Origin: Nostoc carneum NIES-2107
GTDB lineage: Bacteria > Cyanobacteriota > Cyanobacteriia > Cyanobacteriales > Nostocaceae
Direction: 5' to 3'
Length of the DNA stretch: 64,000 nt
Assembly: GCA_002368155.1 (NCBI GenBank)
Contig: AP018180.1
Span: 1,632,777 to 1,696,776 of the forward strand
Made by a program: the position numbers and the translations under genes. A model generated the notes under the pieces. That model ran no database searches. It was not told the origin of the DNA and saw only the letters and a program-made list of their open reading frames with translations. Below, in pieces: positions 1-64,000 of the stretch (within the stretch, counting starts at the first letter, position 1; each line of letters opens with the position of its first letter).

Positions 1-73
1 TTGTCCGTGACGGAGAAAATAAAGAGTTAAGCTCAAAATATTGTTCCTTTTTTGGCGTTTGGCGTTTGGTCTT

Positions 74-175
74 ATACCAAATCAAATAATGTTTGCGACA
101 CATCAATAATATTCTAGAGGGCACGGCATTGCCCGTGCCCCTACAATCTGTCGCATTCTTTTTTCCAATTGGTAT
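74..175. repeat. ~100-bp interspersed palindromic element, copy 1
   Basis: The ends are inverted (ATACCAA at the left, TTGGTAT at the right). A central GC hairpin, GGGCACGG / CCGTGCCC, sits in an AT-rich body. Other copies are at 9680-9778, 19257-19356 and 33648-33747 (reverse orientation). It encodes no protein and looks like a non-autonomous MITE-type element. The rest of bases 1-238 shows only a tandem CCCCAGT tract. Confidence 0.75.
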
Positions 176-200
176 TAAGTGTTCCGTTTTTCTTATTTCC

Positions 201-243
201 CCCAGTCCCCAGTCCCCAGTCCCCAGTCCCCAATCCCCTCACC
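201..243. repeat. Tandem heptamer tract (CCCCAGT)n
   Basis: About five head-to-tail CCCCAGT/CCCCAAT units lie directly downstream of the minus-strand gene ending at 239, whose last codons touch the tract. This is the short-tandem-repeat class known in heterocystous cyanobacteria. Confidence 0.8.
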
Positions 244-610
244 CCGTCGCTTGGGGAATCTGCTTTTGAATCCGAGTGTTTAACTCAGCCATCAGATTGT
301 CGCCACTGCGTCGCGCCTCCCACGGGCCAAAGAAACGACGACCAATATTCCATTGTCCCTGTATATAATCTTCATTTTCCGAGAGAGTGCCAATGTATTG
401 AATTGGTGCAGGAGAGGTGATTAAATATCGCTTGGTAAAGCTAATACTACGCCCATTAACCTCACCACGGATTTGGGCTTCTCCTAAATAATTGTCATCC
501 AAAATTGAGCCACTGAGCGCATTGCCGCTTTGAACAAAGACTGCTTCAAAGCGGCTAGGCACTCCTTGTTGCCAGTACGTTCCTAGCCAAGTACCATTCA
601 GGTCAGCCAT
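239..610 (-). CDS. Conserved hypothetical protein, 123 aa
   Basis: A small soluble protein with no signal peptide or membrane segment. It opens with an LNGTWLGTYWQ stretch and has alternating beta-type segments (FEAVFVQSGNALSGSI, RSISFTKRYL, PIQYIGTLS, IQGQWNIG). This resembles a small lipocalin-like or beta-barrel fold in which each strand ends in a W/G turn. I do not recognise a named family. An upstream ATG at 637 would add nine residues. The start at 610 was preferred because GGAAA lies about nine bases upstream and the conserved-looking sequence begins there. The gene is isolated, convergent to nothing in the window, and ends against a tandem repeat tract. Function unknown. Confidence 0.6.
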   Translation of the reverse strand: MADLNGTWLGTYWQQGVPSRFEAVFVQSGNALSGSILDDNYLGEAQIRGEVNGRSISFTKRYLITSPAPIQYIGTLSENEDYIQGQWNIGRRFFGPWEARRSGDNLMAELNTRIQKQIPQATG

Positions 611-723
611 GAGATTTTTCCAGTACTTATATTCCATTTAAGGGTATTCTCATGTCAGAGAACGTAAATATTACAACTTTGAAAGACTAGGGTAGCGATC
701 GCTAAGTTAACTCTATCAATGAA

Positions 724-852
724 TGGGGCATTGGGGACTGGGGACTGGGGACTGGGGAATGGGGAATGGGTAATGGGGAATGGGTAATGGGTAATGGGGA
801 ATGGGGAATGGGTAATGGGGAATGGGTAATGGGTAATGGGTAATGGGTAATG
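724..852. repeat. Tandem heptamer tract (GGGGACT/GGGGAAT/GGGTAAT)n
   Basis: Some 17 heptamer units grade from GGGGACT through GGGGAAT to GGGTAAT, filling most of the gap between the small minus-strand gene and the carotenoid oxygenase. Open frames through it on the minus strand give only ITHYPLP-type repeats and are not genes. Confidence 0.85.
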
Positions 853-929
853 AGAATTACCTCCCTCATCTCCCCTGGCGCGATCGCTAAAATAAATAGG
901 ATACAATGCCGCGATCGCATTTGCTTTTT

Positions 930-2342
930 ATGACAACTCACACAATTCCCACGCCAGCAGTTGATCCGTATCTGGATGGCAATTTTGCACCAGTGCGTCA
1001 AGAAATTACTACGGATAGCTTGCAAGTTATTGGCCAATTACCGCCAGAGTTAGCAGGGATGTTTGTCCGCAATGGCCCTAATCCTCAATGGCCGCCTATT
1101 GGTAAGTACCATTGGTTTGATGGTGATGGAATGTTACATGGTGTGCATATTAGTGAGGGTAAAGCCACTTATCGCAATCGCTATGTGCAAACCAGAGGCT
1201 GGAAAATTGAAAACGAAGCGGGAAAGGCTATTTGGTCGGGGTTTATGGAACCCCCCCAGATGGATAATCCCTATGGCCCATATAAAAATACTGGTAATAC
1301 TGCTTTAATTTGGCACGCGGGTAAGTTTTTGGCACTGAATGAAGGTAGTGTACCTCACAGCATTACGCTACCTGAGTTAGATACAATTGGCGAGTATACC
1401 TATAACGGTAAGCTGGTTTCTGCTTTCACAGCTCATCCCAAGGTAGATCCAGTTACAGGCGAGATGATGTTTTTTGGCTACTCCGCCGCACCTCCATATC
1501 TGCAATACAGCAGAGTTTCTGCAGATGGGGAGTTGTTAACAACAGTACCCATTGAAATACCTGTACCAGTGATGATGCATGATTTTGCCATCACGGAAAA
1601 CTATACGATTTTCATGGATTTACCGCTAACATTCAGCGCTGAACGATTATATCGTGGGGAACCGATGCTGATGTTTGAGAGCGATCGCCCTAGTCGTTTT
1701 GGCATTGTTCCACGTTCCGGTGACAATAGTAATATCCGCTGGTTTGAAAGTTCTCCTTGCTACGTCTTCCATACCCTCAATGCTTATGAAGAAGGTGACG
1801 AAGTAGTACTGATAGGTTGTCGTATGAGTTCTACTACTGTTTTAGTAGATACAGATAACCAAACAGACCCAGATGGCAATATTCCCCACTTGCATCAATG
1901 GCGGTTTAACCTCAAAACCGCAACTGTGCGCGAACAACAATTAGATGATGTGGCGGCGGAATTTCCCCGCGTCAACGAAAACTTATTAGGGCGACAAACC
2001 CGCTATGGCTACACTGGTAAGTTAGCGAATACTCCTTTACCTCTATTTGAAGGCGTAATTAAATACGACTTCAGCAATGGAAAATCTCAAACCTATGAAT
2101 TTGGTAAGGGACGCTATGGTGGTGAAGCGGTATTTGCGCCACGTTCGGGAGCAACTACTGAAGATGATGGCTGGCTGATTACTTTTGTCTATGATGAAAG
2201 TTCAGAAACTTCTGAATTAATTGTAGTGAATGCTCAAGATATCACGGGTGAACCTGTAGCGCGGGTCATTATTCCTCAACGTGTACCTTATGGGTTTCAT
2301 GGTACTTGGATTTCTGAGGAACAATTAGTAAGTAATTGCTAA
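930..2342 (+). CDS. Carotenoid cleavage oxygenase (apocarotenoid/RPE65 family)
   Basis: An Fe(II)-dependent dioxygenase that would cleave the polyene chain of a carotenoid or apocarotenoid to give apocarotenoid aldehydes or ketones. From the start used (MTTHTIP), the four iron-binding histidines of the family are visible: H169 (TAHPKVDP), H217 (MMHDFAIT), H281 (VFHTLNAYE) and H457 (GFHGTW). The length of 470 residues and the LAGMFVRNGPNPQ and FDGDGMLHGV motifs are typical of the bacterial enzymes. An upstream ATG at 906 lies in a HIP1 site and would add eight unlikely residues. No carotenoid biosynthesis gene is adjacent, so bond specificity (9,10 or 15,15') cannot be read here. The gene stands alone, downstream of a tandem repeat. 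Confidence 0.93.
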   Translation: MTTHTIPTPAVDPYLDGNFAPVRQEITTDSLQVIGQLPPELAGMFVRNGPNPQWPPIGKYHWFDGDGMLHGVHISEGKATYRNRYVQTRGWKIENEAGKAIWSGFMEPPQMDNPYGPYKNTGNTALIWHAGKFLALNEGSVPHSITLPELDTIGEYTYNGKLVSAFTAHPKVDPVTGEMMFFGYSAAPPYLQYSRVSADGELLTTVPIEIPVPVMMHDFAITENYTIFMDLPLTFSAERLYRGEPMLMFESDRPSRFGIVPRSGDNSNIRWFESSPCYVFHTLNAYEEGDEVVLIGCRMSSTTVLVDTDNQTDPDGNIPHLHQWRFNLKTATVREQQLDDVAAEFPRVNENLLGRQTRYGYTGKLANTPLPLFEGVIKYDFSNGKSQTYEFGKGRYGGEAVFAPRSGATTEDDGWLITFVYDESSETSELIVVNAQDITGEPVARVIIPQRVPYGFHGTWISEEQLVSNC

Positions 2343-2369
2343 TTCGTAATTCGTAATGCCCTTAGGGTA

Positions 2370-3713
2370 TTACGAATTATTATGAGGTTCCTGATTGCTT
2401 TTCTTTAATTCTTCCTGCCGTAAATCCTCAATCATTTGTTGACTGTGTTGGAGATAAGCAACAAACAATAAAATCGAAAATGCCATGACAGCAAGACCTA
2501 AAAGACCGCCAGCAAAGGTATCATAAAGACCATGTAATACTGCTGCGATCGCAATGCCAATGGCAATAATCGCACCTTGGCGTGAAGGGTTAATTGCGGC
2601 TAATCCTAGAAAATAACCAGTAATTCCTGCCCAGATAGCATGAAATAAGGGTAAACAGACAAATCTAATCGTATTAGTTAAAACATAAGCGCTAATATCT
2701 ATCTCACCTTGCACTAATCCAAAGGCATAAACTGCAGAGTAAACAACGCCTTCGGAAATTGCAAATCCCAGTCCCGACATTGTGCCATAAAATGCTAATG
2801 TCAGCGGATCGTTCAATTTACCAGAACGTAAAAATAAGATATAAATTGGTAGTGCTTTACATATCTCTTCTAAAATACCAACACCTAAAATAAAGCCAAT
2901 TAATCGGGGAATTAATCCCCAATCTGTCGCAGCATAGAGAAAACTGAATAAAGGAAATTTTTGAATAAATAGTAAAAGTGGAATTCCCACAAAAACTGTA
3001 AAAGCAATGCATTTTAATATTTCTTGCCAAGAAAAATACCTTGGTCTGATTAAATTTTGTAGAACAACTCCCCAAATTGAAGCGTAGTAGACACCTAACA
3101 CCCAAGCAGTTTTTTCTAGTCCTACGTGCAAACCTGTGCGATTGAAAATAAAGCTAACAGCTAAGGGAAATAAGCCAAAAAATAGTAGTAGTTTTACACT
3201 TGTGTGACCATACAAAGCTGGGCTGAGTGCTTCGCGATAAGGAACAACCGCAGAAAAGCGAAAAGTCCGTAGTGTTTGCAAAAACTCTAGGGTATCGATG
3301 TGCTGGTGCAGAAAATCGGTGCTGAAGCGAGGTGAAGCAATGCTAGGTTTCGATGATATTTGATGATTAGTAGTTGGCGATCGCACAACAGTGCTATCTG
3401 TTTTATTAGTGGTTGCTGTTGGCTGTAAAGCAAATTCTTGAGTCCAAGCAGGAATTTCACTACCTGCGGTGCGTCCATAGATTCTGACTGTTTTCGCAAA
3501 ATCTGCATTTAGCAGTTTCAACTCTCGCTCAATCAAAGTTACTGAAACTTGCTGATTGGGAATCCTTTGAGATTGCAGCAATATTTGCAAACAGCTATCC
3601 GCGAGGTTAATTTTAGCAGTGACTCCTTGTGTTTGCAGTGCGCGGTTGATTAAGGTTGCGATCGCCTCTAAATTTCCCAGGCGGGCCAATTCTCTAGGAT
3701 CTGACTGTTCCAT
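2370..3713 (-). CDS. PrsW-family intramembrane metalloprotease, 447 aa
   Basis: A multi-spanning membrane protein of the PrsW/CAAX-protease-like group. Residues 1-150 are soluble and begin with a region that may bind a partner (LGNLEAIATLINRAL). Hydrophobic segments run from about 172 to 420. The family's proposed active-site residues are present: EEICK at 282-286, E321 in FAISEGVVY, H358 in LPLFHAIWAG, and H394 in VLHGLYDTF. In Bacillus, PrsW performs site-1 cleavage of an anti-sigma factor; no anti-sigma gene is nearby, so the substrate is unknown. The long soluble N-terminus is an addition to the minimal family. It lies downstream of psbA on the same strand, but a strong terminator separates them, so it has its own promoter. 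Confidence 0.85.
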   Translation of the reverse strand: MEQSDPRELARLGNLEAIATLINRALQTQGVTAKINLADSCLQILLQSQRIPNQQVSVTLIERELKLLNADFAKTVRIYGRTAGSEIPAWTQEFALQPTATTNKTDSTVVRSPTTNHQISSKPSIASPRFSTDFLHQHIDTLEFLQTLRTFRFSAVVPYREALSPALYGHTSVKLLLFFGLFPLAVSFIFNRTGLHVGLEKTAWVLGVYYASIWGVVLQNLIRPRYFSWQEILKCIAFTVFVGIPLLLFIQKFPLFSFLYAATDWGLIPRLIGFILGVGILEEICKALPIYILFLRSGKLNDPLTLAFYGTMSGLGFAISEGVVYSAVYAFGLVQGEIDISAYVLTNTIRFVCLPLFHAIWAGITGYFLGLAAINPSRQGAIIAIGIAIAAVLHGLYDTFAGGLLGLAVMAFSILLFVAYLQHSQQMIEDLRQEELKKSNQEPHNNS

Positions 3714-3800
3714 AATATTTCAGTAATTATGATTTATTTAGTCATAAAACATACATAGCCTTTCTACCGCCAGCATAGCCTAAAATTTTTCATGCCAAAA

Positions 3801-3836
3801 TCAAAAGCGCCCTCCCAATTGGGAGGGCGCTTTTGA
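3801..3836 (-). terminator. Perfect palindromic terminator after psbA
   Basis: A 16-bp stem with no mismatch (TCAAAAGCGCCCTCCC and its complement) around an AATT loop, ending in a T-run on either strand. It lies 35 bases past the psbA stop and 88 bases before the PrsW start codon, so it should end the heavily transcribed psbA message. Confidence 0.9.
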
Positions 3837-3870
3837 TTCACAGAGAAGCTATAACTTTTGTCTCAAAAGA

Positions 3871-4977
<1,107 letters not shown>

Positions 4978-4985
4978 TTATGAAT

Positions 4986-5006
4986 CAGACAAGGTTTTTT
5001 TGTCTG
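4986..5006 (-). promoter_or_regulatory. Hairpin/inverted repeat in psbA leader
   Basis: CAGACAA and TTGTCTG form a perfect 7-bp stem with a 7-base loop, 33-53 bases upstream of the psbA start. It could be an operator or a 5'-UTR stem acting on message stability; the sequence alone does not decide. No confident -35/-10 pair is called. The remaining 5007-5188 is AT-rich with nothing recognisable. Confidence 0.4.
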
Positions 5007-5188
5007 TAAACTTACTTTACACTCATTTACAAAAGTTAATCAAGTACTAATTCTTGTAGAAAAGTAATACAAGTGATTAGTTTTACTTATGTAAAGGTCA
5101 AAAATCTGACTCAAGAAGCAGGGAGTAAAATTCTCAAATTCCTCAGTAGTCAAGAGTTTTTAGCCCTGCCTTCCTCTTGCTTAACTAT

Positions 5189-6028
5189 CTATTCCACAAA
5201 TCCTGGGCGCGCTTTTTGAGTGGACTGCAACTTTGTCTCTAAAGCTGTCCAATTTTCCTGCTCAATTAAATGAATCACTTGATCAAGCTGATGGCGATAT
5301 TGTTGTAGTGAACTCAGCAATGCTTGCTGATTGAACTGTGCCATCATTACGCCTAACTCTGGATTTCCACCACCGACGCGGCTAGTATCGCGAAAACCAG
5401 AACTAGCTAAATTTTGCGCTAATTGTAAAACAGCGGGGTCGGTTTCACCCATACAAGCTGCAATTAAGGAAGCGCTGACCATTACGGGTAAATGAGAAAT
5501 CCAGCTAACAGCGCGGTCATGTTGTTCTGGCTGACAATGGTAGATTTTAGACCCAAGCGATCGCACAATTGCTTCTACTACCGCAGTTGCTTGGGGTGGT
5601 GTGGTATTGGTTGGTGTCAGTACATAAGGGCGCTCAACAAATAAATGGCGTTGTGCGGCTTCAATACCGCTATCGGCTGTTCCCGCCATCGGGTGACCGC
5701 CCACAAAATTTTCCCACAGAGGCGCGATCGCATTCACAATAGGGGCTTTGACAGAACCAACATCAGTGATTATCGTAGCCGCAGACAGATGCTCAATTAA
5801 CTGCTGAATTTGGGGAACAATAAGAGCTATAGGTGTACAAATAAATACAATGTCTGCCATAGCGAAGAGACTCAGATCTACCGCGGCTTGATCAACGCTA
5901 CCCAAAGCTATTGCCTTTTGACAGGTTGATTCACGCCGACTCACTCCTAAAACCTCATGACCTTGCGATCGCAAATCAAAACCCAAAGATCCACCAATTA
6001 GTCCGAGTCCTAAAATCCCAATTTTCAT
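5189..6028 (-). CDS. tyrA: Arogenate/prephenate dehydrogenase
   Basis: Catalyses the last dehydrogenation of tyrosine synthesis, oxidative decarboxylation of arogenate (the usual cyanobacterial substrate) or prephenate. The Rossmann motif GLGLIGGSLG is at residues 6-16. A basic SRR at 30-32 after the second strand favours NADP. TDVGSVK at 89-94 and GGHPMAGT with H112 are the substrate-site motifs, and H179 (SWISHLP) is the second conserved His. At 279 residues it is a monofunctional enzyme without a chorismate mutase or ACT domain. It is divergent from the pentapeptide gene with 82 bases between start codons. DAHP synthase, the first aromatic-pathway enzyme, lies about 7 kb away and is not linked. 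Confidence 0.95.
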   Translation of the reverse strand: MKIGILGLGLIGGSLGFDLRSQGHEVLGVSRRESTCQKAIALGSVDQAAVDLSLFAMADIVFICTPIALIVPQIQQLIEHLSAATIITDVGSVKAPIVNAIAPLWENFVGGHPMAGTADSGIEAAQRHLFVERPYVLTPTNTTPPQATAVVEAIVRSLGSKIYHCQPEQHDRAVSWISHLPVMVSASLIAACMGETDPAVLQLAQNLASSGFRDTSRVGGGNPELGVMMAQFNQQALLSSLQQYRHQLDQVIHLIEQENWTALETKLQSTQKARPGFVE

Positions 6029-6110
6029 TTTTGATTTTGTTAGTTTGTCTGTTCAATATTTTCTCCATTCTTTACTCACTATTAAAGTTGGCATTTCAGG
6101 GGTAGCATTT

Positions 6111-7676
6111 ATGAATATAGAAGAATTACTGCAAAAGTACGCTGCTGGAGTGTTTGATTTTACTGGTGTTGACCTGGCGGAAGCTAACTTAAGTGGTGTC
6201 AAACTCAGTGGTATAAATCTTAGTAAAGCCAACTTGAGTGTAGCGAATTTAAGTGGTGCAAATCTCAGTCAAGCTAATTTGAGCAATGCTACCCTCAATG
6301 TGGCGAGATTAAGTGGTGTCAATCTCACCAGAGCTATTTTAAATAAAGCTAATCTCAATGTTGCTAATTTAATTCGCGCTAACCTGAATCATGCTCAACT
6401 GAAAGCAGCCTCATTAGTTCGCGCTGAGTTAATTCGTGCCGACCTCAGTAGCGCCGACCTATCTGGAGCTAACCTCAAAAGCGCCGACCTCAGAGAAGCA
6501 ACGCTGCGCCAAGCAACTCTCCGTGGTGCCGATTTAAGTGAAGCTAGCTTTCGCGGGACTTGTTTTCGCGGAGCCAACTTAGAAATGGTCAATTTCCAGT
6601 CTAGTGATTTGGTGCGAGCGGATCTCAGTGGGGCAAATTTGCGAGAAGCTGAACTGAAACAAGCAAATCTTAACCGTGCCAACCTGAGTGGCGCTGATTT
6701 AAGTGGTGCTAACCTGCGCTGGGCGGATTTAAGCGGAGCTAATCTTAGCTGGGCAGATTTAAGCGGAGCGAAATTAAGTGGTGCCAACTTGATGGGAGCA
6801 GACTTTAGCAATGCTAATTTAACCAACACCAGCTTAGTACACGCCAATTTAACCCAGGCTAAATTAATGAAGGCGGAATGGATCGGAGCTGATTTAACAG
6901 GTGCAACATTAACAGGAGCCAAGCTTTATGCAACTTCCAGATTTGGGTTAAAAACCGAAGGCATAATTTGTGAATGGGTTGACCTCTCCGCAGCTGGCGA
7001 TCGCTCCATTATCCAAAAGTTCAACTCTGATGACCCAGGGGAATTTTTTAATGAAACTTCACCAACTATCCGGATTATCGTTGATGCTGCCTTAGAACAT
7101 GAAGCTAACTTTGCCCTAGCTGGCGCTTACTACCAAATTTCTCGCCAATACCGCAGGCTGAAATTACCCCCGGCTACAGATATTGGTCGTCGCCGCACGG
7201 TGTTTACATTTCGAGTAGATCGAGACGAAGAATTATTACCGATTGCTTATATTGCGATTTTGCCATTTCAGGATGCGATCGCTACCCAAAAAAATATTGA
7301 CAACTTGGTAGAGATGATCAAAAGCGAAGATCTATCTCAGCAGGGTCTAAACACATCCCATCGGGTGAGGCAATTAAGGGCTGCGATCGCGGAAGCTAAA
7401 AATGAGTCCCAGAAAATTAGAGAAATGCAAAAAATTCTGGAGTTAGCCGCAAAACTTAGCTTCTTCAAAACTCCCACGCAGACGATATTAACCAATTCTA
7501 GTGCCCAAACTTTAATTTTGTACGATCACCCCTATTTTGGTAAACGATTTATTAATCAGCCAGATGGCAGTGCAGCATTGTTTGATAAGATGTCCAATGA
7601 AACTGCCCAAAATATATTACCTGCATTAAATATGGTTATAGATTTTGTTAAAAGTTTTCATTACATCGAACACTGA
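6111..7676 (+). CDS. Pentapeptide-repeat protein with a unique C-terminal domain, 521 aa
   Basis: Starts MNIEELLQKYAAG, the usual N-terminal lead-in of cyanobacterial pentapeptide proteins; an in-frame upstream extension to 6045 is unlikely. Residues ~15 to ~280 are an almost unbroken run of A(N/D)LSG-type pentapeptides, which form a right-handed quadrilateral beta-helix. The last ~240 residues are different: a mixed helical region (GEFFNETSPTIRIIVDAAL, LAGAYYQISRQYRR) and a predicted globular end with no repeat. I do not recognise that domain. The 57-base gap to the DUF1517-like gene on the same strand suggests co-transcription. Role unknown; beta-helices of this sort usually bind proteins. 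Soluble, no signal peptide. Confidence 0.88.
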   Translation: MNIEELLQKYAAGVFDFTGVDLAEANLSGVKLSGINLSKANLSVANLSGANLSQANLSNATLNVARLSGVNLTRAILNKANLNVANLIRANLNHAQLKAASLVRAELIRADLSSADLSGANLKSADLREATLRQATLRGADLSEASFRGTCFRGANLEMVNFQSSDLVRADLSGANLREAELKQANLNRANLSGADLSGANLRWADLSGANLSWADLSGAKLSGANLMGADFSNANLTNTSLVHANLTQAKLMKAEWIGADLTGATLTGAKLYATSRFGLKTEGIICEWVDLSAAGDRSIIQKFNSDDPGEFFNETSPTIRIIVDAALEHEANFALAGAYYQISRQYRRLKLPPATDIGRRRTVFTFRVDRDEELLPIAYIAILPFQDAIATQKNIDNLVEMIKSEDLSQQGLNTSHRVRQLRAAIAEAKNESQKIREMQKILELAAKLSFFKTPTQTILTNSSAQTLILYDHPYFGKRFINQPDGSAALFDKMSNETAQNILPALNMVIDFVKSFHYIEH

Positions 7677-7733
7677 AAATTATCAGTCAAATAACTATTG
7701 ACTTTTAAACTGATAAATTTGTGGAGGATAAAA

Positions 7734-8327
7734 ATGCGTGATACTTTTAATAAAATGATGGGACGGACTCGTTATGTTGTCTGTCGTCTATTTTTGCATT
7801 TAGGTGGGTCAGAAGTAGCACCAATTTTAGGGGTTTTCAATCGTGCAGCTAGAGAAGCGATCGATGCAGATGGAGACTTACAAGTTTTGGGAGAAGGTTT
7901 AGTAGAAATCTGCGAAACCCTTTTGCGCTATGATGAATACTGGCTTTCTGCGGCTAATGAAGGCGATGTATTTTGGAATGAAGGGGAAGCCGGAGATTAT
8001 GTCAATGAACTATTTAGTGACTCAGCTTCCAGATACGGTGCTGACCTAGATTTAGGTTCTGATTCTGGATTTAATGACCCTTTATCTATACCTGTAACAC
8101 GCAACATTATTGTGATGATTACAGTAGCTTTTACTGGAGAAGTGCCACAAATAGAAACAGACTTATCCAACGTTCAAGCATTAAAAGAAGGGTTAAAAGC
8201 CTTTATTAATTTGCACTACCAAAATAAACTCCAGGCAGTTCAAGTACACTTCTCTCCAGCACAATTAGGTGACGAACTCACTAACGATCAGCTGGTGCAA
8301 TATTATCCAGAATTAATACCTTTGTAA
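7734..8327 (+). CDS. DUF1517-like protein, 197 aa
   Basis: The start is fixed by GGAGGA five bases before the ATG; a longer frame upstream lacks such a site. The C-terminal half resembles DUF1517 proteins: a Leu/Glu-rich helix pair around RYDEYW, a strand with NIIVMITVAFTGEVP, a helix with ALKEGLKAFI, then a VQVHFSPAQLGDELTNDQL stretch and a YPELIPL end. DUF1517 proteins are found in cyanobacteria and chloroplasts, usually with a membrane or signal segment. This one has no clear transmembrane helix, so it is probably cytosolic. Biochemical role is not established. It follows the pentapeptide-repeat gene closely and may act with it. Confidence 0.65.
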   Translation: MRDTFNKMMGRTRYVVCRLFLHLGGSEVAPILGVFNRAAREAIDADGDLQVLGEGLVEICETLLRYDEYWLSAANEGDVFWNEGEAGDYVNELFSDSASRYGADLDLGSDSGFNDPLSIPVTRNIIVMITVAFTGEVPQIETDLSNVQALKEGLKAFINLHYQNKLQAVQVHFSPAQLGDELTNDQLVQYYPELIPL

Positions 8328-8338
8328 GCGTTTGGTGT

Positions 8339-8505
8339 TTGTCATTTGTTATTGGGTAATTGGTAATTGGTAATTGGTAATGGGTAATTCTCCCTCATCT
8401 CCCCAATCCCCAGTACCCAATCCCCAGTCCCCATTACCCCTTATCCCCAGAGGGGGCCCCGAGTTCCCCAATCCCCAGTCCCCAATCCCCAATCCCCTTG
8501 TTGGG
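8339..8505. repeat. Heptamer tracts with a GGGGCCCC-centred core
   Basis: (GGTAATT)n followed by (CCCCAATCCCCAGT)n, interrupted by a unique core. Bases 8429-8469 are the exact reverse complement of 24234-24274 (41 of 41), far beyond what the short repeat unit explains. Confidence 0.85.
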
Positions 8506-8567
8506 TAGTCCCTACTTACAACGACTAGGGAGAAATTGTTAAGCTCAAAGATAGGATATTTAGCGCA

Positions 8568-9452
8568 ATGATCATGAACATACTGCGTAGATTTACAGTC
8601 GTGGTATTAGCCATGAGTTTATGTTTGACATCTGTTGCTTGCGGCAGTTCAAACGAAACTACACCACCAGCAAGGAACGTTAGCCAAAACTCTACGGCTA
8701 CCAAACTGAGTGATGGGCAGTATCAAGTACAACAAGCAACCTATGATGATGGTACTGGCGAGTACACGCTGTTTTTAATTAACAGTAAACCGCCAACATT
8801 TGTCACCGATAATTTGCAAATGGCACGGCTGACAGATGAAGAAATTAAAGAAGGTAAAAAAAGTTATCTGAAAGTGGAAAGTGGCCAGCCCAGCCTCTAC
8901 TTAACAGAAGACTTTAAAATTGAGTACGTTCATAACGTTACCCAACAACAAACTAATCCCCAAACAGGACGACAAGAAACGGTTGTAGTCCGCCAAGAAA
9001 ATAGCTTCTGGACACCTTTTGCTGGCGCAGTGGCTGGTAATCTTGCAGGTCAGGCAATTGGTAGTCTCTTGTTTAGACCCCAGTACTATGTACCTCCTGT
9101 TTATCAACCTGGACAAGTTTTAACTGGTTATGGTGGATATGGTAGCAATTATGATCAAGCGGTTTCTAGCTACCGCAGTCGCTACAATGAACCACCCGCA
9201 GCCGTGAGAAATCGTACAGTTTTCCGCAGTACAGGCACAATTAGAAGAACGTATCCTAGCGGCTCAACTGTACGCAGCACACCAAGCCGTACTACTACAA
9301 ATAGCCGTCCTAGTGGTTCTGGTTTTGGTGGTAGTCAACTCAGACCTTCTAATAGTTCTAGATCTCCTAGAAGCAATCCTAGCGGTAGTAGTTTCGGTAG
9401 TGGCGGTCGTTCTCGTCGCGCTCCCGCTTTTGGCGGTGGTAGACGGCGTTAA
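8568..9452 (+). CDS. Exported lipoprotein with Ser/Arg/Gly-rich tail, 294 aa
   Basis: A hydrophobic signal (LRRFTVVVLAMSLCLTSVAC) ends in a relaxed lipobox with C25 as the lipidated residue; a second ATG at 8574 is an equally good start. Residues ~45-135 look like a small beta-rich domain. A glycine-zipper segment follows (FAGAVAGNLAGQAIGSLLF), of the kind that can insert in or under a membrane. The last ~110 residues are basic and low-complexity (RSTGTIRRTYPSG, GGSQLRPSNSSRSPRS, FGGGRRR). Such tails are common in cyanobacterial envelope proteins that bind polyanions such as sheath polysaccharide. Specific function unknown. Confidence 0.75.
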   Translation: MIMNILRRFTVVVLAMSLCLTSVACGSSNETTPPARNVSQNSTATKLSDGQYQVQQATYDDGTGEYTLFLINSKPPTFVTDNLQMARLTDEEIKEGKKSYLKVESGQPSLYLTEDFKIEYVHNVTQQQTNPQTGRQETVVVRQENSFWTPFAGAVAGNLAGQAIGSLLFRPQYYVPPVYQPGQVLTGYGGYGSNYDQAVSSYRSRYNEPPAAVRNRTVFRSTGTIRRTYPSGSTVRSTPSRTTTNSRPSGSGFGGSQLRPSNSSRSPRSNPSGSSFGSGGRSRRAPAFGGGRRR

Positions 9453-9455
9453 TTT

Positions 9456-9581
9456 CAATACTTGTTGGTTAAGGGGAAAAAGGGGAATGGGGAAAGGGAA
9501 AGAAAAAACCTTTAACCCTTAACCTTTTACCTTTTCCCCAAAACCAGTTTTGAGTTAAAAACGCTTAACCGAGTATTATTG
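9456..9581. repeat. 126-bp interspersed element, copy 1
   Basis: Imperfect inverted ends CAATACTTGTTGGTTAAGG / CTTAACCGAGTATTATTG flank an internal G/A-rich arm and its C/T-rich complement, so the whole unit can fold into one long hairpin. It begins four bases after the lipoprotein stop. Other copies, each also 126 bp, are at 34229-34354 and 51169-51294. Confidence 0.7.
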
Positions 9582-9634
9582 GCGTTAATGTCACCGTTTT
9601 TCCCTGGCGAAAAGTTTAACCAAACTGTCTAAAT

Positions 9635-9673
9635 AAAAGACCCGCCCTTGATTTCAATAAGGGCGGGTCTTTT
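9635..9673. terminator. Strong bidirectional terminator
   Basis: A 15-bp perfect stem AAAAGACCCGCCCTT / AAGGGCGGGTCTTTT with a 9-base loop, followed by T-runs on both strands. It separates the convergent lipoprotein gene and the small gene ending at 9857. Confidence 0.9.
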
Positions 9674-9679
9674 TTCCTC

Positions 9680-9778
9680 ATACCAATTCAAATAATGTTT
9701 GCGACAATCAATATATTCTAGAGGGCAAGGCAGTGCCTTGCCCCTACAATCTGTCACATTCTTTTTTCAAATTGGCAT
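9680..9778. repeat. ~100-bp interspersed palindromic element, copy 2
   Basis: Same family as 74-175. The central stem here is GGGCAAGG / CCTTGCCC, a compensated change against copy 1. It sits directly after the terminator. Confidence 0.75.
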
Positions 9779-9856
9779 CACTTATACCAATTCTCTACAA
9801 TCAGTCGAGATTCTGTTGCAGTTTCGTAATTACGAATTACGAATTACGAATTGGTA

Positions 9857-10267
9857 TTATTTAGATGCTAATAGCTGTAATAAGTCTGAATGTGCCATAA
9901 CAACACTGGGTTCAGTTTGGAGAGCAGCATAATACTTTTTGGCAAAAGCGCTACCTTCCTCGGACGGTACAATCAGATTACGGGCTTGGGTAATCAGATT
10001 TTGGATATCTTCCAACGCTAGAGGTTCATCGGCTGCTAGCATTTCATCGATTTGTACAACCATCTCAGAAATGCGATGTAACCAAGCAAATTGTTCATCA
10101 CTAATCACTAGTCGCAGGAGTTCATTACTAGTTACTCTTCCACGTACCTGTTCGTAAGCGATGCGTTCTATCTGCAGCAAACAGGAGTGCAGAGTGAGGA
10201 GTTTGTTTCGCAAATTACGTAAAAATTGCTGTTGATTTATTCTTTGTAAAAGTGTGTTAGAAGTCAA
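9857..10267 (-). CDS. Conserved small helical protein overlapping the pirin gene, 136 aa
   Basis: A TTG start is chosen because a strong Shine-Dalgarno, GGGAGGA, lies nine bases upstream. The first codons then overlap the end of the pirin gene by 11 bases, which implies translational coupling. The protein is almost wholly alpha-helical (LLQRINQQQFLRNLRNKLLTLH, ISDEQFAWLHRISEMVVQID) with an IVPSEEGSAFAKKYYAALQ segment. It has no membrane helix or known catalytic motif. I recognise the general pattern of short bacterial proteins with an FAWLHRISEMVVQIDE-like core, but no assigned function. Coupling to pirin suggests a shared stress or redox context. Confidence 0.7.
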   Translation of the reverse strand: MTSNTLLQRINQQQFLRNLRNKLLTLHSCLLQIERIAYEQVRGRVTSNELLRLVISDEQFAWLHRISEMVVQIDEMLAADEPLALEDIQNLITQARNLIVPSEEGSAFAKKYYAALQTEPSVVMAHSDLLQLLASK

Positions 10268-11150
10268 TTGAACCCATCCTCCCGTTACGATAATCTTCAA
10301 TTGCTTGAATAATTTCAGCTTGAGTATTCATGACAAATGGGCCGTAGCGAACCACTGGTTCGTTGAGCGGTACGCCAGCAATCAGCAGCACATCTAATGC
10401 TGAATTTGCGTTTGCGGGATTAGCAATCACCACTTCTTCACCATCCTGTGCAAACAATACCATTTGCCCATCTCCCGCACGCTCTTTCTCTGCACCAAAC
10501 AAGCCTTCGCCATCAAGTACATATGTAAAAGCATTGTATGCTTTTGGCATGGGTTGAATTGCGATCGCTCCTGGTTGAATTGTGAAATGTAGATACATAA
10601 TCGGAGTTTGGGTTTGGATGCTAGATTTTGCACCTAGCGCTTCTCCGGCTATGACTTTGACACTTACTAAACCATCTGCTGTTTGAGCTTGGGGAATACG
10701 TTCTGCTGGAATTTCCTGATAACGCGGCTTGATCATTTTGTCTCGCTGAGGTAAATTCACCCACAGTTGCAACCCATGAATCCTGCCGCCATGACGCGCC
10801 AATTCTCGCTCTGGCATTTCTGAATGCACAACGCCAGATCCGGCGGTCATCCATTGCACATCACCCGCATGAAGTTTGCCGGCGTTTCCTTGAGAATCTT
10901 TGTGTTCAAAGCAACCTGCCAAAATATAGGTGACTGTCTCAAAGCCTCTATGGGGATGATCTGGTGCTCCTTTAGCTGCACCAGGTTCGACATCAACCGG
11001 GCCAATTTCATCTAGGAGGAGAAAGGGGTCAAAATCACCAAAGGTAGCTTTAGGAAATGGCCGACGCACAAGCATCCCTTCGCCCTCTAGGGTTTGCACA
11101 CTATTGATGATTCCTGCGACTGTTCGCATCGTTCCTATCTGAGTTGTCAT
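10257..11150 (-). CDS. Pirin-family bicupin protein (quercetin-2,3-dioxygenase-like)
   Basis: Two cupin folds in 297 residues. The N-terminal metal site is intact: two His in PDHPHRGFET, a His in GSGVVHSEMPE, and the Glu of the same motif. Some pirins degrade quercetin, others act as redox-sensing cofactors; the sequence cannot tell which. The C-terminal cupin (FTYVLDGEGLFGAE) lacks the His cluster, as usual. AGGAGGAGA precedes the ATG. The gene is divergent from a PadR regulator with a 367-base shared upstream region containing an inverted repeat, an arrangement that suggests PadR control of pirin. It overlaps the following small gene. Confidence 0.93.
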   Translation of the reverse strand: MTTQIGTMRTVAGIINSVQTLEGEGMLVRRPFPKATFGDFDPFLLLDEIGPVDVEPGAAKGAPDHPHRGFETVTYILAGCFEHKDSQGNAGKLHAGDVQWMTAGSGVVHSEMPERELARHGGRIHGLQLWVNLPQRDKMIKPRYQEIPAERIPQAQTADGLVSVKVIAGEALGAKSSIQTQTPIMYLHFTIQPGAIAIQPMPKAYNAFTYVLDGEGLFGAEKERAGDGQMVLFAQDGEEVVIANPANANSALDVLLIAGVPLNEPVVRYGPFVMNTQAEIIQAIEDYRNGRMGSIDF

Positions 11151-11441
11151 TTATCTCCTCCTGGGGATGCTATGTTTGTGCTTTTCTATCGCCTTCGTTT
11201 GTACTCGCAAGCCATGAAACTATTTTCCATACCAACTCTTAATCTGTAGTTAATCAAATCAGATCTTATCTGGCTTTGTGAGTTTAAATCAGTTGCCGAA
11301 GTTTAAAGAATTGGTCTAACTTAGGTAATAAATTCTATGTTCACGCGAAAACCGAGTTTTCACATTTTTTCTCTGTGCCTGTGTGGTTTTTTAGTAACTG
11401 CGTGAGGTAGAAATAGTGTCTTTATAGGTCTTATATATGAT

Positions 11442-11465
11442 TAGTCTTATATTAGCATAAGATTA
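11442..11465. promoter_or_regulatory. Inverted repeat upstream of padR (candidate operator)
   Basis: TCTTAT-N6-ATAAGA, extended by matched outer bases with one mismatch, lies 53-76 bases before the PadR start and within the pirin/padR divergent region. The spacing suits a PadR dimer. The rest of 11151-11517 is AT-rich without another clear signal. Confidence 0.45.
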
Positions 11466-11517
11466 TATAAAAAGTCACATATAGAACTTTCCCTACTTAA
11501 ACTTCGGAAAACCGTCC

Positions 11518-12051
11518 ATGTCATTAGCACACACAATTTTAGGACTGCTTGAGCAACAAGAAATGACAGGTTACGACCTGAAAAACACTTGCTTCGATCA
11601 ATGTGTAGCTCACTTATGGCCTGCAGATCAGGCACAGATTTACAGAACCCTGGATAAATTAGTTGAGCAGGGTTGGACTACTTGTTGTGTTGAAATTCAG
11701 AGCGATCGCCCTAATCGCAAGGTATATTCTTTAACAGAAGAGGGTAAAACCGAATTACTCAGGTGGCTGCAATGTCATCAGCCTGTACCAACAGTACGAG
11801 AACCGTTTCTAGTGCAATTATTTTTCGCGGCCCAATTACCCAATCCAGCCATCATTAAATTGTTAGAACAGCAGCTAGCTGCACGCAGCAAAAAACTAGC
11901 TGACTGTAACAATATTCAACTACCAGAGCTAGAAAATTGTGCAAACCGTGAGCAAATAATGCAAAGGCTGGCTCTAGACTTAGTAACTCAAAGAGAGAAA
12001 ACTTATATAGATTGGCTGAAAACAGCTATTGAAACCATTAAGAGTTCTTAA
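11518..12051 (+). CDS. PadR-family transcriptional regulator, 177 aa
   Basis: Residues 1-80 are a PadR winged helix: the LAHTILGLLEQQEMTGYDL start, the QIYRTLDKLVEQGW recognition helix, and the KVYSLTEEGKTEL wing. The C-terminal ~95 residues form the helical dimerisation part of the Vir_C type (EPFLVQLFFAAQLPN, LALDLVTQREKTYIDWL). PadR proteins are usually repressors released by small aromatic or hydrophobic ligands. Divergence from pirin, whose relatives act on flavonols, makes pirin the likely target. There are three Cys near residues 25-60, which could be redox-active, but this is inference. Confidence 0.9.
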   Translation: MSLAHTILGLLEQQEMTGYDLKNTCFDQCVAHLWPADQAQIYRTLDKLVEQGWTTCCVEIQSDRPNRKVYSLTEEGKTELLRWLQCHQPVPTVREPFLVQLFFAAQLPNPAIIKLLEQQLAARSKKLADCNNIQLPELENCANREQIMQRLALDLVTQREKTYIDWLKTAIETIKSS

Positions 12052-12160
12052 TTAGAATATTTAGCCTACTTAGTTTTATTTTACTCATATTATTTTTTTT
12101 CTTACTCTAATTTTCTCTAGTAGATCCAATAAGCAATAAAAATTCACACAAATTCTATTC

Positions 12161-12190
12161 CGATATATCGCGATATATTCCGATATATCG
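12161..12190. promoter_or_regulatory. Triple CGATATATCG operator array
   Basis: Three contiguous 10-mers: CGATATATCG, CGATATATTC, CGATATATCG. The outer two are perfect palindromes 20 bp apart, two helical turns, within an ATTCCGATATATCG direct repeat. TATAGT follows at 12191-12196 as a plausible -10, so a bound repressor would block transcription of the gene starting at 12223. This is the likely autoregulatory site of that PadR protein. Confidence 0.75.
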
Positions 12191-12222
12191 TATAGTAGAG
12201 AAAGTTGATTGGAAATTTATTT

Positions 12223-12849
12223 ATGTTTAGACACTTTCGTTCCCGTTTTCCAGTACATGCATGGGCTGGAGCCAGTGATGATGACTTAAGCCTTTTTAGT
12301 TCACACTTCCAGCATCGCAAGCATCACGGTAGACCTCACGAGCAGCACTTTGGCAATGAAATGTTTGGTGGTGCTTGGAAAGAAGAATACCGAACTCGTC
12401 GAGGTGATATTAAATTTATCCTGCTGGAATTGTTATCCGAGCATCCTAGTCATGGTTACGACCTGATTAAAGAGATGGAAAGCCGCTATGGAGGGTTTCG
12501 CAAACTCAGCCCTGGCTCAGTTTATCCCACACTCCAAATGCTTGAAGAAGGTGGGTATTTGCGGAGTTCCCAAGAAGGTGGTAAGCGAATTTATACAATT
12601 ACCGATGAAGGCAGACAACTCTTAGCAGAACGTACCCAGCAGGAAACCTCAGACTCTCCTTGGGATGTCTTCAAAAGCTTTATGTCAGGTAAACCTCAAG
12701 AGTTTATCGAGCTGCGAAATGCAGCCACAGAACTAGCTGGTGCTGTGGTACAAGTTGCGCGCAGCGGTAATGTAGAGCGTATGAAGCGAGTACGCGAACT
12801 CTTAGAAAACGCGAAACGCGAAATTTACGCGATTTTAGCCGAAAAATAA
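12223..12849 (+). CDS. PadR-family regulator with His-rich N-terminus (YqjI-like), 208 aa
   Basis: The winged helix lies at about residues 60-140 (FILLELLSEHPSHGYDLIKEM, LSPGSVYPTLQMLEEGGYL, RIYTITDEGRQLLAE). It is preceded by a ~55-residue extension with many histidines (SHFQHRKHHGRPHEQHF). E. coli YqjI, a nickel- and iron-responsive PadR repressor, has the same build: a His-rich leader in front of a PadR domain. The family parallel therefore suggests metal sensing. The C-terminus is a two-helix coiled-coil (MKRVRELLENAKREIYAIL). The three-palindrome operator directly upstream points to autoregulation. No metal transporter or reductase is next door, so other targets must be elsewhere. A TTG at 12205 is less likely as start. 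Confidence 0.88.
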   Translation: MFRHFRSRFPVHAWAGASDDDLSLFSSHFQHRKHHGRPHEQHFGNEMFGGAWKEEYRTRRGDIKFILLELLSEHPSHGYDLIKEMESRYGGFRKLSPGSVYPTLQMLEEGGYLRSSQEGGKRIYTITDEGRQLLAERTQQETSDSPWDVFKSFMSGKPQEFIELRNAATELAGAVVQVARSGNVERMKRVRELLENAKREIYAILAEK

Positions 12850-12872
12850 GCGAAATGGGTCAAGCCTTGCAG

Positions 12873-12892
12873 AGACGCGATTCATCGCGTCT
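12873..12892. repeat. AGACGCGAT palindrome, copy 1
   Basis: AGACGCGATTCATCGCGTCT, a GC-rich hairpin repeated at 51350-51369. It is just downstream of the YqjI-like gene and may serve as its terminator. Confidence 0.6.
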
Positions 12893-12924
12893 GTACTGAA
12901 GGGTCAAGGGTCAAAAGGTAGTTT

Positions 12925-13050
12925 ATTTCTCCCCCATTCCCCATTCCCCATTCCCCATTCGCTGCGGTCGTTGGTGTACCGAGTTCCCCAATGCCCAGGA
13001 TTGCTTTAATTTTGAATTTTGAATTTTGAATTTTGAATTGATTTGTCCCC
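12925..13050. repeat. Heptamer tracts (CCCCATT)n and (TTTGAAT)n
   Basis: Four CCCCATT units, an interruption sharing a GAGTTCCCC piece with the cores at 8461 and 24234, then TTTTGAATTTTGAATT units. Together they fill the gap between the converging regulator and DAHP synthase genes. Confidence 0.8.
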
Positions 13051-13062
13051 AATCCCCAGCCA

Positions 13063-14121
13063 CTACGCCAACGCAACCGCAGCAGACTCCCAACGTCCTA
13101 CAGCCTTACCAATAACGCATAATTCTTGCATTAAGCGGTCGAAAGCATCTGGTGTGAGAGATTGCGGCCCATCTGACATAGCTTTTTTCGGGTTGGGGTG
13201 AACCTCAATCATGAGAGAATCAGTACCAGCTGCGATCGCGGCCATTGCCATAGAAGGAACAAACTCAGACCAACCTGTACCATGACTGGGGTCAATCATA
13301 ATTGGTAGGTGAGTTAGCTTCCGTAAAACAGGTACTACTGATAAATCTAGGGTATTGCGAGTGTATTGGCGGTCAAAAGTGCGAATTCCGCGTTCACATA
13401 AAACTACATTCGGATTTCCCGCCGCCAAAACATACTCAGCAGCCATTAACCAATCTTCAATAGTAGCTGCCATACCGCGCTTTAATAGCACAGGTTTTGA
13501 TTGCGCTCCTACTTTTTTGAGTAGGGAAAAATTCTGCATATTTCTTGCGCCTACCTGGATCATATCGGCAACTTCTGCGATTTTGTCCAGGTCAGCAGCG
13601 TCCATTACTTCTGTAATTACGCCTAAACCGCTAACTTCTCTAGCCTTTGCTAATAATTCCAAAGCACTCTCGCCGTGTCCTTGGAATGCATAAGGTGAAG
13701 TGCGGGGTTTGTATGCACCACCGCGCAAAAATTTGGCTCCAGAGGCTTTCACACGCTGGGCTGTCTCAATAATCATATCTTCATTTTCTACGGAGCAGGG
13801 GCCAGCAACCACTACTACAGGGTGATGTTCACCAAATACTACTGGGCCATCAGGAGTGTTGACTACAACTTCAGAAGCTTCCCCGTGACGATACTGACGA
13901 CTAGCTCGTTTATAGGGTAACTCTACCCGCAAAACTTGCTCAATCCAAGGGCTGACTTCTTGAATTTGCAAGGGATCTAAGTCAGCAGTCTCACCGACTA
14001 AACCAATAACTACTTTGTGCTTACCAATAATTTTTTCTGGAGTCAGTCCCCAGCTAGTTAATTCATCGTTAATGCGATTAATTTCTGCTTCTGGGGAACC
14101 AACTTTCATTACCACAATCAT
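13063..14121 (-). CDS. aroF: 3-deoxy-7-phosphoheptulonate (DAHP) synthase
   Basis: Condenses phosphoenolpyruvate with erythrose 4-phosphate, the first step of the shikimate pathway. Residues 1-75 are a small ferredoxin-like domain (MIVVMKVGSPEAEINRINDE) as in the type I-beta enzymes, followed by a TIM barrel. Key motifs are VVVVAGPCSVE (metal-binding Cys), GAKFLRGGAYKPRTSPY (PEP), QVGARNMQN, PVLLKRGM, NVVLCERGIRTF, MIDPSHGTGW and LMIEVHPNP. The start at 14121 fits the family; an in-frame extension to 14199 does not. The 418 bases upstream hold only an AT-rich region and one hairpin, with no aromatic leader peptide. Confidence 0.96.
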   Translation of the reverse strand: MIVVMKVGSPEAEINRINDELTSWGLTPEKIIGKHKVVIGLVGETADLDPLQIQEVSPWIEQVLRVELPYKRASRQYRHGEASEVVVNTPDGPVVFGEHHPVVVVAGPCSVENEDMIIETAQRVKASGAKFLRGGAYKPRTSPYAFQGHGESALELLAKAREVSGLGVITEVMDAADLDKIAEVADMIQVGARNMQNFSLLKKVGAQSKPVLLKRGMAATIEDWLMAAEYVLAAGNPNVVLCERGIRTFDRQYTRNTLDLSVVPVLRKLTHLPIMIDPSHGTGWSEFVPSMAMAAIAAGTDSLMIEVHPNPKKAMSDGPQSLTPDAFDRLMQELCVIGKAVGRWESAAVALA

Positions 14122-14454
14122 GATTAAATTCCCTAATGACTTGAGTTGTTTGTTAACAAAATCTTGAGTGATTAAACTCAGTTTATAGAATTGATACAAA
14201 TGCCATGTAAAAGATTCCTGTTAAATAAGGTGCATTACAGCAGAATTTATATTTACTATAGATTCCCAGCTTTTTCTTTGCTGTAATACATCCTACTTAT
14301 ATAGTTTTGTATAAACATACTCTTAGGGGCGTAACCTTTTGATATTTAACGGTTAAGCACAAAATCACAAAATATTTATCTAAAAAATATAGCGCTCAGT
14401 GGTTCTGTAACTGAATATTGGGGTTAAAAAAAATCATAAATTTTTAATTAGTAA

Positions 14455-14484
14455 TGTTGAAGTTACGTAATCTCAACTTCAACA
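14455..14484 (-). terminator. Hairpin downstream of the rpsO-PAM68 pair
   Basis: TGTTGAAGTT / AACTTCAACA, a perfect 10-bp stem with a 10-base loop, lies 56 bases past the PAM68-type stop. No long T-run follows directly, so this is a weak or Rho-assisted terminator candidate. Nothing else is seen in 14122-14539. Confidence 0.4.
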
Positions 14485-14539
14485 TCCACTATAAAATTTA
14501 CCCAACATTACAGTTGCCTGATACCTGAGCGCTAAAATA

Positions 14540-15010
14540 TCAAACCTTATTTTGCCGAGTTTCGCGCCAAACTGCCACCATACGTCCCCAATTGGTGCCG
14601 AACTCTCCAATACCCAGCCAACTGCCTACTCTGTCTTCATCCCAAGAGGCAGAGAGTACACCATAGGTTATCCCTAATACCCCTATACCAAACAATCCCA
14701 TGTTGACCAATAACACAGCAATGGGAGGTAGTTTGATGTCGGTATAGATAGCCAGCAAATAGCTGGCTACCAAAGTAGCAATTCCCAAAGCTGTGGGTAT
14801 ACCGCAAAACGCGGCTACTCGTCGAATCATCCGTTGGCTAACAACTTTTGGGATTGCCATTTCCTCTTTATTAAAAGGTGGCTGCTTGCTTGTCTTTCCC
14901 TGAGATGCTTTTGGCTGTGCTGGTGGTTGACTCTTAGCTTTGGCTGGTTTTGGGTTCTTTTTGTTCGGTTCAAAAGGTAAGCGGCTACGTTCCGATTCTT
15001 CAGCAGACAT
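14540..15010 (-). CDS. PAM68-family photosystem II assembly protein, 156 aa
   Basis: Residues 1-50 are Lys/Pro/Gln-rich and disordered (NKKNPKPAKAKSQPPAQPKA). Two transmembrane helices follow (AAFCGIPTALGIATLVASYLL and PPIAVLLVNMGLFGIGVLGI) with the family's short loop, then the conserved ASWDEDRVGSWLG end. In Arabidopsis and Synechocystis, PAM68 proteins assist early PSII assembly and D1 maturation in thylakoids. The gene is 11 bases downstream of rpsO on the same strand; this rpsO-PAM68 pairing recurs in cyanobacteria and implies one transcript. psbA, its functional target, is 10 kb away. Confidence 0.9.
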   Translation of the reverse strand: MSAEESERSRLPFEPNKKNPKPAKAKSQPPAQPKASQGKTSKQPPFNKEEMAIPKVVSQRMIRRVAAFCGIPTALGIATLVASYLLAIYTDIKLPPIAVLLVNMGLFGIGVLGITYGVLSASWDEDRVGSWLGIGEFGTNWGRMVAVWRETRQNKV

Positions 15011-15021
15011 AAGCTGTATCC

Positions 15022-15291
15022 TTAACCACGAATTCCCAGACGAGCAATTAAAGCTTGATATTTTTCCCGACTTTCCGCTTGTACATAGGAAAGCAGACGC
15101 TTACGATGACCAATCAACTTCAACAATCCTCTACGGGAAGAGTGGTCTTTTTTATTTGCTTGCAAATGTTCGCTGAGGCGGTTAATGCGCTCAGTAAGCA
15201 TCGCGATTTGGACATCGGCAGAGCCGGTATCGGTTTCGTGAACTTGATAGCTCGAAATGAGTTCTTGTTTGCGCTGTTGCGTCAGAGCCAT
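15022..15291 (-). CDS. rpsO: 30S ribosomal protein S15
   Basis: 89 residues, the standard length, with the hallmark S15 sequence: [39 protein letters not shown] and [11 protein letters not shown]15 binds the central domain of 16S rRNA early in small-subunit assembly. It is the first gene of a two-gene unit with the PAM68-type gene. The usual partner pnp is not adjacent. Confidence 0.98.
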
Positions 15292-15457
15292 GATCGATGT
15301 AATTTCTAGTTTTCTAAATTTATGCAGCAGTCTCTAATAATATCACAGCCCTCAAGCTGTGGGGTGAATCAACTTTACGGGAGTAGTGGTGAGTGCTGGG
15401 TGGTGAGTGCTGAGTAAATTTTTTAACTTCTATCCCCTTCTAACCCCTTCTAAATAT

Positions 15458-15745
15458 TTAAGATTGCAAAGGAATGACACTAGCGCTTTTGGCTGTACTA
15501 TCCCAAACTATCCAGCTACAAGAATTGTCTACATCATCGGCATTATTTGTCACTTTAAAATACAGCTTCTCTTTATTCTTCGGTTCAATGGCGAAATCGG
15601 CATTTTGAGCATAAACTACTTTAAAACCTCTATCTCTTAAGCAATACATCGCCCATGCTTTCAAAGACTGCTTATAAGGTTCGTGGGGAATTGGCGGTTT
15701 GGTAATTGCTTCTTCAATGACTTTCAATACTTGCGTTGATATCAT
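15458..15745 (-). CDS. Conserved hypothetical protein, 95 aa
   Basis: Starts MISTQVLKVIEEAI; the frame is open further upstream only because it runs through a (CAATTAC)n tract. A helical N-terminus is followed by an alpha/beta region with YCLRDRGFKVVYAQNADFAI, KEKLYFKVTNNAD and SWIVWDSTAKSA. The pattern of a short strand-rich domain ending in a Trp pair looks like a small ligand- or nuclease-like fold, but I do not recognise a family. No signal peptide. Isolated gene, convergent to nothing nearby; function unknown. Confidence 0.55.
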   Translation of the reverse strand: MISTQVLKVIEEAITKPPIPHEPYKQSLKAWAMYCLRDRGFKVVYAQNADFAIEPKNKEKLYFKVTNNADDVDNSCSWIVWDSTAKSASVIPLQS

Positions 15746-15777
15746 AATTTGCTTGACTGCTTTTAGTTCAAAAGTTT

Positions 15778-15821
15778 TTGTGGTAATTGGTAATTGGTAA
15801 TTGGTAATGGGTAATTGGTAT
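15778..15821. repeat. Tandem tract (GGTAATT)n
   Basis: About six GGTAATT/GGGTAATT units immediately upstream of the 95-aa gene. The tract separates it from the divergent TPR-CHAT gene. Confidence 0.8.
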
Positions 15822-15968
15822 GAGTCTTGAGCTATCAATAAAGTTAAGGGCTTGTGTTGCAATTAATAAAGACAAAAATATTCCGTGGTTTCCACCAATA
15901 TTTGCATAAGCTTTGAATGATGGGAGATATATATAAGAAAATCTTCCCATACTATCCGTACTCTAGTT

Positions 15969-18900
15969 ATGCGTTGTCATTTTCACCGCTCCCTGAGTTA
16001 CCGCCTACAAAGCCTGACGCTGGCTTCTTTGGTATTTTACCTGACGTTGCCCTTGGGAGGATTGTTAATTGAGCCATTGGGAGCTTCACAGGTATTAGCA
16101 CAAGGTTCAGATGCACGCAGAACTGAGGCTGATAGGCTACTCCAACGGGGTGAAGAACTGCTAGATAAATATCAATCGCAAGCAGCGTTACAAAGTTTTC
16201 AGCAAGCTTTGAAAATTTATCGTCAAATTCAGTATCGTCCAGGTGAAGGTAGGACGCTCAAAGGAATTGGCAATGTTTATTACGATTTGAATGATTTCAA
16301 TCAAGCAATTAGCTATCAACAACAAGCTTTAGAAATTGCTCAAGCTACCAAAGATAGGGATTTAACAGCGAGAGCGCTGAATAATCTAGGGAATAATTAT
16401 CGTGCTTTAGGGAATTTTACCCAAGCGATCGCATACTATGACAAGGCATTGGTCATAGCTCGCCAGATTCAGGATCTGCATAGAGAAGCTAGCACGTTAG
16501 AAAATCTCGGCTATACCTACGCTACTGTTAACCTTCCCAAGGCGATTGATTATTTAGAACAAGCTGTAGCTAAGCTACGAAAACAGCCTGGTGGTTCTCC
16601 AGATACTCAGCGACTTCTACGCCAACAGGAAACGGATATTTTGATTGCGCTGGCGAGGAATTACTATCTCAGCGGTGTTTACAAGGGTGTGGTTGAAACT
16701 CAAGTACCAGGTGCAGCTTTTGAGAGAGCGATCGCAACTTATCAACAAGCTAGCACAATTGCCAAACAAACAGGCGATCGCCGTCAACTTGCGGAAGCAC
16801 TGTTGGGGTTGGGTAATATGTACAATGCCAAGAGTAAGTACAAGGAAGCTGTAGAACCACTCCAGCAAGCGCTACAAATTTTCCAAACCGAGCAAAAATC
16901 TCCAATTAAATTGCGCGATACTTTATCTAAGTTAGGTGAAGTTTATAAAGGTTTGCGTCAACCAGAGTCAGCATTGAAATATTATCAGCAAGCTTTGGTG
17001 ATTGCTAAATCAATCCCAGCTAGTTCTCCTTTAGAAATAGTAGAAAAAAATAAAGAGCAAGGATTACTGATTGCAAATATTGGCAATATTTACTCTGATA
17101 CTGGTAAATATGACCAAGCCATTCAATCTTATCAAGATGCTTTAGGGATTTTACAATCATCTCTTAAACAAGTTGAACAAATTACTGATACTTCTAAAAA
17201 GTTTGCGGTTGATTTAGCCAAGCAACAACTCAATCAAGGAATTAAATTCAGTTATGCACAGATGTGTTTAGCTTATAAGTCTTTAGGACAATCTGCAGAA
17301 TCTCAGCAAGCTTGTGCGGAAATTTCTCCTAATGTCAAATCTTTAACTGATAAAAATAAATCAACACCTCCTAAAACTTCGCCAGAATTAGCAGCGGCGC
17401 TGCAAAAATTAACTGAGGCTCAAGCATTAGGTAAACCAGAAATGGAAGCTTTGGCTTTAGCACAAATTGGTGATGCTTATGCCAAACTGCAAGAGAGCGA
17501 TCGCGCTTGGGAATACTATCAAAAAGCAATTGCATTATCGCAAGAATATCCCCAATTTCAACAATATATTTTCTTTAAAGTCGGAGAATTTTATGAAAAT
17601 CAGCAAAAATATGATTTAGCTATTAATTTTTACAGACAAGCTGCTTTATCTGCTAGAAAAGCTCAAAAAAAGTTTGATGAAGCTCTAATGTTTAATCAGG
17701 TGGGTATTACCAGTTATGCTGCAGGGAAGCTACCGGAAGCAACTGTGGCTTTATATGAAGCTATCAAAGTCTATGAATCTATTCGCCTTGACTTAACAGA
17801 TAAAAGTCAAATTTCGATTTTTGAAACCCAAGCCCAAACCTATAGCCTTTTACAAAGAGTTTTAATAGCTCAAAACAAAATTGATGAAGCTTTAGAAGTT
17901 GCTGAACGCAGTCGCGGTCGAGCATTTGTGAATTTATTAACTTCGCGGTTGTCCACACGATCGAGTAGTAAAATAACGGCGGAGATTCCTACAATTGCTA
18001 AAATTAAACAGATTGCTCAAGCACAAAAGGCTACCATTGTAGAATATTCCCTGTCGAATTATCCTCAAAAAGGTAATAAAAAAGTATGGGATAATTCAGA
18101 AATATATATTTGGGTAGTTAAACCTCATGGTGAAGTTACTTTTAAATCAGTAAATTTTAAATCTCTCAATCAATCTCTAGCTGATATTGTCAACCAAAGT
18201 CGTAGATCTATAGGTGCAGGTGGAAGAGGAATTAAAATTGAACCTATCGGGGAACCTCTACAACAACAAAACTTACAAGAACTCTATCAAATTTTAATTG
18301 CACCTATTGCATCTCATCTGCCAACTAACCCCAACGAACGGGTAATTTTTATTCCCCATCAATCGCTGTTTTTAGTGCCATTTGCAGCGCTACAAGACAA
18401 AAACAATCAATATTTAATTGAAAAACATACTATCCTCACTGCACCAGCAATTCAGGTATTAGAACTGACAAGAAAACAAAGACAAAAGCTGACAGGGAAA
18501 GATATATTAGTCATTGGTAATCCCACAATGCCAAAAGTGGGAGTTCCGCCTGTACAACTTGAACCATTATTAGGTGCGGAACAGGAAGCAAAAACAATTG
18601 CTAGTCTCCTTAACACCAAAGCGATTATCGGTGAGGATGCGACTAAAGCGGCTTTCACACAAAAACTATCCTCCGCCAAGGTGATTCACCTCGCCACACA
18701 TGGCTTGTTAGATGATACTACCAAAGGTATAGAAACTGGTATTGCTCTTGCACCTGCTGGCAGTGATGACGGTTTACTTACGCCAGCAGAAATCGTCAAT
18801 TTACCCATCAACGCCGAATTAGTAGTTTTGAGCGCTTGTGACACTGGCAGAGGTACAATTACTGGTGATGGTGTGATTGGCTTATCTCGTTCGCTAATCA

Positions 18901-19103
18901 CTGCTGGTGCGTCGAGTGTAATTGTCTCATTATGGTCAGTTCCTGATTCACCGACATCAGAATTAATGACTGAATTTTATCAACAATGGCAGCAACATCC
19001 CGATAAAGCCGTTGCATTGCGAACCGCTATGTTGAACGCCATGAAAAAGCATCCTCACCCGATAAATTGGGCAGCATTTACTTTAATTGGAGAGCCGAAA
19101 TAA
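15969..19103 (+). CDS. Secreted TPR-CHAT putative cysteine protease, 1044 aa
   Basis: An N-terminal signal sequence (LTLASLVFYLTLPLGGLL, then SQVLAQGS as a likely cleavage site) is followed by about ten TPR units from residue 50 to 620. Examples are ALQSFQQALKIYRQI and ALNNLGNNYRALGNFTQAI. The C-terminal CHAT domain (~700-1044) has the caspase-like dyad: H911 in VIHLATHG and C957 in LVVLSACDTG, plus GVIGLSRSLITAGASSVIVSLW and a final HPINWAAFTLIGEP. CHAT means caspase HetF-associated with TPRs; HetF itself is a heterocyst regulator. With a signal peptide this copy would act in the periplasm or outside. Substrate unknown. Distinct from HetF in domain layout. Confidence 0.92.
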   Translation: MRCHFHRSLSYRLQSLTLASLVFYLTLPLGGLLIEPLGASQVLAQGSDARRTEADRLLQRGEELLDKYQSQAALQSFQQALKIYRQIQYRPGEGRTLKGIGNVYYDLNDFNQAISYQQQALEIAQATKDRDLTARALNNLGNNYRALGNFTQAIAYYDKALVIARQIQDLHREASTLENLGYTYATVNLPKAIDYLEQAVAKLRKQPGGSPDTQRLLRQQETDILIALARNYYLSGVYKGVVETQVPGAAFERAIATYQQASTIAKQTGDRRQLAEALLGLGNMYNAKSKYKEAVEPLQQALQIFQTEQKSPIKLRDTLSKLGEVYKGLRQPESALKYYQQALVIAKSIPASSPLEIVEKNKEQGLLIANIGNIYSDTGKYDQAIQSYQDALGILQSSLKQVEQITDTSKKFAVDLAKQQLNQGIKFSYAQMCLAYKSLGQSAESQQACAEISPNVKSLTDKNKSTPPKTSPELAAALQKLTEAQALGKPEMEALALAQIGDAYAKLQESDRAWEYYQKAIALSQEYPQFQQYIFFKVGEFYENQQKYDLAINFYRQAALSARKAQKKFDEALMFNQVGITSYAAGKLPEATVALYEAIKVYESIRLDLTDKSQISIFETQAQTYSLLQRVLIAQNKIDEALEVAERSRGRAFVNLLTSRLSTRSSSKITAEIPTIAKIKQIAQAQKATIVEYSLSNYPQKGNKKVWDNSEIYIWVVKPHGEVTFKSVNFKSLNQSLADIVNQSRRSIGAGGRGIKIEPIGEPLQQQNLQELYQILIAPIASHLPTNPNERVIFIPHQSLFLVPFAALQDKNNQYLIEKHTILTAPAIQVLELTRKQRQKLTGKDILVIGNPTMPKVGVPPVQLEPLLGAEQEAKTIASLLNTKAIIGEDATKAAFTQKLSSAKVIHLATHGLLDDTTKGIETGIALAPAGSDDGLLTPAEIVNLPINAELVVLSACDTGRGTITGDGVIGLSRSLITAGASSVIVSLWSVPDSPTSELMTEFYQQWQQHPDKAVALRTAMLNAMKKHPHPINWAAFTLIGEPK

Positions 19104-19256
19104 GGTAAATCTGAAGTTAGGAAAGCTCTCTTTTGCAAGATAAATATATTATTTTGAGGCTCACAATAGCACAGTAATTTTATCAGATCCATTTGTACTA
19201 TTTTTCTCAAATTCGGATACTCCCTCTGTGCCTTGTTATTATATGATTCCTAATGA

Positions 19257-19356
19257 ATACCAATTCAAATAATGTTGGCGACACATCAATATATTCTAGA
19301 AGGCATGGCAGTGCCATGCCCCTACAATCTGTCGCGTTCTTTTTTCAAAATGGTAT
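19257..19356. repeat. ~100-bp interspersed palindromic element, copy 3
   Basis: Same family as 74-175 and 9680-9778. The central stem is GGCATGG / CCATGCC, a third compensated version. The rest of the 342-base gap 19104-19445 shows nothing else. Confidence 0.75.
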
Positions 19357-19445
19357 AACCTCTTATTCTCACTGTGGGCTGAAGACAAAATTACATTAAT
19401 CGTCAAAACTGAAGACAAGTGAGTAATTGAGATTAGGTAAATCAA

Positions 19446-19889
19446 ATGTACAAAAATAAGGAACTTTGGCGCGTCATCCTAGCAGTATCAATCATCATTG
19501 TAGGAGTGACACACTTTTTAGTGCCACAACCATACGTTAAAATTATGCCTCCGCAACTGCCATATCCTTTAGAATTAGTTTATCTCAGCGGTTTTTATGA
19601 AATTCTAGGTGGGATAGGTTTATTGGTTCCACCTGTGAGTCAAGCCGCAGCTTGGGGATTAATTTTATTATTTATTGCGGTTTTCCCTGCGAATATCAAT
19701 ATGGCAGTTAATCATATTAAGATTGAAACCATACCATATTCAGATTCGCCTTGGTTACAAGCAATCCGGCTTCCTTTCCAAGCAGTTTTTATTGCTTGGG
19801 CTTGGTGGTATACCAAACCTTCAGATAAAGCAAAACAAGCCTCAATAATTCCCAAATCATTGATTCCTAAAGAACTCGAATGGGAATAA
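19446..19889 (+). CDS. DoxX-like four-helix membrane protein, 147 aa
   Basis: Four hydrophobic segments at about 10-27, 45-62, 67-86 and 105-123 (VILAVSIIIVGVTHFLVP, SGFYEILGGIGLLVPPVS, AAAWGLILLFIAVFPANINM, AVFIAWAWWYT) with the DoxX-type HFLVP and PANINMAVNH motifs. DoxX proteins are small quinone- or thiol-linked inner-membrane proteins. No partner oxidoreductase is adjacent. It is followed 30 bases later by the ureidoglycolate-lyase-like gene, so the two probably share a transcript. Confidence 0.75.
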   Translation: MYKNKELWRVILAVSIIIVGVTHFLVPQPYVKIMPPQLPYPLELVYLSGFYEILGGIGLLVPPVSQAAAWGLILLFIAVFPANINMAVNHIKIETIPYSDSPWLQAIRLPFQAVFIAWAWWYTKPSDKAKQASIIPKSLIPKELEWE

Positions 19890-19919
19890 TTTAAATTTAA
19901 AATCTTGACAGGTTTTAAT

Positions 19920-20414
19920 ATGAGTACATCACAGACAATACAACAATTACAAGCTAAATTAATCACACCAGAAAATTTTCGGCGTTATGGACAAGTAATT
20001 TTTGCCAGTGCAGATGGTAAGGTTTTTGATACCGAAGATGCACAATTAAATCTGCAAAATGGCACGCCACGCTTTTATATTATGCGCTTGCATCGTAAAG
20101 GGCGCAGATTTCATAAAATTACCCGTCATGTGCAATGTACTCAATGTTTAGGTTCCTTGGAAGGTAAGGATTGGTTAATTGCAGTTTGTCCTCCTCATAA
20201 TGATGTAAATGAACCAGCTTTAGAGGAAATCGCCGCTTTTCGCATTCCAGGGAATTGTTTTATTAAGTTAGAGGTAGGAACTTGGCACGCGGGGCCATAT
20301 TTTGACCATGAATTTGTAGATTTTTATAATTTAGAATTGAGTGATACCAATGCGATAGACCATTTTACTCATGATTTTCTCCAGAGTCATCAATTAAATT
20401 TTGAAATGGCGTAA
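19920..20414 (+). CDS. Ureidoglycolate lyase (AllA)-like protein, 164 aa
   Basis: A cupin-like AllA fold: LITPENFRRYGQVIFA at the start, FYIMRLHRKGRRFHKITRH, QCLGSLEGKDWLIAV, and GTWHAGPYF near the end. AllA splits ureidoglycolate into glyoxylate and urea in purine (allantoin) breakdown. No other allantoin gene (allantoinase, allantoicase) is near, so assignment to purine catabolism is by family only. The start used follows ACAGG by about eight bases; a TTG at 19905 is less likely. Co-directional with the DoxX-like gene. Confidence 0.75.
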   Translation: MSTSQTIQQLQAKLITPENFRRYGQVIFASADGKVFDTEDAQLNLQNGTPRFYIMRLHRKGRRFHKITRHVQCTQCLGSLEGKDWLIAVCPPHNDVNEPALEEIAAFRIPGNCFIKLEVGTWHAGPYFDHEFVDFYNLELSDTNAIDHFTHDFLQSHQLNFEMA

Positions 20415-20558
20415 ACTGGCTCAGTAAATAAGTATAAGAAGTGAGTAATTACAGTAAATTGTAAATAAAGAAATTACAGATTGTTGTTAGGTTACAATCT
20501 TATTGCATCCCTAACTGTATACTTCATTTACTTGCCAATACTGTAATTATTGCTAACT

Positions 20559-21170
20559 ATGACTAGTGATTTTATAAGTAACAAAAAGCAAATTTTTGAT
20601 ATTTGGGCACCAAGCTACGACTGGCTTTTACCGTCTGTGTTCTATCAAACTATTCACAAACGGTTACTAGAATTTGTCGATTTACCACCTCACCCAAATG
20701 TATTAGATTTAGGCTGTGGTACTGGAAGGTTACTAGAACGCCTGGCTGCGAAGTTTCCCGATTTGCGAGGAACTGGATTAGATTTATCGAGTGAGATGTT
20801 GCGGGTAGCTAGACGCAATAATCGCCATCGTCCCAGGTTGATTTATGTTGAAGGTAAAGCTGAGTCTCTTCCCTTTGCTGAAGGACAATTTAATGCAGTT
20901 TTCAACACGATAAGTTTTTTGCATTATTTAGAACCACAACAGATTTTCAGCGAAGTGGCGCGAGTGCTTTCACCAGGCGGACGCTTTTATTTAGTTGACA
21001 CCACATTGAAAAGTAAAGCCGAAGTGCAAATAACAATGGGTTCTCTGGGGAAAGTGAGATTTTATAGTCCTCAGCAACGGGAAGTTATGGGTGCTGCTGT
21101 TGGTTTAGATTGTGTTGGACACTATTATTTATTAGGGCCTGTTTTATTGACGGTTTTTGCTAAGAAATAA
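20559..21170 (+). CDS. Class I SAM-dependent methyltransferase, 203 aa
   Basis: The Rossmann methyltransferase motif I (VLDLGCGTGRLLERL) starts near residue 47. Motif II is GTGLDLSSEML, motif IV is FNAVFNTISFLHYL, and VARVLSPGGRFYLVDT is the post-core strand. The N-terminus (IFDIWAPSYDWLLPS) resembles UbiE/COQ5-like enzymes, but the substrate pocket is not diagnostic. Stand-alone gene. Substrate unknown. Confidence 0.85.
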   Translation: MTSDFISNKKQIFDIWAPSYDWLLPSVFYQTIHKRLLEFVDLPPHPNVLDLGCGTGRLLERLAAKFPDLRGTGLDLSSEMLRVARRNNRHRPRLIYVEGKAESLPFAEGQFNAVFNTISFLHYLEPQQIFSEVARVLSPGGRFYLVDTTLKSKAEVQITMGSLGKVRFYSPQQREVMGAAVGLDCVGHYYLLGPVLLTVFAKK

Positions 21171-21182
21171 TAGCTTTGGCGG

Positions 21183-21211
21183 GGATGCGTTACGCTAGCG
21201 CTAACGCATCC
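21183..21211. repeat. GGATGCGTTA palindrome
   Basis: GGATGCGTTA and TAACGCATCC around CGCTAGCGC, a 29-base near-perfect palindrome between two converging genes, where it may serve as a terminator. Related cores occur at 21852-21878, 22535-22561 and 37990-38021. Confidence 0.7.
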
Positions 21212-21226
21212 TACTACAATTACCCA

Positions 21227-21691
21227 TCACCGATTTTGATATTCCATAAACACTACAGGAACTCGAATCAGTTTTTTTCCTAATTCCGACAAGCCGAATT
21301 TAGATTTAAGCGATCGCGGTAATTCTTCAAAGGCGATCGCAACAAAGCCAAAACGACTGTAAAATTCTGCTAGACGCTGTCCTAGGCATTCTAAATATAA
21401 CGGTTGCGTGGCTGTGGTGATGAGATGCTGTGTGAGGAAACTCCCTAAACCGCGATTACGCCAAGCTGGTGCCACCACCAAACTACCCAGTTCTTGAGTA
21501 TCATCAAAGTTGCGTAGCTGTCCGCAAGCTGCTAATTTTCCATTACAGTCAATCACCCAAAATTGTTGCCAGCGTAATTGCGTTGGATCGAGTTTAGCAG
21601 ATAACACCAACAACCGAATCGGCCAGTTATCTTCAGATGTTGCTTTACGGAGAACACAGCCAGATGGTAATTCTAAATTGCTCTGGTTCAT
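21227..21691 (-). CDS. GNAT-family N-acetyltransferase, 154 aa
   Basis: The GNAT fold is shown by LRKATSEDNWPIRLL at the start, the acetyl-CoA loop motif ELGSLVVAPAWRNRGLGSFL (V..RxxGxG/A type) at about residues 66-86, and LYLECLGQRLAEFYSRFGFV as the C-terminal motif B. Acceptor unknown. The gene converges with the methyltransferase gene across a palindromic repeat. Confidence 0.85.
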   Translation of the reverse strand: MNQSNLELPSGCVLRKATSEDNWPIRLLVLSAKLDPTQLRWQQFWVIDCNGKLAACGQLRNFDDTQELGSLVVAPAWRNRGLGSFLTQHLITTATQPLYLECLGQRLAEFYSRFGFVAIAFEELPRSLKSKFGLSELGKKLIRVPVVFMEYQNR

Positions 21692-21762
21692 TAATTATTC
21701 TTATATAATTTATCTTGGAGAATTTTCAATTTTACTGTTATTGAATTTACTCAGAATCTACG

Positions 21763-21925
21763 GCTAAATCATAGAAGTCATATTTGATTTTTGCAAAGTG
21801 ATTATATATCTATAGGAATCCGATTTGATTTCCGAGAAAACTCAGATATCTGATGCGTTACGCTATCGCTAACGCATCCTACGTGAAATGCTAAATCATA
21901 GAAGTCATATTTGATTTTTGCAAAG
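21763..21925. repeat. 36-bp direct repeats flanking a palindromic element
   Basis: Identical 36-bp copies, beginning GCTAAATCATAGAAGTCATA, lie at 21763-21798 and 21890-21925. Between them are 91 bases containing a TATAGGAATC lead and the palindrome GATGCGTTACGCTATCGCT...AACGCATC (21852-21878). The flanks are too long for a normal target-site duplication; a tandem duplication or an unequal-crossover product is possible. The remaining 21926-22177 shows nothing else. Confidence 0.8.
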
Positions 21926-22177
21926 CGCTTCTACATTTATATATTTTCTCATCTATTACCTCTTGATAATTTAAATTTTGTAATCCTTACCAATGACAGA
22001 TGACTAATAACAAATGACAGCTTGCAAGATTTATGTTCAATTGCGCGGACTACTTAACAACTTAAACATAACCTCCGATAGAGGTATGAAGCAACCTTAA
22101 CCATATTCTAGATAGATTCAATTCCCCTTCAGATATTCATAAAATAAGGCATAAATTAAATCACAGGAACCTTAATT

Positions 22178-22378
22178 ATGTCTGAACAGCAAAATCAACA
22201 ATCTAATAGTGAAGGTACTACCCCTACAGCCTCTGGTGGTTATCAAACCCCCCTAGAAGATAGCATCCGCAAAACTGGTGATGCAGAAAAAAGCGATGCT
22301 AGAGAAACTGCAAAACCAGAAGCACCAGGCGAAGATAATGTAGCAGGTAGCCCTAATCAAGGTACTGAATCTCGCTAA
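22178..22378 (+). CDS. Small hydrophilic, probably disordered protein, 66 aa
   Basis: Preceded by CAGGAA about ten bases before ATG. The sequence is low in hydrophobics and rich in Gln, Ser, Glu, Gly and Pro (MSEQQNQQSNSEGTTPTASG, ETAKPEAPGEDNVAGSP), like hydrophilin or stress-type small proteins of Nostocales. There is no domain, membrane segment or partner gene. Real because of the clear ribosome site and clean composition; function unknown. Confidence 0.6.
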   Translation: MSEQQNQQSNSEGTTPTASGGYQTPLEDSIRKTGDAEKSDARETAKPEAPGEDNVAGSPNQGTESR

Positions 22379-22500
22379 TTATTCCCAACTCTGGAAAATT
22401 GATATCTGAGCAGGGTCTTGTTCTTTTGGCACTAATTCAGCAAATTATGAGTGGAGAATTGTACTCTCAAAGGCAATTTCCACTCATTTTTGTTGGTTAT

Positions 22501-22566
22501 ATAGGAATCTAGTTTGATTCTTGAAAAAATGTCAGATGCGTTACGCTATCGCTAACGCATCCTACA
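22501..22566. repeat. GATGCGTTA palindromic element, second full copy
   Basis: ATAGGAATCTAGTTTGATT lead plus the palindromic core GATGCGTTACGCTATCGCT...AACGCATC at 22535-22561, matching the element at 21811-21886. Lies in the 332-base gap 22379-22710, which otherwise shows nothing. Confidence 0.75.
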
Positions 22567-22710
22567 TGAAATTCAACAATCAAATATTAGTCCTAGATAT
22601 TTTAAAATTTAAATATCAGTATTATAGTAGTTCTAAATCACATTTAAATTGTCATCATTAGGGCAAGCTTTAATTATTTCTTGTCCCTGAAAGTATCAAT
22701 TCTGATTCAG

Positions 22711-24186
22711 ATGAACTATTTACGGCTGCAAAATATTTCTAAACGCTTTGGGTCTTTTGTGGCTAACGATAATATTAGCCTGAGTGTGGCATCGGGGACA
22801 ATTCATGCAATTTTAGGGGAAAACGGTGCTGGTAAGAGTACTTTAATGAATATTATTAGTGGACTCTATCAGCCTGATACAGGTGAAATTTATCTACAAG
22901 AAACACTAATAAAAATTACTTCACCTCATGCAGCCATTAAATTGGGGATTGGCATGATTCATCAACATTTCATGCTTGTACCCCAGTTGACTGTGACAGA
23001 AAATATTATTTTAGGAACAGAGAAAAGCTGGTGGCTAAATTTACGTCAAAAACAACAGGAAATTGCCGCATTATCTCAAGCTTACGGCTTAGAAATTGAC
23101 CCTACTGCTAAAGTGGAAAATTTACCTGTTGGAGCACAACAAAGGGTAGAAATTCTTAAGGTTCTCTACCGCAAAGCTAAGTTATTGATTCTCGATGAAC
23201 CTACTGCTGTATTAACGCCAAAAGAAGTAGAATCATTAATTGCCATTTTGCGTCAACTCGCAGCCGCAGGTAACACAATTATCTTTATCAGCCACAAGTT
23301 AGAAGAAGTTATGCATCTCTGCGATAGTGTCACAGTTTTGCGACAGGGAAAGGTTGTAGCCACCACAACAACGAAAGCAGCTACACCCCAACAATTAGCA
23401 GCTTTAATGGTAGGACGCGAGGTAGCTTTACAGTTAAATAAAAGCCCGAAATCAACAGGGGAAACTGTGCTGTCGGTGCAAAATTTACAAGTTGCTGATG
23501 ATAGAGGTATTTCTACTGTCCGCAATGTATCTTTTGAACTGCGGGCTGGGGAAATTTTAGGTGTGGCGGGTGTCGATGGAAATGGACAGCGAGAATTAGC
23601 AGATGCGATCGCAGGTTTACGAACGATTGGGCAAGGTAAAATCGAGTTTAGCCAAAATCCTTGCGTAGTGGGCTACATCCCAGAGGATAGGCAAACAATG
23701 GGCTTGGTGATGCAATTTAGTATTGCCCAAAACTTAATTTTGAAAGCTTTTAAACATTTACCATTTTGTCGCCATTTTTTGTTACAACAAGAAGCGATCG
23801 CTAATCATGCCCAAGCTGCAATCCAAGAATTTGATATTCGCACCACAGGGAAAGATATCAAGGTAAGCCAGCTTTCCGGCGGAAATCAGCAAAAGGTGGT
23901 GCTAGCGCGAGAAATAGCCCGCCAACCAACTTTAATTGTCGCCATGCAACCCACGAGAGGCTTAGATGTCGGTGCAACCGCAGCCGTCCATACAAGATTA
24001 TTAGCAGAACGCGATCGCGGTGCCGCAATTGTGTATATTTCTACTGAGTTAGAAGAAGTCATGGCAATGAGCGATCGCATTGCTGTAATCTACAGAGGTG
24101 AATTTGTCGCCATTTTAGATGCACAAACGGCGACAGTAGCGGAGATTGGTTTGTTGATGGGTGGGGGAATGGGGATTGGGGATTAG
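22711..24186 (+). CDS. ABC transporter ATPase, nucleoside/simple-sugar type (tandem domains)
   Basis: Two fused ATPase domains in 491 residues. Domain 1 has Walker A GENGAGKST, the Q-loop HQHFMLVPQLTV, and LLILDEPTAVLTP as Walker B. Domain 2 has the degenerate P-loop GVAGVDGNGQRELADAI usual in this family, the signature LSGGNQQKVVLAREI, and a Walker B with Gln-Pro-Thr replacing Glu. This is the layout of NupO/YufO- and RbsA-type importers. Permease and BMP-type binding-protein genes are absent on both sides, so partners are elsewhere. The final residues (LMGGGMGIGD) are read from a GGGGATT repeat tract that also supplies the stop codon. Confidence 0.88.
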   Translation: MNYLRLQNISKRFGSFVANDNISLSVASGTIHAILGENGAGKSTLMNIISGLYQPDTGEIYLQETLIKITSPHAAIKLGIGMIHQHFMLVPQLTVTENIILGTEKSWWLNLRQKQQEIAALSQAYGLEIDPTAKVENLPVGAQQRVEILKVLYRKAKLLILDEPTAVLTPKEVESLIAILRQLAAAGNTIIFISHKLEEVMHLCDSVTVLRQGKVVATTTTKAATPQQLAALMVGREVALQLNKSPKSTGETVLSVQNLQVADDRGISTVRNVSFELRAGEILGVAGVDGNGQRELADAIAGLRTIGQGKIEFSQNPCVVGYIPEDRQTMGLVMQFSIAQNLILKAFKHLPFCRHFLLQQEAIANHAQAAIQEFDIRTTGKDIKVSQLSGGNQQKVVLAREIARQPTLIVAMQPTRGLDVGATAAVHTRLLAERDRGAAIVYISTELEEVMAMSDRIAVIYRGEFVAILDAQTATVAEIGLLMGGGMGIGD

Positions 24187-24380
24187 GGACTGGGGATTGG
24201 GGACTGGGGATTGGGGATTGGGGACTGGGGACTGGGGAACTCGGGGCCCCCTCTGGGGATAAGGGGTAATGGGGACTGGGGATTGGGGACTGGTGACAAA
24301 GAGGATAAAGCAAGAAATTCCAATTACCAATTACCAATTACCAATTACCAATTACCAATTACCATGCCCAATGCCCAATG
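24163..24380. repeat. Heptamer tracts at the 3' end of the ABC ATPase gene
   Basis: (GGGGATT/GGGGACT)n, the 41-bp core 24234-24274 (reverse complement of 8429-8469), more GGGGACT units, then (CAATTAC)n and (GCCCAAT)n. The tract overlaps the last codons of the ABC gene and fills the gap to the converging exporter gene. Confidence 0.85.
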
Positions 24381-24392
24381 CCCCATGCCCCA

Positions 24393-26129
24393 TTACGCAA
24401 TACACCTAATTTCCCACTTTTCCCCATCACATAAATCTAAAACCTGTTGATGGTATTTGAAGAGAGTGGGGCGATGTCCAACACTAATAAAAGTTGTTTG
24501 TGTGTTGTACAAATGCTGATAGAGGTTCTCTTCGTTTTTAATATCTAAAGCGCTAGTAGCTTCATCTAAAATTACATACTTTGGTTGAGATATTAAAATT
24601 CTGGCGAATGCAACGCGCTGTTGTTCGCCTAAAGATAGCACATCAGACCAATCTTTTTCGACATCAAAACCGCCAAATCTTGCGGCTAAATCTGGTAAAT
24701 TGACTTTTTGTAAAACTTGATGGAGTTCTTGGTCGCTGATTTTAACATCAACTTGGGGATATACTAACTGCTCGCGGAGAGTTCCCAATATCATATAAGG
24801 ACGCTGAGGTAAAAATAGGATTTCCTCAAGGTTGGGACGGTTAATTGTACCAGTACCAGAATTCCATAAACCTGCGATCGCACGCAATAGAGAACTTTTT
24901 CCACAGCCACTAGTACCGACAATTAATAGCCCTTGTGCTGGTTGCAAGGTCAGTGAAACGTCGTGAAATAATATTCTTTGATAGTTTGGTGTATACAATG
25001 TCAGGTTGTGAATAGCTAAATGGCTATTTTCGACCGTCTGAATTGTTGAATTCGGAATTATTTCACAGGAAGCACTATTTTTAGGCTGCTTGAGAAAATA
25101 ATTTAATTCAGCTAACCGTTCAATTGCTGCTGCAAAACCCGTTAATTCATTGAATGTGCGGCTAATCACATACAATGCCCAAAAAAGGCTTAAAAATGCT
25201 CCTTGGGCTTCACCAAATTTACCAATGTCTAGTTTTCCAGAGATTACTAATGGCGCAATAATGATTGCAGGTATTAGTTTTGGTACAAATTCATAAACTT
25301 TGACAAATACATTTAAATATAATTCCTGCCACAGCAGCAGGTAATTATAATTTTTAAATACTTGGTTGAATAAAGATTTAAGGTGACTTAATTCTTGTGT
25401 TTCTCCTCGATAAAAAGCCACAGATTCCGCATTTTCTCGCAGTCGGACTAAGCCAAAACGAAAATTCGCTTCTTTTTTATTTTGGTCGAAATTGATTTTA
25501 ACTAACTTTCTCCCAAAGAAACCTGTAGTTATGAGAGTTCCACTGACAGCATAAATCACCAAAACTAGCATTAAATTTGGTGAAATGAACCACAGGACTG
25601 CACTAAAAGCAATCATCTGTAAAGTGGCGTGTAACAAATCAAAAAACAAAGAAAGAAACCCATCAACAAAGCTGAAGACATCTTGAGATATCCGTTGATC
25701 TGGGTTATCAAGTTCTCGTTGCGATTGAGTAAGTTGATAATAAGACCGATTTCTAAAATAGTAATTCAGGAAATGCTCCGTTAACCAACGTCGCCAGTAG
25801 AGAGTTAGCTTTTTTCTGATATAGTTGTAAGCTGCCCAAATTAGCACTAAAGAAAGATATAGACCCAGCAAATAACTGACTGTTGTCCAGAATGTACTAG
25901 AATTTTTCGCCGCCAGCGCAGATAGTAAATTACCCTGTTGACTGTTAACAATGACATCTATTTGGGTACTACATAAAACAATCATGATGAGAATTGAGAG
26001 TAAACTAATTCCCCCAAGTTTCTCTTCGCTATACCAGTAAATTTTTCCTACTTGCCAAAATCTTTTTAAAAAACTGGGGTCAATATTTGCAATTTGACTC
26101 AGCCTCAATGCTATATCTTGCTTGCTCAT
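24393..26129 (-). CDS. ABC exporter, SbmA/BacA/YddA (ABC-D-like) type, 578 aa
   Basis: A fused half-transporter. A ~350-residue membrane domain of about six helices carries the ELDNPDQRI and RLRENAESVAFYRGE motifs that mark the YddA/SbmA group. An ATPase domain follows from about 375, with Walker A GTSGCGKSS, signature LSLGEQQR and Walker B YVILDEATSAL. A homodimer would move peptides, vitamin B12-like or long-chain acyl compounds; the substrate is not readable. It converges with the ABC ATPase across a tandem repeat. AT-rich upstream region 26130-26497 has no recognisable signal. Confidence 0.9.
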   Translation of the reverse strand: MSKQDIALRLSQIANIDPSFLKRFWQVGKIYWYSEEKLGGISLLSILIMIVLCSTQIDVIVNSQQGNLLSALAAKNSSTFWTTVSYLLGLYLSLVLIWAAYNYIRKKLTLYWRRWLTEHFLNYYFRNRSYYQLTQSQRELDNPDQRISQDVFSFVDGFLSLFFDLLHATLQMIAFSAVLWFISPNLMLVLVIYAVSGTLITTGFFGRKLVKINFDQNKKEANFRFGLVRLRENAESVAFYRGETQELSHLKSLFNQVFKNYNYLLLWQELYLNVFVKVYEFVPKLIPAIIIAPLVISGKLDIGKFGEAQGAFLSLFWALYVISRTFNELTGFAAAIERLAELNYFLKQPKNSASCEIIPNSTIQTVENSHLAIHNLTLYTPNYQRILFHDVSLTLQPAQGLLIVGTSGCGKSSLLRAIAGLWNSGTGTINRPNLEEILFLPQRPYMILGTLREQLVYPQVDVKISDQELHQVLQKVNLPDLAARFGGFDVEKDWSDVLSLGEQQRVAFARILISQPKYVILDEATSALDIKNEENLYQHLYNTQTTFISVGHRPTLFKYHQQVLDLCDGEKWEIRCIA

Positions 26130-26497
26130 AGGCGATTTTGCTCGTCCGGAGGCGAGTTATTAAATAATTATTAAAGTTAAAATTAACATTATCAATAGAT
26201 AGATAAATATCAACTTGAAATTGAAAAATACAATCTTTAAGTTATAAATATATAAAATTTAATTATGCTTAAGCGTGCTAAGCATTTTATGATGTCAATG
26301 TATTTGCTGTTGCTTTACACAAAAAATAATCTATAACTATGATTGTTACGAAATTTTACAAGCAATTAGTTGAAACGAAAAATACTTATGCGATCGCATT
26401 ATCCAATTTGCTATCCAAATTTGAGAGAAATTAGAAAATTTTTTGTCCATTGAGTGATAAAAAACAGTAAATTGTAATACTAATTGAGGAGATATCG

Positions 26498-27433
26498 GTG
26501 AAAAAGATTAGTTTACAAATAGCTGCTTGTAGTTTGTTTCTGAGTTTGTTGACTTTACAACAAAGCAATGGCAATACTACCGAAAGTATCCAAACTGTGA
26601 TGGATAGTAACGCCAAAATCGAAAAATTAGCTGAGGGTTTGAAATTTACAGAAGGGCCTGTCTGGCATCGAGATGGCTTTTTACTGTTTAGCGATATTCC
26701 CGGCGACACTATTTATAAATGGACAACTGACGGGAAACTTGCTGTATTTCGTCATCCGGCTGGTAATCCCAACGGCAACACTTTTGATCGACAAGGAAGA
26801 TTAATTACAGCCCAACATAATCGTCGCCTTGTCCGCACAGAAAAAAACGGTAAAATCACAGTCTTGGCTGAACGCTATCAGGGTAAGCGACTCAATAGCC
26901 CTAACGATGTTGTCGTCAAATCCGATGGCAGCATTTATTTTACAGACCCACCTTACGGCCTCAAACAGGAAGAAAAAGAAGAACTCGGATTTTATGGAAT
27001 TTATCGTTGGCGACCAAATCGCAGGTTGGTTTTACTAAATAAAGAGATGGTGCGCCCAAATGGAATAGCGTTTTCACCAGATGAGAAACAACTTTATGTG
27101 AGTGATTCAGAAAAATTACACATCAAAGTTTTTGCTGTGAAGCCAGATGGCACTTTAAGCCCGGGTAAAGTGTTTGCAGAGTTACCTGGCCCCAACGAAA
27201 AAGGTATACCCGATGGGCTAAAGGTAGATAGCAAAGGCAACATCTACTGTAGCGGCCCAGAAGGAATTTGGATTTTCTCACCGACAGGTCAACTATTGGG
27301 TAAAATTATCGTCCCCGAAGTAGTCACAAATTTAGCTTGGGGCAATAAAGACTACAAAACCCTTTACATCACAGCAGGTAAGGGACTCTATCGTATTCCG
27401 TTGAAGGTAGCTGGCGAAGTACCGGGGAGATGA
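26498..27433 (+). CDS. Exported SMP-30/gluconolactonase-family protein, 311 aa
   Basis: GTG start preceded by GAGGAG. A signal peptide (ISLQIAACSLFLSLLTL) leads to a six-bladed beta-propeller with the family's metal ligands: E in FTEGPVW, N in LNSPNDVV, and D in SDSEKL. It would hydrolyse sugar lactones or similar esters in the periplasm. Blade repeats such as GNTFDRQGRLITAQ and GLKVDSKGNIYCSGPEG are visible. Its last codons abut a heptamer tract, and the next gene is also exported, so the two may form a pair. Confidence 0.9.
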   Translation: MKKISLQIAACSLFLSLLTLQQSNGNTTESIQTVMDSNAKIEKLAEGLKFTEGPVWHRDGFLLFSDIPGDTIYKWTTDGKLAVFRHPAGNPNGNTFDRQGRLITAQHNRRLVRTEKNGKITVLAERYQGKRLNSPNDVVVKSDGSIYFTDPPYGLKQEEKEELGFYGIYRWRPNRRLVLLNKEMVRPNGIAFSPDEKQLYVSDSEKLHIKVFAVKPDGTLSPGKVFAELPGPNEKGIPDGLKVDSKGNIYCSGPEGIWIFSPTGQLLGKIIVPEVVTNLAWGNKDYKTLYITAGKGLYRIPLKVAGEVPGR

Positions 27434-27584
27434 GGGGATTGGGGACTGGGGATTGGGGACTGGGGACTGGGGACTGGGGATTGGAGATGAGGGAAATGAG
27501 AGGACAAGGTGAGAAATTCTCATTACCAATTACCAATTACCAATTACCAATTACCAATTACCAATTACCAATTACCAATTACCC
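27434..27584. repeat. Heptamer tracts between the SMP-30 and DUF4380-like genes
   Basis: (GGGGATT/GGGGACT)n, a GATGAGG piece, then (CAATTAC)n up to one base before the next start codon. The 5' leader of the following gene is therefore repeat-derived and carries no Shine-Dalgarno. Confidence 0.85.
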
Positions 27585-27585
27585 T

Positions 27586-28608
27586 ATGAAAAATAAACTT
27601 TTACACCTATTTTGTGCTGGGTTGTTGGCTGTTGTGATTGTAGGTGGAAAGCCTTCACCAGCAAATGTTTCTCAGCAAAAAGCCCCATTAGAAAATGCAA
27701 AACTTACAGTTACGAAAACCAATTACCAAGGCTGGAAAGATTCTTGGGTGTTGAGTAATGGTGAAGTAGAGGCTGTGATAGTACCAGCTATAGGCCGAGT
27801 TATGCAGTTTCGGTTTAAGGGGGAAGAAAATACATTTTGGGAAAATGCCAAAATTGCTGGTAAAGCGCCTAACCCAAAAGCGAAAAAATGGGAGAATTTC
27901 GGCGGCGATAAAACTTGGCCTGCACCTCAGTCAGATTGGGAAAAAATCACCGGTAGAGGTTGGCCGCCGCCACTAGGATTTGATTCTTTGAATTCTGGTT
28001 CAATTCAGTCACGGTTTAAGGGCAATGAGGTGACGTTAATTTATCCTGTAGAACCGTTTTACGGCATTCGGACTTACCGTCGAATTAAACTTGATGCCAA
28101 AAAAGCCGTAATGACCATTTCTACAACGTTTGAAAAGGTCAAAGGTAAACCAAAAGATGTTTCTGTTTGGGTGATTACACAGTTGCGCGAACCTGTGGCG
28201 GTATATGCAGCTTTACCGCAACCTTCCATATTTCCTAAAGGCTATAACAAGCAATCTGAGGAATTACCAGCGAATTTAAAGGTAGAAAACGGCATCATTT
28301 CCTTGACACGCGACCCCAAAAAATCGCACAAAATTGGCTGTGATGCTAGTAGCTTGTTATGGGTTGGGGAAAAGGTTGCAGTCCGCATGGATTCGCCCAG
28401 AATAGCTGGGGTGAGTTATCCTGACCAAGAAAGTAGTGCCGAAATTTTTACCAGCGCTGACCCAGATGCTTTTATAGAACTAGAATTTCTCAGTCCGCTG
28501 AAAAACTTGAAAATAGGTCAGCGAATGGATTTGACGACAACTTATACTTTAATACGGCGTAAAAGTGCGATCGCAGACCAAGAAGCCAGAATGATATTCG
28601 GTAGATAA
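27586..28608 (+). CDS. Exported DUF4380-like protein, 340 aa
   Basis: A signal peptide (LLHLFCAGLLAVVIVGG) is followed by a galactose-mutarotase-like beta-sandwich: the VLSNGEVEAVIVPAIGRVMQF opening, LGFDSLNSGSI, GIRTYRRIKLD, VWVITQLREPV, and LEFLSPLKNL. This fits the DUF4380 family, which is carbohydrate-epimerase-like but of unproven activity. The ATG at 27586 is used because the frame upstream is pure repeat. Same strand as the SMP-30 gene, 152 bases downstream, so the pair may process an extracellular sugar or lactone. Confidence 0.75.
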   Translation: MKNKLLHLFCAGLLAVVIVGGKPSPANVSQQKAPLENAKLTVTKTNYQGWKDSWVLSNGEVEAVIVPAIGRVMQFRFKGEENTFWENAKIAGKAPNPKAKKWENFGGDKTWPAPQSDWEKITGRGWPPPLGFDSLNSGSIQSRFKGNEVTLIYPVEPFYGIRTYRRIKLDAKKAVMTISTTFEKVKGKPKDVSVWVITQLREPVAVYAALPQPSIFPKGYNKQSEELPANLKVENGIISLTRDPKKSHKIGCDASSLLWVGEKVAVRMDSPRIAGVSYPDQESSAEIFTSADPDAFIELEFLSPLKNLKIGQRMDLTTTYTLIRRKSAIADQEARMIFGR

Positions 28609-28618
28609 TGTCATAACT

Positions 28619-28651
28619 GTTGACTGTTGACTGTTGACTGTTGACTGTTGA
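28619..28651. repeat. Tandem (TGTTGAC)n
   Basis: Four and a half TGTTGAC heptamers ten bases after the DUF4380-like stop. The rest of the long gap 28652-29273 is AT-rich with one small hairpin at 28759-28775 and no gene. Confidence 0.8.
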
Positions 28652-29273
28652 TGGTCAACGACCTGATGACGCGATTATGCAAAAGCACAGGGGATAAGAA
28701 GAATCAACTTTTCATGGATAAAATTCTCTATTCCCTGTTCCTTGATTTTTTGAAACATAGCCAGAAATACTGGCTGGGTATACTTTAAAAAAAATAAACA
28801 GTCTAAAAATCTTGTCACTAAACAAGATAAAGTGAGACGCAGTATTTAGTAAGTGAGCCTGATTAAACTGAAATATGTAAAGTTTTGTATGGGCAAGGGC
28901 AAAAGCTTAAAAGTTAAGGCTTTTCGCTGTTCTCCTGCATCTACTGCAATATAGTTTCGTTTATTGATAAGCATTTACTGAACTGCACATTTGAGCATAT
29001 AAGCCTCCAAATACCGCTTTGAGAAGCAAGCAGCAAATATGAGAAATGCCTGGTTTTCTGTTCCTTTGCTGCTTCAAAGCAACCACACAGGCGACTCACT
29101 AGCCGCTATGAAAGCAACACTAGCCCTTAACCCCTAGTCCCTTGTTTATTCTCAGCAACTAAGAACAAAGTTAATAGAGATGTATAATTAGCGCGTCTCC
29201 TCCTTTTTATAGATAAAAGTATAAAGTTAAAGGCTGGCCGGATTTCTGTTTTCTGTACCCTGATAAGGAGCAT

Positions 29274-32200
29274 ATGTGGCAACAAGAAAAAAAAGATAGT
29301 GCAATAGTCCGACTGGCATTACTGCTGGCGATAGGAACTACACCTATGGCAGCAACTCTCTTAGTGCCAACACCGATACAGGCACAATCTGCAACTGATG
29401 CTCCCGCTTTTCCTGTGCCAAAAACATTGGAAAATGGGACTACAGTGCGGATTGATGGTTCAAGTAGCTTGAGTGTAATTAATCAAAACTTGAAGCAAAG
29501 TTTTGAGAAGCAATACTCTGGCAGCAAAGTGGAAGTAGCGGCTAATGGTACTGATGCCGCACTGAAAGCTGTGCTAGAGGGCAAAATTGATGTAGCAGCT
29601 CTAGGACGTGGCTTGACACCACAAGAACAAGCAAAAGGGTTAGCGCAAGTCCGCTTATACCGCGAAAAGATTGCCATCATTGTCGGTGCGGAGAATCCGT
29701 TTAAAGGTAGCTTGACTGGTAGGGAATTCGCCAGGATTTTCCGGGGACGCAGCATTACAGATTGGTCGCAGGTAGGCGGGCCAAAGGGTAAAATTCGCGT
29801 CATTGATCGCCCCGCAACTAGCGACACTAGAGAAAATTTGCGTAGTTATCCAGTATTTAAGGCTGCTAACTTCACTACAGGCACAAATGCAATTCAAGTA
29901 CCGGAAGATAACACCGCAGAAATCGCTAAGCAATTGGGTAAAGATGGTATCAGCTATGCTTTAGCCAATCAAGTATCGCAACTCCCAGGAGTGCGGACTC
30001 TCAAGGTACATCAAACCTCACCTACCGATCCCAAATATCCTTTCTCCCAGCCTTTAGTTTACGTCTACAAGAAAAACCCCAACGCGGCGACAGCTGCGTT
30101 CCTGGGTTTTGCGATCGCACCGCCAGGTAAGCAAGCCATAGAACAAGCCAGAACAGCCGAAGCCGCTGCGATCGCCAAAGGTGGGATACAAGCTTTGGTA
30201 GCAACAACTGCTACTAATTCCCCGGCAGTTGCAGCGGTAACAAATAATACTATTTCTCCCACAATTGCTGCCGCCACAACTGCTGAAACCAGTGCCCCCA
30301 CAACTGAGGCGACAACGGCGGCAACTACTGCCCCCACAACCGAAGGCATAACTAATACTGCAGACCCTAGTGCAACTACTGCCCCAGCCGCCACTTCGGG
30401 AACTGCTGCGGATAGCAATGCCAGCGTGCAGCGAGAAGCACCATTTTGGTTATTATTGCCTTTGTTGGCGATCGCAGCTTTAGGCGGATTGTCTTGGTGG
30501 TTACTCAAAAGACGCTCATCAGCAGAAGATACAACAAGCACAGACTTAGGATCTGCGCCCACAGCACCACCTTTACCAGTAGACCCGAATCAGTCAGCAC
30601 CCGCAGCAACTCACCCCCCTTTAGCAGCAGGCACAGGTGCAGCCCTATCTTCGGAAGAGATGAGAAATACGGGCGAATTTGCATGGGATACCGAAGCCCC
30701 AGCAGCGGTGGTAAATACTTCTTATCCCAACTTAGCAGATGCGTCTAAAGTTACACCTCAACCAGAATCGCCGCCAGAGCCAGTATTATCTGATACTCCT
30801 GATGCTCCTAGCGCCAATGTCACAGAAACACCTCAGCCAGAATCCAATATTGGCGAAAATATCTCCACAGCAGGGGCTACAGCCTTGGCTGGGGGTGCGG
30901 CTTTAGCAGCAGGTGCAGTCGGCTGGTCTGTGGTGGATGGTAAGGAAAGCACTCCAGAAGAGCCTAAGACTACAGTTCAAGGCAGTGATTATACTCTATG
31001 GGATACACCTGCATCTGATGCAGTCCTAGCTGAGATAGAACAACCTAACCCTGAAACTACAGACGCAATTCCAGATTCACCACCAGTTCCAGAACCCACA
31101 GCAGATGTAGTCTCCACAATTGAAATTGCACCTGCCAACACTGATACGCCAGCTGTCGGCGAACCAACATCGGATGTAGGACTGCCAATTATTGAAACAG
31201 CCGCCGCACTTCCCGATTTACCAACAGTGGACGAACCTACAGCAGAGGTATTGCTGCCAGATGTGGCAGAATCAACATCTGATCTGGAAACAGCCGCCAC
31301 ACTCCCAGATTTGCCAGATGTCGGGGAACCAACATCGGAGGTATTGCTACCGGATGTGGAAGAACCAACAGCGGATGCATCACTGCCAATTATTGAAACA
31401 GCTGCTGCACTTCCCCATTTGCCAGATGTCGGCGAACCTACATCAGAAACAGCTACACTCCCAGATTTACCTGATTTTCCAGAAGTGGATTTAAATGCCA
31501 TAGCAGACGAAGCCGAAGCAACTGGTGAACCCACAGAAGAAATCGAGGAAATTTTCGCGAATCTACCAGAAGAGACCACAGAAACAGTAGAAAGCTTACC
31601 CGCAGAAGATTCTCTACCTAATTTAGGGGCTGTAGCTGCTGGTGCAGTAGCAGCAGGTGCAGGAATTGGCGCTTGGTCTCAAGTTTATGGCAGAGAAGAA
31701 TCGCCGGAATCAAACATACCAACTGCTACAAATGATAGTGATGCCACAGTAGCAGATCATCTTGAGAACAGAGTTACTCTCAGATCCCACACACCCAAAT
31801 GGGCTTATGCTGCGTGGCAAATTTCTGATGCTAATAAGCAAATATTGGCAGATTCCGGTTCTCCATTATTACTGCGGCTATATGATGTCACAGGCATCGA
31901 CCTGAGTTATCAAACTCCGCACCTGGTGCAGCAGTATGAATGCGATGTAACATCATACGATCGCTTTGTGGCAATTCCGGCTAGCGATCGCAACTACATT
32001 GTAGAAATTGGTTATCTTACAGCAAATAACTGGGTATTAATTGACCGTTCTGAGACCGTACGTGTCTTTAGCAGTCCCTACACCACGGAGGAAGCAGCAG
32101 ACACCCAAGTAGCAGACAAGGTAACCCTTTCGCCCCAAAGTTTGCACTCAGCGAATGTTTCCTGGCAAATTTCCGAGGCAACCCAGCAGAAACTGCAAGA

Positions 32201-33488
32201 ATCAGGCTCGCAATTGACCTTACGCTTGTATGATATTACGGGGATTGACCTGAGTTATCAAACTCCCCAGTTGCTGCAGCAATATGAATGCCCAGCTGGG
32301 ACACATGAAACTGTAGTGGCAATTCCCGCTAGCGATCGCAACTACATTGCAGAAATCGGTTATGTAGCAGCAGATAACTGGGTATTAATCGACCGTTCCG
32401 AAATCTTGCGTGTCTTTGGCAGTTACTCCATCGTAGAAGACGAAACAGACAGCAAAGTTAAAGACAGGGTGACTCTCACACCCCTAAACTCGGAATCAGC
32501 TCATGTTTTGTGGGATATTACCCAGGTAACCCAGGAAATCGTGCAAAATTACGGCTATCAATTAAAGATCCGCTTGTATGATGCCACAGGAATTGACCTG
32601 AGTTATCAAACTCCCCAGTTGCTGCAAGAGTTGGAATGTCCAGACGGCACAAATGAAACTGTAATAGCGATTCCGAGAAGCGATCGCAACTACATTGCAG
32701 AAATCGGTTATGTAACAGCAGGCGGCTGGGTATTAATCGACCGTTCCGAAATTGTGCGTGTCTTTAGCCCTTATATCCCAGATATCGCCAAACCAGAACC
32801 AGCACCTGTGCATGAATCAACTCCTGTAACCGAAACTCCTGTAACCGCAACCCCCACCCCGGAAGCAGCACCTGTGCATGAATTAACGCCCGTAGCCACA
32901 ACCCCCACACCAGAACCAGCTGCAAATCATCAAAGCAGCATTACCCTCACACCTCGTACCCCTAAATGGGCTTACGTTGCTTGGCACATTTCCGAAGATG
33001 ACAAGCAAACATTGCACAACGCCGGAATTTCTCAATTGATGGTTCGGCTGTACGATGTCACCGAAATTGACTTGAGTTATCAAACTCCCCAGCTAGTACA
33101 GCAATATGAATGTGAGGACTTAGTAAGCGATCGCTTTGTCGCCATCCCCAACAGCGATCGCGATTACATGACCGAAATTGGCTATATTACAGAAGGCGAT
33201 CGTTGGGAATCAATCACTCGTTCTGCCAATGTTCGTGTTTTCAATCGTCCCCACCCAGATTTCTGGTTTGTAGCGGATGCTGAGTTAATTATCCACGGCG
33301 CAACTGAGCCAGGTGCAACTGTTACCATTGGCGGTCATGACATTAAACTGAAGCCAGATGGTACTTTCCATTTGCGTATCCCCTTCTCCGACGGGTTAAT
33401 GGAATATCTAATGACAGCACATTCTGCTAATGGAGAACAAACTCAAAGCATTCATAAAAAATTCTCCCAGGAAACTCCAGAAGCATAA
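29274..33488 (+). CDS. PBP-like domain + membrane anchor + four DUF4912 domains, 1404 aa
   Basis: AAGGAG lies three bases before ATG. A signal peptide (LALLLAIGTTPMAATLLVP...QAQS) leads to a phosphate-binding-protein-like domain at ~45-310 (RIDGSSSLSVINQNL, VEVAANGTDAALKAVLEGKI, DVAALGRGLTPQE). A Thr/Ala linker is followed by one transmembrane helix at ~389-413 (FWLLLPLLAIAALGGLSWWL, then KRR) and an acidic Pro/Glu linker with degenerate DLPDVGEPTSE repeats and two glycine-zipper segments. Four DUF4912 units end the protein at ~836-934, 949-1049, 1063-1165 and 1221-1322 (RLYDVTGIDLSYQTP, IPASDRNYIVEIGY), plus a small Ig-like tail. The KRR after the helix places the DUF4912 part in the cytoplasm and the binding domain outside. 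Function unknown; a transmembrane sensor is inferred. Confidence 0.85.
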   Translation: MWQQEKKDSAIVRLALLLAIGTTPMAATLLVPTPIQAQSATDAPAFPVPKTLENGTTVRIDGSSSLSVINQNLKQSFEKQYSGSKVEVAANGTDAALKAVLEGKIDVAALGRGLTPQEQAKGLAQVRLYREKIAIIVGAENPFKGSLTGREFARIFRGRSITDWSQVGGPKGKIRVIDRPATSDTRENLRSYPVFKAANFTTGTNAIQVPEDNTAEIAKQLGKDGISYALANQVSQLPGVRTLKVHQTSPTDPKYPFSQPLVYVYKKNPNAATAAFLGFAIAPPGKQAIEQARTAEAAAIAKGGIQALVATTATNSPAVAAVTNNTISPTIAAATTAETSAPTTEATTAATTAPTTEGITNTADPSATTAPAATSGTAADSNASVQREAPFWLLLPLLAIAALGGLSWWLLKRRSSAEDTTSTDLGSAPTAPPLPVDPNQSAPAATHPPLAAGTGAALSSEEMRNTGEFAWDTEAPAAVVNTSYPNLADASKVTPQPESPPEPVLSDTPDAPSANVTETPQPESNIGENISTAGATALAGGAALAAGAVGWSVVDGKESTPEEPKTTVQGSDYTLWDTPASDAVLAEIEQPNPETTDAIPDSPPVPEPTADVVSTIEIAPANTDTPAVGEPTSDVGLPIIETAAALPDLPTVDEPTAEVLLPDVAESTSDLETAATLPDLPDVGEPTSEVLLPDVEEPTADASLPIIETAAALPHLPDVGEPTSETATLPDLPDFPEVDLNAIADEAEATGEPTEEIEEIFANLPEETTETVESLPAEDSLPNLGAVAAGAVAAGAGIGAWSQVYGREESPESNIPTATNDSDATVADHLENRVTLRSHTPKWAYAAWQISDANKQILADSGSPLLLRLYDVTGIDLSYQTPHLVQQYECDVTSYDRFVAIPASDRNYIVEIGYLTANNWVLIDRSETVRVFSSPYTTEEAADTQVADKVTLSPQSLHSANVSWQISEATQQKLQESGSQLTLRLYDITGIDLSYQTPQLLQQYECPAGTHETVVAIPASDRNYIAEIGYVAADNWVLIDRSEILRVFGSYSIVEDETDSKVKDRVTLTPLNSESAHVLWDITQVTQEIVQNYGYQLKIRLYDATGIDLSYQTPQLLQELECPDGTNETVIAIPRSDRNYIAEIGYVTAGGWVLIDRSEIVRVFSPYIPDIAKPEPAPVHESTPVTETPVTATPTPEAAPVHELTPVATTPTPEPAANHQSSITLTPRTPKWAYVAWHISEDDKQTLHNAGISQLMVRLYDVTEIDLSYQTPQLVQQYECEDLVSDRFVAIPNSDRDYMTEIGYITEGDRWESITRSANVRVFNRPHPDFWFVADAELIIHGATEPGATVTIGGHDIKLKPDGTFHLRIPFSDGLMEYLMTAHSANGEQTQSIHKKFSQETPEA

Positions 33489-33536
33489 TAGCCCCTGCTG
33501 AGAAGCCAAAATACTGTTTTTCTCAATGAAAAATTT

Positions 33537-33583
33537 AGATTCCCGATTTTCTATCTTTGAAGAAAGCGGGAATCTATTTTTTC
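33537..33583 (+). terminator. Terminator after the DUF4912 gene
   Basis: AGATTCCCG...CGGGAATCT with an extended, once-bulged TTTCT/AGAAA stem, followed by ATTTTTT, 48 bases past the stop codon. Confidence 0.8.
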
Positions 33584-33647
33584 ATAACCAGCCGAAATTA
33601 TCTGTCAAAAACATCATATATTTATAAATATTTATTTTTCATTTCTC

Positions 33648-33747
33648 ATACCAATTTGAAAAAATCATGCGACATATTGTGGGGGCAAGGCACTGCCTTG
33701 TCCTCTAGACTATATTGATGTGTTACAAACATTATTTGAATTGATAT
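33648..33747. repeat. ~100-bp interspersed palindromic element, copy 4 (reverse)
   Basis: Reverse orientation of the 74-175 family with ATACCAATT at the left and AATTGATAT at the right; central stem GGCAAGG / CCTTGTCC. The remaining 33748-34228 has no gene that I can support. Confidence 0.7.
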
Positions 33748-34228
33748 AAGCCAATAATTTATAGAAATTAAATCAGATTGGTATATAACCAAACTGACAA
33801 AAATCCAAAAATAGTTTTCTCTAATGGAATCATGAGAAAATATCTCTTCTTTAGACCATAGCTTCTAGTCTATAGTTCCGATTTTAAATATAGATGTACA
33901 ATAAAAATAACTGCTGATAGCTCACTACAGCCCAGTTCCTTCATAGGAATCTGTACGTATTGACTCCTGATTGTTTTGTGCAAAGCCAACATTCAGTAGA
34001 TTAGGGTAAATAGTGGGCTATTGATAAATATTGGGGATATCTTGTTAAATCTGTTTTGATACCAGCCGCAAATCTCCGCTTGACACTTTGACATCTGCAC
34101 AATCAACAGCCAAAACAACGATTGGCAGGTATTGATTGCATATCATTGACTGTGCCCATTTTAAATTTTAGATTGCCGATTTTAGATTTTTTTGTTCCTC
34201 TCTCGCGCCATTAAGGTGGAACAAATCT

Positions 34229-34354
34229 CAATACTACAAGGGATAGCGTTTTGAACTCAAAATAGCTTTTGGGAAAAAGGTTAAAGGTTAAGGGTTAAAG
34301 GTTGTTTCTTTCCCTTTTCCCATTCCCCTTGTCTCCCTTAACCGAAAAGTATTG
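34229..34354. repeat. 126-bp interspersed element, copy 2 (reverse)
   Basis: Ends CAATACT...CCTTAACCGAAAAGTATTG, with the internal GGTTAAAGGTTAAGGGTTAA arm and complementary CTTTCCC arm. Exactly the length of the copies at 9456 and 51169, in inverted orientation. Confidence 0.7.
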
Positions 34355-34460
34355 GAACCAATCTAAAATCGATTGACTCTGATGCTGATTTATCAGCGCA
34401 GAATGAATACTGCCAATTGCCCAGTACTTTTTGACATGGATAATCCAGAGGAATAGCCCA

Positions 34461-35168
34461 ATGAATCTTAGTAGTTTTACCCAAGAAAAAGAAAAAGATA
34501 AACACCTGAAACAGGAATCACAATGGCAAGAAAGGCAGATAATTAATCATAAAGAAGCTGAAGAAAACAACAAACCAGCGGCTGCAACATCAAGTTTACT
34601 TTTTCAAGGCGTTCATCGTGGTAGAGTTGCTATTTTTATTGATGGATTAAACCTATTGCAAGCAGCCTTGCAACTCGGTTTAGAAATTGACTATCTCAAA
34701 TTACTTTGTCGGTTAACAGAGAACTCACGATTACTGCGGGCTTTCTTTTATACTGGGATAGACCACTCGCGATCGCCTGCTATGCGTCTTCGTTCTCATG
34801 AAAAGCAGCAGGGCTTTTTATTCTGGATGCGTCGCAATGGCTATCGTGTGGTTACCAAAGAATTCCAAATTTCTGAGAATTCTAAAAAACCCAATTTAAA
34901 TGTTGAAATTGCTGTAGATATGATCAATCTCGCTCCCTACTATGATACCGCTGTCTTAGTAAGTGGAGATGGAGATTTAGCTTATGCTGTGAATGCTGTT
35001 AGTAGCACAGGAGTCCGGGTAGAAGTTGTTAGTTTACGAGCTCTGACCAGTGATATCTTAATTGATGTCGCTGACTACTTCGTTGACCTAGATAGCATTA
35101 AAAAGCACATCCAAAAGGATTCTAAGGTTGGCTATAATTATCGTCATCTCTCCACTTCTGGTCTTTAA
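34461..35168 (+). CDS. LabA-like NYN-domain protein, 235 aa
   Basis: AGAGGA eight bases before the ATG. A ~50-residue charged, Gln/Glu-rich leader precedes an NYN (PIN-like) domain with VAIFIDGLNLL (first acidic residue), VEIAVDMINLAPYYDTAV, and VLVSGDGDLAYAV. NYN proteins are predicted Mg-dependent ribonucleases. LabA, a cyanobacterial member, acts in circadian negative feedback. The catalytic Asp triad (FIDG, AVDM, GDGD) is complete. The two-component pair begins 168 bases downstream on the same strand; operon membership is uncertain. Confidence 0.85.
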   Translation: MNLSSFTQEKEKDKHLKQESQWQERQIINHKEAEENNKPAAATSSLLFQGVHRGRVAIFIDGLNLLQAALQLGLEIDYLKLLCRLTENSRLLRAFFYTGIDHSRSPAMRLRSHEKQQGFLFWMRRNGYRVVTKEFQISENSKKPNLNVEIAVDMINLAPYYDTAVLVSGDGDLAYAVNAVSSTGVRVEVVSLRALTSDILIDVADYFVDLDSIKKHIQKDSKVGYNYRHLSTSGL

Positions 35169-35336
35169 ATGACAACAAATCCACAGGTGAGTATGTCAAA
35201 AACTAGTAAATGACCGCAACCGCAAAAAAATTGCGCTACCGAAATCACTCATGGTGGTTGCAATTTTATTTTGAATTGTGAATTTTGAAATTCCCCTTGG
35301 GGTTAACTCTGCGTCTTATACTCCCGCCTAATCGAG

Positions 35337-36047
35337 ATGGATATTTTAATTGTTGAAGATGAAATAGAAATTGCCCAATTAATCCAACTGAGTTTAGAAA
35401 AAGAAGGATTTATCTGCCGTATTAGCCGTGATGGGATCAATGCCTTACGGATGTTTCAGGAACAACCACCAGATTTAATTATTTTAGATTTAATGCTGCC
35501 AGGTTTAGATGGGCTAGAAGTCTGCGCCAGAATTCGCCAAAAACCAGGTGCGAAAGACCCCTATATTTTAATGCTCACAGCTAAAGGCGAGGAAATCGAT
35601 CGCGTTATTGGCTTATCTACTGGTGCTGATGATTACATGGTTAAGCCCTTCAGCCCCAGAGAATTAGTTGCGAGAGTGCGTGCTTTGTTAAGGCGTAGCC
35701 TGCGCCAAGGGGGACAAAATCAAGTTAATCGTAGCCAACACTTTATTGTTGATATAGATCAGCGTACTGCTAGTCGTCAGCTAGATGATAACGCACCAGA
35801 AGTTTTAGACTTAACCACCTTAGAATTTAACTTGTTAAGCACCTTTGTCAGCAATCCTGGCCGAGTTTGGAACCGCACCCAACTAATTGATAAACTTTGG
35901 GGCGATAATTTTTTTGGTGATGAGCGCGTAGTCGATACTCACATAGCGCGGTTACGCAAAAAAATTGAACCCGATCCGGCTAATCCCACTTTTATTAAAA
36001 CTGTGGTGGGAGTAGGCTATAAATTTGATGACTCAACTACAATTTAG
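35337..36047 (+). CDS. OmpR-family response regulator, 236 aa
   Basis: A receiver domain with the acidic pair near E7-D8, phospho-acceptor D51 (LIILDLMLPG), T81 and K103 (YMVKPF), then an OmpR/PhoB winged helix (LTTLEFNLLSTFVSNPGRVW, VVDTHIARLRKKIEPDP, VVGVGYKF). It would be phosphorylated by the kinase encoded 122 bases downstream. The stop codon lies at a GACTTCT repeat. Target genes unknown. Confidence 0.95.
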   Translation: MDILIVEDEIEIAQLIQLSLEKEGFICRISRDGINALRMFQEQPPDLIILDLMLPGLDGLEVCARIRQKPGAKDPYILMLTAKGEEIDRVIGLSTGADDYMVKPFSPRELVARVRALLRRSLRQGGQNQVNRSQHFIVDIDQRTASRQLDDNAPEVLDLTTLEFNLLSTFVSNPGRVWNRTQLIDKLWGDNFFGDERVVDTHIARLRKKIEPDPANPTFIKTVVGVGYKFDDSTTI

Positions 36048-36090
36048 AGACTTCTACCTAAAAAAATATACTATCGCTTTCTTGGCAGAG
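36047..36090. repeat. GACTTCT-type repeat, copy 1
   Basis: GAGACTTCTACCTAAAAAAA, then TATACTATCGCTTTCTTGGC. It lies between the regulator and kinase genes. A near-identical copy flanks the kinase on its other side at 37303-37346, and a third starts at 49650. Confidence 0.7.
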
Positions 36091-36169
36091 GGGCAGCGAG
36101 CGGGGAGCAGGGGGAGAAAGAAAATATTCCTTAACCATTAAAACTTTGAAGAAAACAATATAACAGCTT

Positions 36170-37282
36170 ATGAAAAAGGACTGGCGCTGGACAAAGTCCT
36201 TGCCTTTAGCATCGCGCCTATTATTCTCTCACTTAGTCGTGATGATAGTAGGGGTATTTAGCTTAGTAATCATTAGTAAAATTTCTTCTCCTCGCTTCTT
36301 TGTTCTTCACTTAGAACGACTAGAAAATGAAGGGTTAAATTTAATTGATATTCGCGCTGAATTGGTGCAAGGATTTGAAACTGCTTGGCGACGAAGCACT
36401 ATTTGGTCGGTAATAGTGGGTACTACAGCCGCAGGCGGATTAAGTTACTGGGTATCTAGAAGGATTATGCAGGGATTGACCGACATGGAGCAAATTACCC
36501 GACAATTTGCGGCTGGTAATTTTGAAGCGCGTTTACCAATGTCTGATATTCCCGAAATTAACCAGTTAGGTGCTAGCTTTAACCGCATGGCAAACAGTTT
36601 AGAAGGCGTGGAAGCAAGGCGGCGGGAACTGATTGGAGACATGACTCATGAACTAAGAACACCGCTAACAGTTGTACGCGGTTACTTAGAACAACTAGCC
36701 GATGAAGAAATTGAGCCATCACCGGAAATTTATCGGCGGCTAGCAAAAGAAACTAAGCGTTTAGAGCGTTTGGTTAACGATTTACAAGAACTTTCCAAGG
36801 CGGAAGCAGGTTATTTAGCAATTAACATACAGCGTGTAAATTTACGTCCTTTGTTAGATTCATTAGTAGAAAAATTTACAGACCAGTTATTAGAAGATGG
36901 CCCGGTTCTCAGATTAGAATGTCCATCTCCGATACCTTTGGTATTAGCAGATTTGGATCGTACAGAACAAATACTAGTAAATCTTTTAGGGAACGCCATA
37001 CGTTATACAGCACAAGGCGCAATTACTCTACGTGTTTGGACGGAATCATCTCGACTTTGGATCGCCGTTATGGATACAGGGATTGGAATTGCTCCTCAAG
37101 ATTTACCCCATGTGTTTGAGCGTTTTTGGCGCGCTGACTCATCCCGCGCTCGTCAATCTGGTGGGACAGGGATTGGTTTAACCATCTCTCAGCGGTTAGT
37201 GGAATTGCAAGGTGGTGAAATCAAAGTAGAGAGTAAACAAGGGTCGGGTAGTACTTTTAAATTCTCTGTACCTTTAGCTTAA
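36170..37282 (+). CDS. Membrane sensor histidine kinase, 370 aa
   Basis: TM1 at ~16-36 and TM2 at ~77-95 enclose a short ~40-residue outer loop. This suggests it senses the membrane or a partner rather than a soluble ligand. HAMP ~96-150, H-box GDMTHELRTP with H160, N-box NLLGNAIRY, G1 DTGIGI, F-box FERFWRAD, G2 GGTGIGLTI. Cognate regulator is immediately upstream. Resembles BaeS-type kinases. Flanked by direct GACTTCT repeats. Confidence 0.95.
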   Translation: MKKDWRWTKSLPLASRLLFSHLVVMIVGVFSLVIISKISSPRFFVLHLERLENEGLNLIDIRAELVQGFETAWRRSTIWSVIVGTTAAGGLSYWVSRRIMQGLTDMEQITRQFAAGNFEARLPMSDIPEINQLGASFNRMANSLEGVEARRRELIGDMTHELRTPLTVVRGYLEQLADEEIEPSPEIYRRLAKETKRLERLVNDLQELSKAEAGYLAINIQRVNLRPLLDSLVEKFTDQLLEDGPVLRLECPSPIPLVLADLDRTEQILVNLLGNAIRYTAQGAITLRVWTESSRLWIAVMDTGIGIAPQDLPHVFERFWRADSSRARQSGGTGIGLTISQRLVELQGGEIKVESKQGSGSTFKFSVPLA

Positions 37283-37302
37283 ATCCAAAATTGTCTCCTC
37301 AG

Positions 37303-37346
37303 GGACTTCTAACTAAAAGAAATATACTATCGTTTTCTTGGCAGGG
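37303..37346. repeat. GACTTCT-type repeat, copy 2
   Basis: GGGACTTCTAACTAAAAGAA, then ATATACTATCGTTTTCTTGG. Direct repeat of 36047-36090, bracketing the histidine kinase gene. Confidence 0.7.
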
Positions 37347-37390
37347 CGCAGGGGGAGAAAAAAATATTCTCTGACTATATTGCAAGATGG

Positions 37391-37584
37391 TTCAGTTAAG
37401 AAAATTAATTGATCACAAAACCAAAAAACTAGTTACTCAACAAAAAAACAGAACAATAATTTTGGAGGGGGTTTGGGGGACGCAACCGTCACCCAATCGG
37501 GGGTTTGGGGGAGAATCCCCCAATTGATCTGGCTTTTTTAATTAAGTGACAAATCAATCACTAATGAACTTAACCCAAGCGTAT
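37391..37584. repeat. ~190-bp interspersed element, copy A
   Basis: TTCAGTTAAGAAAATTAATT at the left; a G-rich core (GGAGGGGGTTTGGGGGACGC, AATCGGGGGTTTGGGGGAGA) that folds on itself; TGACAAATCAATCA and TTAACCCAAGCGTAT at the right. Copy B is at 39230-39372 (inverted) and copy C at 46959-47149 (same orientation). Confidence 0.8.
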
Positions 37585-37829
37585 TGGACTATATTGGATA
37601 ATTTAATTTCTGGAAGTCCTCTATACATACAATAGATTGTCACAAGGTGGTCATGGCTGCGTAATATGCAATTGCTAGCCTGAGATTGAGAAAAATATAG
37701 TTTTCCATTGATTCCACTTTGGACAATCACTCTATGATTCTCAGCAAAAAAATCGCTGGGAGTAGAAACTTATACCCGTTACCGCTTTGACAGCAACCAA
37801 CCCTTCTTCTCCTACTCCCTTAATGAATT

Positions 37830-37931
37830 ATGTCTACTGTTATTCTGGCTGGATTTTTAGTAAGTTTAGTGACTGTGTCTGGATGTGCGGCGATCGCCTA
37901 TCTGTTCCCGCAAAAAAACTCTCACGACTAA
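37830..37931 (+). CDS. Possible 33-aa single-helix membrane protein
   Basis: MSTVILAGFLVSLVTVSGC, then AAIAYLFPQKNSHD and a stop. One clear transmembrane span with a charged, hydrophilic C-terminus, the size and shape of photosynthetic small subunits (Psb/Pet type). It does not match the PsbM, PsbX, PetN or PetM sequences I know. A HIP1-like CGATCGCC site lies within. No convincing Shine-Dalgarno, so this is a candidate only. Confidence 0.4.
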   Translation: MSTVILAGFLVSLVTVSGCAAIAYLFPQKNSHD

Positions 37932-37952
37932 CACCATGACACTTATATTGAG

Positions 37953-38021
37953 AACTATAGGATTTAGATTTGATTTATAAAATACAAGTTGGGTGCGTTA
38001 CACCCAAGGCTAACGCACCCA
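37953..38021. repeat. GATGCGTTA-family palindromic element, fourth copy
   Basis: AACTATAGGATTTAGATTTGATT lead, split here for length, and an 11-bp stem TGGGTGCGTTA / TAACGCACCCA at 37990-38021. Same build as 21811-21886 and 22501-22566 but with a diverged, still fully paired stem. It lies 30 bases beyond the end of the gene ending at 38051. Confidence 0.6.
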
Positions 38022-38050
38022 AATCATTGAATCATACTTTACTAGGATTT

Positions 38051-38506
38051 CTATCCTGAATAAGGATCGGAGTTTGGATCTGTTGGTGGTAGCGATTGTG
38101 GTGGTGGATCGCTGGGTGGTGGTGGTTCAGACGAGGAGTCTTTAATCTGTGATTGTAAGGCTTTGCCAAGAACGTAGGAAGTACTACTAATCCCCAACAA
38201 TCCCAAAATTTGATCGGGAATAGAAGTGGGAAATGCTGGTGGTTTGTTACTAGTAATGATCAAGACTAAACTCATGGAAATCACAAAAGTGAAAATCAAT
38301 AGTTGAAACCTGGCCAAACTTGCATCGCCAGTGCTTTCACTAATCAGCTTATCAAGATTAATTCCCCGTTTTTTATTAGTTTTTGCATTCCAAGTTCCTT
38401 CCCAAATAAATATCAAAATAAATATTTCTAAAACTGCAACAAAAATCGTAATAACACAACCGATAACCAGCGCCAAAATTACAAAAAGATCATTAATGCT
38501 AGGCAC
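38051..38506 (-). CDS. Membrane protein of a paired module, 151 aa (downstream partner)
   Basis: GTG start with GGAGGT seven bases upstream, inside the end of the preceding gene; the two overlap by eight bases. TM1 at ~8-36 (FVILALVIGCVITIFVAVLE), a basic loop (TNKKRGINLDKLI), then an ARFQLLIFTFVISMSLVLII helix. LLGISSTSYVLGKALQSQIKD follows, with a proline-rich tail (SEPPPPSDPPPQSLPPTDPN). The R-x-Q-L-L-x-F-T and LG-S-S/N-x-x-Y-x-x-x-K blocks recur in the partner protein. I know no named family. Both are small membrane proteins, probably a heteromer. Confidence 0.7.
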   Translation of the reverse strand: MPSINDLFVILALVIGCVITIFVAVLEIFILIFIWEGTWNAKTNKKRGINLDKLISESTGDASLARFQLLIFTFVISMSLVLIITSNKPPAFPTSIPDQILGLLGISSTSYVLGKALQSQIKDSSSEPPPPSDPPPQSLPPTDPNSDPYSG

Positions 38507-38879
38507 GCTCTGACCTCCGTTCTTTAATAAGTGAAGTCAACTTGCTCCAAAGATAGGCAAAGTTGCTTCCTCCCAATGCATAGAGAAATTCTGCTCGGAT
38601 TTGTGGCATACTACATGGCAAGCTTGAAACTTTGCAAGTATTTAAATTTTGCCTAACATCAAATAGGTAGTACGCAACAAATATCAGGGTGAATAGCAAT
38701 AACTGCAATCGCTCTGGGCTATACTTTTTATTCTTTGTTTTGTCAAAAAGTAATCCTCTAAGATTGATTTTCTTTTTGATAATCAGAAAAAATACAGAGG
38801 ACATTAAACCCACAAGAAATAACCAAATTTCAAACTGAATAAACTTGGATAAAAGATTAAATCCCCATTGTATTTCCAA
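38499..38879 (-). CDS. Membrane protein of a paired module, 126 aa (upstream partner)
   Basis: TTG start supported by GGAGG seven bases upstream. TM1 (FEIWLFLVGLMSSVFFLII), a basic loop (KKKINLRGLLFDKTKNKKYS), TM2 with ERLQLLLFTLIFVAYYLF, then LYALGGSNFAYLWSKLTSLIKE. Same order of blocks as the 151-aa partner: R-x-Q-L-L-x-F-T helix followed by LGxS-aromatic-K. Two cysteines (TCKVSSLPCS) sit in the loop. Translationally coupled to the partner. Function unknown. Confidence 0.7.
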   Translation of the reverse strand: MEIQWGFNLLSKFIQFEIWLFLVGLMSSVFFLIIKKKINLRGLLFDKTKNKKYSPERLQLLLFTLIFVAYYLFDVRQNLNTCKVSSLPCSMPQIRAEFLYALGGSNFAYLWSKLTSLIKERRSERA

Positions 38880-39229
38880 AATTCATCCTCCACCTCAAAC
38901 CAATATATTGCAGATTTAATAGCTGCTAAGACAGTCAATATATTAAGGTGTGATTTGTGTTTATAGCGTAACTGATATAAAAATTATTTTTATATCAAAA
39001 AAGTTAGTGAATTGTAAAAATTATTCACCCAGAGATTGATCTAGAACTATGATTTGGTGTTTGCGAAAAATTTAGACATCCCTATCTCTCTTCTTTCCTA
39101 TCTTTAAAGCTATTTCAGGAATTAAATTCAGCTTCAGGATCAATAAATTTTGAATTAGTCAATTATTCCTTGATGGTACATCGACAGTAGAGGAGGAATT
39201 TAAAATCCAATACAGTTCAGATTAAGAGC

Positions 39230-39372
39230 ATTAGTGATTGATTTGTCAGTTGTGGAAACAGCTAGCTCAATTGGGGGATTCTCCCCCAAACCCCCGATTG
39301 GGGGACGGTTGCGTCCCCCAAACCCCCTCCAAAATTATTGTTTTGTCCTCAATTTATTTTTTTAACTGAAAT
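39230..39372. repeat. ~190-bp interspersed element, copy B (inverted, internally deleted)
   Basis: The same G-rich core as 37391-37584 in reverse complement (TTGGGGGATTCTCCCCCAAA, GGACGGTTGCGTCCCCCAAA). About 40 bases of the AT arm are missing. With copy A it encloses the membrane module. The rest of the gap 38880-39566 is AT-rich and shows no gene. Confidence 0.8.
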
Positions 39373-39566
39373 GTATTGATTTAAAATCCAAAATTTTCCG
39401 CTCCCAACTATCAAGGGTATGGACGTAGATTATTAACCAAAAAAATATGGATGAGATTTTAATCCCATCCATATCCCACCTACCTAAATATGAGGATTGC
39501 AGCACTGTTGTATTGCACTCCAGATACTCAAGTAGAGGACTCGTTAGCATTTAAGCATTAACTATT

Positions 39567-39758
39567 TTATGTAGATTGAGTAGTTTCCTCAGGCTCACTG
39601 GGTGGAGTAGTTTCTTCAGACTCACTAGGTGGAGTAGTTTCTTCTGTATCGGTGGTTGTGGTTTTTGGTGGCTCTTGATTGGGTAATAAAGGCTTGGGGT
39701 TAGGTGGAGTATAACTACTCTCAACTGGGGTGCTGGTTCTTTCTAATGTATAAACCAT
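39567..39758 (-). CDS. Small Pro/Thr/Glu-rich protein, 63 aa
   Basis: AAGGT about nine bases upstream of ATG. No hydrophobic segment. The C-terminal half is low complexity with a twice-repeated EETTPPSE unit (SESEETTPPSEPEETTQ). Composition matches the Pro-rich tail of the 151-aa membrane protein on the same strand, which may hint at a common partner. A short disordered protein of unknown role. Confidence 0.45.
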   Translation of the reverse strand: MVYTLERTSTPVESSYTPPNPKPLLPNQEPPKTTTTDTEETTPPSESEETTPPSEPEETTQST

Positions 39759-40713
39759 GTAAATTTACCTTTTGCAAAATAGTCAGCAGAATCAGGTTAG
39801 GAGCTATCTAAATGACAGTCACTACTCTTTGCTTAAGTATCTGTGTATGAGCTAAGTTTTATGCAAGCGGCTAAATTTGTTACAAAAGTTAAGATTTTGT
39901 GGTATCAGTGTTAATTGTGCAAAATATATGGGAACTATAGGATACGCCACTCCCACAGATATTGTCAGTCAAATAGCCAATGGCTGAAGGGAGGAGGTAA
40001 TATCTGCGATCGCAGTCTCATGCATCTTCCGGTTGGACTTTCTGTGGCTACTTAAATTACCCTTGGTGTTCCATTCTGAGACAGTATACTAATCTCATTC
40101 TCAGAGTCGGATATCTATGTAATATAGAGTTTACTGCCGAATGTCTACAAAATTCCTCTAAATTTCTAATCTTTTGGGAGAAATTTACCAGATATGTCAA
40201 AGCCCGCTCTTTACAGTTAGCCTGAATTAGGGTATTCCTTGATTGTCGTTTAATTGTGGAGAAACCAGGTGTTCAAGAAAATCGGTAGATGGATCGTACA
40301 AGGAGTCAAAGCGTGGGAGTAACTTGATTTTTATGTTGTATTACTGGCTCTGTTGCAAGTTTGAAAAGATGGATACTGCTGAACTTGCGCTTAAAACTTG
40401 ATTTTTGCGTTGTGAGCAGGATCGCTCCTAGTTTGAGGGAAAATGGTGTCACATATCAGCCTCTTAGTAGCGCTTTTAAGCGCAAGCAATAGATGATAGA
40501 AAAGCCGCTTTCCTTTCTAGCCTATTTCCTTAGTTTCTTGATTATTTACATAAGTAGAATGTGAATTTGAGATTATTAATCTTCCCCAGATTTCCACAGG
40601 ATGACGCTAGCTTAACAAAAGATTAAACTGTGGATAATGTCAAGCGATTGTTGCTGATGGCAGCAATTAAATAACATTCTTAAAATATATTCATCATCTA
40701 TAAAAAGCTAGTT

Positions 40714-43299
40714 ATGTCATCGCATCAACATAGTTTTGATGAGACTACCGATTTAATTATTGGTGTGCGCCATTCAGAAAATGGCTATGTACAAGAAAAT
40801 ACTGCTCCTGTAGGTGTACTTGCTAAAAGACAAGGAACTATTTCTAGTTTTTTGGCTCCCTTAACCCAGGAAACTTTTAAACAAGTTGTTAAAGATGTCG
40901 AACAGAAATTGCAGATTGTGCATCAAACTCTCACGAGGTTAGATTCTCATGGGTTTGACACAATCCTCGAAGAAATGTTGCATTCGATTACTTTAAAAAC
41001 TGGAGAATTATTAGGAGCAGATAGAACAACTATATTTTTATTAGATGAAGAGAAGCAAGAACTCTGGTCAATATTAGCAGAAGGAGAAGGCGATCGCTCT
41101 TTAGAAATTCGCATTCCCGCAGATAAAGGAATTGCTGGGGAAGTTGCTACTTTCAAAAAAGTTGTCAATATTACCTATGATTTTTATGACGATCCTCGCT
41201 CAGTATTTGCTCAAAAGCAAGAACAAATTACTGGCTACCGTACCTATACAATGTTGGCTTTGCCGTTGTTAAATGAGCAAGGCGAATTAGTTGCAGTAGT
41301 ACAATTACTGAATAAATTAAAATGTCCGCATAATCCTAACGCTCCCATTGCAGAACGAGTTGATACTAAAGGATTTACTTATGCTGATGAAGAATTATTC
41401 CAAGAATTTGCGCCTTCAATTCGGCTGATTTTAGAATCATCACGCTCGTTTTATGTCGCTACGCAAAAACAACGAGCCGCAGCCGCATTAATGAAAGCAA
41501 TTAAGTCGCTTTCGCAAAGTAATCTTGACTTAGAAGATACCCTCAAAAGGGTAATGGATGAAGCCAAGGAATTAATGAATGCGGATCGCAGTACATTATG
41601 GCTAATAGACCACGATCGCGAAGAATTATGGACAAAAATTACTCAAGATAATGGTAAAACCAAAGAATTACGTGTACCTGTAGGTAAAGGCTTTGCTGGT
41701 ATAGTCGCTGCATCTGGTAAAAAGCTGAATATTCCTTTTGACTTGTACGATCACCCAGATTCAGATACGGCTAAACAACTTGACCAGCAAAATGGTTATC
41801 GAACTTGTAGTTTATTATGTATGCCTGTGTTTAATGCCGATCAACAATTGATTGGTGTAACGCAATTAGTCAATAAAAGAAAATCAGGCGATTTCCCCGC
41901 TTACAATCACGAACATTGGCCCAAAGCTCCCGAATGCTTCCAAGCAAGCTTCGATCATAACGATGAAGAATTTATGGAAGCCTTTAATATTCAAGCAGGT
42001 GTAGCGCTGCAAAATGCTCAATTATTCGCCACAGTTAAGCAGCAAGAACAAATGCAGCGAGATATTTTGCGGAGTCTTTCTAATGGCGTAATTTCTACAG
42101 ATAAAACAGGTTTAATTATTGCGGCGAACGAAAGCGCTAAACGCTTACTAGATTTACAAGAAAAAGACCGTTTAGAAGGTCTTTCGATTCAAAATGTCAT
42201 CAATATTAAAGAAGGTAACTTTAGTAAATGGTGTGAGAATGCTTTAAATGCAGCTAACTACAGACACCGACAACAATATTATCCCGATCGCACTCTTTTA
42301 ACTACAGGTACAGAACAGCATAGTATTAATTTATCAATTAACACAATTGCCGATGCCAGCGACCATAAACAAGTACGTGGCGCGCTAGTAGTAATGGAAG
42401 ATATTAGCGATGAAAAACGCCTAAAAAGTACAATGTATCGCTACATGACCCAGGAATTAGCGGAAGAATTACTGAAATTAGATGACGCTAAATTAGGAGG
42501 CGATCGCAAAGAAGTTTCGATTCTATTTTCTGATATTCGCGGCTATACAACTTTAACGGAAAATCTCGAAGCCGAAGAAGTTGTGAGTATGCTCAATGAA
42601 TATTTTGAATCTATGGTAGAGGCTGTATTTAAACATAAAGGCACCCTGGATAAATATATTGGTGATGCGATTATGGCTGTGTTTGGTTCGCCTTTACCAT
42701 TACAAGAACACGCTTGGATGGCGGTACAAACAGCTTTAGAAATGCGCCATCGTTTGCAAGAATTTAATCATCGCCGCTACTTAGCTAATAAACCGAGAAT
42801 TAACATTGGGATTGGCATTAATTCTGATACCGTAATTAGTGGCAACATTGGCTCTAGTAAAAGAATGGAATTTACAGCCATTGGTGATGGCGTTAACCTT
42901 GGCTCCCGCTTAGAAAGCGTCAGCAAACAGTACGGTTGCGACATTATTATTAGCGATAATACTTATAATCCCTGTCGTGAAAATATTTGGGCTAGAGAAC
43001 TAGATTATATTCGTGTTAAAGGCAGAAATGAGCCAGTTGCTATTTATGAACTGCTAAGTTTGCGTTCTGACCCCATTAAGAGTGAAAAATTAGAAATAAT
43101 TGAGTTGTATCACAAAGGGCGTGAATATTATTTAAATCGCCAGTTTGACCTAGCACAAGCTAAATTCAATCAAGTTTTAGCAATTGATAGCCATGACAAA
43201 GCGGCTTTATTACATTTGCACCGCTGTCAGCACTGGATACAATCACCCCCATCAGATGCAGATTGGGATGAGGGTGTTTGGACTTTTAAGGAGAAATAA
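40714..43299 (+). CDS. cyaB: Class III adenylate cyclase with tandem GAF, PAS and TPR (CyaB1/CyaB2 type)
   Basis: 861 residues in the order GAF-A (~75-235), GAF-B (~265-440), PAS (~450-560), cyclase homology domain (~585-790), C-terminal TPR-like helices (ELYHKGREYYLNRQFDLAQ). Both GAF domains keep the NKFDE pattern (LLNK...DEELF and LVNK...NDEEF) linked to cyclic-nucleotide binding. Cyclase residues: metal Asp D607 (LFSDIRGYT) and D651 (YIGDAIMAVFG), K647 for adenine, and T721 where most cyclases have Asp. The Thr marks the bicarbonate-responsive IIIb group. In Anabaena CyaB1 and CyaB2, cAMP binding to GAF-B activates the cyclase. Upstream 39759-40713 holds no gene or signal I can support. 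Confidence 0.95.
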   Translation: MSSHQHSFDETTDLIIGVRHSENGYVQENTAPVGVLAKRQGTISSFLAPLTQETFKQVVKDVEQKLQIVHQTLTRLDSHGFDTILEEMLHSITLKTGELLGADRTTIFLLDEEKQELWSILAEGEGDRSLEIRIPADKGIAGEVATFKKVVNITYDFYDDPRSVFAQKQEQITGYRTYTMLALPLLNEQGELVAVVQLLNKLKCPHNPNAPIAERVDTKGFTYADEELFQEFAPSIRLILESSRSFYVATQKQRAAAALMKAIKSLSQSNLDLEDTLKRVMDEAKELMNADRSTLWLIDHDREELWTKITQDNGKTKELRVPVGKGFAGIVAASGKKLNIPFDLYDHPDSDTAKQLDQQNGYRTCSLLCMPVFNADQQLIGVTQLVNKRKSGDFPAYNHEHWPKAPECFQASFDHNDEEFMEAFNIQAGVALQNAQLFATVKQQEQMQRDILRSLSNGVISTDKTGLIIAANESAKRLLDLQEKDRLEGLSIQNVINIKEGNFSKWCENALNAANYRHRQQYYPDRTLLTTGTEQHSINLSINTIADASDHKQVRGALVVMEDISDEKRLKSTMYRYMTQELAEELLKLDDAKLGGDRKEVSILFSDIRGYTTLTENLEAEEVVSMLNEYFESMVEAVFKHKGTLDKYIGDAIMAVFGSPLPLQEHAWMAVQTALEMRHRLQEFNHRRYLANKPRINIGIGINSDTVISGNIGSSKRMEFTAIGDGVNLGSRLESVSKQYGCDIIISDNTYNPCRENIWARELDYIRVKGRNEPVAIYELLSLRSDPIKSEKLEIIELYHKGREYYLNRQFDLAQAKFNQVLAIDSHDKAALLHLHRCQHWIQSPPSDADWDEGVWTFKEK

Positions 43300-43306
43300 G
43301 GAAGAG

Positions 43307-43337
43307 TCAAAAGGTCAAGGGTCAAGGGTCAAGGGAA
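43307..43337. repeat. Tandem (GGTCAAG)n
   Basis: Four GGTCAAG/GGTCAAA units directly after the cyaB stop codon. Confidence 0.75.
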
Positions 43338-43386
43338 ATATTTACTTCTTCCTTATCTTCCTCATCTCCCTCATCTCTCGTCACAC

Positions 43387-43944
43387 TCACCAGCCGAATC
43401 TGTTGCTGTAGAAGGTTAATCGTCCAAAACCGAGAAATTGTCCGTGGGATTTTTCGCCAGGGGGAAAGGCTGTTACGCCAAATAGATAAACGCCTGAAAC
43501 TGAGGGATTTTGGCGGGGTTTGAGGGCAATTGTGATGTTTCTACCTGGGGGTATTGGGGGATCAAATACTAGAGTTGTTGTTTGAGTTTTGCGATCGCTT
43601 GTGGCATCTTTTAATCCTAGTTTCTGTCCTTCACGGGAGCGTGTTCCTTCAAAGGCTGAAGTGTCTTTAAGGTCAAAGCGAACGTAGTCTACTCCCTCAC
43701 GCTGGTTAATTGTGACTCGTTGCAGCGGTTCTCCAGCATTTTCTGGTAGGTTGAGAGTAAAGTAATATGTTGCACCCCAAACATAAACTTCTTTATAGGT
43801 AGTAACTGCTTCCACTAAGCGTGGTGGTTGAACAAAATACACTGTACCATCTTGCAACTGAACTGCTGGACTTGGCTTTGAAGTATAGCCTTGAATACCA
43901 GCTACCATTGCGATCGCCATACCTAATATCACTGCAACGCGCAT
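43387..43944 (-). CDS. DUF2808 protein, exported, 185 aa
   Basis: AGGTAGAG lies just upstream of the ATG. An N-terminal hydrophobic segment (MRVAVILGMAIAMVAGIQGY) is probably a signal peptide or anchor. The rest matches the DUF2808 family of cyanobacteria: VYFVQPPRLVEAVTT, YYFTLNLPENAGEPLQRVTI, TLVFDPPIPPGRNITIALKP, SGVYLFGVTAFPPGEKSHGQ. A small beta-sandwich of the periplasm or surface; no biochemical role is established. Divergent from the MalT-like regulator. Confidence 0.85.
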   Translation of the reverse strand: MRVAVILGMAIAMVAGIQGYTSKPSPAVQLQDGTVYFVQPPRLVEAVTTYKEVYVWGATYYFTLNLPENAGEPLQRVTINQREGVDYVRFDLKDTSAFEGTRSREGQKLGLKDATSDRKTQTTTLVFDPPIPPGRNITIALKPRQNPSVSGVYLFGVTAFPPGEKSHGQFLGFGRLTFYSNRFGW

Positions 43945-44109
43945 TACTCTACCTAGATAACTAACTACTACTGCTGGGGAAACTCAAAGGCTTTTCGTCT
44001 ATCTTGAATGGTAGCTTTATTTCCCTTGTGTTGTACTCATCCTCTGGGTAATCCGTAATTGAGAAATTTTTGTCTAAGCTAAAGAAAGGTTCGCAGAAAT
44101 CAATTTGAT

Positions 44110-46812
44110 ATGGCTAGTCCTCTGCTGGTGACTAAGTTGCATATTCCCTTGCTGCGATCGCCTTTGGTGCAGCGCGATCGCCTGTGGGATAAATTAAATC
44201 AGGGGTTAACTAGCAGACTCATACTAATTTCGGCGGCGGCTGGCTTTGGGAAGTCAACTGTGTTGAGTGAATGGGCGCATCAAACTCAAGTTCCTGTAAG
44301 TTGGCTTTCTTTAGATGAGCAGGATAACGATCCCAGGCGCTTTTGGAAATATATTGTCGCCGCTTTACAGCAGAATATTCCGGAGATTGGCGAGGCTACG
44401 CTGGCGATGTTGCAAGCCAGCGAACCTGTGACATTTGAAGCTTTGTTAACACCTTTAATCAATGAATTAGCAGAACTGAAAACTGAATTAATTCTCGTTT
44501 TAGATGATTATCATTTGATTACCAATACTGCAATTCATCAGACAGTAACTTTTTTTCTGGAACATTTACCAACACAGATTCATTTGGCGATCGCAACTCG
44601 GGTTGATCCACCTCTACCTTTGGCTAGATGGCGTGTCCGCAACCAATTAACAGAATTACGAACAGATGATTTACGCTTCACTGATGCAGAAGCCGCAACA
44701 TTTTTGCATCAGCTCATGCCAGTACCATTAACAGAGTCACAAATAGCAACCTTGCAAATACAAACTGAAGGCTGGATTGCGGGGTTACAGCTAGCTATGC
44801 TTTCGTTGCGTAATAATACTACCATTGATGTGTTTATTAACTCTTTTGGAGGAGATAAACGCTATATCTTAGATTATTTAGTCGAAGAAGTTTTACAAAG
44901 ACAATCGCCGCCTCTGCAATTGTTCCTCTTGCGAACCTCTATTTTAGAGCAGATGTGTGGTTCGCTCTGTGAAGCCATTTTGGGGGAAGATGCAGTAAAT
45001 GGAATTGAGACTTTAGAGGAATTAGAGCGTCAAAATTTATTTGTAATTGCCCTCGATGGTAATCGCACTTGGTACCGCTATCACCATTTATTTGCAGAAT
45101 CACTGCGTCACATTTTACACCGCATCGAACCGGACTGTGTCGGGAAATATCATGATCGTGCTGCCCAATGGTACGCACAGCAGGGATATATTGCTGATGC
45201 TATTCAACAGGCTATCTCAGCAAAGGCGTTTGAGTATGCAGCCGCTTTAATTGAGCAAGAAATTCAAACCAAAGAAAACCCGCGGGTTGATGCAGTCTTC
45301 CTGCGAATTATTCTGCAAAAATTGCCTAATGAACTGACTAATAGCCGTCCTTGGTTACTTGTAGCGCAAGCCTGGGCAGCATTCACATCTTCTCAATTTG
45401 TAGATGCGATCGCAGTTATTCAAAGCCTGGAAAAATTGCTCAATCAAGGTATTGATGCCACAGAAAACAGCGATCGCCTTTGGGGTTTAGTTGTCGCACT
45501 CAAAGGAATGCAAGCCCGTCAGCAAGGAAATACGGCGGAATCAGTCGCATTTATGGAAAAAGCCTTGCAATTATTGCCGTCAGATAATTCCTGGTTGCGA
45601 TCGCTCATCTTGCTAAATCTCGGTGTTACATATTTTGTCGCTGATAATTATGAGTCTGCAAAGCAATTACTCCCAGAAATTAGCGCCATTGGCAAAGTAA
45701 GAGGTACAGCAGATCCGGCGATCGCAGGGCTTTATTTACAAGCGCAGTTTCTCGCCTTGCGGGGACAACTAGATTCAGCAACTTCCCTGTGTCAGCAAGG
45801 TTTGGAACTAGCCACAGAACGGCGTTGGTTAGCCACCTATGCCGGAGTATTGGTAGAGGTAGCATTAGCCGATTTATTCAGAGAACAAAATCAATTAGAA
45901 GTAGCCGCACAACATCTCACTCAAAGCATTGAGCGCGCCATCCAAAATCAACAGCCAGGGTTGATGATGGGCTACATTACATTGGCACGAGTACGCCTTT
46001 CCCAGGGAGACTTTCAAGCAGCATGGACAACAATTCATGCAGCCGAACGCTGTCAACCCTGGCTTTGGCCTACTATGCTTTCTGTTACAGCCTGTAAAGC
46101 AAGATTGTACTTAGCAGAAGGAAATTTAGATAGTGCGATCGCTTGGGCTGAGAAAAGTAATTTGAGTGTAGAAGGTGAGCTTTACTACAGTCCAACTGAA
46201 CAATGTCCGCGATGTTCGGCACTTGATTATTTAACTTATGCCAGAGTGCTGCTAGCTTACGGTAAACAGCACTCATCGCCATCTCATTTACAAGATGCCT
46301 TACACTTGCTCAAGCGATTATCTAAATTTGCTCAAGCAGGTGGAAGAACTACCCGCGTTATGGAAACGTTGCTATTACAGGCGTTAGTTTTCCAAGCGCA
46401 AGGAGATAAAGCGCAATCTCTCAATTTGTTAACTCAAGCCCTGAATATTCCTCGCCAAGGCAATTACATCCGTTTGTTTTTGGATGAAGGAAACCCAATG
46501 AGAGAGTTATTGCAACAGGCTGTTTCTCAAAACATTCATTCTCAGGAAGTGAATAGCTTGTTAACAGCATTTGCTCCCGTTGAGCAGCAGAAATCTGCTG
46601 CGGTTCCAGCGTTAATTGAGCCATTAACTGAGCGGGAATTAGAAATTTTGCATTATTTAGCAACTGGGATGTCAAATCAGGCGATCGCCGATCAATTATT
46701 TGTTAGCCTCGCAGCTGTAAAATGGCACGCTCGCAATATTTACGGCAAGTTGGAAGTGAACAATCGCACTCAAGCGGTAGCAAAAGCTAGAAAATTGGGG
46801 ATTTTATCTTAA
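44110..46812 (+). CDS. MalT-like LuxR-family (LAL/STAND) transcriptional activator, 900 aa
   Basis: An N-terminal NTPase with Walker A SAAAGFGKST (41-50) and Walker B LILVLDDYHLI (~134-144), a winged-helix part, TPR-like repeats from ~350 to 800 that act as ligand receptor, and a LuxR helix-turn-helix at ~835-895 (LTERELEILHYLATGMSNQA, LFVSLAAVKWHARNIYGKLE). MalT members oligomerise on ATP plus inducer, then activate promoters. The four-gene cluster starting at 47260 on the same strand is the nearest candidate regulon; the inducer is unknown. Confidence 0.92.
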   Translation: MASPLLVTKLHIPLLRSPLVQRDRLWDKLNQGLTSRLILISAAAGFGKSTVLSEWAHQTQVPVSWLSLDEQDNDPRRFWKYIVAALQQNIPEIGEATLAMLQASEPVTFEALLTPLINELAELKTELILVLDDYHLITNTAIHQTVTFFLEHLPTQIHLAIATRVDPPLPLARWRVRNQLTELRTDDLRFTDAEAATFLHQLMPVPLTESQIATLQIQTEGWIAGLQLAMLSLRNNTTIDVFINSFGGDKRYILDYLVEEVLQRQSPPLQLFLLRTSILEQMCGSLCEAILGEDAVNGIETLEELERQNLFVIALDGNRTWYRYHHLFAESLRHILHRIEPDCVGKYHDRAAQWYAQQGYIADAIQQAISAKAFEYAAALIEQEIQTKENPRVDAVFLRIILQKLPNELTNSRPWLLVAQAWAAFTSSQFVDAIAVIQSLEKLLNQGIDATENSDRLWGLVVALKGMQARQQGNTAESVAFMEKALQLLPSDNSWLRSLILLNLGVTYFVADNYESAKQLLPEISAIGKVRGTADPAIAGLYLQAQFLALRGQLDSATSLCQQGLELATERRWLATYAGVLVEVALADLFREQNQLEVAAQHLTQSIERAIQNQQPGLMMGYITLARVRLSQGDFQAAWTTIHAAERCQPWLWPTMLSVTACKARLYLAEGNLDSAIAWAEKSNLSVEGELYYSPTEQCPRCSALDYLTYARVLLAYGKQHSSPSHLQDALHLLKRLSKFAQAGGRTTRVMETLLLQALVFQAQGDKAQSLNLLTQALNIPRQGNYIRLFLDEGNPMRELLQQAVSQNIHSQEVNSLLTAFAPVEQQKSAAVPALIEPLTERELEILHYLATGMSNQAIADQLFVSLAAVKWHARNIYGKLEVNNRTQAVAKARKLGILS

Positions 46813-46825
46813 TAAATCAAGCTGT

Positions 46826-46870
46826 TGGGGAATGGGTAATTGGTAATTGCTAATTGGTAATTGGTAATGG
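46826..46870. repeat. Tandem (GGTAATT)n
   Basis: GGGTAATTGGTAATTGCTAA and similar units, 14 bases after the regulator stop codon. Confidence 0.75.
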
Positions 46871-46958
46871 AGATTTTCTCACCTCATCTCCCCAATCCCT
46901 CAGCTTGACTTAGTGATGCAATATTTATTTAGTTGGAAGTCCCTATGACCAAATACAG

Positions 46959-47149
46959 TTCATTTAAGAAAATTAATTGATAACAAAACCAAAAAACTAG
47001 TGACTCAACAAAAAACGGAACAATAATTTTGGAGGGGGTTTGGGGGACGCAACCGTCACCCAATCGGGGGTTTGGGGGAGAATCCCCCAATTCTTCTGGC
47101 TTTTTTAATAACTGACAAATCAATCGCAAATCCCTTAACCCAAGCGTAT
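46959..47149. repeat. ~190-bp interspersed element, copy C
   Basis: Near-identical to 37391-37584 along its full length, including the TTAACCCAAGCGTAT end. It sits between the regulator and the DJ-1-like gene, within their shared gap 46813-47259. Confidence 0.8.
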
Positions 47150-47259
47150 CGCCTTAATACCTATCCTTTTGGCTAGTGAAATAATTACAACACGCTTGTT
47201 AAGCTGAGGAATCTGGGGAGACTGGGGAATAACACAACTTGATTCGACCTTTGCAGTTT

Positions 47260-47874
47260 ATGGACAAGCAAATCGTTCATCTCTTTGTTTTTAATACCCT
47301 TGCTGATTGGGAAACTGGTTTTACCGTTGCAGGAATCAACAACCCGTCATCTCAAAAACATCCTGGACGCTATCGCATTCAAACCGTTGGCGTAAATGCT
47401 GAACCTGTCACAACGATTGGAGGTGTGACAATTCTCCCCGATATCACCCTTGAGGAATTGAACTCAAGCGCCATGCTGATTCTGCCAGGAGGTGAGGCAT
47501 GGGATACAGGCGGAAATACCGAAATACTAGAGCCAGCAAAAGAGTTGTTGACAGCAGGTATTCCGATTGCGGCAATTTGTGGCGCAACTGCAGGGTTAGC
47601 AAGTGCTGGCATTTTGGATGATAAACCACACACCAGCAACGCCGCAGAGTACTTACAAGCAACAAACTATCGTGGAGCAGCCTTTTATCAAAATCAACCT
47701 GTAGTGACGGCTGATAATGTCATTACTGCCAACTCAACCGCCCCACTGGAGTTTGCTTATCACATCTTTAAAAGACTTGAGCTTTACGATGAGCCAATTC
47801 TCGAAGCCTGGTATGGACTTTTTAAGACAGGTGATGCTTCTTATTATTCCACCTTAGAAAAACTGACAAGCTAA
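47260..47874 (+). CDS. DJ-1/PfpI-family protein, 204 aa
   Basis: Flavodoxin-like glutamine-amidotransferase fold: VHLFVFNTLADWETGF at the start, LILPGGEAW, and the nucleophile elbow AAICGATAGLA with C107. An A/C/H arrangement is completed by nearby YLQATNYRG and VVTADNVITANSTAPLEFA. This matches DJ-1/PfpI proteins, which include chaperones, isocyanide hydratases and glyoxalase-like enzymes. The exact activity is not predictable. First gene of a same-strand cluster after the MalT-like regulator; 18 bases to the DUF3703 gene. Confidence 0.9.
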   Translation: MDKQIVHLFVFNTLADWETGFTVAGINNPSSQKHPGRYRIQTVGVNAEPVTTIGGVTILPDITLEELNSSAMLILPGGEAWDTGGNTEILEPAKELLTAGIPIAAICGATAGLASAGILDDKPHTSNAAEYLQATNYRGAAFYQNQPVVTADNVITANSTAPLEFAYHIFKRLELYDEPILEAWYGLFKTGDASYYSTLEKLTS

Positions 47875-47892
47875 TAGCTGGAGGATAATCAG

Positions 47893-48237
47893 ATGAAAGC
47901 AATTGTATATGAACATTTCCAAGCAGAACTTCATCGAGCAAAAATAGCCATTGCAGCGCAAGATTTTGAAACCGCATGGCTAGCCCTACAACGCGCTCAC
48001 ATTCTGGGACAACAAGATGCGATCGCTCATACCATTGCCCATTGGAATATGCTGAAACTTGCCTGGAGACAGAGAGATTTTCAGGAGATTATTGGACAAT
48101 TAATATCAACACTTTCGGCATTTCCTTTAACACTTTTGTATGGCAAAAATAGATACCTCAGAGGTGGTAAAACCAATGTTAATGACTCAGAAAAAATGTC
48201 TATCCCAGAAGATATTCAACAAATCTTGAATCAGTAA
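47893..48237 (+). CDS. DUF3703 protein, 114 aa
   Basis: GGAGG lies ten bases before ATG. Contains the family's His-rich helical core: AWLALQRAHILGQQDAIAHT, then IAHWNMLKLAWRQRDFQEI, IGQL. The His/Trp spacing suggests metal or heme binding, but this is unproven. DUF3703 proteins are short helical proteins of unknown function. Co-transcribed with the DJ-1-like gene. Confidence 0.85.
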   Translation: MKAIVYEHFQAELHRAKIAIAAQDFETAWLALQRAHILGQQDAIAHTIAHWNMLKLAWRQRDFQEIIGQLISTLSAFPLTLLYGKNRYLRGGKTNVNDSEKMSIPEDIQQILNQ

Positions 48238-48491
48238 TTACGAATTACAAATAGGACTTACGCAACTGGCACACCTATCTTCTGGTATAAGAGTCAAAGG
48301 TCAAGGGTCAAGAGTCAAAAATCAAGCAAGGTTTTTGGACTTTTGACTTTTGACAGCCCCCACGCAAAAAATATGACACGCAGCTTTATCACTAATAAAA
48401 AACTATCCTTTCAACTATCCATTCGGTGAGGGGTGAATTTGAACTTCTGAGCGACTGTGAAAGTACAGTCATGCATCAAGGAGGTTTCACA

Positions 48492-49175
48492 ATGGAATGG
48501 ACGATTGGATGGTGGCAAATTTCAGTTCAACGCGTTTATCCCAGCAAAGAACAACTGTCTCAAACCTATAATCAAGCTGCTTCTTGGTGGCATCAACATC
48601 TTCAGATTTTGGGTTACAGCTATGCTTATAGAGAATTATGGCGATCGCTCAAAAACGCTAATATCCTGCCTCACAGTCAAGACAAATTAAGCATTTGTGA
48701 TTGCGGTATTGGCACAGCAGCCTTCAGTCTGGCATTCACTCAAATCATTAACCCCAAAGCCCATATCACTGGAGTAGATATTTCATCCGAGATGTTGAAC
48801 AAAGCACATCAAAAACTCTCTCAGGCAAATGTTAATCATCGAATTTGTCAGAGTGATTTAAATACTCTGCCATTTGCAGATCATAGTTTTGATGCTGTTA
48901 TTTGTGCCCACACTTTAGAACACTTGCCAAATCCAGAACAAGGATTACGAGAAATGATTAGGGTACTGCGTCCAGGCGCACCATTGATTTTGGTAGTGAC
49001 TCAGTCTGGGCTATTAGGTTGGTTAATTCAGTCGCATTGGGGAAATAGATGTTTCGACCAGGAAGAACTATCAAAACTTATATATGAAGTCGGGCTAACT
49101 CATCTGCAATTTGTACCTTTTCCCCTGGGGCTGGCTCGCTTCACCAGCATTGCTTGTATTGGCTTTAAGAGGTAA
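48492..49175 (+). CDS. Class I SAM-dependent methyltransferase, 227 aa
   Basis: The start is fixed by a perfect AAGGAGGT at 48478-48485, six bases before ATG. Motif I is ICDCGIGTAAFSLAF (Cys replaces the usual Leu-Gly), motif II GVDISSEMLNKA, and FDAVICAHTLEHLPNPEQGL is the UbiE-like core with RVLRPGAPLILVV. The N-terminus has an SWWHQHLQILGYSYAYREL segment. Substrate unknown. It is two bases upstream of the DUF1772-like membrane gene, so the two are coupled; the 254-base gap before it holds a GGTCAAG tract only. Confidence 0.85.
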   Translation: MEWTIGWWQISVQRVYPSKEQLSQTYNQAASWWHQHLQILGYSYAYRELWRSLKNANILPHSQDKLSICDCGIGTAAFSLAFTQIINPKAHITGVDISSEMLNKAHQKLSQANVNHRICQSDLNTLPFADHSFDAVICAHTLEHLPNPEQGLREMIRVLRPGAPLILVVTQSGLLGWLIQSHWGNRCFDQEELSKLIYEVGLTHLQFVPFPLGLARFTSIACIGFKR

Positions 49176-49177
49176 CA

Positions 49178-49663
49178 ATGTTTCTTAAAATTTGGCGTTT
49201 CATTACACTCATTATCGTCGCGCTATTTATGGGGTTAGAGTTTGCCCATGCTTTAGAACTGCCTCCCAAAATGCAGTACGATGGAGCGTTTTATGTGACG
49301 ATTCAAAATAGCCTTTACCGTTATTTTGGCGCGCCAGGGCCAGGGGCCTTCATTACAGTAGGTGCAGTGCTGTGTGCGATCGCACTTACAATTCTGGTAC
49401 GAAAACACCGCGTTGCTTTTTGGTGGACATTAGCAGGTACGCTTTGTTTAGCGATCGCCTTTCCCCTAATTTATTTCCTCCGAATTGAGCCTGTGAATGT
49501 TGTGATTGAACAGGCTAATGCAACCTCACTACCAACCAATTGGCAACAGCTAAGAAATCAATGGGAATATGCCCACGCCACAAACTTTATTTGCAGTTTA
49601 GCTGGCTTTAGTACATTGCTACTTTCTGTACTACTTGATGTTCCTCAAAGGACTTCTAAATAA
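49178..49663 (+). CDS. DUF1772-like membrane protein, 161 aa
   Basis: Four hydrophobic segments (FITLIIVALFMGLEFAHALE, AFITVGAVLCAIALTILV, FWWTLAGTLCLAIAFPLIYF, NFICSLAGFSTLLLSVLL) and the NQWEYAHATNF block before the last helix, as in DUF1772/anthrone-oxygenase-like proteins. The last codons (RTSK and stop) are read from a GACTTCT-type repeat, copy 3. Coupled to the methyltransferase gene. It could be a small quinol/flavin-linked membrane oxygenase or a simple anchor. Confidence 0.7.
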   Translation: MFLKIWRFITLIIVALFMGLEFAHALELPPKMQYDGAFYVTIQNSLYRYFGAPGPGAFITVGAVLCAIALTILVRKHRVAFWWTLAGTLCLAIAFPLIYFLRIEPVNVVIEQANATSLPTNWQQLRNQWEYAHATNFICSLAGFSTLLLSVLLDVPQRTSK

Positions 49664-49690
49664 AAAAATATTCTATCGCCGTGTAGCAAG
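49650..49690. repeat. GACTTCT-type repeat, copy 3
   Basis: GGACTTCTAAATAAAAAAAT, then ATTCTATCGCCGTGTAGCAA. Overlaps the stop codon of the DUF1772-like gene. Confidence 0.65.
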
Positions 49691-49850
49691 GAGAGATGAG
49701 GGAGATGAGGGGGATGAGGAAGATGAGGGAGATGAGGGGGATGAGGAAGATGAGGGAGCAGAAGAGAAATATCATTACTCATTACTCATTACTCATTACC
49801 CAATCCCCAGTACCCAGTCCCCAATCCCCAATCCCAATTTCCTCGTTCCA
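49691..49850. repeat. Tandem (GATGAGG)n, (ACTCATT)n and (CCCCAGT)n
   Basis: Several different heptamer tracts in series fill the gap to the DUF4336 gene. Reading frames through them are low-complexity and not genes. Confidence 0.8.
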
Positions 49851-49904
49851 CTAGCTCCTTCTAATGCTAAAAATTGGTAAGGAGCATCAAACGGGTAAAT
49901 AACT

Positions 49905-51104
49905 ATGAATGCACAGGGGTCGCAAACAGAAAAAATGCATCCGCGTGATTGGTCATGGCCGTTTTGGTTGACTGTACCTCTTTACCCCTACAGCAAACGG
50001 CGAACGGTTTGCACTGAAGTAGTTAAAGATACTATTTGGACATTCGACCAACTGCACGGTATTCTCTACACTATCGTGCCGATTCGGATGACTTTGGTGA
50101 AGCTGGAGGCTGGCGGTCTATTGGTTTATGCACCAGTTGCACCCACAACAGAATGTATCCGTTTAATTAACGAGTTAGTAGCCAAGCATGGTGATGTTAA
50201 ATACATTATTTTGCCTACAAGTTCAGGTTTAGAACACAAGGTTTTTGCTGGCCCCTTCGCCCGACGCTTCCCCAAAGCGCAAGTGTTTGTAGCACCGCAC
50301 CAATGGAGTTTTCCCTTAAACTTGCCTTTGAGTTGGCTAGGTTTTCCCCAAAGTCGCACCCAAGAAATCCCTGCAGACAACAGCCAAGTACCCTTTGCTG
50401 ATGAATTTGACTATGCGGTATTAGATATTAACTTAGGGCGGGGATCGTTTGGAGAAGTTGCAGTATTTCACAAGCGATCGCATACTTTATTGCTGACTGA
50501 TACCATACTCTCTGTACCAGAAGAACCACCTGCGATCGCGCAAATCGATCCCTATCCCTTATTATTTCATGCTAGAGACAATGGGCAGGAAGCGATCGTA
50601 GATACTCCAGCTAATCGCCGCAAGGGATGGCAACGCATTTCATTATTTGCCATATACTTCCGCCCCGGCGCGCTAGAAGTTGCAGGTATGAGTGAGATGT
50701 TGCGTGATTCTTTTAAAGCAGCAGAAAAGTCAAAAAAAGCTTATTTTGGTTTCTTTCCTTTCCGTTGGCGAGAAAACTGGCAACAGTCATTTGCAGCCTT
50801 GCGAGATAACGGACGGCCATTTGTCGCGCCAATTCTGCAAACCCTGATTCTTCCCCAAGGGCCAAAACAAGTCCTCGACTGGGCTGACAAAGTTGCTAGT
50901 TGGGATTTTCATCAAATTATCAGTTGTCATTTTGACTCCCCCATCAACACAACTCCCTATCAATTTCGGCAAGCATTCGCCTTTTTAGAAAAGAATCCGT
51001 CTTTTAGCCAGTCTCTACCCCCAGAAGATTTGCAATTCATCACCGGACTGGAAGCAGATTTGCTCAAACGCGGTATCGCCACCCCAGCGAAGGAGAGGGT
51101 GTGA
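49905..51104 (+). CDS. DUF4336 protein, 399 aa
   Basis: A metallo-beta-lactamase-like core without the full HxHxDH site: LEAGGLLVYAPVAPTTECIR, YIILPTSSGLEHKVFAGPFA, FPKAQVFVAPHQWSFPLNLP, LLLTDTILSVPEEPP. This fits the DUF4336 family widespread in cyanobacteria and plants, whose function is not known. Missing metal ligands suggest a binding or non-hydrolytic role. No signal peptide. Heptamer tracts lie on both sides. Confidence 0.85.
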   Translation: MNAQGSQTEKMHPRDWSWPFWLTVPLYPYSKRRTVCTEVVKDTIWTFDQLHGILYTIVPIRMTLVKLEAGGLLVYAPVAPTTECIRLINELVAKHGDVKYIILPTSSGLEHKVFAGPFARRFPKAQVFVAPHQWSFPLNLPLSWLGFPQSRTQEIPADNSQVPFADEFDYAVLDINLGRGSFGEVAVFHKRSHTLLLTDTILSVPEEPPAIAQIDPYPLLFHARDNGQEAIVDTPANRRKGWQRISLFAIYFRPGALEVAGMSEMLRDSFKAAEKSKKAYFGFFPFRWRENWQQSFAALRDNGRPFVAPILQTLILPQGPKQVLDWADKVASWDFHQIISCHFDSPINTTPYQFRQAFAFLEKNPSFSQSLPPEDLQFITGLEADLLKRGIATPAKERV

Positions 51105-51164
51105 GGGAGTGGGGATTGGGGATTGGGGATTGGGGATTGGGGATTGGGGATTGGGGATTGGGGA
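51105..51164. repeat. Tandem (GGGGATT)n
   Basis: Eight nearly perfect GGGGATT units beginning at the DUF4336 stop codon. Confidence 0.9.
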
Positions 51165-51168
51165 AAAG

Positions 51169-51294
51169 CAATACTTGTCGGTTAAGGGGGAAAAGGTTAA
51201 GGGGAAAGGGGCAAGAAAAGACCTTTAACCCTTACCCTTTCACCTTTTCCCCCAACCAAATTAAGAGTTGACAATCCTTAACCGAGCAGTATTG
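51169..51294. repeat. 126-bp interspersed element, copy 3
   Basis: CAATACTTGTCGGTTAAGGG...CCTTAACCGAGCAGTATTG; exactly the same length as the copies at 9456 and 34229. Follows the tandem GGGGATT tract by a few bases. Confidence 0.75.
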
Positions 51295-51349
51295 AGGGGG
51301 AAAGGGAAAAGGCGAATAACTTTTAACTCCTGACTTTTGGCTCTTGTAC

Positions 51350-51369
51350 AGACGCGATTCATCGCGTCT
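51350..51369. repeat. AGACGCGAT palindrome, copy 2
   Basis: AGACGCGATTCATCGCGTCT as at 12873-12892. It lies seven bases past the exoprotein stop codon and may end that transcript. Confidence 0.6.
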
Positions 51370-51376
51370 CTCCAAC

Positions 51377-53815
51377 TCAATGAACACAGCTAGTTTGCTT
51401 CTGCCAAGAACTATAGGGGGTAACATTGGCTGTATTCGCTGTGAGAATTACCTCGCCTTTGGGGTTAATTGCCCAGCCTGTAGCTTCGACAATTTTTGCG
51501 GGTGCAGATTTAGGATAATTTTGGCTCACAGTTGCGCCAGTAGCGGTGTCAGCAACTTTATCAACAGAAATCCAATCTGCTAGCACAGCATCACTATTCA
51601 GGGTTTCTGTGGGGCTGGAAGGGATACCACCACGGCCAGTCACAGTAAAGCTGCTTTGATTATTGCCTGCAATTACTCGACAAGTTTGATCGAGTGTGAG
51701 TTTTACTGGTTGAGTGGGCAAGTTTACTAAGCCCTTATTGGGGTCAATACCAGGTGTGTCTATATTAACTATGCCGCTTAAATTGGGGTTGCTCTGGGAA
51801 ATGGCTGTGATGTCGTTACTTAGTAGCAGTTGGGGGTTAAGTTTTGTTGGGTCGTTGGTGTTGAGTAACCTGACTAAATCCTCCCGGCTTAACTGTTCTA
51901 TCCCAAAAATGCCAAAAGCGTTGATTTGAACTTTACCACCAGAGCCAGTAAATGCATTGGCTGTGATATCGCTATTTTCTTCAGGAACACCAACAATAAA
52001 GCCATTAGGGGTATTAACTGTGATATTGCCACCATTACCACCGCCACCAGTTGTCCCTGCTGTGGTAGAAATTTGACTATTATTGCGTAACAAAAGTAAG
52101 TTCTGGACTTGCAGAATTAAGTCTCCACCATTACCAGATACTGTTTCCGCAACTATTTTGCCTTGTCTATCCAAACGAACTTCACGGGCATTAACTGCTA
52201 ATTGTCCAGCATTACCGGAACCTAAGGCTTCTACAGTTGCTCTCGCCCGATCCCGTACAATCAACTTGTCTGTAGTTACAAACAATGAACCCGCATCGCC
52301 CCTACCACGACCGCGCGCAAATAAGCCGCTGGGGTCTTTATCAACTGGCGTTGTACCACTTAGTTCGATTAACTCAGAAGCGCGTACTGTTAAATTGCCA
52401 CCTTTACCCTGACTATTTGTACCAGTACCAGCTGATACCACTCCTCCAGTTTGGGTAATTAATTGCCTAGTATCAATGATTAAAGCACCTGCGGTTCCTA
52501 AATCGAGAGTTTGAGTAAATAAGCCGCTAGGATAATCTAAAAAAGAAGCACCCCTAACTTCAATCGAATCAGTAGTTACTTGTAAGATTCCGCCATTACC
52601 TCTACCTTGCCAAGCAGTAGTTGCAATGTTTGCACCACCTTCAACAATTAATTTTCCGGTTTCTATAGTTAAAGGCCCAGCTACGCCATCTCCAAAAGTT
52701 TGAGTAAACAAACCAGTGGGGAAACCCTCAAAACGCTTACCTTGGGCAATAGTACCGCTAACTTGCACAAAGTCGGTAGCTTTAATCGTTAGACTTCCAC
52801 CTGCACCTGTGGAACCTTCAGTAGTAGCAGCTTTGATTTGTGAACCATCTTGCAGAATTAACTGTTCTGCTTGCACAGAGATACCTCGACCATTTTCGCT
52901 ACCTGTTGTTTCTGCTTGGATGATAGAACCATCGCTCATTTGAATTTGCTTACCCTGCAACTGGATATAACCACTACCTGGCCCATCAGCTAAGACGACA
53001 GCCAGATTGTTCAATGAAATATCTGCAGGGGTGACGTTACTAGGAAAGCTTAAAGCTTGAGTGTTGCTATCCAGGTTAATTCCTACTGTTCCACTTCCTA
53101 ATAGTCCGCCGACGGCGATTTGTCCGCTAAGGGATTGGAGTGTTCTGCGAGTGTCTACTAATGTACCGTTACCGCTGAGGTTAATATTGCCACCGACTAA
53201 GGCTAAAGTTTTACCTGTAGGAACTTCTAGCGCGCCGAAGTGATTGATATCTTTCCCAGGTTGATCGAATTGCAAACCAATGGGTGTACTGATTGTCAGT
53301 AAAGGTTTTGTTTGGGGAGCAGTGGCACTAAAAACACTACCATCGGCAAAGTTGATACTGCTAGCTGTACTTGCCACAAATGAACCACCTACATTTAGGG
53401 TGGCATTTGCACCAAAAAAGATGCCATTGGGATTAATTAAAAATAAGTTGGCGTTAGAACCAGCAGTAGCTAGCCTACCTAAAATTTCTGAGCGATTATT
53501 ACCTGTAACGCGCACTAAAATATTTTGTAGATTAGCGCTAGGGCTTAAAAAAACTGCTGAACGTCCTTCGCTAATGTTAAATTCTAAAAAACTGTGAAAT
53601 AGATTATTACCACGAGTCGCTCCGCCTGCGATCGCTTCCGTAGCATTACCTTGGTAGTTTTGTATAACTTGAGAACTTTCATTGCCTAGTAGGTTATCAG
53701 GAGCGATCGCACTTTGGGCGAATACAGCATTCGTCATCGCCAAGCTAATGCCAAAGGTGAATTCGCCAACTCTTACTAAACCCAATTGCCAAAAACAATT
53801 TTTGCTACTTTGAGC
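51377..53815 (-). CDS. Filamentous-haemagglutinin-type exoprotein (two-partner secretion), 812 aa
   Basis: From MAQSSKN, a signal segment (FTFGISLAMTNAVFAQS) leads into the TPS/haemagglutination-activity domain (NLFHSFLEFNISEGRSAVFL, NLFLINPNGIFFGANA). A long beta-helix follows, with many GGNL/GGSL-type turns (GNGGILQVTTDSIEVRG), and a C-terminal GQ-rich end (LDQTCRVIAGNNQSSF). Such proteins are exported by an outer-membrane TpsB partner and act as adhesins or surface fibres. No TpsB gene is present in the window. The frame stays open to 53950, but those extra 45 residues precede the signal and are unlikely to be used. Confidence 0.9.
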   Translation of the reverse strand, partial: AQSSKNCFWQLGLVRVGEFTFGISLAMTNAVFAQSAIAPDNLLGNESSQVIQNYQGNATEAIAGGATRGNNLFHSFLEFNISEGRSAVFLSPSANLQNILVRVTGNNRSEILGRLATAGSNANLFLINPNGIFFGANATLNVGGSFVASTASSINFADGSVFSATAPQTKPLLTISTPIGLQFDQPGKDINHFGALEVPTGKTLALVGGNINLSGNGTLVDTRRTLQSLSGQIAVGGLLGSGTVGINLDSNTQALSFPSNVTPADISLNNLAVVLADGPGSGYIQLQGKQIQMSDGSIIQAETTGSENGRGISVQAEQLILQDGSQIKAATTEGSTGAGGSLTIKATDFVQVSGTIAQGKRFEGFPTGLFTQTFGDGVAGPLTIETGKLIVEGGANIATTAWQGRGNGGILQVTTDSIEVRGASFLDYPSGLFTQTLDLGTAGALIIDTRQLITQTGGVVSAGTGTNSQGKGGNLTVRASELIELSGTTPVDKDPSGLFARGRGRGDAGSLFVTTDKLIVRDRARATVEALGSGNAGQLAVNAREVRLDRQGKIVAETVSGNGGDLILQVQNLLLLRNNSQISTTAGTTGGGGNGGNITVNTPNGFIVGVPEENSDITANAFTGSGGKVQINAFGIFGIEQLSREDLVRLLNTNDPTKLNPQLLLSNDITAISQSNPNLSGIVNIDTPGIDPNKGLVNLPTQPVKLTLDQTCRVIAGNNQSSFTVTGRGGIPSSPTETLNSDAVLADWISVDKVADTATGATVSQNYPKSAPAKIVEATGWAINPKGEVILTANTANVTPYSSWQKQTSCVH

Positions 53816-54216
53816 CATCTCAAGATTTGCCTCTGCTCTATAACTACCAACGAAAACGCTATGAATAGCGCCTGCGATGGCATCGTGTATAAATTTATCT
53901 CTAATTAGAGATGCAAAATTTTGTAGAGGTGTTACTCTTAACATCTCCACCCATTAAAAAAGATAATCAATAGCAAATTGGCATTATACCAATTAGTAAT
54001 TCCTCATATTCGCCTGTTGAAAATATGTATAGGGCATGAGAAAAATAGATTTTCATGTTTGGTTGTGGGTTTTTCCCGTAATTGACTAGCTTGAGAATAG
54101 GGGTACTTGTGCTAGAAAATATAGATTCTCATACCCTTTGTGAGCGATTTATCACATAACTGTTTAGTTAAAAAATTTGTTTTTAACCTAGCTGGGGTAA
54201 TTTCAATTATCTAAAA

Positions 54217-54462
54217 TGGGCAATTCAACTTGGATTTTCAGAAGCATAACCTCGCTGGTATCAAAATGAAAAACTGGTTGGTGTTGAAGATGTACGAGCC
54301 AGTTTGAATTAATCTTACGAAGCCTCAAAGCGTAACGCAGATGCACAGGAAAAAAAACCTAGAAGCGCAAAGTTTGCTAGAGAAGTAATGTCTCAAGAGT
54401 ATCCAAGAAAGCTTGAGGATTTCGACGGAATCGAAGTTGATGTTAGCGTAAAATCCGTGTAA
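54217..54462 (+). pseudogene. Possible gene remnant with two in-frame stops
   Basis: A frame reading WAIQLGFSEA-stop-PRWYQNEKLVGVEDVRASLN-stop-SYEASKRNADAQEKKPRSAK, then REVMSQEYPRKLEDFDGIE. The protein-like composition between two stops suggests a decayed short gene; no family recognised. The rest of the 746-base gap 53951-54696 is AT-rich without signal. Confidence 0.25.
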
Positions 54463-54696
54463 CTTTTAGATAAATCGTTAGTGGCAATATAATCCGTTCT
54501 GTTGGTAGAAACAGTAACCCGGAATAGTTTCACTTTTTTTGAGCGGTAAAACCTTGAATTTTTATGATTTTACTATAAATTTAAGCTCATCATTATTAAT
54601 AGAGAGTAAATAATAAATTGTAATGGATTTTACGGTGCGATTTGAAAAATTTTAGCCCCAATTAATCCTCCTTTTACCGAACAAAGCCATAATAGA

Positions 54697-55500
54697 TTAC
54701 TTTAATTTTAAAAGCTCGCTAGGATTTAAAAACTTAGGTGTATCCTTAGTCATAATTAAAGGTAATTTACCATCCCATCTTTGGATTGCTTGTCTCTCCA
54801 ATATCTCATTGGTTAAAGTATCATGTAGCAATCTATTGATTTCTGCTTCTCCTTTTGCCAGATTGACCTTAGCTTCTGCTTCTTTAGCTGCTTTGAGTGC
54901 TAAAAAGTCCGCTTTCTTAGCTTCTTGTTCGGCAATTTGTTTCGCCTCAACTGCTTCACTGAATTTATCAGAAAAATTGACATGAACAAGCGAGATATCA
55001 TCAACTGCAATATGGTAACCATGCAATCTTGTAGTTAATGCATCATCCACTCCAGATTTAACTTCTCCCCTTTTAGTAACTATTTCTTCTGCTGTATACT
55101 TTGCTACGACTGCTTTTAAAACTTCTTCTACAGCTGGATTAATAATTTTTTCAACTACATCTTTTTCATCACCAATCTCTTGAAAAGTTATATAGGTTTC
55201 TTCTGGGATAATGTGCCAGTTTAAGGCTACGTCGGTGAAAATATCTTGTAAGTCTTTAGAAGAAGCTTCCGCAGATATTTCTTGTTTTTGAATTCTGACG
55301 TTAATTTTTTTTACAGTATTAACAATAGGGATGATTAAATGTATACCTTCTTGTAAAACAGTTTCTTCGACTCTCCCCAATTGCATTAACACACCCCGTT
55401 CTCCGGGATTTACGATCACAAAAGGTGTTAATATTATTGTGATTAAACATAAAATTGCAGTTATTTTACCAGCCTTATTAGTTATTTTAATTTGTTTCAT
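54697..55500 (-). CDS. SPFH/prohibitin-family membrane protein, 267 aa
   Basis: One N-terminal membrane helix (ITAILCLITIILTPFVIV), the prohibitin-type start VNPGERGVLMQLGRVEETVL, then the core (DIFTDVALNWHI, YTAEEIVTKRGEVKSGVD) and a charged coiled-coil (EAKQIAEQEAKKADFLALKA). Prohibitin-like SPFH proteins assemble into membrane rings or microdomains and can regulate FtsH protease. The C-terminus ends normally. Neighbours are unrelated. Confidence 0.92.
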   Translation of the reverse strand: MKQIKITNKAGKITAILCLITIILTPFVIVNPGERGVLMQLGRVEETVLQEGIHLIIPIVNTVKKINVRIQKQEISAEASSKDLQDIFTDVALNWHIIPEETYITFQEIGDEKDVVEKIINPAVEEVLKAVVAKYTAEEIVTKRGEVKSGVDDALTTRLHGYHIAVDDISLVHVNFSDKFSEAVEAKQIAEQEAKKADFLALKAAKEAEAKVNLAKGEAEINRLLHDTLTNEILERQAIQRWDGKLPLIMTKDTPKFLNPSELLKLK

Positions 55501-55750
55501 ATCAATCAATACATATCTCAGTTGAGAAATAGCCTTTTGTCAGGGAAACTATACTCCATAATTAAGTTTAGAGAGAAGTATAAAAAAATTAGAATCAGGT
55601 TGGATTGCTAGATAATTTATGGTTTCAATATAGGTGTAGTTTAATATTTTTACAAGAGAAGATATTTATAATAATACGTCTTTGCGGTCAAATATTTTTA
55701 AACCACAAAGACGCTGAGATTATGAGATTTATAAGTGGAATGGGATAAAT

Positions 55751-56434
55751 CTATTTTTGAGATGCACCAACTGCGGTAGGTTCACCAAGCACTTTGCTAA
55801 ATCTTTCAATGTAGAAGCTCACAGGATTTTCTACGGCTTGAATGGATTGGCGATCGCGCAGTGTATTCCACCATTGTTGAATACGTGGTGTTTCGGCTGG
55901 TAAGCTAAATTTGCGGAAATGTTCGAGAACTGGTAAGCGTTCAAACCAAGGATAGAAGCTGATATCAACTAAACTTACCTTTTCTCCTAACCAGTAAGGG
56001 CCATTACCAGACAGCTTTCTTAATCCTTCTTGCTCAATATATAAGAGGGATTCGATAAACTCTCTGCGTCCTTGTTCTTGTTCGGTGCTATCTTTACCGC
56101 GCAGGAATTTGTTAAACGCAGGGACAAAGCGGGTATTAGCATAGTCGATCCAAATCCGGGCTATCGCTTTCGCTCCTGGTTCGCGAGGTAATAAAGCAGG
56201 CTCAGGAAAAACTTCTTCTAGATATTCATCGATGATGGCAGACTCATAAATATTGATATCGCCATGTGCGATCGCAGGGACTTTACCATAGCGCGAAATC
56301 TGCGTGTAGCCTTCGGGTTTATTTTGTAAGTCTATTTCAATCGGTGTAAATTCAATTCCTTTTTCTAGCAAAACAACACGGGTTCTTTGGGAGAAAGTTG
56401 AGGCTTTGGCGTAGTAAAGCTTGAGGTTACTCAT
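55751..56434 (-). CDS. Glutathione S-transferase, 227 aa
   Basis: A thioredoxin-like N-domain with [20 protein letters not shown] (Ser active-site region), [18 protein letters not shown] (cis-Pro and the ES glutathione-binding pair), and an all-helical C-domain ([20 protein letters not shown]). AAGGAAA lies just before the ATG. Probably detoxifies electrophiles or peroxides. Upstream of it, bases 56435-56858 hold only a terminator-like hairpin. Confidence 0.93.
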
Positions 56435-56622
56435 TAACTGCTTTCCTTATGTTGTAGGTAATTCAGTATTGGGGATGGTGAATTCTGAGATGACTTTAGC
56501 TGGTATCTATACCAGCTAAACACAAAGTCCGGTTAATCGCTCGTCTTACCGTATAATATTTATATCATTATTGTCAACACCAGCAAAAACCTTGTCAGGC
56601 TAATGAAAATCCTGAGGAAATA

Positions 56623-56648
56623 AAAAACTCCATCCCTTTGGAGTTTTT
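56623..56648. terminator. Terminator-like hairpin with no adjacent gene
   Basis: AAAAACTCCA / TGGAGTTTTT, a 10-bp stem with a six-base loop and flanking A/T runs on both strands. The nearest gene on either side is too far for it to be an obvious 3' end. It may mark a lost gene or an unannotated small RNA. Confidence 0.6.
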
Positions 56649-56858
56649 GGGTATAGGGGATAGGGAAGAAGCTACCAATGCCCTATGCTCCAAGCTGCGG
56701 GGCAGATGTTCCTCTCCACCCACCAGGGATGAAGTTTCCCATCGCTTTCAATAAATTTAGCTTACCTAAAAATTAGCAATTAACAAATTTAGAACTACGT
56801 ATACTTTGTTTACTGAAGACTTGTATTGTCGAGAGGGTTATGCAATACTGCTAATTAA

Positions 56859-57095
56859 TCAACGGTAACTTGGTCGGTAAACAGTATTTAATGTTTCTGA
56901 TGCACACATTTTAAGAATCCAGCAACAAGGCATTGTTGGTACAAAAAAATATTGTGTTGAAAAACTGTCCCTCCAATTAATTCTCTTAGTATCTACAGAG
57001 TGTAGACAAATAGCCGCTTGTGGTTGTGGTTTGTCTGTTGGAGGCTTAGTCAAATATTGAGAAATTTCATGTAAGAGGTTGATTAAGTTCATCAT
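56859..57095 (-). CDS. Possible small hypothetical protein, 78 aa
   Basis: MMNLINLLHEISQYLTKPPT at the start, then CLHSVDTKRINWRDSFSTQY and MPCCWILKMCASETLN. Two ATGs in a row. Protein-like composition but no recognised domain or ribosome site. Reported because it would otherwise leave a 749-base gap; low support. Confidence 0.25.
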   Translation of the reverse strand: MMNLINLLHEISQYLTKPPTDKPQPQAAICLHSVDTKRINWRDSFSTQYFFVPTMPCCWILKMCASETLNTVYRPSYR

Positions 57096-57183
57096 TTGAA
57101 GCAAATGCCATCTTTACAGTATTGCTTGCAGATGCCAGACTTCAGCCTCACCAATTCAATGATGTAACTGTGGAGAAACTATC

Positions 57184-58662
57184 GTGACAATTGCTCTTGA
57201 ACGTCCCACGAAAAAGACTCGTTCAGCACAAATTCGGGAACAACTAGGTTATCCCATCATTGATACTGATGTACATACTCAAGAATTTGAACCGGCTTTT
57301 CTGGATTATTTAGAGCAGGTAGGCGGTTCTAAAATTGTTGATAGCTTTAGAGAACATTTACCTGGTGCTGGTCGTTTTCGTTGGTTCCAACAATCTTGGG
57401 AAGAACGCCATAAATACCGGACTGCGCGCCCACCCTTCTGGGGTCGTCCTACAAAAAACACCTTAGATTTAGCAACAATTACCCTACCAAAGCTGTTACA
57501 CGAACGCTTGCAAGAAGCAGGGACAGACTTTGCTGTGTTGTATCCCAACTTGGCAACCCTCGCACCGCAAATCAAGAACGATGAAATGCGGCGGGCGGTT
57601 TGTCGGGCGGCGAATCTCTATCATGCAGATATCTTCCGTCCTTATAGCGATCGCATTACCCCCATTGCCACAATTCCTCTCAACACACCAGAAGAAGGGA
57701 TTGAGGAATTAGAATATGCAATCAAAGAACTGGGGCTGAAAACAATTCAAATTCCTGGTTACGTCACTCGTGTAATTCCTGGCTTCGAGAAATATCCCGA
57801 ACAAGTGCAACGGGAAGCAACTTGGATTGATACCTTTGCTTTAGATAGTGCTTACGATTACGATCCCTTCTGGGCGAAGTGCGTTGAGTTAAAAGTTGTC
57901 CCCACCACTCATGCTTCTGGTATGGGTTGGACTTCACGTCGCTCAATTTCCAATTACCAATACAACCATATTGGACACTTTGCCTCCGCAGGTGAAGCAT
58001 TCTGCAAAGCCCTATTTTTTGGTGGAGTTACCCGTCGTTTCCCCACCCTGAAATTTGCCTTCCTCGAAGGTGGTTCCGCTTGGGGTGCTAGCCTCTACAC
58101 AGATATTATCTGGCATTGGGAAACCCGTAATCCAGAGATTTTACAGAATAACAACCCTGCTAATATCGATAGAGAAGGATTAGCAGAACTCTTCCGCACT
58201 TACGGTGGGGCAGAATTCCAAGGTCGTGCGGAGCAATTTGGTAGCGGTTTGGGCTTCCACGGACAACATCTATCACCTGCCGATCCAGGGGAATTGGATG
58301 AATTTGCCGCAGCTGGGATTACCAAAGCCGAAGATGTGCGCGATCGCTTCTTGAATCACTTCTACTTTGGTACAGAATCTGACGATACCAGGGCTGCTTA
58401 CGCCTTCCATCAAAAAGCCAACCCCTTTGGCGACAGAGTTAAAGCCTTCCTCGGTTCCGATTCTGGTCACTGGGATGTACCTGATATTACAGCTGTTACA
58501 TCTAACGCTTACAGCTTTGTCGAACGCGGCATTTTCAGCGAAGAAGACCTGCGCTACTTCTTGTCTATTCATCCTTTAGAGTTGTACACCAGTCTCAACC
58601 GTGACTTCTTCAAAGGTACAGCAATAGAAAAAGAAGCAGAAGGATATTTGAATAGGGCATAG
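57184..58662 (+). CDS. Amidohydrolase-2 family protein (ACMSD-like), 492 aa
   Basis: GTG start with GGAG upstream. A TIM-barrel metal hydrolase: IIDTDVHTQEF gives the DxH ligands (D29, H31), and TTHASGMGW carries a further metal His. GSDSGHWDVPD near the C-terminus provides the catalytic Asp. Longer than the minimal ACMSD fold, with an inserted ~100-residue segment. It could decarboxylate or hydrolyse an aromatic acid or amide; the sulfonate-type binding protein follows at 121 bases and may supply a linked substrate. Confidence 0.85.
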   Translation: MTIALERPTKKTRSAQIREQLGYPIIDTDVHTQEFEPAFLDYLEQVGGSKIVDSFREHLPGAGRFRWFQQSWEERHKYRTARPPFWGRPTKNTLDLATITLPKLLHERLQEAGTDFAVLYPNLATLAPQIKNDEMRRAVCRAANLYHADIFRPYSDRITPIATIPLNTPEEGIEELEYAIKELGLKTIQIPGYVTRVIPGFEKYPEQVQREATWIDTFALDSAYDYDPFWAKCVELKVVPTTHASGMGWTSRRSISNYQYNHIGHFASAGEAFCKALFFGGVTRRFPTLKFAFLEGGSAWGASLYTDIIWHWETRNPEILQNNNPANIDREGLAELFRTYGGAEFQGRAEQFGSGLGFHGQHLSPADPGELDEFAAAGITKAEDVRDRFLNHFYFGTESDDTRAAYAFHQKANPFGDRVKAFLGSDSGHWDVPDITAVTSNAYSFVERGIFSEEDLRYFLSIHPLELYTSLNRDFFKGTAIEKEAEGYLNRA

Positions 58663-58735
58663 GGCATGGGGCATAGGGCATGGGGCGTAACATCCCCAAT
58701 CCCCAGTCCCTAGTCCCAAATCCCTAATCCCAGCC
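58653..58735. repeat. Heptamer tracts (GGGCATA)n and (TCCCCAA/TCCCTAG)n
   Basis: Begin at the stop codon of the amidohydrolase gene and fill the gap to the next gene. Confidence 0.75.
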
Positions 58736-58782
58736 TCATTTGCTTGCCAACAAACAAGCTGAAAATTTTTTATAGAAAACCT

Positions 58783-59871
58783 ATGGTTGCTACAGTAAAA
58801 CCTGCATATATCAATATTTTTCGCCGCTTTACACTGCTTGTAGTGCCTGGATTGTTAACTCTGGCAACTTCATTAACTTTAGTTAGTTGTACGCAACAAA
58901 GCCAAAAAGCAGATAATCAATCTCCTGCTAGTAATGTAGCGGATGCTAATACTTCAAAAATTAAGACTAAGGTACTCCGGATGGGGTATCAACAAGCTGG
59001 CGATTTGGTGAGAGTAACCAAAGTATTAGAAAAGCGGCTAGAACCTTTGGGTATCAAGGTGGAATGGGCACAATTTGCCCAGGGGCCACAGCTGATGGAA
59101 GCAATGAATGTTGGCAAAATAGACTTAGGTTCTGTGGGAGAGACTCCCCCCATTTTTGCCCAAGCTGCTGGCGCTCAGATTGCTTATGTTGTTGGTAGAA
59201 GACGTACAGAAAATAGTGGTAAAGGTAGTGCGATCGTAGTGCCACCAGATTCTCCAATTAAGAGTATCAAAGATATTAAAGGACAAAAAGTTGTCTTCCA
59301 AAAAGCTTCTGCATCTCATTATTTCATCCTCCGAGCTTTGGAAGAAGCAGGCTTAAAATATAGTGATATTCAAGTTTTGAGCATACCAAACGTAGAAGCT
59401 GCGAGTGCTTTTTTGGAAGGTAAAATTCCCGTTTGGGTAACTGGTGATCCTCATCTAGCGCGCGCTGAAAAATTAGGTAAAGCAAGGGTAATTAAGAATA
59501 GCCAAGGACTTGATTCACCTGGTGGATACTATATTGGTTCCAAGCAGTTTGCAATTGATAATCCAGAACTGCTGAGGATTGTGATTGAGGAGATTGATAA
59601 AATTGAGCGCTGGGCTGAATCAAATCCCCAGGAAACTGCCAAGCTGATTTTACCATTTCAAAAACTCCCTCCAGATGTGATGGACTTGGTAATTAGCCGT
59701 CGGAGTTTTGGATTAAGAGCTATTTCGCCAGATTTAATTAGCGAACAACAAAGAGTTGCAGATTACTTTCATAAAAATGGCTTGATTCCTAAACCAATCA
59801 ATATCAAAGAAGCGACGCTCACAGATGAACAGTACGCTGCAATTACTCCCCCAACAATTAGTCAGAAATAG
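58783..59871 (+). CDS. Sulfonate-type (SsuA/NMT1-like) ABC substrate-binding lipoprotein, 362 aa
   Basis: Signal with lipobox SLTLVSC (C36). The binding-protein fold opens VLRMGYQQAGDLVRVTKVLE and continues EWAQFAQGPQLMEAMNVGKI, DLGSVGETPPIFAQAAG, and VFQKASASHYFILRALEEAG, as in aliphatic-sulfonate, nitrate/taurine and thiamin-precursor importers. No permease or ATPase gene follows, so the binding protein is an orphan or uses a remote ABC core. Heptamer tracts on both sides. Confidence 0.92.
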   Translation: MVATVKPAYINIFRRFTLLVVPGLLTLATSLTLVSCTQQSQKADNQSPASNVADANTSKIKTKVLRMGYQQAGDLVRVTKVLEKRLEPLGIKVEWAQFAQGPQLMEAMNVGKIDLGSVGETPPIFAQAAGAQIAYVVGRRRTENSGKGSAIVVPPDSPIKSIKDIKGQKVVFQKASASHYFILRALEEAGLKYSDIQVLSIPNVEAASAFLEGKIPVWVTGDPHLARAEKLGKARVIKNSQGLDSPGGYYIGSKQFAIDNPELLRIVIEEIDKIERWAESNPQETAKLILPFQKLPPDVMDLVISRRSFGLRAISPDLISEQQRVADYFHKNGLIPKPINIKEATLTDEQYAAITPPTISQK

Positions 59872-59874
59872 TGT

Positions 59875-60041
59875 GGGGATTAGGGACTGGGGATTGGTGA
59901 TTGGGGACTGGGGAATGAGTAATGAGTAATGAGTAATGAGTAATGAGTAATGGGGAAAAACACCAAATGACAAATGACAAATGACCAATTACCAATTACC
60001 AATTGCCCATTACCAATTACCCATTACCCAATGACAAAAGT
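59875..60041. repeat. Heptamer tracts (GGGGATT)n, (GAGTAAT)n, (CAATTAC)n
   Basis: Start three bases past the binding-protein stop. Include CAAATGA units of the same period. Confidence 0.85.
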
Positions 60042-60079
60042 CAAAATATTTACTTTAAATCTCAAGGAGTTCTATATTT

Positions 60080-60679
60080 ATGGCGCTGACAACATCAACA
60101 ATGCTACCTGTAGGTACTTTAGCACCTGATTTTCATTTACCAGATGTGGTTACAGGCGACACAATTTCACTTTCTACCTTTGCTGATAAAAAAGCGTTGC
60201 TGGTGATATTTCTCAGCCGTCATTGCCCTTTTGTGCAGCATATGAAATGGGAATTGGCAAAATTAGGTAAAGATTATCGCGATCGCAATTTGGGAATTGT
60301 GGCGATTAGCTCTAACGATAGTACCACTCACCCTGATGATGCGCCGGAATTACTCAAAGCTTTTGCCCAAGAATTGGATTTATCCTATCCTCTGCTTTAC
60401 GACGAATCACAGCAATCTGCGAAAAATTTCTTTGCTGCTTGCACTCCTGACTTTTTCCTTTTTGATAGCGAACGCAAGCTAGCTTATCGCGGACAATTGG
60501 ATGATAGCCGTCCTAAAAATGATAAGCCTGTAACTGGTGCTGATTTACGCAGGGCTATTGAAGATGTGTTGCGGGAGCGAGTGATTACTTGGGAACAAAA
60601 GCCGAGTATTGGTTGCAATATTAAATGGAAGCTAGGTAACGAACCTGCCTATTATAAAGTGCCAGCAGTTGCAGTATAA
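60080..60679 (+). CDS. Thioredoxin-fold (PRX-like/redoxin) protein, 199 aa
   Basis: AAGGAG about ten bases before ATG. AhpC/TSA-type thioredoxin fold: APDFHLPDVVTGDTISLSTF, FLSRHCPFVQHMKWELAKLG with the single Cys of a CPxxxH site, TPDFFLFDSERKLAYRGQLD, and a late Cys in SIGCNIKWK. The pattern of this PRX_like group suggests peroxide or thiol chemistry. Terminator follows. No known partner. Confidence 0.9.
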   Translation: MALTTSTMLPVGTLAPDFHLPDVVTGDTISLSTFADKKALLVIFLSRHCPFVQHMKWELAKLGKDYRDRNLGIVAISSNDSTTHPDDAPELLKAFAQELDLSYPLLYDESQQSAKNFFAACTPDFFLFDSERKLAYRGQLDDSRPKNDKPVTGADLRRAIEDVLRERVITWEQKPSIGCNIKWKLGNEPAYYKVPAVAV

Positions 60680-60724
60680 AGTTTATATGTGATATCAATT
60701 AGTCTCTCTAGGAATTAGGTTTGA

Positions 60725-60750
60725 AAAGGTGCGCTTCCGCACCTTTTTTT
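60725..60750 (+). terminator. Rho-independent terminator
   Basis: AAAGGTGCG / CGCACCTTT 9-bp stem with CTTC loop and a T-run. It lies 45 bases past the thioredoxin-fold stop. The remaining 60751-61135 is AT-rich without another signal. Confidence 0.92.
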
Positions 60751-61135
60751 ATTATACTAATAGTTAATTTTTATACTTTAAACTATCAATAAATATATCA
60801 AGGTCTTATTCTAAGGTTTAAAGATAATCCGCAAGTATTGCTTTCAAACCCATGCAAATACTTGCTTACAAATTTTAGGACGAGTCTAATATAATGGCTC
60901 TACTATCTAATTGTTTCTTTAACTTATTTAATCTTCTCTGTTTTAACTGATTTGCTTACCAATCTGAAGAAACTTAAAAAATGGTGTAATGACTGTGCCG
61001 AATTTATGCTTACTACCTTTGCTATCTCCGCTAACGATTTGGTATGAGCATCATAGTGAGCACAAAGGTGAGCACTTTTACCTCAATAACCCACCTACGC
61101 TAGAGACAGGAAAGAAATAGCGGTAGGTAATTTAT

Positions 61136-63595
61136 ATGACTCAAACTTTAGAACGCCAAGCTGGTGGCTTATATATTCAAACTTCTAATCAACAGCAAAT
61201 TGCTTTTCCTTTAAAGCACACTGAGGTACAAGCGCAAGTAGCGGGTAATATCTCACGGGTGGAAGTTACCCAAAGCTTTAAAAATCCCTTCACCACTACA
61301 TTAGAAGCTGTTTATATATTTCCGTTACCTGATGAAGCAGCTGTTGATGATATGCTGATTCGCATTGGCGATCGCACTATTCAAGGTAGTATTAAAAAGC
61401 GCCAGGAAGCACAGCAAATTTACGAGCAAGCGAAAAAACAAGGACAGACGGCTGGGCTGCTGGAACAGGAAAGAGATAACATTTTTACCCAATCCCTGGC
61501 TAATATCAAACCCGGTGAGCAAATTGATGTGATTATTCGCTACACCGAAAGCCTACAATTTACGGCGGGAAATTATGAATTTGTATTTCCTATGGTGGTT
61601 GGGCCGCGTTACATTCCTGGGACAATCATTGAAGATAATACCCAAGGTGGCGGTTCGGCGGCTGCACCGATGCTGCAAAATCAAGATACTGACTTAGTAC
61701 CAGATGCTTCGCGCTTAAATGCACCGATTTTACCTGCGGGTACTCGCTCTCATCATGATATTAATGTCACAGTAGAAATTGATGCGGGTGTGGAGATTCA
61801 GGATATTTCCTCACCTTCTCACCAAATCCAAATCGCCTATGAAGGACAACGAGTAAAAGTAAAACTAGCGGGTGGAGATACAATTCCCAATAAAGATTTG
61901 ATTTTACGCTACCAAGTAGCAAGTAAAAGCACTCAAGCAACTGTACTTTCCCAAAATGACGAACGGGGTGGACACTTTGCCGTTTATTTAATTCCGGCTG
62001 TCCAGTATCGCCCAGAACAGATGGTTCCTAAAGATATGGTGTTTCTGATTGACACCTCTGGTTCTCAAAGTGGCGCGCCATTAATGCAATGTCAGGAATT
62101 GATGCGGCGTTTTATTAATGGGCTGAATCCTGATGACACTTTCAGCATTATTGATTTTTCTGATACCACTCAACAACTTTCGCCTGTTCCCCTCCCCAAT
62201 ACCCCGCAAAATCGCGCCTTAGCAATTAATTACATCAATCAATTAAATGCGGGTGGGGGAACAGAAATGTTACGCGGGATTCGTGCGGTGTTGAACTTCC
62301 CCGTTACAGATCCCGGACGCTTGCGGAGTATTGTATTACTGACTGATGGTTATATCGGCAACGAAAACCAAATTTTGGCAGAAGTGCAACGCCAACTCAA
62401 ACCAGGAACCCGCCTCTACAGCTTTGGTGCAGGTAGTTCGGTGAATCGTTTCTTACTCAATCGTATTGCGGAATTAGGGCGGGGTATGGCGCGAGTAATT
62501 CGCTATGATGAATCAACTGATCAAGTAGTGGAAAAATTCTTCCGCCAGATTAACAATCCTGTCCTCGCCAACATTAACTTGCAATGGGAAGGCAATGGTG
62601 CATCCCCAGTGATGTATCCTTCCACGCCACCAGATTTATTTGCAGAACAGCCGTTAGTGCTATTTGGGCGTAAACCAGACAGCCGTGCAGGAAAATTGCA
62701 TATTACTGGCATTGCTGCGGGTGGTACGCGCTACCAACACACCTTCCAACTGGATTTTACAGCCACAGGTAATCCTGCGATCGCACAACTTTGGGGACGT
62801 TCCCGCATCAAAGATTTGATGAATCAGATGGTGAGTGGTGAAACCAAGCTAGGCATTGAAGCAGTAACAGATACAGCCCTTACCTATCAACTGTTATCGC
62901 AGTATACCGCCTTCGTTGCCGTCAGCGATGATGTGCGTGTCAATCCCAGCGAGGCTTCTGTTTCTGTGCAAGTACCCGTAGAAATGCCTGAAGGTATTAG
63001 CTATGAGGGCATATTTGGTAATGCTGTAGCACCAATGATCAGTATTCCATATACTGCACCTGAGTTTCTGCAACGCCGAAGATCTGAGCCTATGGCTCAA
63101 TCAGCCCCAGCCCCCATATCTCCCCCTGCACCAATGGCAGAAATGCCACCAATGGCAAAACCATCTTTTGATGTGATGGATTTATTCAAAGTAGAAAAGA
63201 AAAAGGCTAAAGAGGAAACTAATTATCCAGTTCCAGGTGGAGGAAATTTTGGCACTAGAGATGCAGAGTTAGAAGATTTGGCAGGTAAACTCTCAGAAAT
63301 TGCGCCTGTTTATTGTCCGCAAATTGTAAGTGTATCAGGATTAGATCAACAGATGATTGCTTTACTAACTCAACATTTACAATCAATTCAGTTCTCTACA
63401 ATTTTCAGTGGCAATTTAGTCTTTGATTTGCAAATCAGCAAAGGACGAGTGAGACAAGTAGTGCTTGACGAGCAGTTGTCTTCTCTCAAAGAACATGATG
63501 TGATTGAAAGAATTAGGCGATCGCTCTTAACTTGGCGAATACCCCGAATTTTCACAACCACCGTCATTCTCACAATTCAAATGCAACAAGTCTAA
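61136..63595 (+). CDS. VIT/VWA-domain protein (inter-alpha-trypsin-inhibitor-like), 819 aa
   Basis: A VIT domain at ~5-140 (VEVTQSFKNPFTTTLEAVYI, FPLPDEAAVDDMLIRIGDRT, EQIDVIIRYTESLQF) then a VWA domain from ~300 with the MIDAS motif FLIDTSGSQSG (D306), LNAGGGTEML and IVLLTDGYIGNE. A Pro/Ala-rich hinge (APAPISPPAPMAEMPPMAK) precedes a ~110-residue C-terminal domain. No signal peptide, so the MIDAS would bind a protein partner in the cytoplasm. Function unknown; cyanobacterial members are widespread. Confidence 0.92.
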   Translation: MTQTLERQAGGLYIQTSNQQQIAFPLKHTEVQAQVAGNISRVEVTQSFKNPFTTTLEAVYIFPLPDEAAVDDMLIRIGDRTIQGSIKKRQEAQQIYEQAKKQGQTAGLLEQERDNIFTQSLANIKPGEQIDVIIRYTESLQFTAGNYEFVFPMVVGPRYIPGTIIEDNTQGGGSAAAPMLQNQDTDLVPDASRLNAPILPAGTRSHHDINVTVEIDAGVEIQDISSPSHQIQIAYEGQRVKVKLAGGDTIPNKDLILRYQVASKSTQATVLSQNDERGGHFAVYLIPAVQYRPEQMVPKDMVFLIDTSGSQSGAPLMQCQELMRRFINGLNPDDTFSIIDFSDTTQQLSPVPLPNTPQNRALAINYINQLNAGGGTEMLRGIRAVLNFPVTDPGRLRSIVLLTDGYIGNENQILAEVQRQLKPGTRLYSFGAGSSVNRFLLNRIAELGRGMARVIRYDESTDQVVEKFFRQINNPVLANINLQWEGNGASPVMYPSTPPDLFAEQPLVLFGRKPDSRAGKLHITGIAAGGTRYQHTFQLDFTATGNPAIAQLWGRSRIKDLMNQMVSGETKLGIEAVTDTALTYQLLSQYTAFVAVSDDVRVNPSEASVSVQVPVEMPEGISYEGIFGNAVAPMISIPYTAPEFLQRRRSEPMAQSAPAPISPPAPMAEMPPMAKPSFDVMDLFKVEKKKAKEETNYPVPGGGNFGTRDAELEDLAGKLSEIAPVYCPQIVSVSGLDQQMIALLTQHLQSIQFSTIFSGNLVFDLQISKGRVRQVVLDEQLSSLKEHDVIERIRRSLLTWRIPRIFTTTVILTIQMQQV

Positions 63596-63614
63596 AGTAT
63601 TTTTCATAGTAAAT

Positions 63615-63664
63615 CGGCGGGAAACTTCATCCCCTTTTGGGTAGTTGAAGTTACTATCCCGCCG
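63615..63664. terminator. Nested hairpin after the VWA gene
   Basis: Outer stem CGGCGGGA / TCCCGCCG and inner stem AACTTCA / TGAAGTT, 19 bases past the stop. It shares the 15-mer GGGAAACTTCATCCC with 56726-56740. May terminate or may be a repeat-element remnant. Confidence 0.5.
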
Positions 63665-63667
63665 ACT

Positions 63668-63800
63668 TTGGTAATTGGTAATATCATGTCCGGTTGAACT
63701 ATCACATCTGTGAAGGTTGGTAATAGGTCATGGGTAATAGGTAATGGGTAATGGGAAATAAAAATACAGTTTACCAATTACCAATTGCCAATTACCAAAA
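63668..63800. repeat. Heptamer tracts (GGTAATT)n and (CAATTAC)n
   Basis: GGTAATAGGTAATGGGTAAT-type units, then complementary ACCAATTACCAATTGCCAA, which could pair as a long hairpin. Confidence 0.8.
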
Positions 63801-63810
63801 AGAATTGGTA

Positions 63811-64000
63811 TTATGCTGTTTCTATCGGCTCAACAGGTGGTTTATCTGTACCTGATTTGATGCGGGTGATAGTACCTTTGCGGATGCGTTCGCCCTAGGC
63901 GTTGGCGAAGCCATCGCTCTTGAGTACTCCACCAGCTTGCACATATTCGGCGCTTTCTTTTCCGTATCTGCCAGCAACAGACATCAGCATATTTTCACAT
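63811..64000 (-). pseudogene. Reading frame interrupted by a palindromic insert (runs off the window)
   Basis: On the minus strand the frame reads MLMSVAGRYGKESAEYVQAG, then GVLKSDGFANA, a TAG stop at 63895-63897, and continues in frame as GERIRKGTITRIKSGTDKPP to a TAA at 63811. The residues around the TAG come from a palindromic insert (GGCTTCGCC / GGCGAACGC) so the gene looks broken by a small repeat, without frame change. The 5' part lies outside the window. Family not recognised. Confidence 0.5.

Follow-up and report, generated by a model that had tools for sequence, protein, structure and literature searches.

Two short repeats in inverted orientation enclose a pair of overlapping genes in a 64,000-nucleotide stretch of the Nostoc carneum NIES-2107 genome (contig AP018180.1, positions 1,632,777 to 1,696,776; hereafter the window), which raises the questions whether the repeats carry the genes as a mobile unit and what the two encoded small membrane proteins, here termed P1 and P2, might do together. 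The original prediction described inverted elements of about 190 bp within positions 37391-39372 giving the locus the look of a composite transposon, and it regarded the two proteins as diverged halves of one ancestral domain that may form a heteromeric membrane complex. We show that the repeat part of the locus is ordinary and that the gene pair is of main interest.

Repeat copies A and B are independent insertions of a MITE-like element

The limits of both copies were defined from their end repeats and target-site duplications. Copy A is a MITE-like element of 204 bp on the plus strand (37383-37586), placed between a left (37373-37382) and a right (37587-37596) target-site duplication, GACTATATTG, agreeing in 10 of 10 positions. 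Copy B comprises 171 bp in inverted orientation on the minus strand (39208-39378) and is flanked by ATTTAAAATC on its left (39198-39207) and right (39379-39388) side, also with a 10/10 match. The element ends are the terminal inverted repeats CAATAC..GTATTG, degenerate at the left end of copy A, and no gene was recognised inside this copy. The inverted arrangement is real, the two copies sharing complementary arms of 91 nt (95%), 36 nt (83%) and 30 nt (90%), while the predicted size and limits need correction to 204 and 171 bp, with both elements extending beyond the predicted interval. The 10-bp duplications are perfect at both copies, yet different between A and B. Among 20000 random position pairs an agreement of at least 9 of 10 was reached once; for nine further copies, whose limits were picked by best flank agreement, the flanks agree in 10, 2, 9, 7, 10, 8, 7, 8 and 10 of 10 positions.

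In the 9.36-Mb genome the repeat is matched at least 46 times, counted from 40 scored candidates out of 99 and with some matches being fragments of a single copy; the best other copy among the matches listed is 96% identical. The pattern of the element ends, allowing up to one mismatch, occurs 101 times in the genome compared to a single occurrence of the pattern read backwards, and together these counts exclude a chance origin of the repeats. We thus find terminal inverted repeats, a separate duplication for each copy, many dispersed copies and no internal transposase, as expected for a MITE, copies A and B being too short with 171-204 bp to hold such a gene. By eye, no autonomous transposase partner with the same ends was recognised in 16 of the 101 end-match loci. 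A third copy of the MITE-like element lies at window positions 46952-47150, with end matches at C1:1679728-1679744 and 1679910-1679926. Nezha is a short, non-coding element with inverted ends, many copies and target duplications. It resembles copies A and B in all these features, compared by description only; the element described here has CAATAC..GTATTG ends, a 10-bp duplication and no transposase partner recognisable by eye at the 16 end loci. MITEs are known from cyanobacteria, and Nezha is named as a cyanobacterial MITE in the references of the same source (PMC10969869, available in part).

If the inverted elements carried the gene pair as a unit, as their orientation would allow, flanking insertion sequences with a transposase, a single outer target duplication and empty sites free of the cargo would be required. 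What we observe is a different, perfect duplication at each copy and, in three relatives (L039, L040 and L042), the same-locus flanks with the gene pair in the same order and without either repeat. At site B these relatives lack hardly more than the element itself; at site A they have about 13 bp in place of about 330 bp of the window, with about 120 bp beyond the element differing as well. The stretches of these three relatives contain other copies of the element elsewhere, and the stretches of L037, L041, L043 and L044 (16-18 kb each) show no repeat match longer than 60 nt. The module thus stands without copies A and B at the same locus in L039, L040 and L042, and without a repeat match of more than 60 nt around it in L037, L041, L043 and L044, which is the lack of relation between repeats and module boundaries that the original prediction itself had named as speaking against it. 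No transposase gene was recognised between A and B, and each gene of the pair is present in a single full-length copy in the genome, compared to the at least 46 matches of the repeat. The separate duplications and the three relatives having the pair without the repeats refute a composite transposon or mobile cassette, to which we assign a very small probability. As each copy has its own, different 10-bp duplication, A and B are independent insertions of a short non-autonomous MITE-like element flanking an older chromosomal operon; the empty sites together with these duplications show that the gene pair is not cargo of the repeats. In the closest relative, L038, both copies are present, and copy A is split by an insert of about 1.2 kb. 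This insert holds an ORF of 369 aa (L038:5372-6481) that is transposase-like by eye.

P1 and P2 are overlapping paralogous genes under purifying selection

Both genes lie on the minus strand where they were predicted (38051-38879). P2 (38499-38879; 126 aa, predicted TTG start, block SPERLQLL ... LGGSNFAYLWSK) is the paralogue upstream of P1 (38051-38506; 151 aa, predicted GTG start, block GDASLARFQLLIFTF ... LLGISSTSYVLGK, followed by a proline-rich tail), and the two reading frames overlap by 8 bp. A Shine-Dalgarno-like GGAGGT (38513-38518, minus strand) precedes the P1 start within the codons of the conserved and in fact invariant RRSER tail of P2, a placement that suggests translational coupling of P2 and P1.

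The two blocks noticed in both proteins, R-x-Q and G-x-S-x3-Y-x3-K, are real, and it is in these blocks that both families are most strongly conserved. Invariance in P2 is confined to R, Q, S, Y and K, as judged from 20 rows leaving out the degenerate P2 of locus L065; in P1 the corresponding Q, S, Y and K are invariant and R is nearly so. The seven cyanobacterial rows of P2 share two cysteines in the outer loop, at positions that hold no cysteine in the 13 others. Values of dN/dS of 0.09-0.22 for P1 and 0.04-0.20 for P2 (seven comparisons per gene, 14 in total, with dS near or above 1 in several) indicate purifying selection.

The prediction that both proteins are diverged halves of one ancestral domain is borne out by three lines of evidence. 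A single comparison of the cyanobacterial profiles of P1 and P2 using hhalign yields a probability of 85% and an E-value of 6.8e-6, the HMM of each family matches members of the other, and a tree of 74 hairpins has one branch (88/82) with all 21 P1 rows to the same side and a further one (85/95, drawn open) for which this is true of the 20 P2 rows together with the single-hairpin form and one second hairpin of a fusion, based on 58 columns, few for such a tree, with some long branches and a bootstrap that is not settled. On sequence evidence, P1 and P2 are shown to be paralogues. The hairpins of fused proteins do not sort cleanly into P1-like and P2-like ones. Rows from Cyanobacteriota, Acidobacteriota, Gemmatimonadota, Thermodesulfobacteriota and Myxococcota sort by type and not by phylum, with modest support, for which reason the superfamily looks old.

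P1 and P2 occur strictly as a pair

Among 58 genomes, including the one of the window, nine have both genes and 49 have neither; the nine include all eight searched members of the genus. Across 386 genomes of the phylum (own genome included, about ten candidates scored per genome) both genes were found in the window genome and one further genome, G375, the other matches being few, weak and to long fused-type proteins. A wider genome scan revealed 22 loci of P1 in five phyla in all, eight cyanobacterial, of which six apparently are the same contigs as in the set of 58 genomes, and 14 from other phyla, so that the family reaches far beyond this strain, a point on which the original prediction could have failed. 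A P2-like ORF is located directly upstream of P1 in 22 of 22 loci, 14 of which served to train the P2 HMM. One of these P2 proteins, from L065, is degenerate, lacking Y and K, and was left out of the P2 alignment; L067 was left out of the first P1 alignment. Among the relatives of the set of 58 genomes, L037 and L044 have the pair in other surroundings, whereas in L041 and L043 it has the opposite orientation and a distance of about 8 kb to the kinase gene also present at the window locus. P1 was not found in the plasmids, phages or viral contigs searched, and P2 gave a single match in phage records with an E-value of 0.9.

The two proteins are predicted to be parallel and match no named family

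The structural model of P1 is of low confidence (pLDDT 60.0, pTM 0.34) and contains helices at residues 4-39, 61-85 and 98-122; P2 has three helices as judged by eye. The model of a 200-aa fusion (pLDDT 74.7, pTM 0.65) shows two hairpins, at residues 42-63/73-97 and 147-170/178-195. The K/R bias, with loop limits taken from the model for P1 and set by eye for P2, is negative in 19 of 21 rows of P1 (one 0, one +1) and in 20 of 20 rows of P2. Both proteins are predicted to be N-out/C-in with loop 1 and the C-terminus inside, and the same sign of the bias leads to the prediction that they are parallel. The shared core would then be a helical hairpin in which R-x-Q opens one helix on the cytoplasmic side, a proline-containing outer loop follows, and G-x-S-x3-Y-x3-K runs along the helix after it.

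No match above the curated cut-offs was obtained in Pfam, NCBIfam, PHROGs, PDB sequences or, with P1 and P2 as the only queries, PADLOC, which supports the statement of the original prediction that no family name applies, in the libraries searched. A match to DUF5408 at 0.06 and other sub-threshold matches were taken as chance. Foldseek searches with the fusion model gave a best E-value of 1.4 against the PDB and nothing at 0.001 there or in a viral structure library. In the literature searched, which covered few subscription papers, we found nothing on the P1/P2 pair, so that it may be published. SLATT 2TM effector domains are small, two-helix membrane domains. P1 and P2 resemble them in being small membrane proteins built on two-helix domains; they differ in having no SLATT family among their Pfam matches, and no paper on SLATT was found in the literature searched.

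Other comparisons are offered by YdgE/YdgF, which are paralogous small membrane proteins encoded by neighbouring, overlapping genes and arranged antiparallel, and by DUF606, for which antiparallel pairs of small membrane proteins as well as two-domain fusions exist (PMC3962082, available in part). P1 and P2 share with these the origin as paralogous small membrane proteins from neighbouring genes; in contrast, they have the same K/R bias, and the unit repeated in their fused relatives is a two-helix hairpin (comparison with the available part of PMC3962082). An antiparallel pair of the SMR/DUF606 type is not supported, the K/R bias having the same sign in 19 of 21 P1 and 20 of 20 P2 rows.

Relatives occur as two-hairpin single chains and as a single hairpin

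We identified single chains containing two hairpins at 17 loci, with open frames of 200-728 aa; one of them, a frame of 551 aa, belongs to the genome of the window itself. In most fusions Y or K of the signature is missing from the first hairpin. For one fusion an IPT/TIG match below the threshold was obtained. With one query, the fusion turned up on two alphaproteobacterial plasmids; a second query gave no plasmid match, and the fusion was not found in phages.

A single-hairpin protein of 81 aa was found in genome G093 (E-value 3.5e-4 for this genome, 194 genomes searched), which is listed at 7% contamination. Its gene lies in a putative provirus (L124:7113-7358 / L136:6001-6246), downstream of a tail gene (phrog_5939, E-value 8.5e-18), and shares 14 bp with the beginning of a Peptidase_M15_4 gene (E-value 2.1e-12), making it a candidate unlisted holin. 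An IMG/VR contig encodes a protein with 100% identity to it, and the neighbouring ORFs there read alike; beyond this contig the single form was found neither in the viral contigs nor in the phages searched.

Neighbouring genes differ between loci, with T3 as a recurrent neighbour

The gene next after the pair encodes an Amidase_2+SH3 protein in Geomonas (L060) and a Muramidase+SH3 protein in L069, i.e. a peptidoglycan-hydrolase gene adjoins the pair in 2 of 14 non-cyanobacterial loci; beside the cyanobacterial pairs none was recognised by eye. M23, DUF2272 and M15 genes occur at a distance of up to about 6 kb from a Rhizobium fusion, and metallophosphoesterase genes adjoin two fusions. Other neighbours at single loci are a caspase (L060), Patatin (L062, on the opposite strand, and L069), a Tle1-like phospholipase (L127), a subtilase (L130) and a GDSL lipase (L135). 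Among 98 neighbours from 25 loci (107 near ORFs minus 12, likely antisense or over-long, plus three) we found no enrichment of a Pfam family near the pair or the fusion, this being a count without a matched control and leaving out L073, L107, L108, L124 and L132-L134. The commonest are MacB_PCD (4), Response_reg (3), Radical_SAM (3), FtsX (3), Patatin (2) and SH3_3 (2) in the 25 of 123 families listed, outside of which caspase, subtilase and GDSL fall.

One family, T3 (e.g. L071:6327-7436, with 11 further loci having T3 beside the pair or the fusion), is located beside the pair in 10 of the 14 loci outside the cyanobacteria, six of these 10 having seeded its profile, and beside the fusion in 2 of 17. 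Its presence beside both forms ties pair and fusion together. L131 was the sole cyanobacterial pair locus searched with this profile and gave no match; in the cyanobacteria examined no gene is a constant partner of the pair. T3 has a hydrophobic N-terminus, by eye that of an exported protein, and invariant D-x-H, E and D-x-x-H; three members scanned had no Pfam match at 0.05, and a PDB match was not found.

The gene pair probably forms a heteromeric membrane complex

The strict co-occurrence of P1 and P2 and the presence of both hairpins in single chains of relatives argue for the heteromeric membrane complex originally proposed, and we consider a parallel heteromeric complex of P1 and P2 probable. 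In the model that we favour, P1 and P2 would stand side by side as one obligate heteromeric complex, like the two hairpins in the single-chain relatives, and this complex would be a holin-like or export-type assembly working with envelope-acting or exported partner proteins. The lean towards a holin-like role comes from the provirus relative abutting an M15 peptidase gene and from the two pairs preceding hydrolase genes. Known holins and type 10 secretion (PMC9527704, available in part) resemble the family in involving small membrane proteins, and two holin-like proteins in one cassette have been described (PMC13056207, available in part). The P1 model of low confidence and P2 as judged by eye fall within the 1-4 membrane helices of holins. 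In contrast to holins, P1 and P2 match no holin profile in Pfam or PHROGs, have a strongly conserved polar core and are chromosomal and under purifying selection. The missing holin match, the lack of hydrolase enrichment and of a hydrolase gene recognisable by eye beside the cyanobacterial pair, the failure to find P1, the single form and the fusion in phage records (with one P2 match at an E-value of 0.9), the degenerate P2 of L065, the loss of Y or K from most first fusion hairpins, the poor model of P1, the lack of a solved structure similar to the fusion model and the listed contamination of G093 all count against the explanation as a whole, i.e. independent MITE insertions around an old operon encoding a heteromeric holin-like or export-type complex, which we hold to be evenly balanced between right and wrong; the holin-like or export-type action of the P1/P2 complex, taken by itself, is a tentative suggestion.

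Its main rival, which we regard as similarly tentative, is a small two-subunit channel or transporter in which the S-Y-K stripe and R-x-Q would line a path between the hairpins. Such a path would account for R, Q, S, Y and K being the sole invariant residues in P2 and for their invariance, nearly complete in the case of R, in P1, S-x3-Y-x3-K would come to lie on one face of a helix, and the duality of pair and fusion is known in small membrane proteins (DUF606; PMC3962082, available in part). The first hairpins of most fusions, however, would lack part of this lining, the degenerate P2 of L065 stands outside the rows in which the positions are invariant, the orientation by charge is parallel and not antiparallel as in the known pairs, and nothing hints at a substrate. 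Alternatively, P1 and P2 might serve a variable conflict system as its envelope scaffold or immunity-type membrane subunit, with a hydrolase cargo differing by locus, which would fit the caspase, Patatin, phospholipase, subtilase and lipase genes at single loci; yet each hydrolase type occurs only once or twice among the 98 neighbours, counted without a matched control, and PADLOC has no match for P1 and P2, making this reading improbable.

Returning to the holin-like reading, a broader and speculative form of it, somewhat less likely than the suggestion on P1 and P2 themselves, takes the R-x-Q/G-S-Y-K hairpin as a membrane superfamily without a name that is spread over a provirus, two-gene operons and fusions in at least five phyla. 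It might act as a parallel two-subunit holin/antiholin-like export pore that passed between phage and bacteria in one direction or the other and was retained by filamentous cyanobacteria for a housekeeping or envelope role. If the holin-like reading holds, the pair would be a two-subunit export pore that has been domesticated and lies outside the known holin families; if this reading fails, the family still offers a clear example from nature of membrane domains, apparently parallel, that exist both as pairs and as fusions. In either case it is an uncurated superfamily of small, easily studied proteins that come in single, paired and fused form.

Two further observations concern the surroundings of the pair. 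An LpxD-like gene, by eye, follows the pair on the same strand in two cyanobacterial genera (L044:9294-10355 and L131:5410-6477). Upstream of the pair in the window, at 39567-39758, there is an ORF of 63 aa rich in Pro, Thr and Glu, with a 27-nt direct repeat in three copies.
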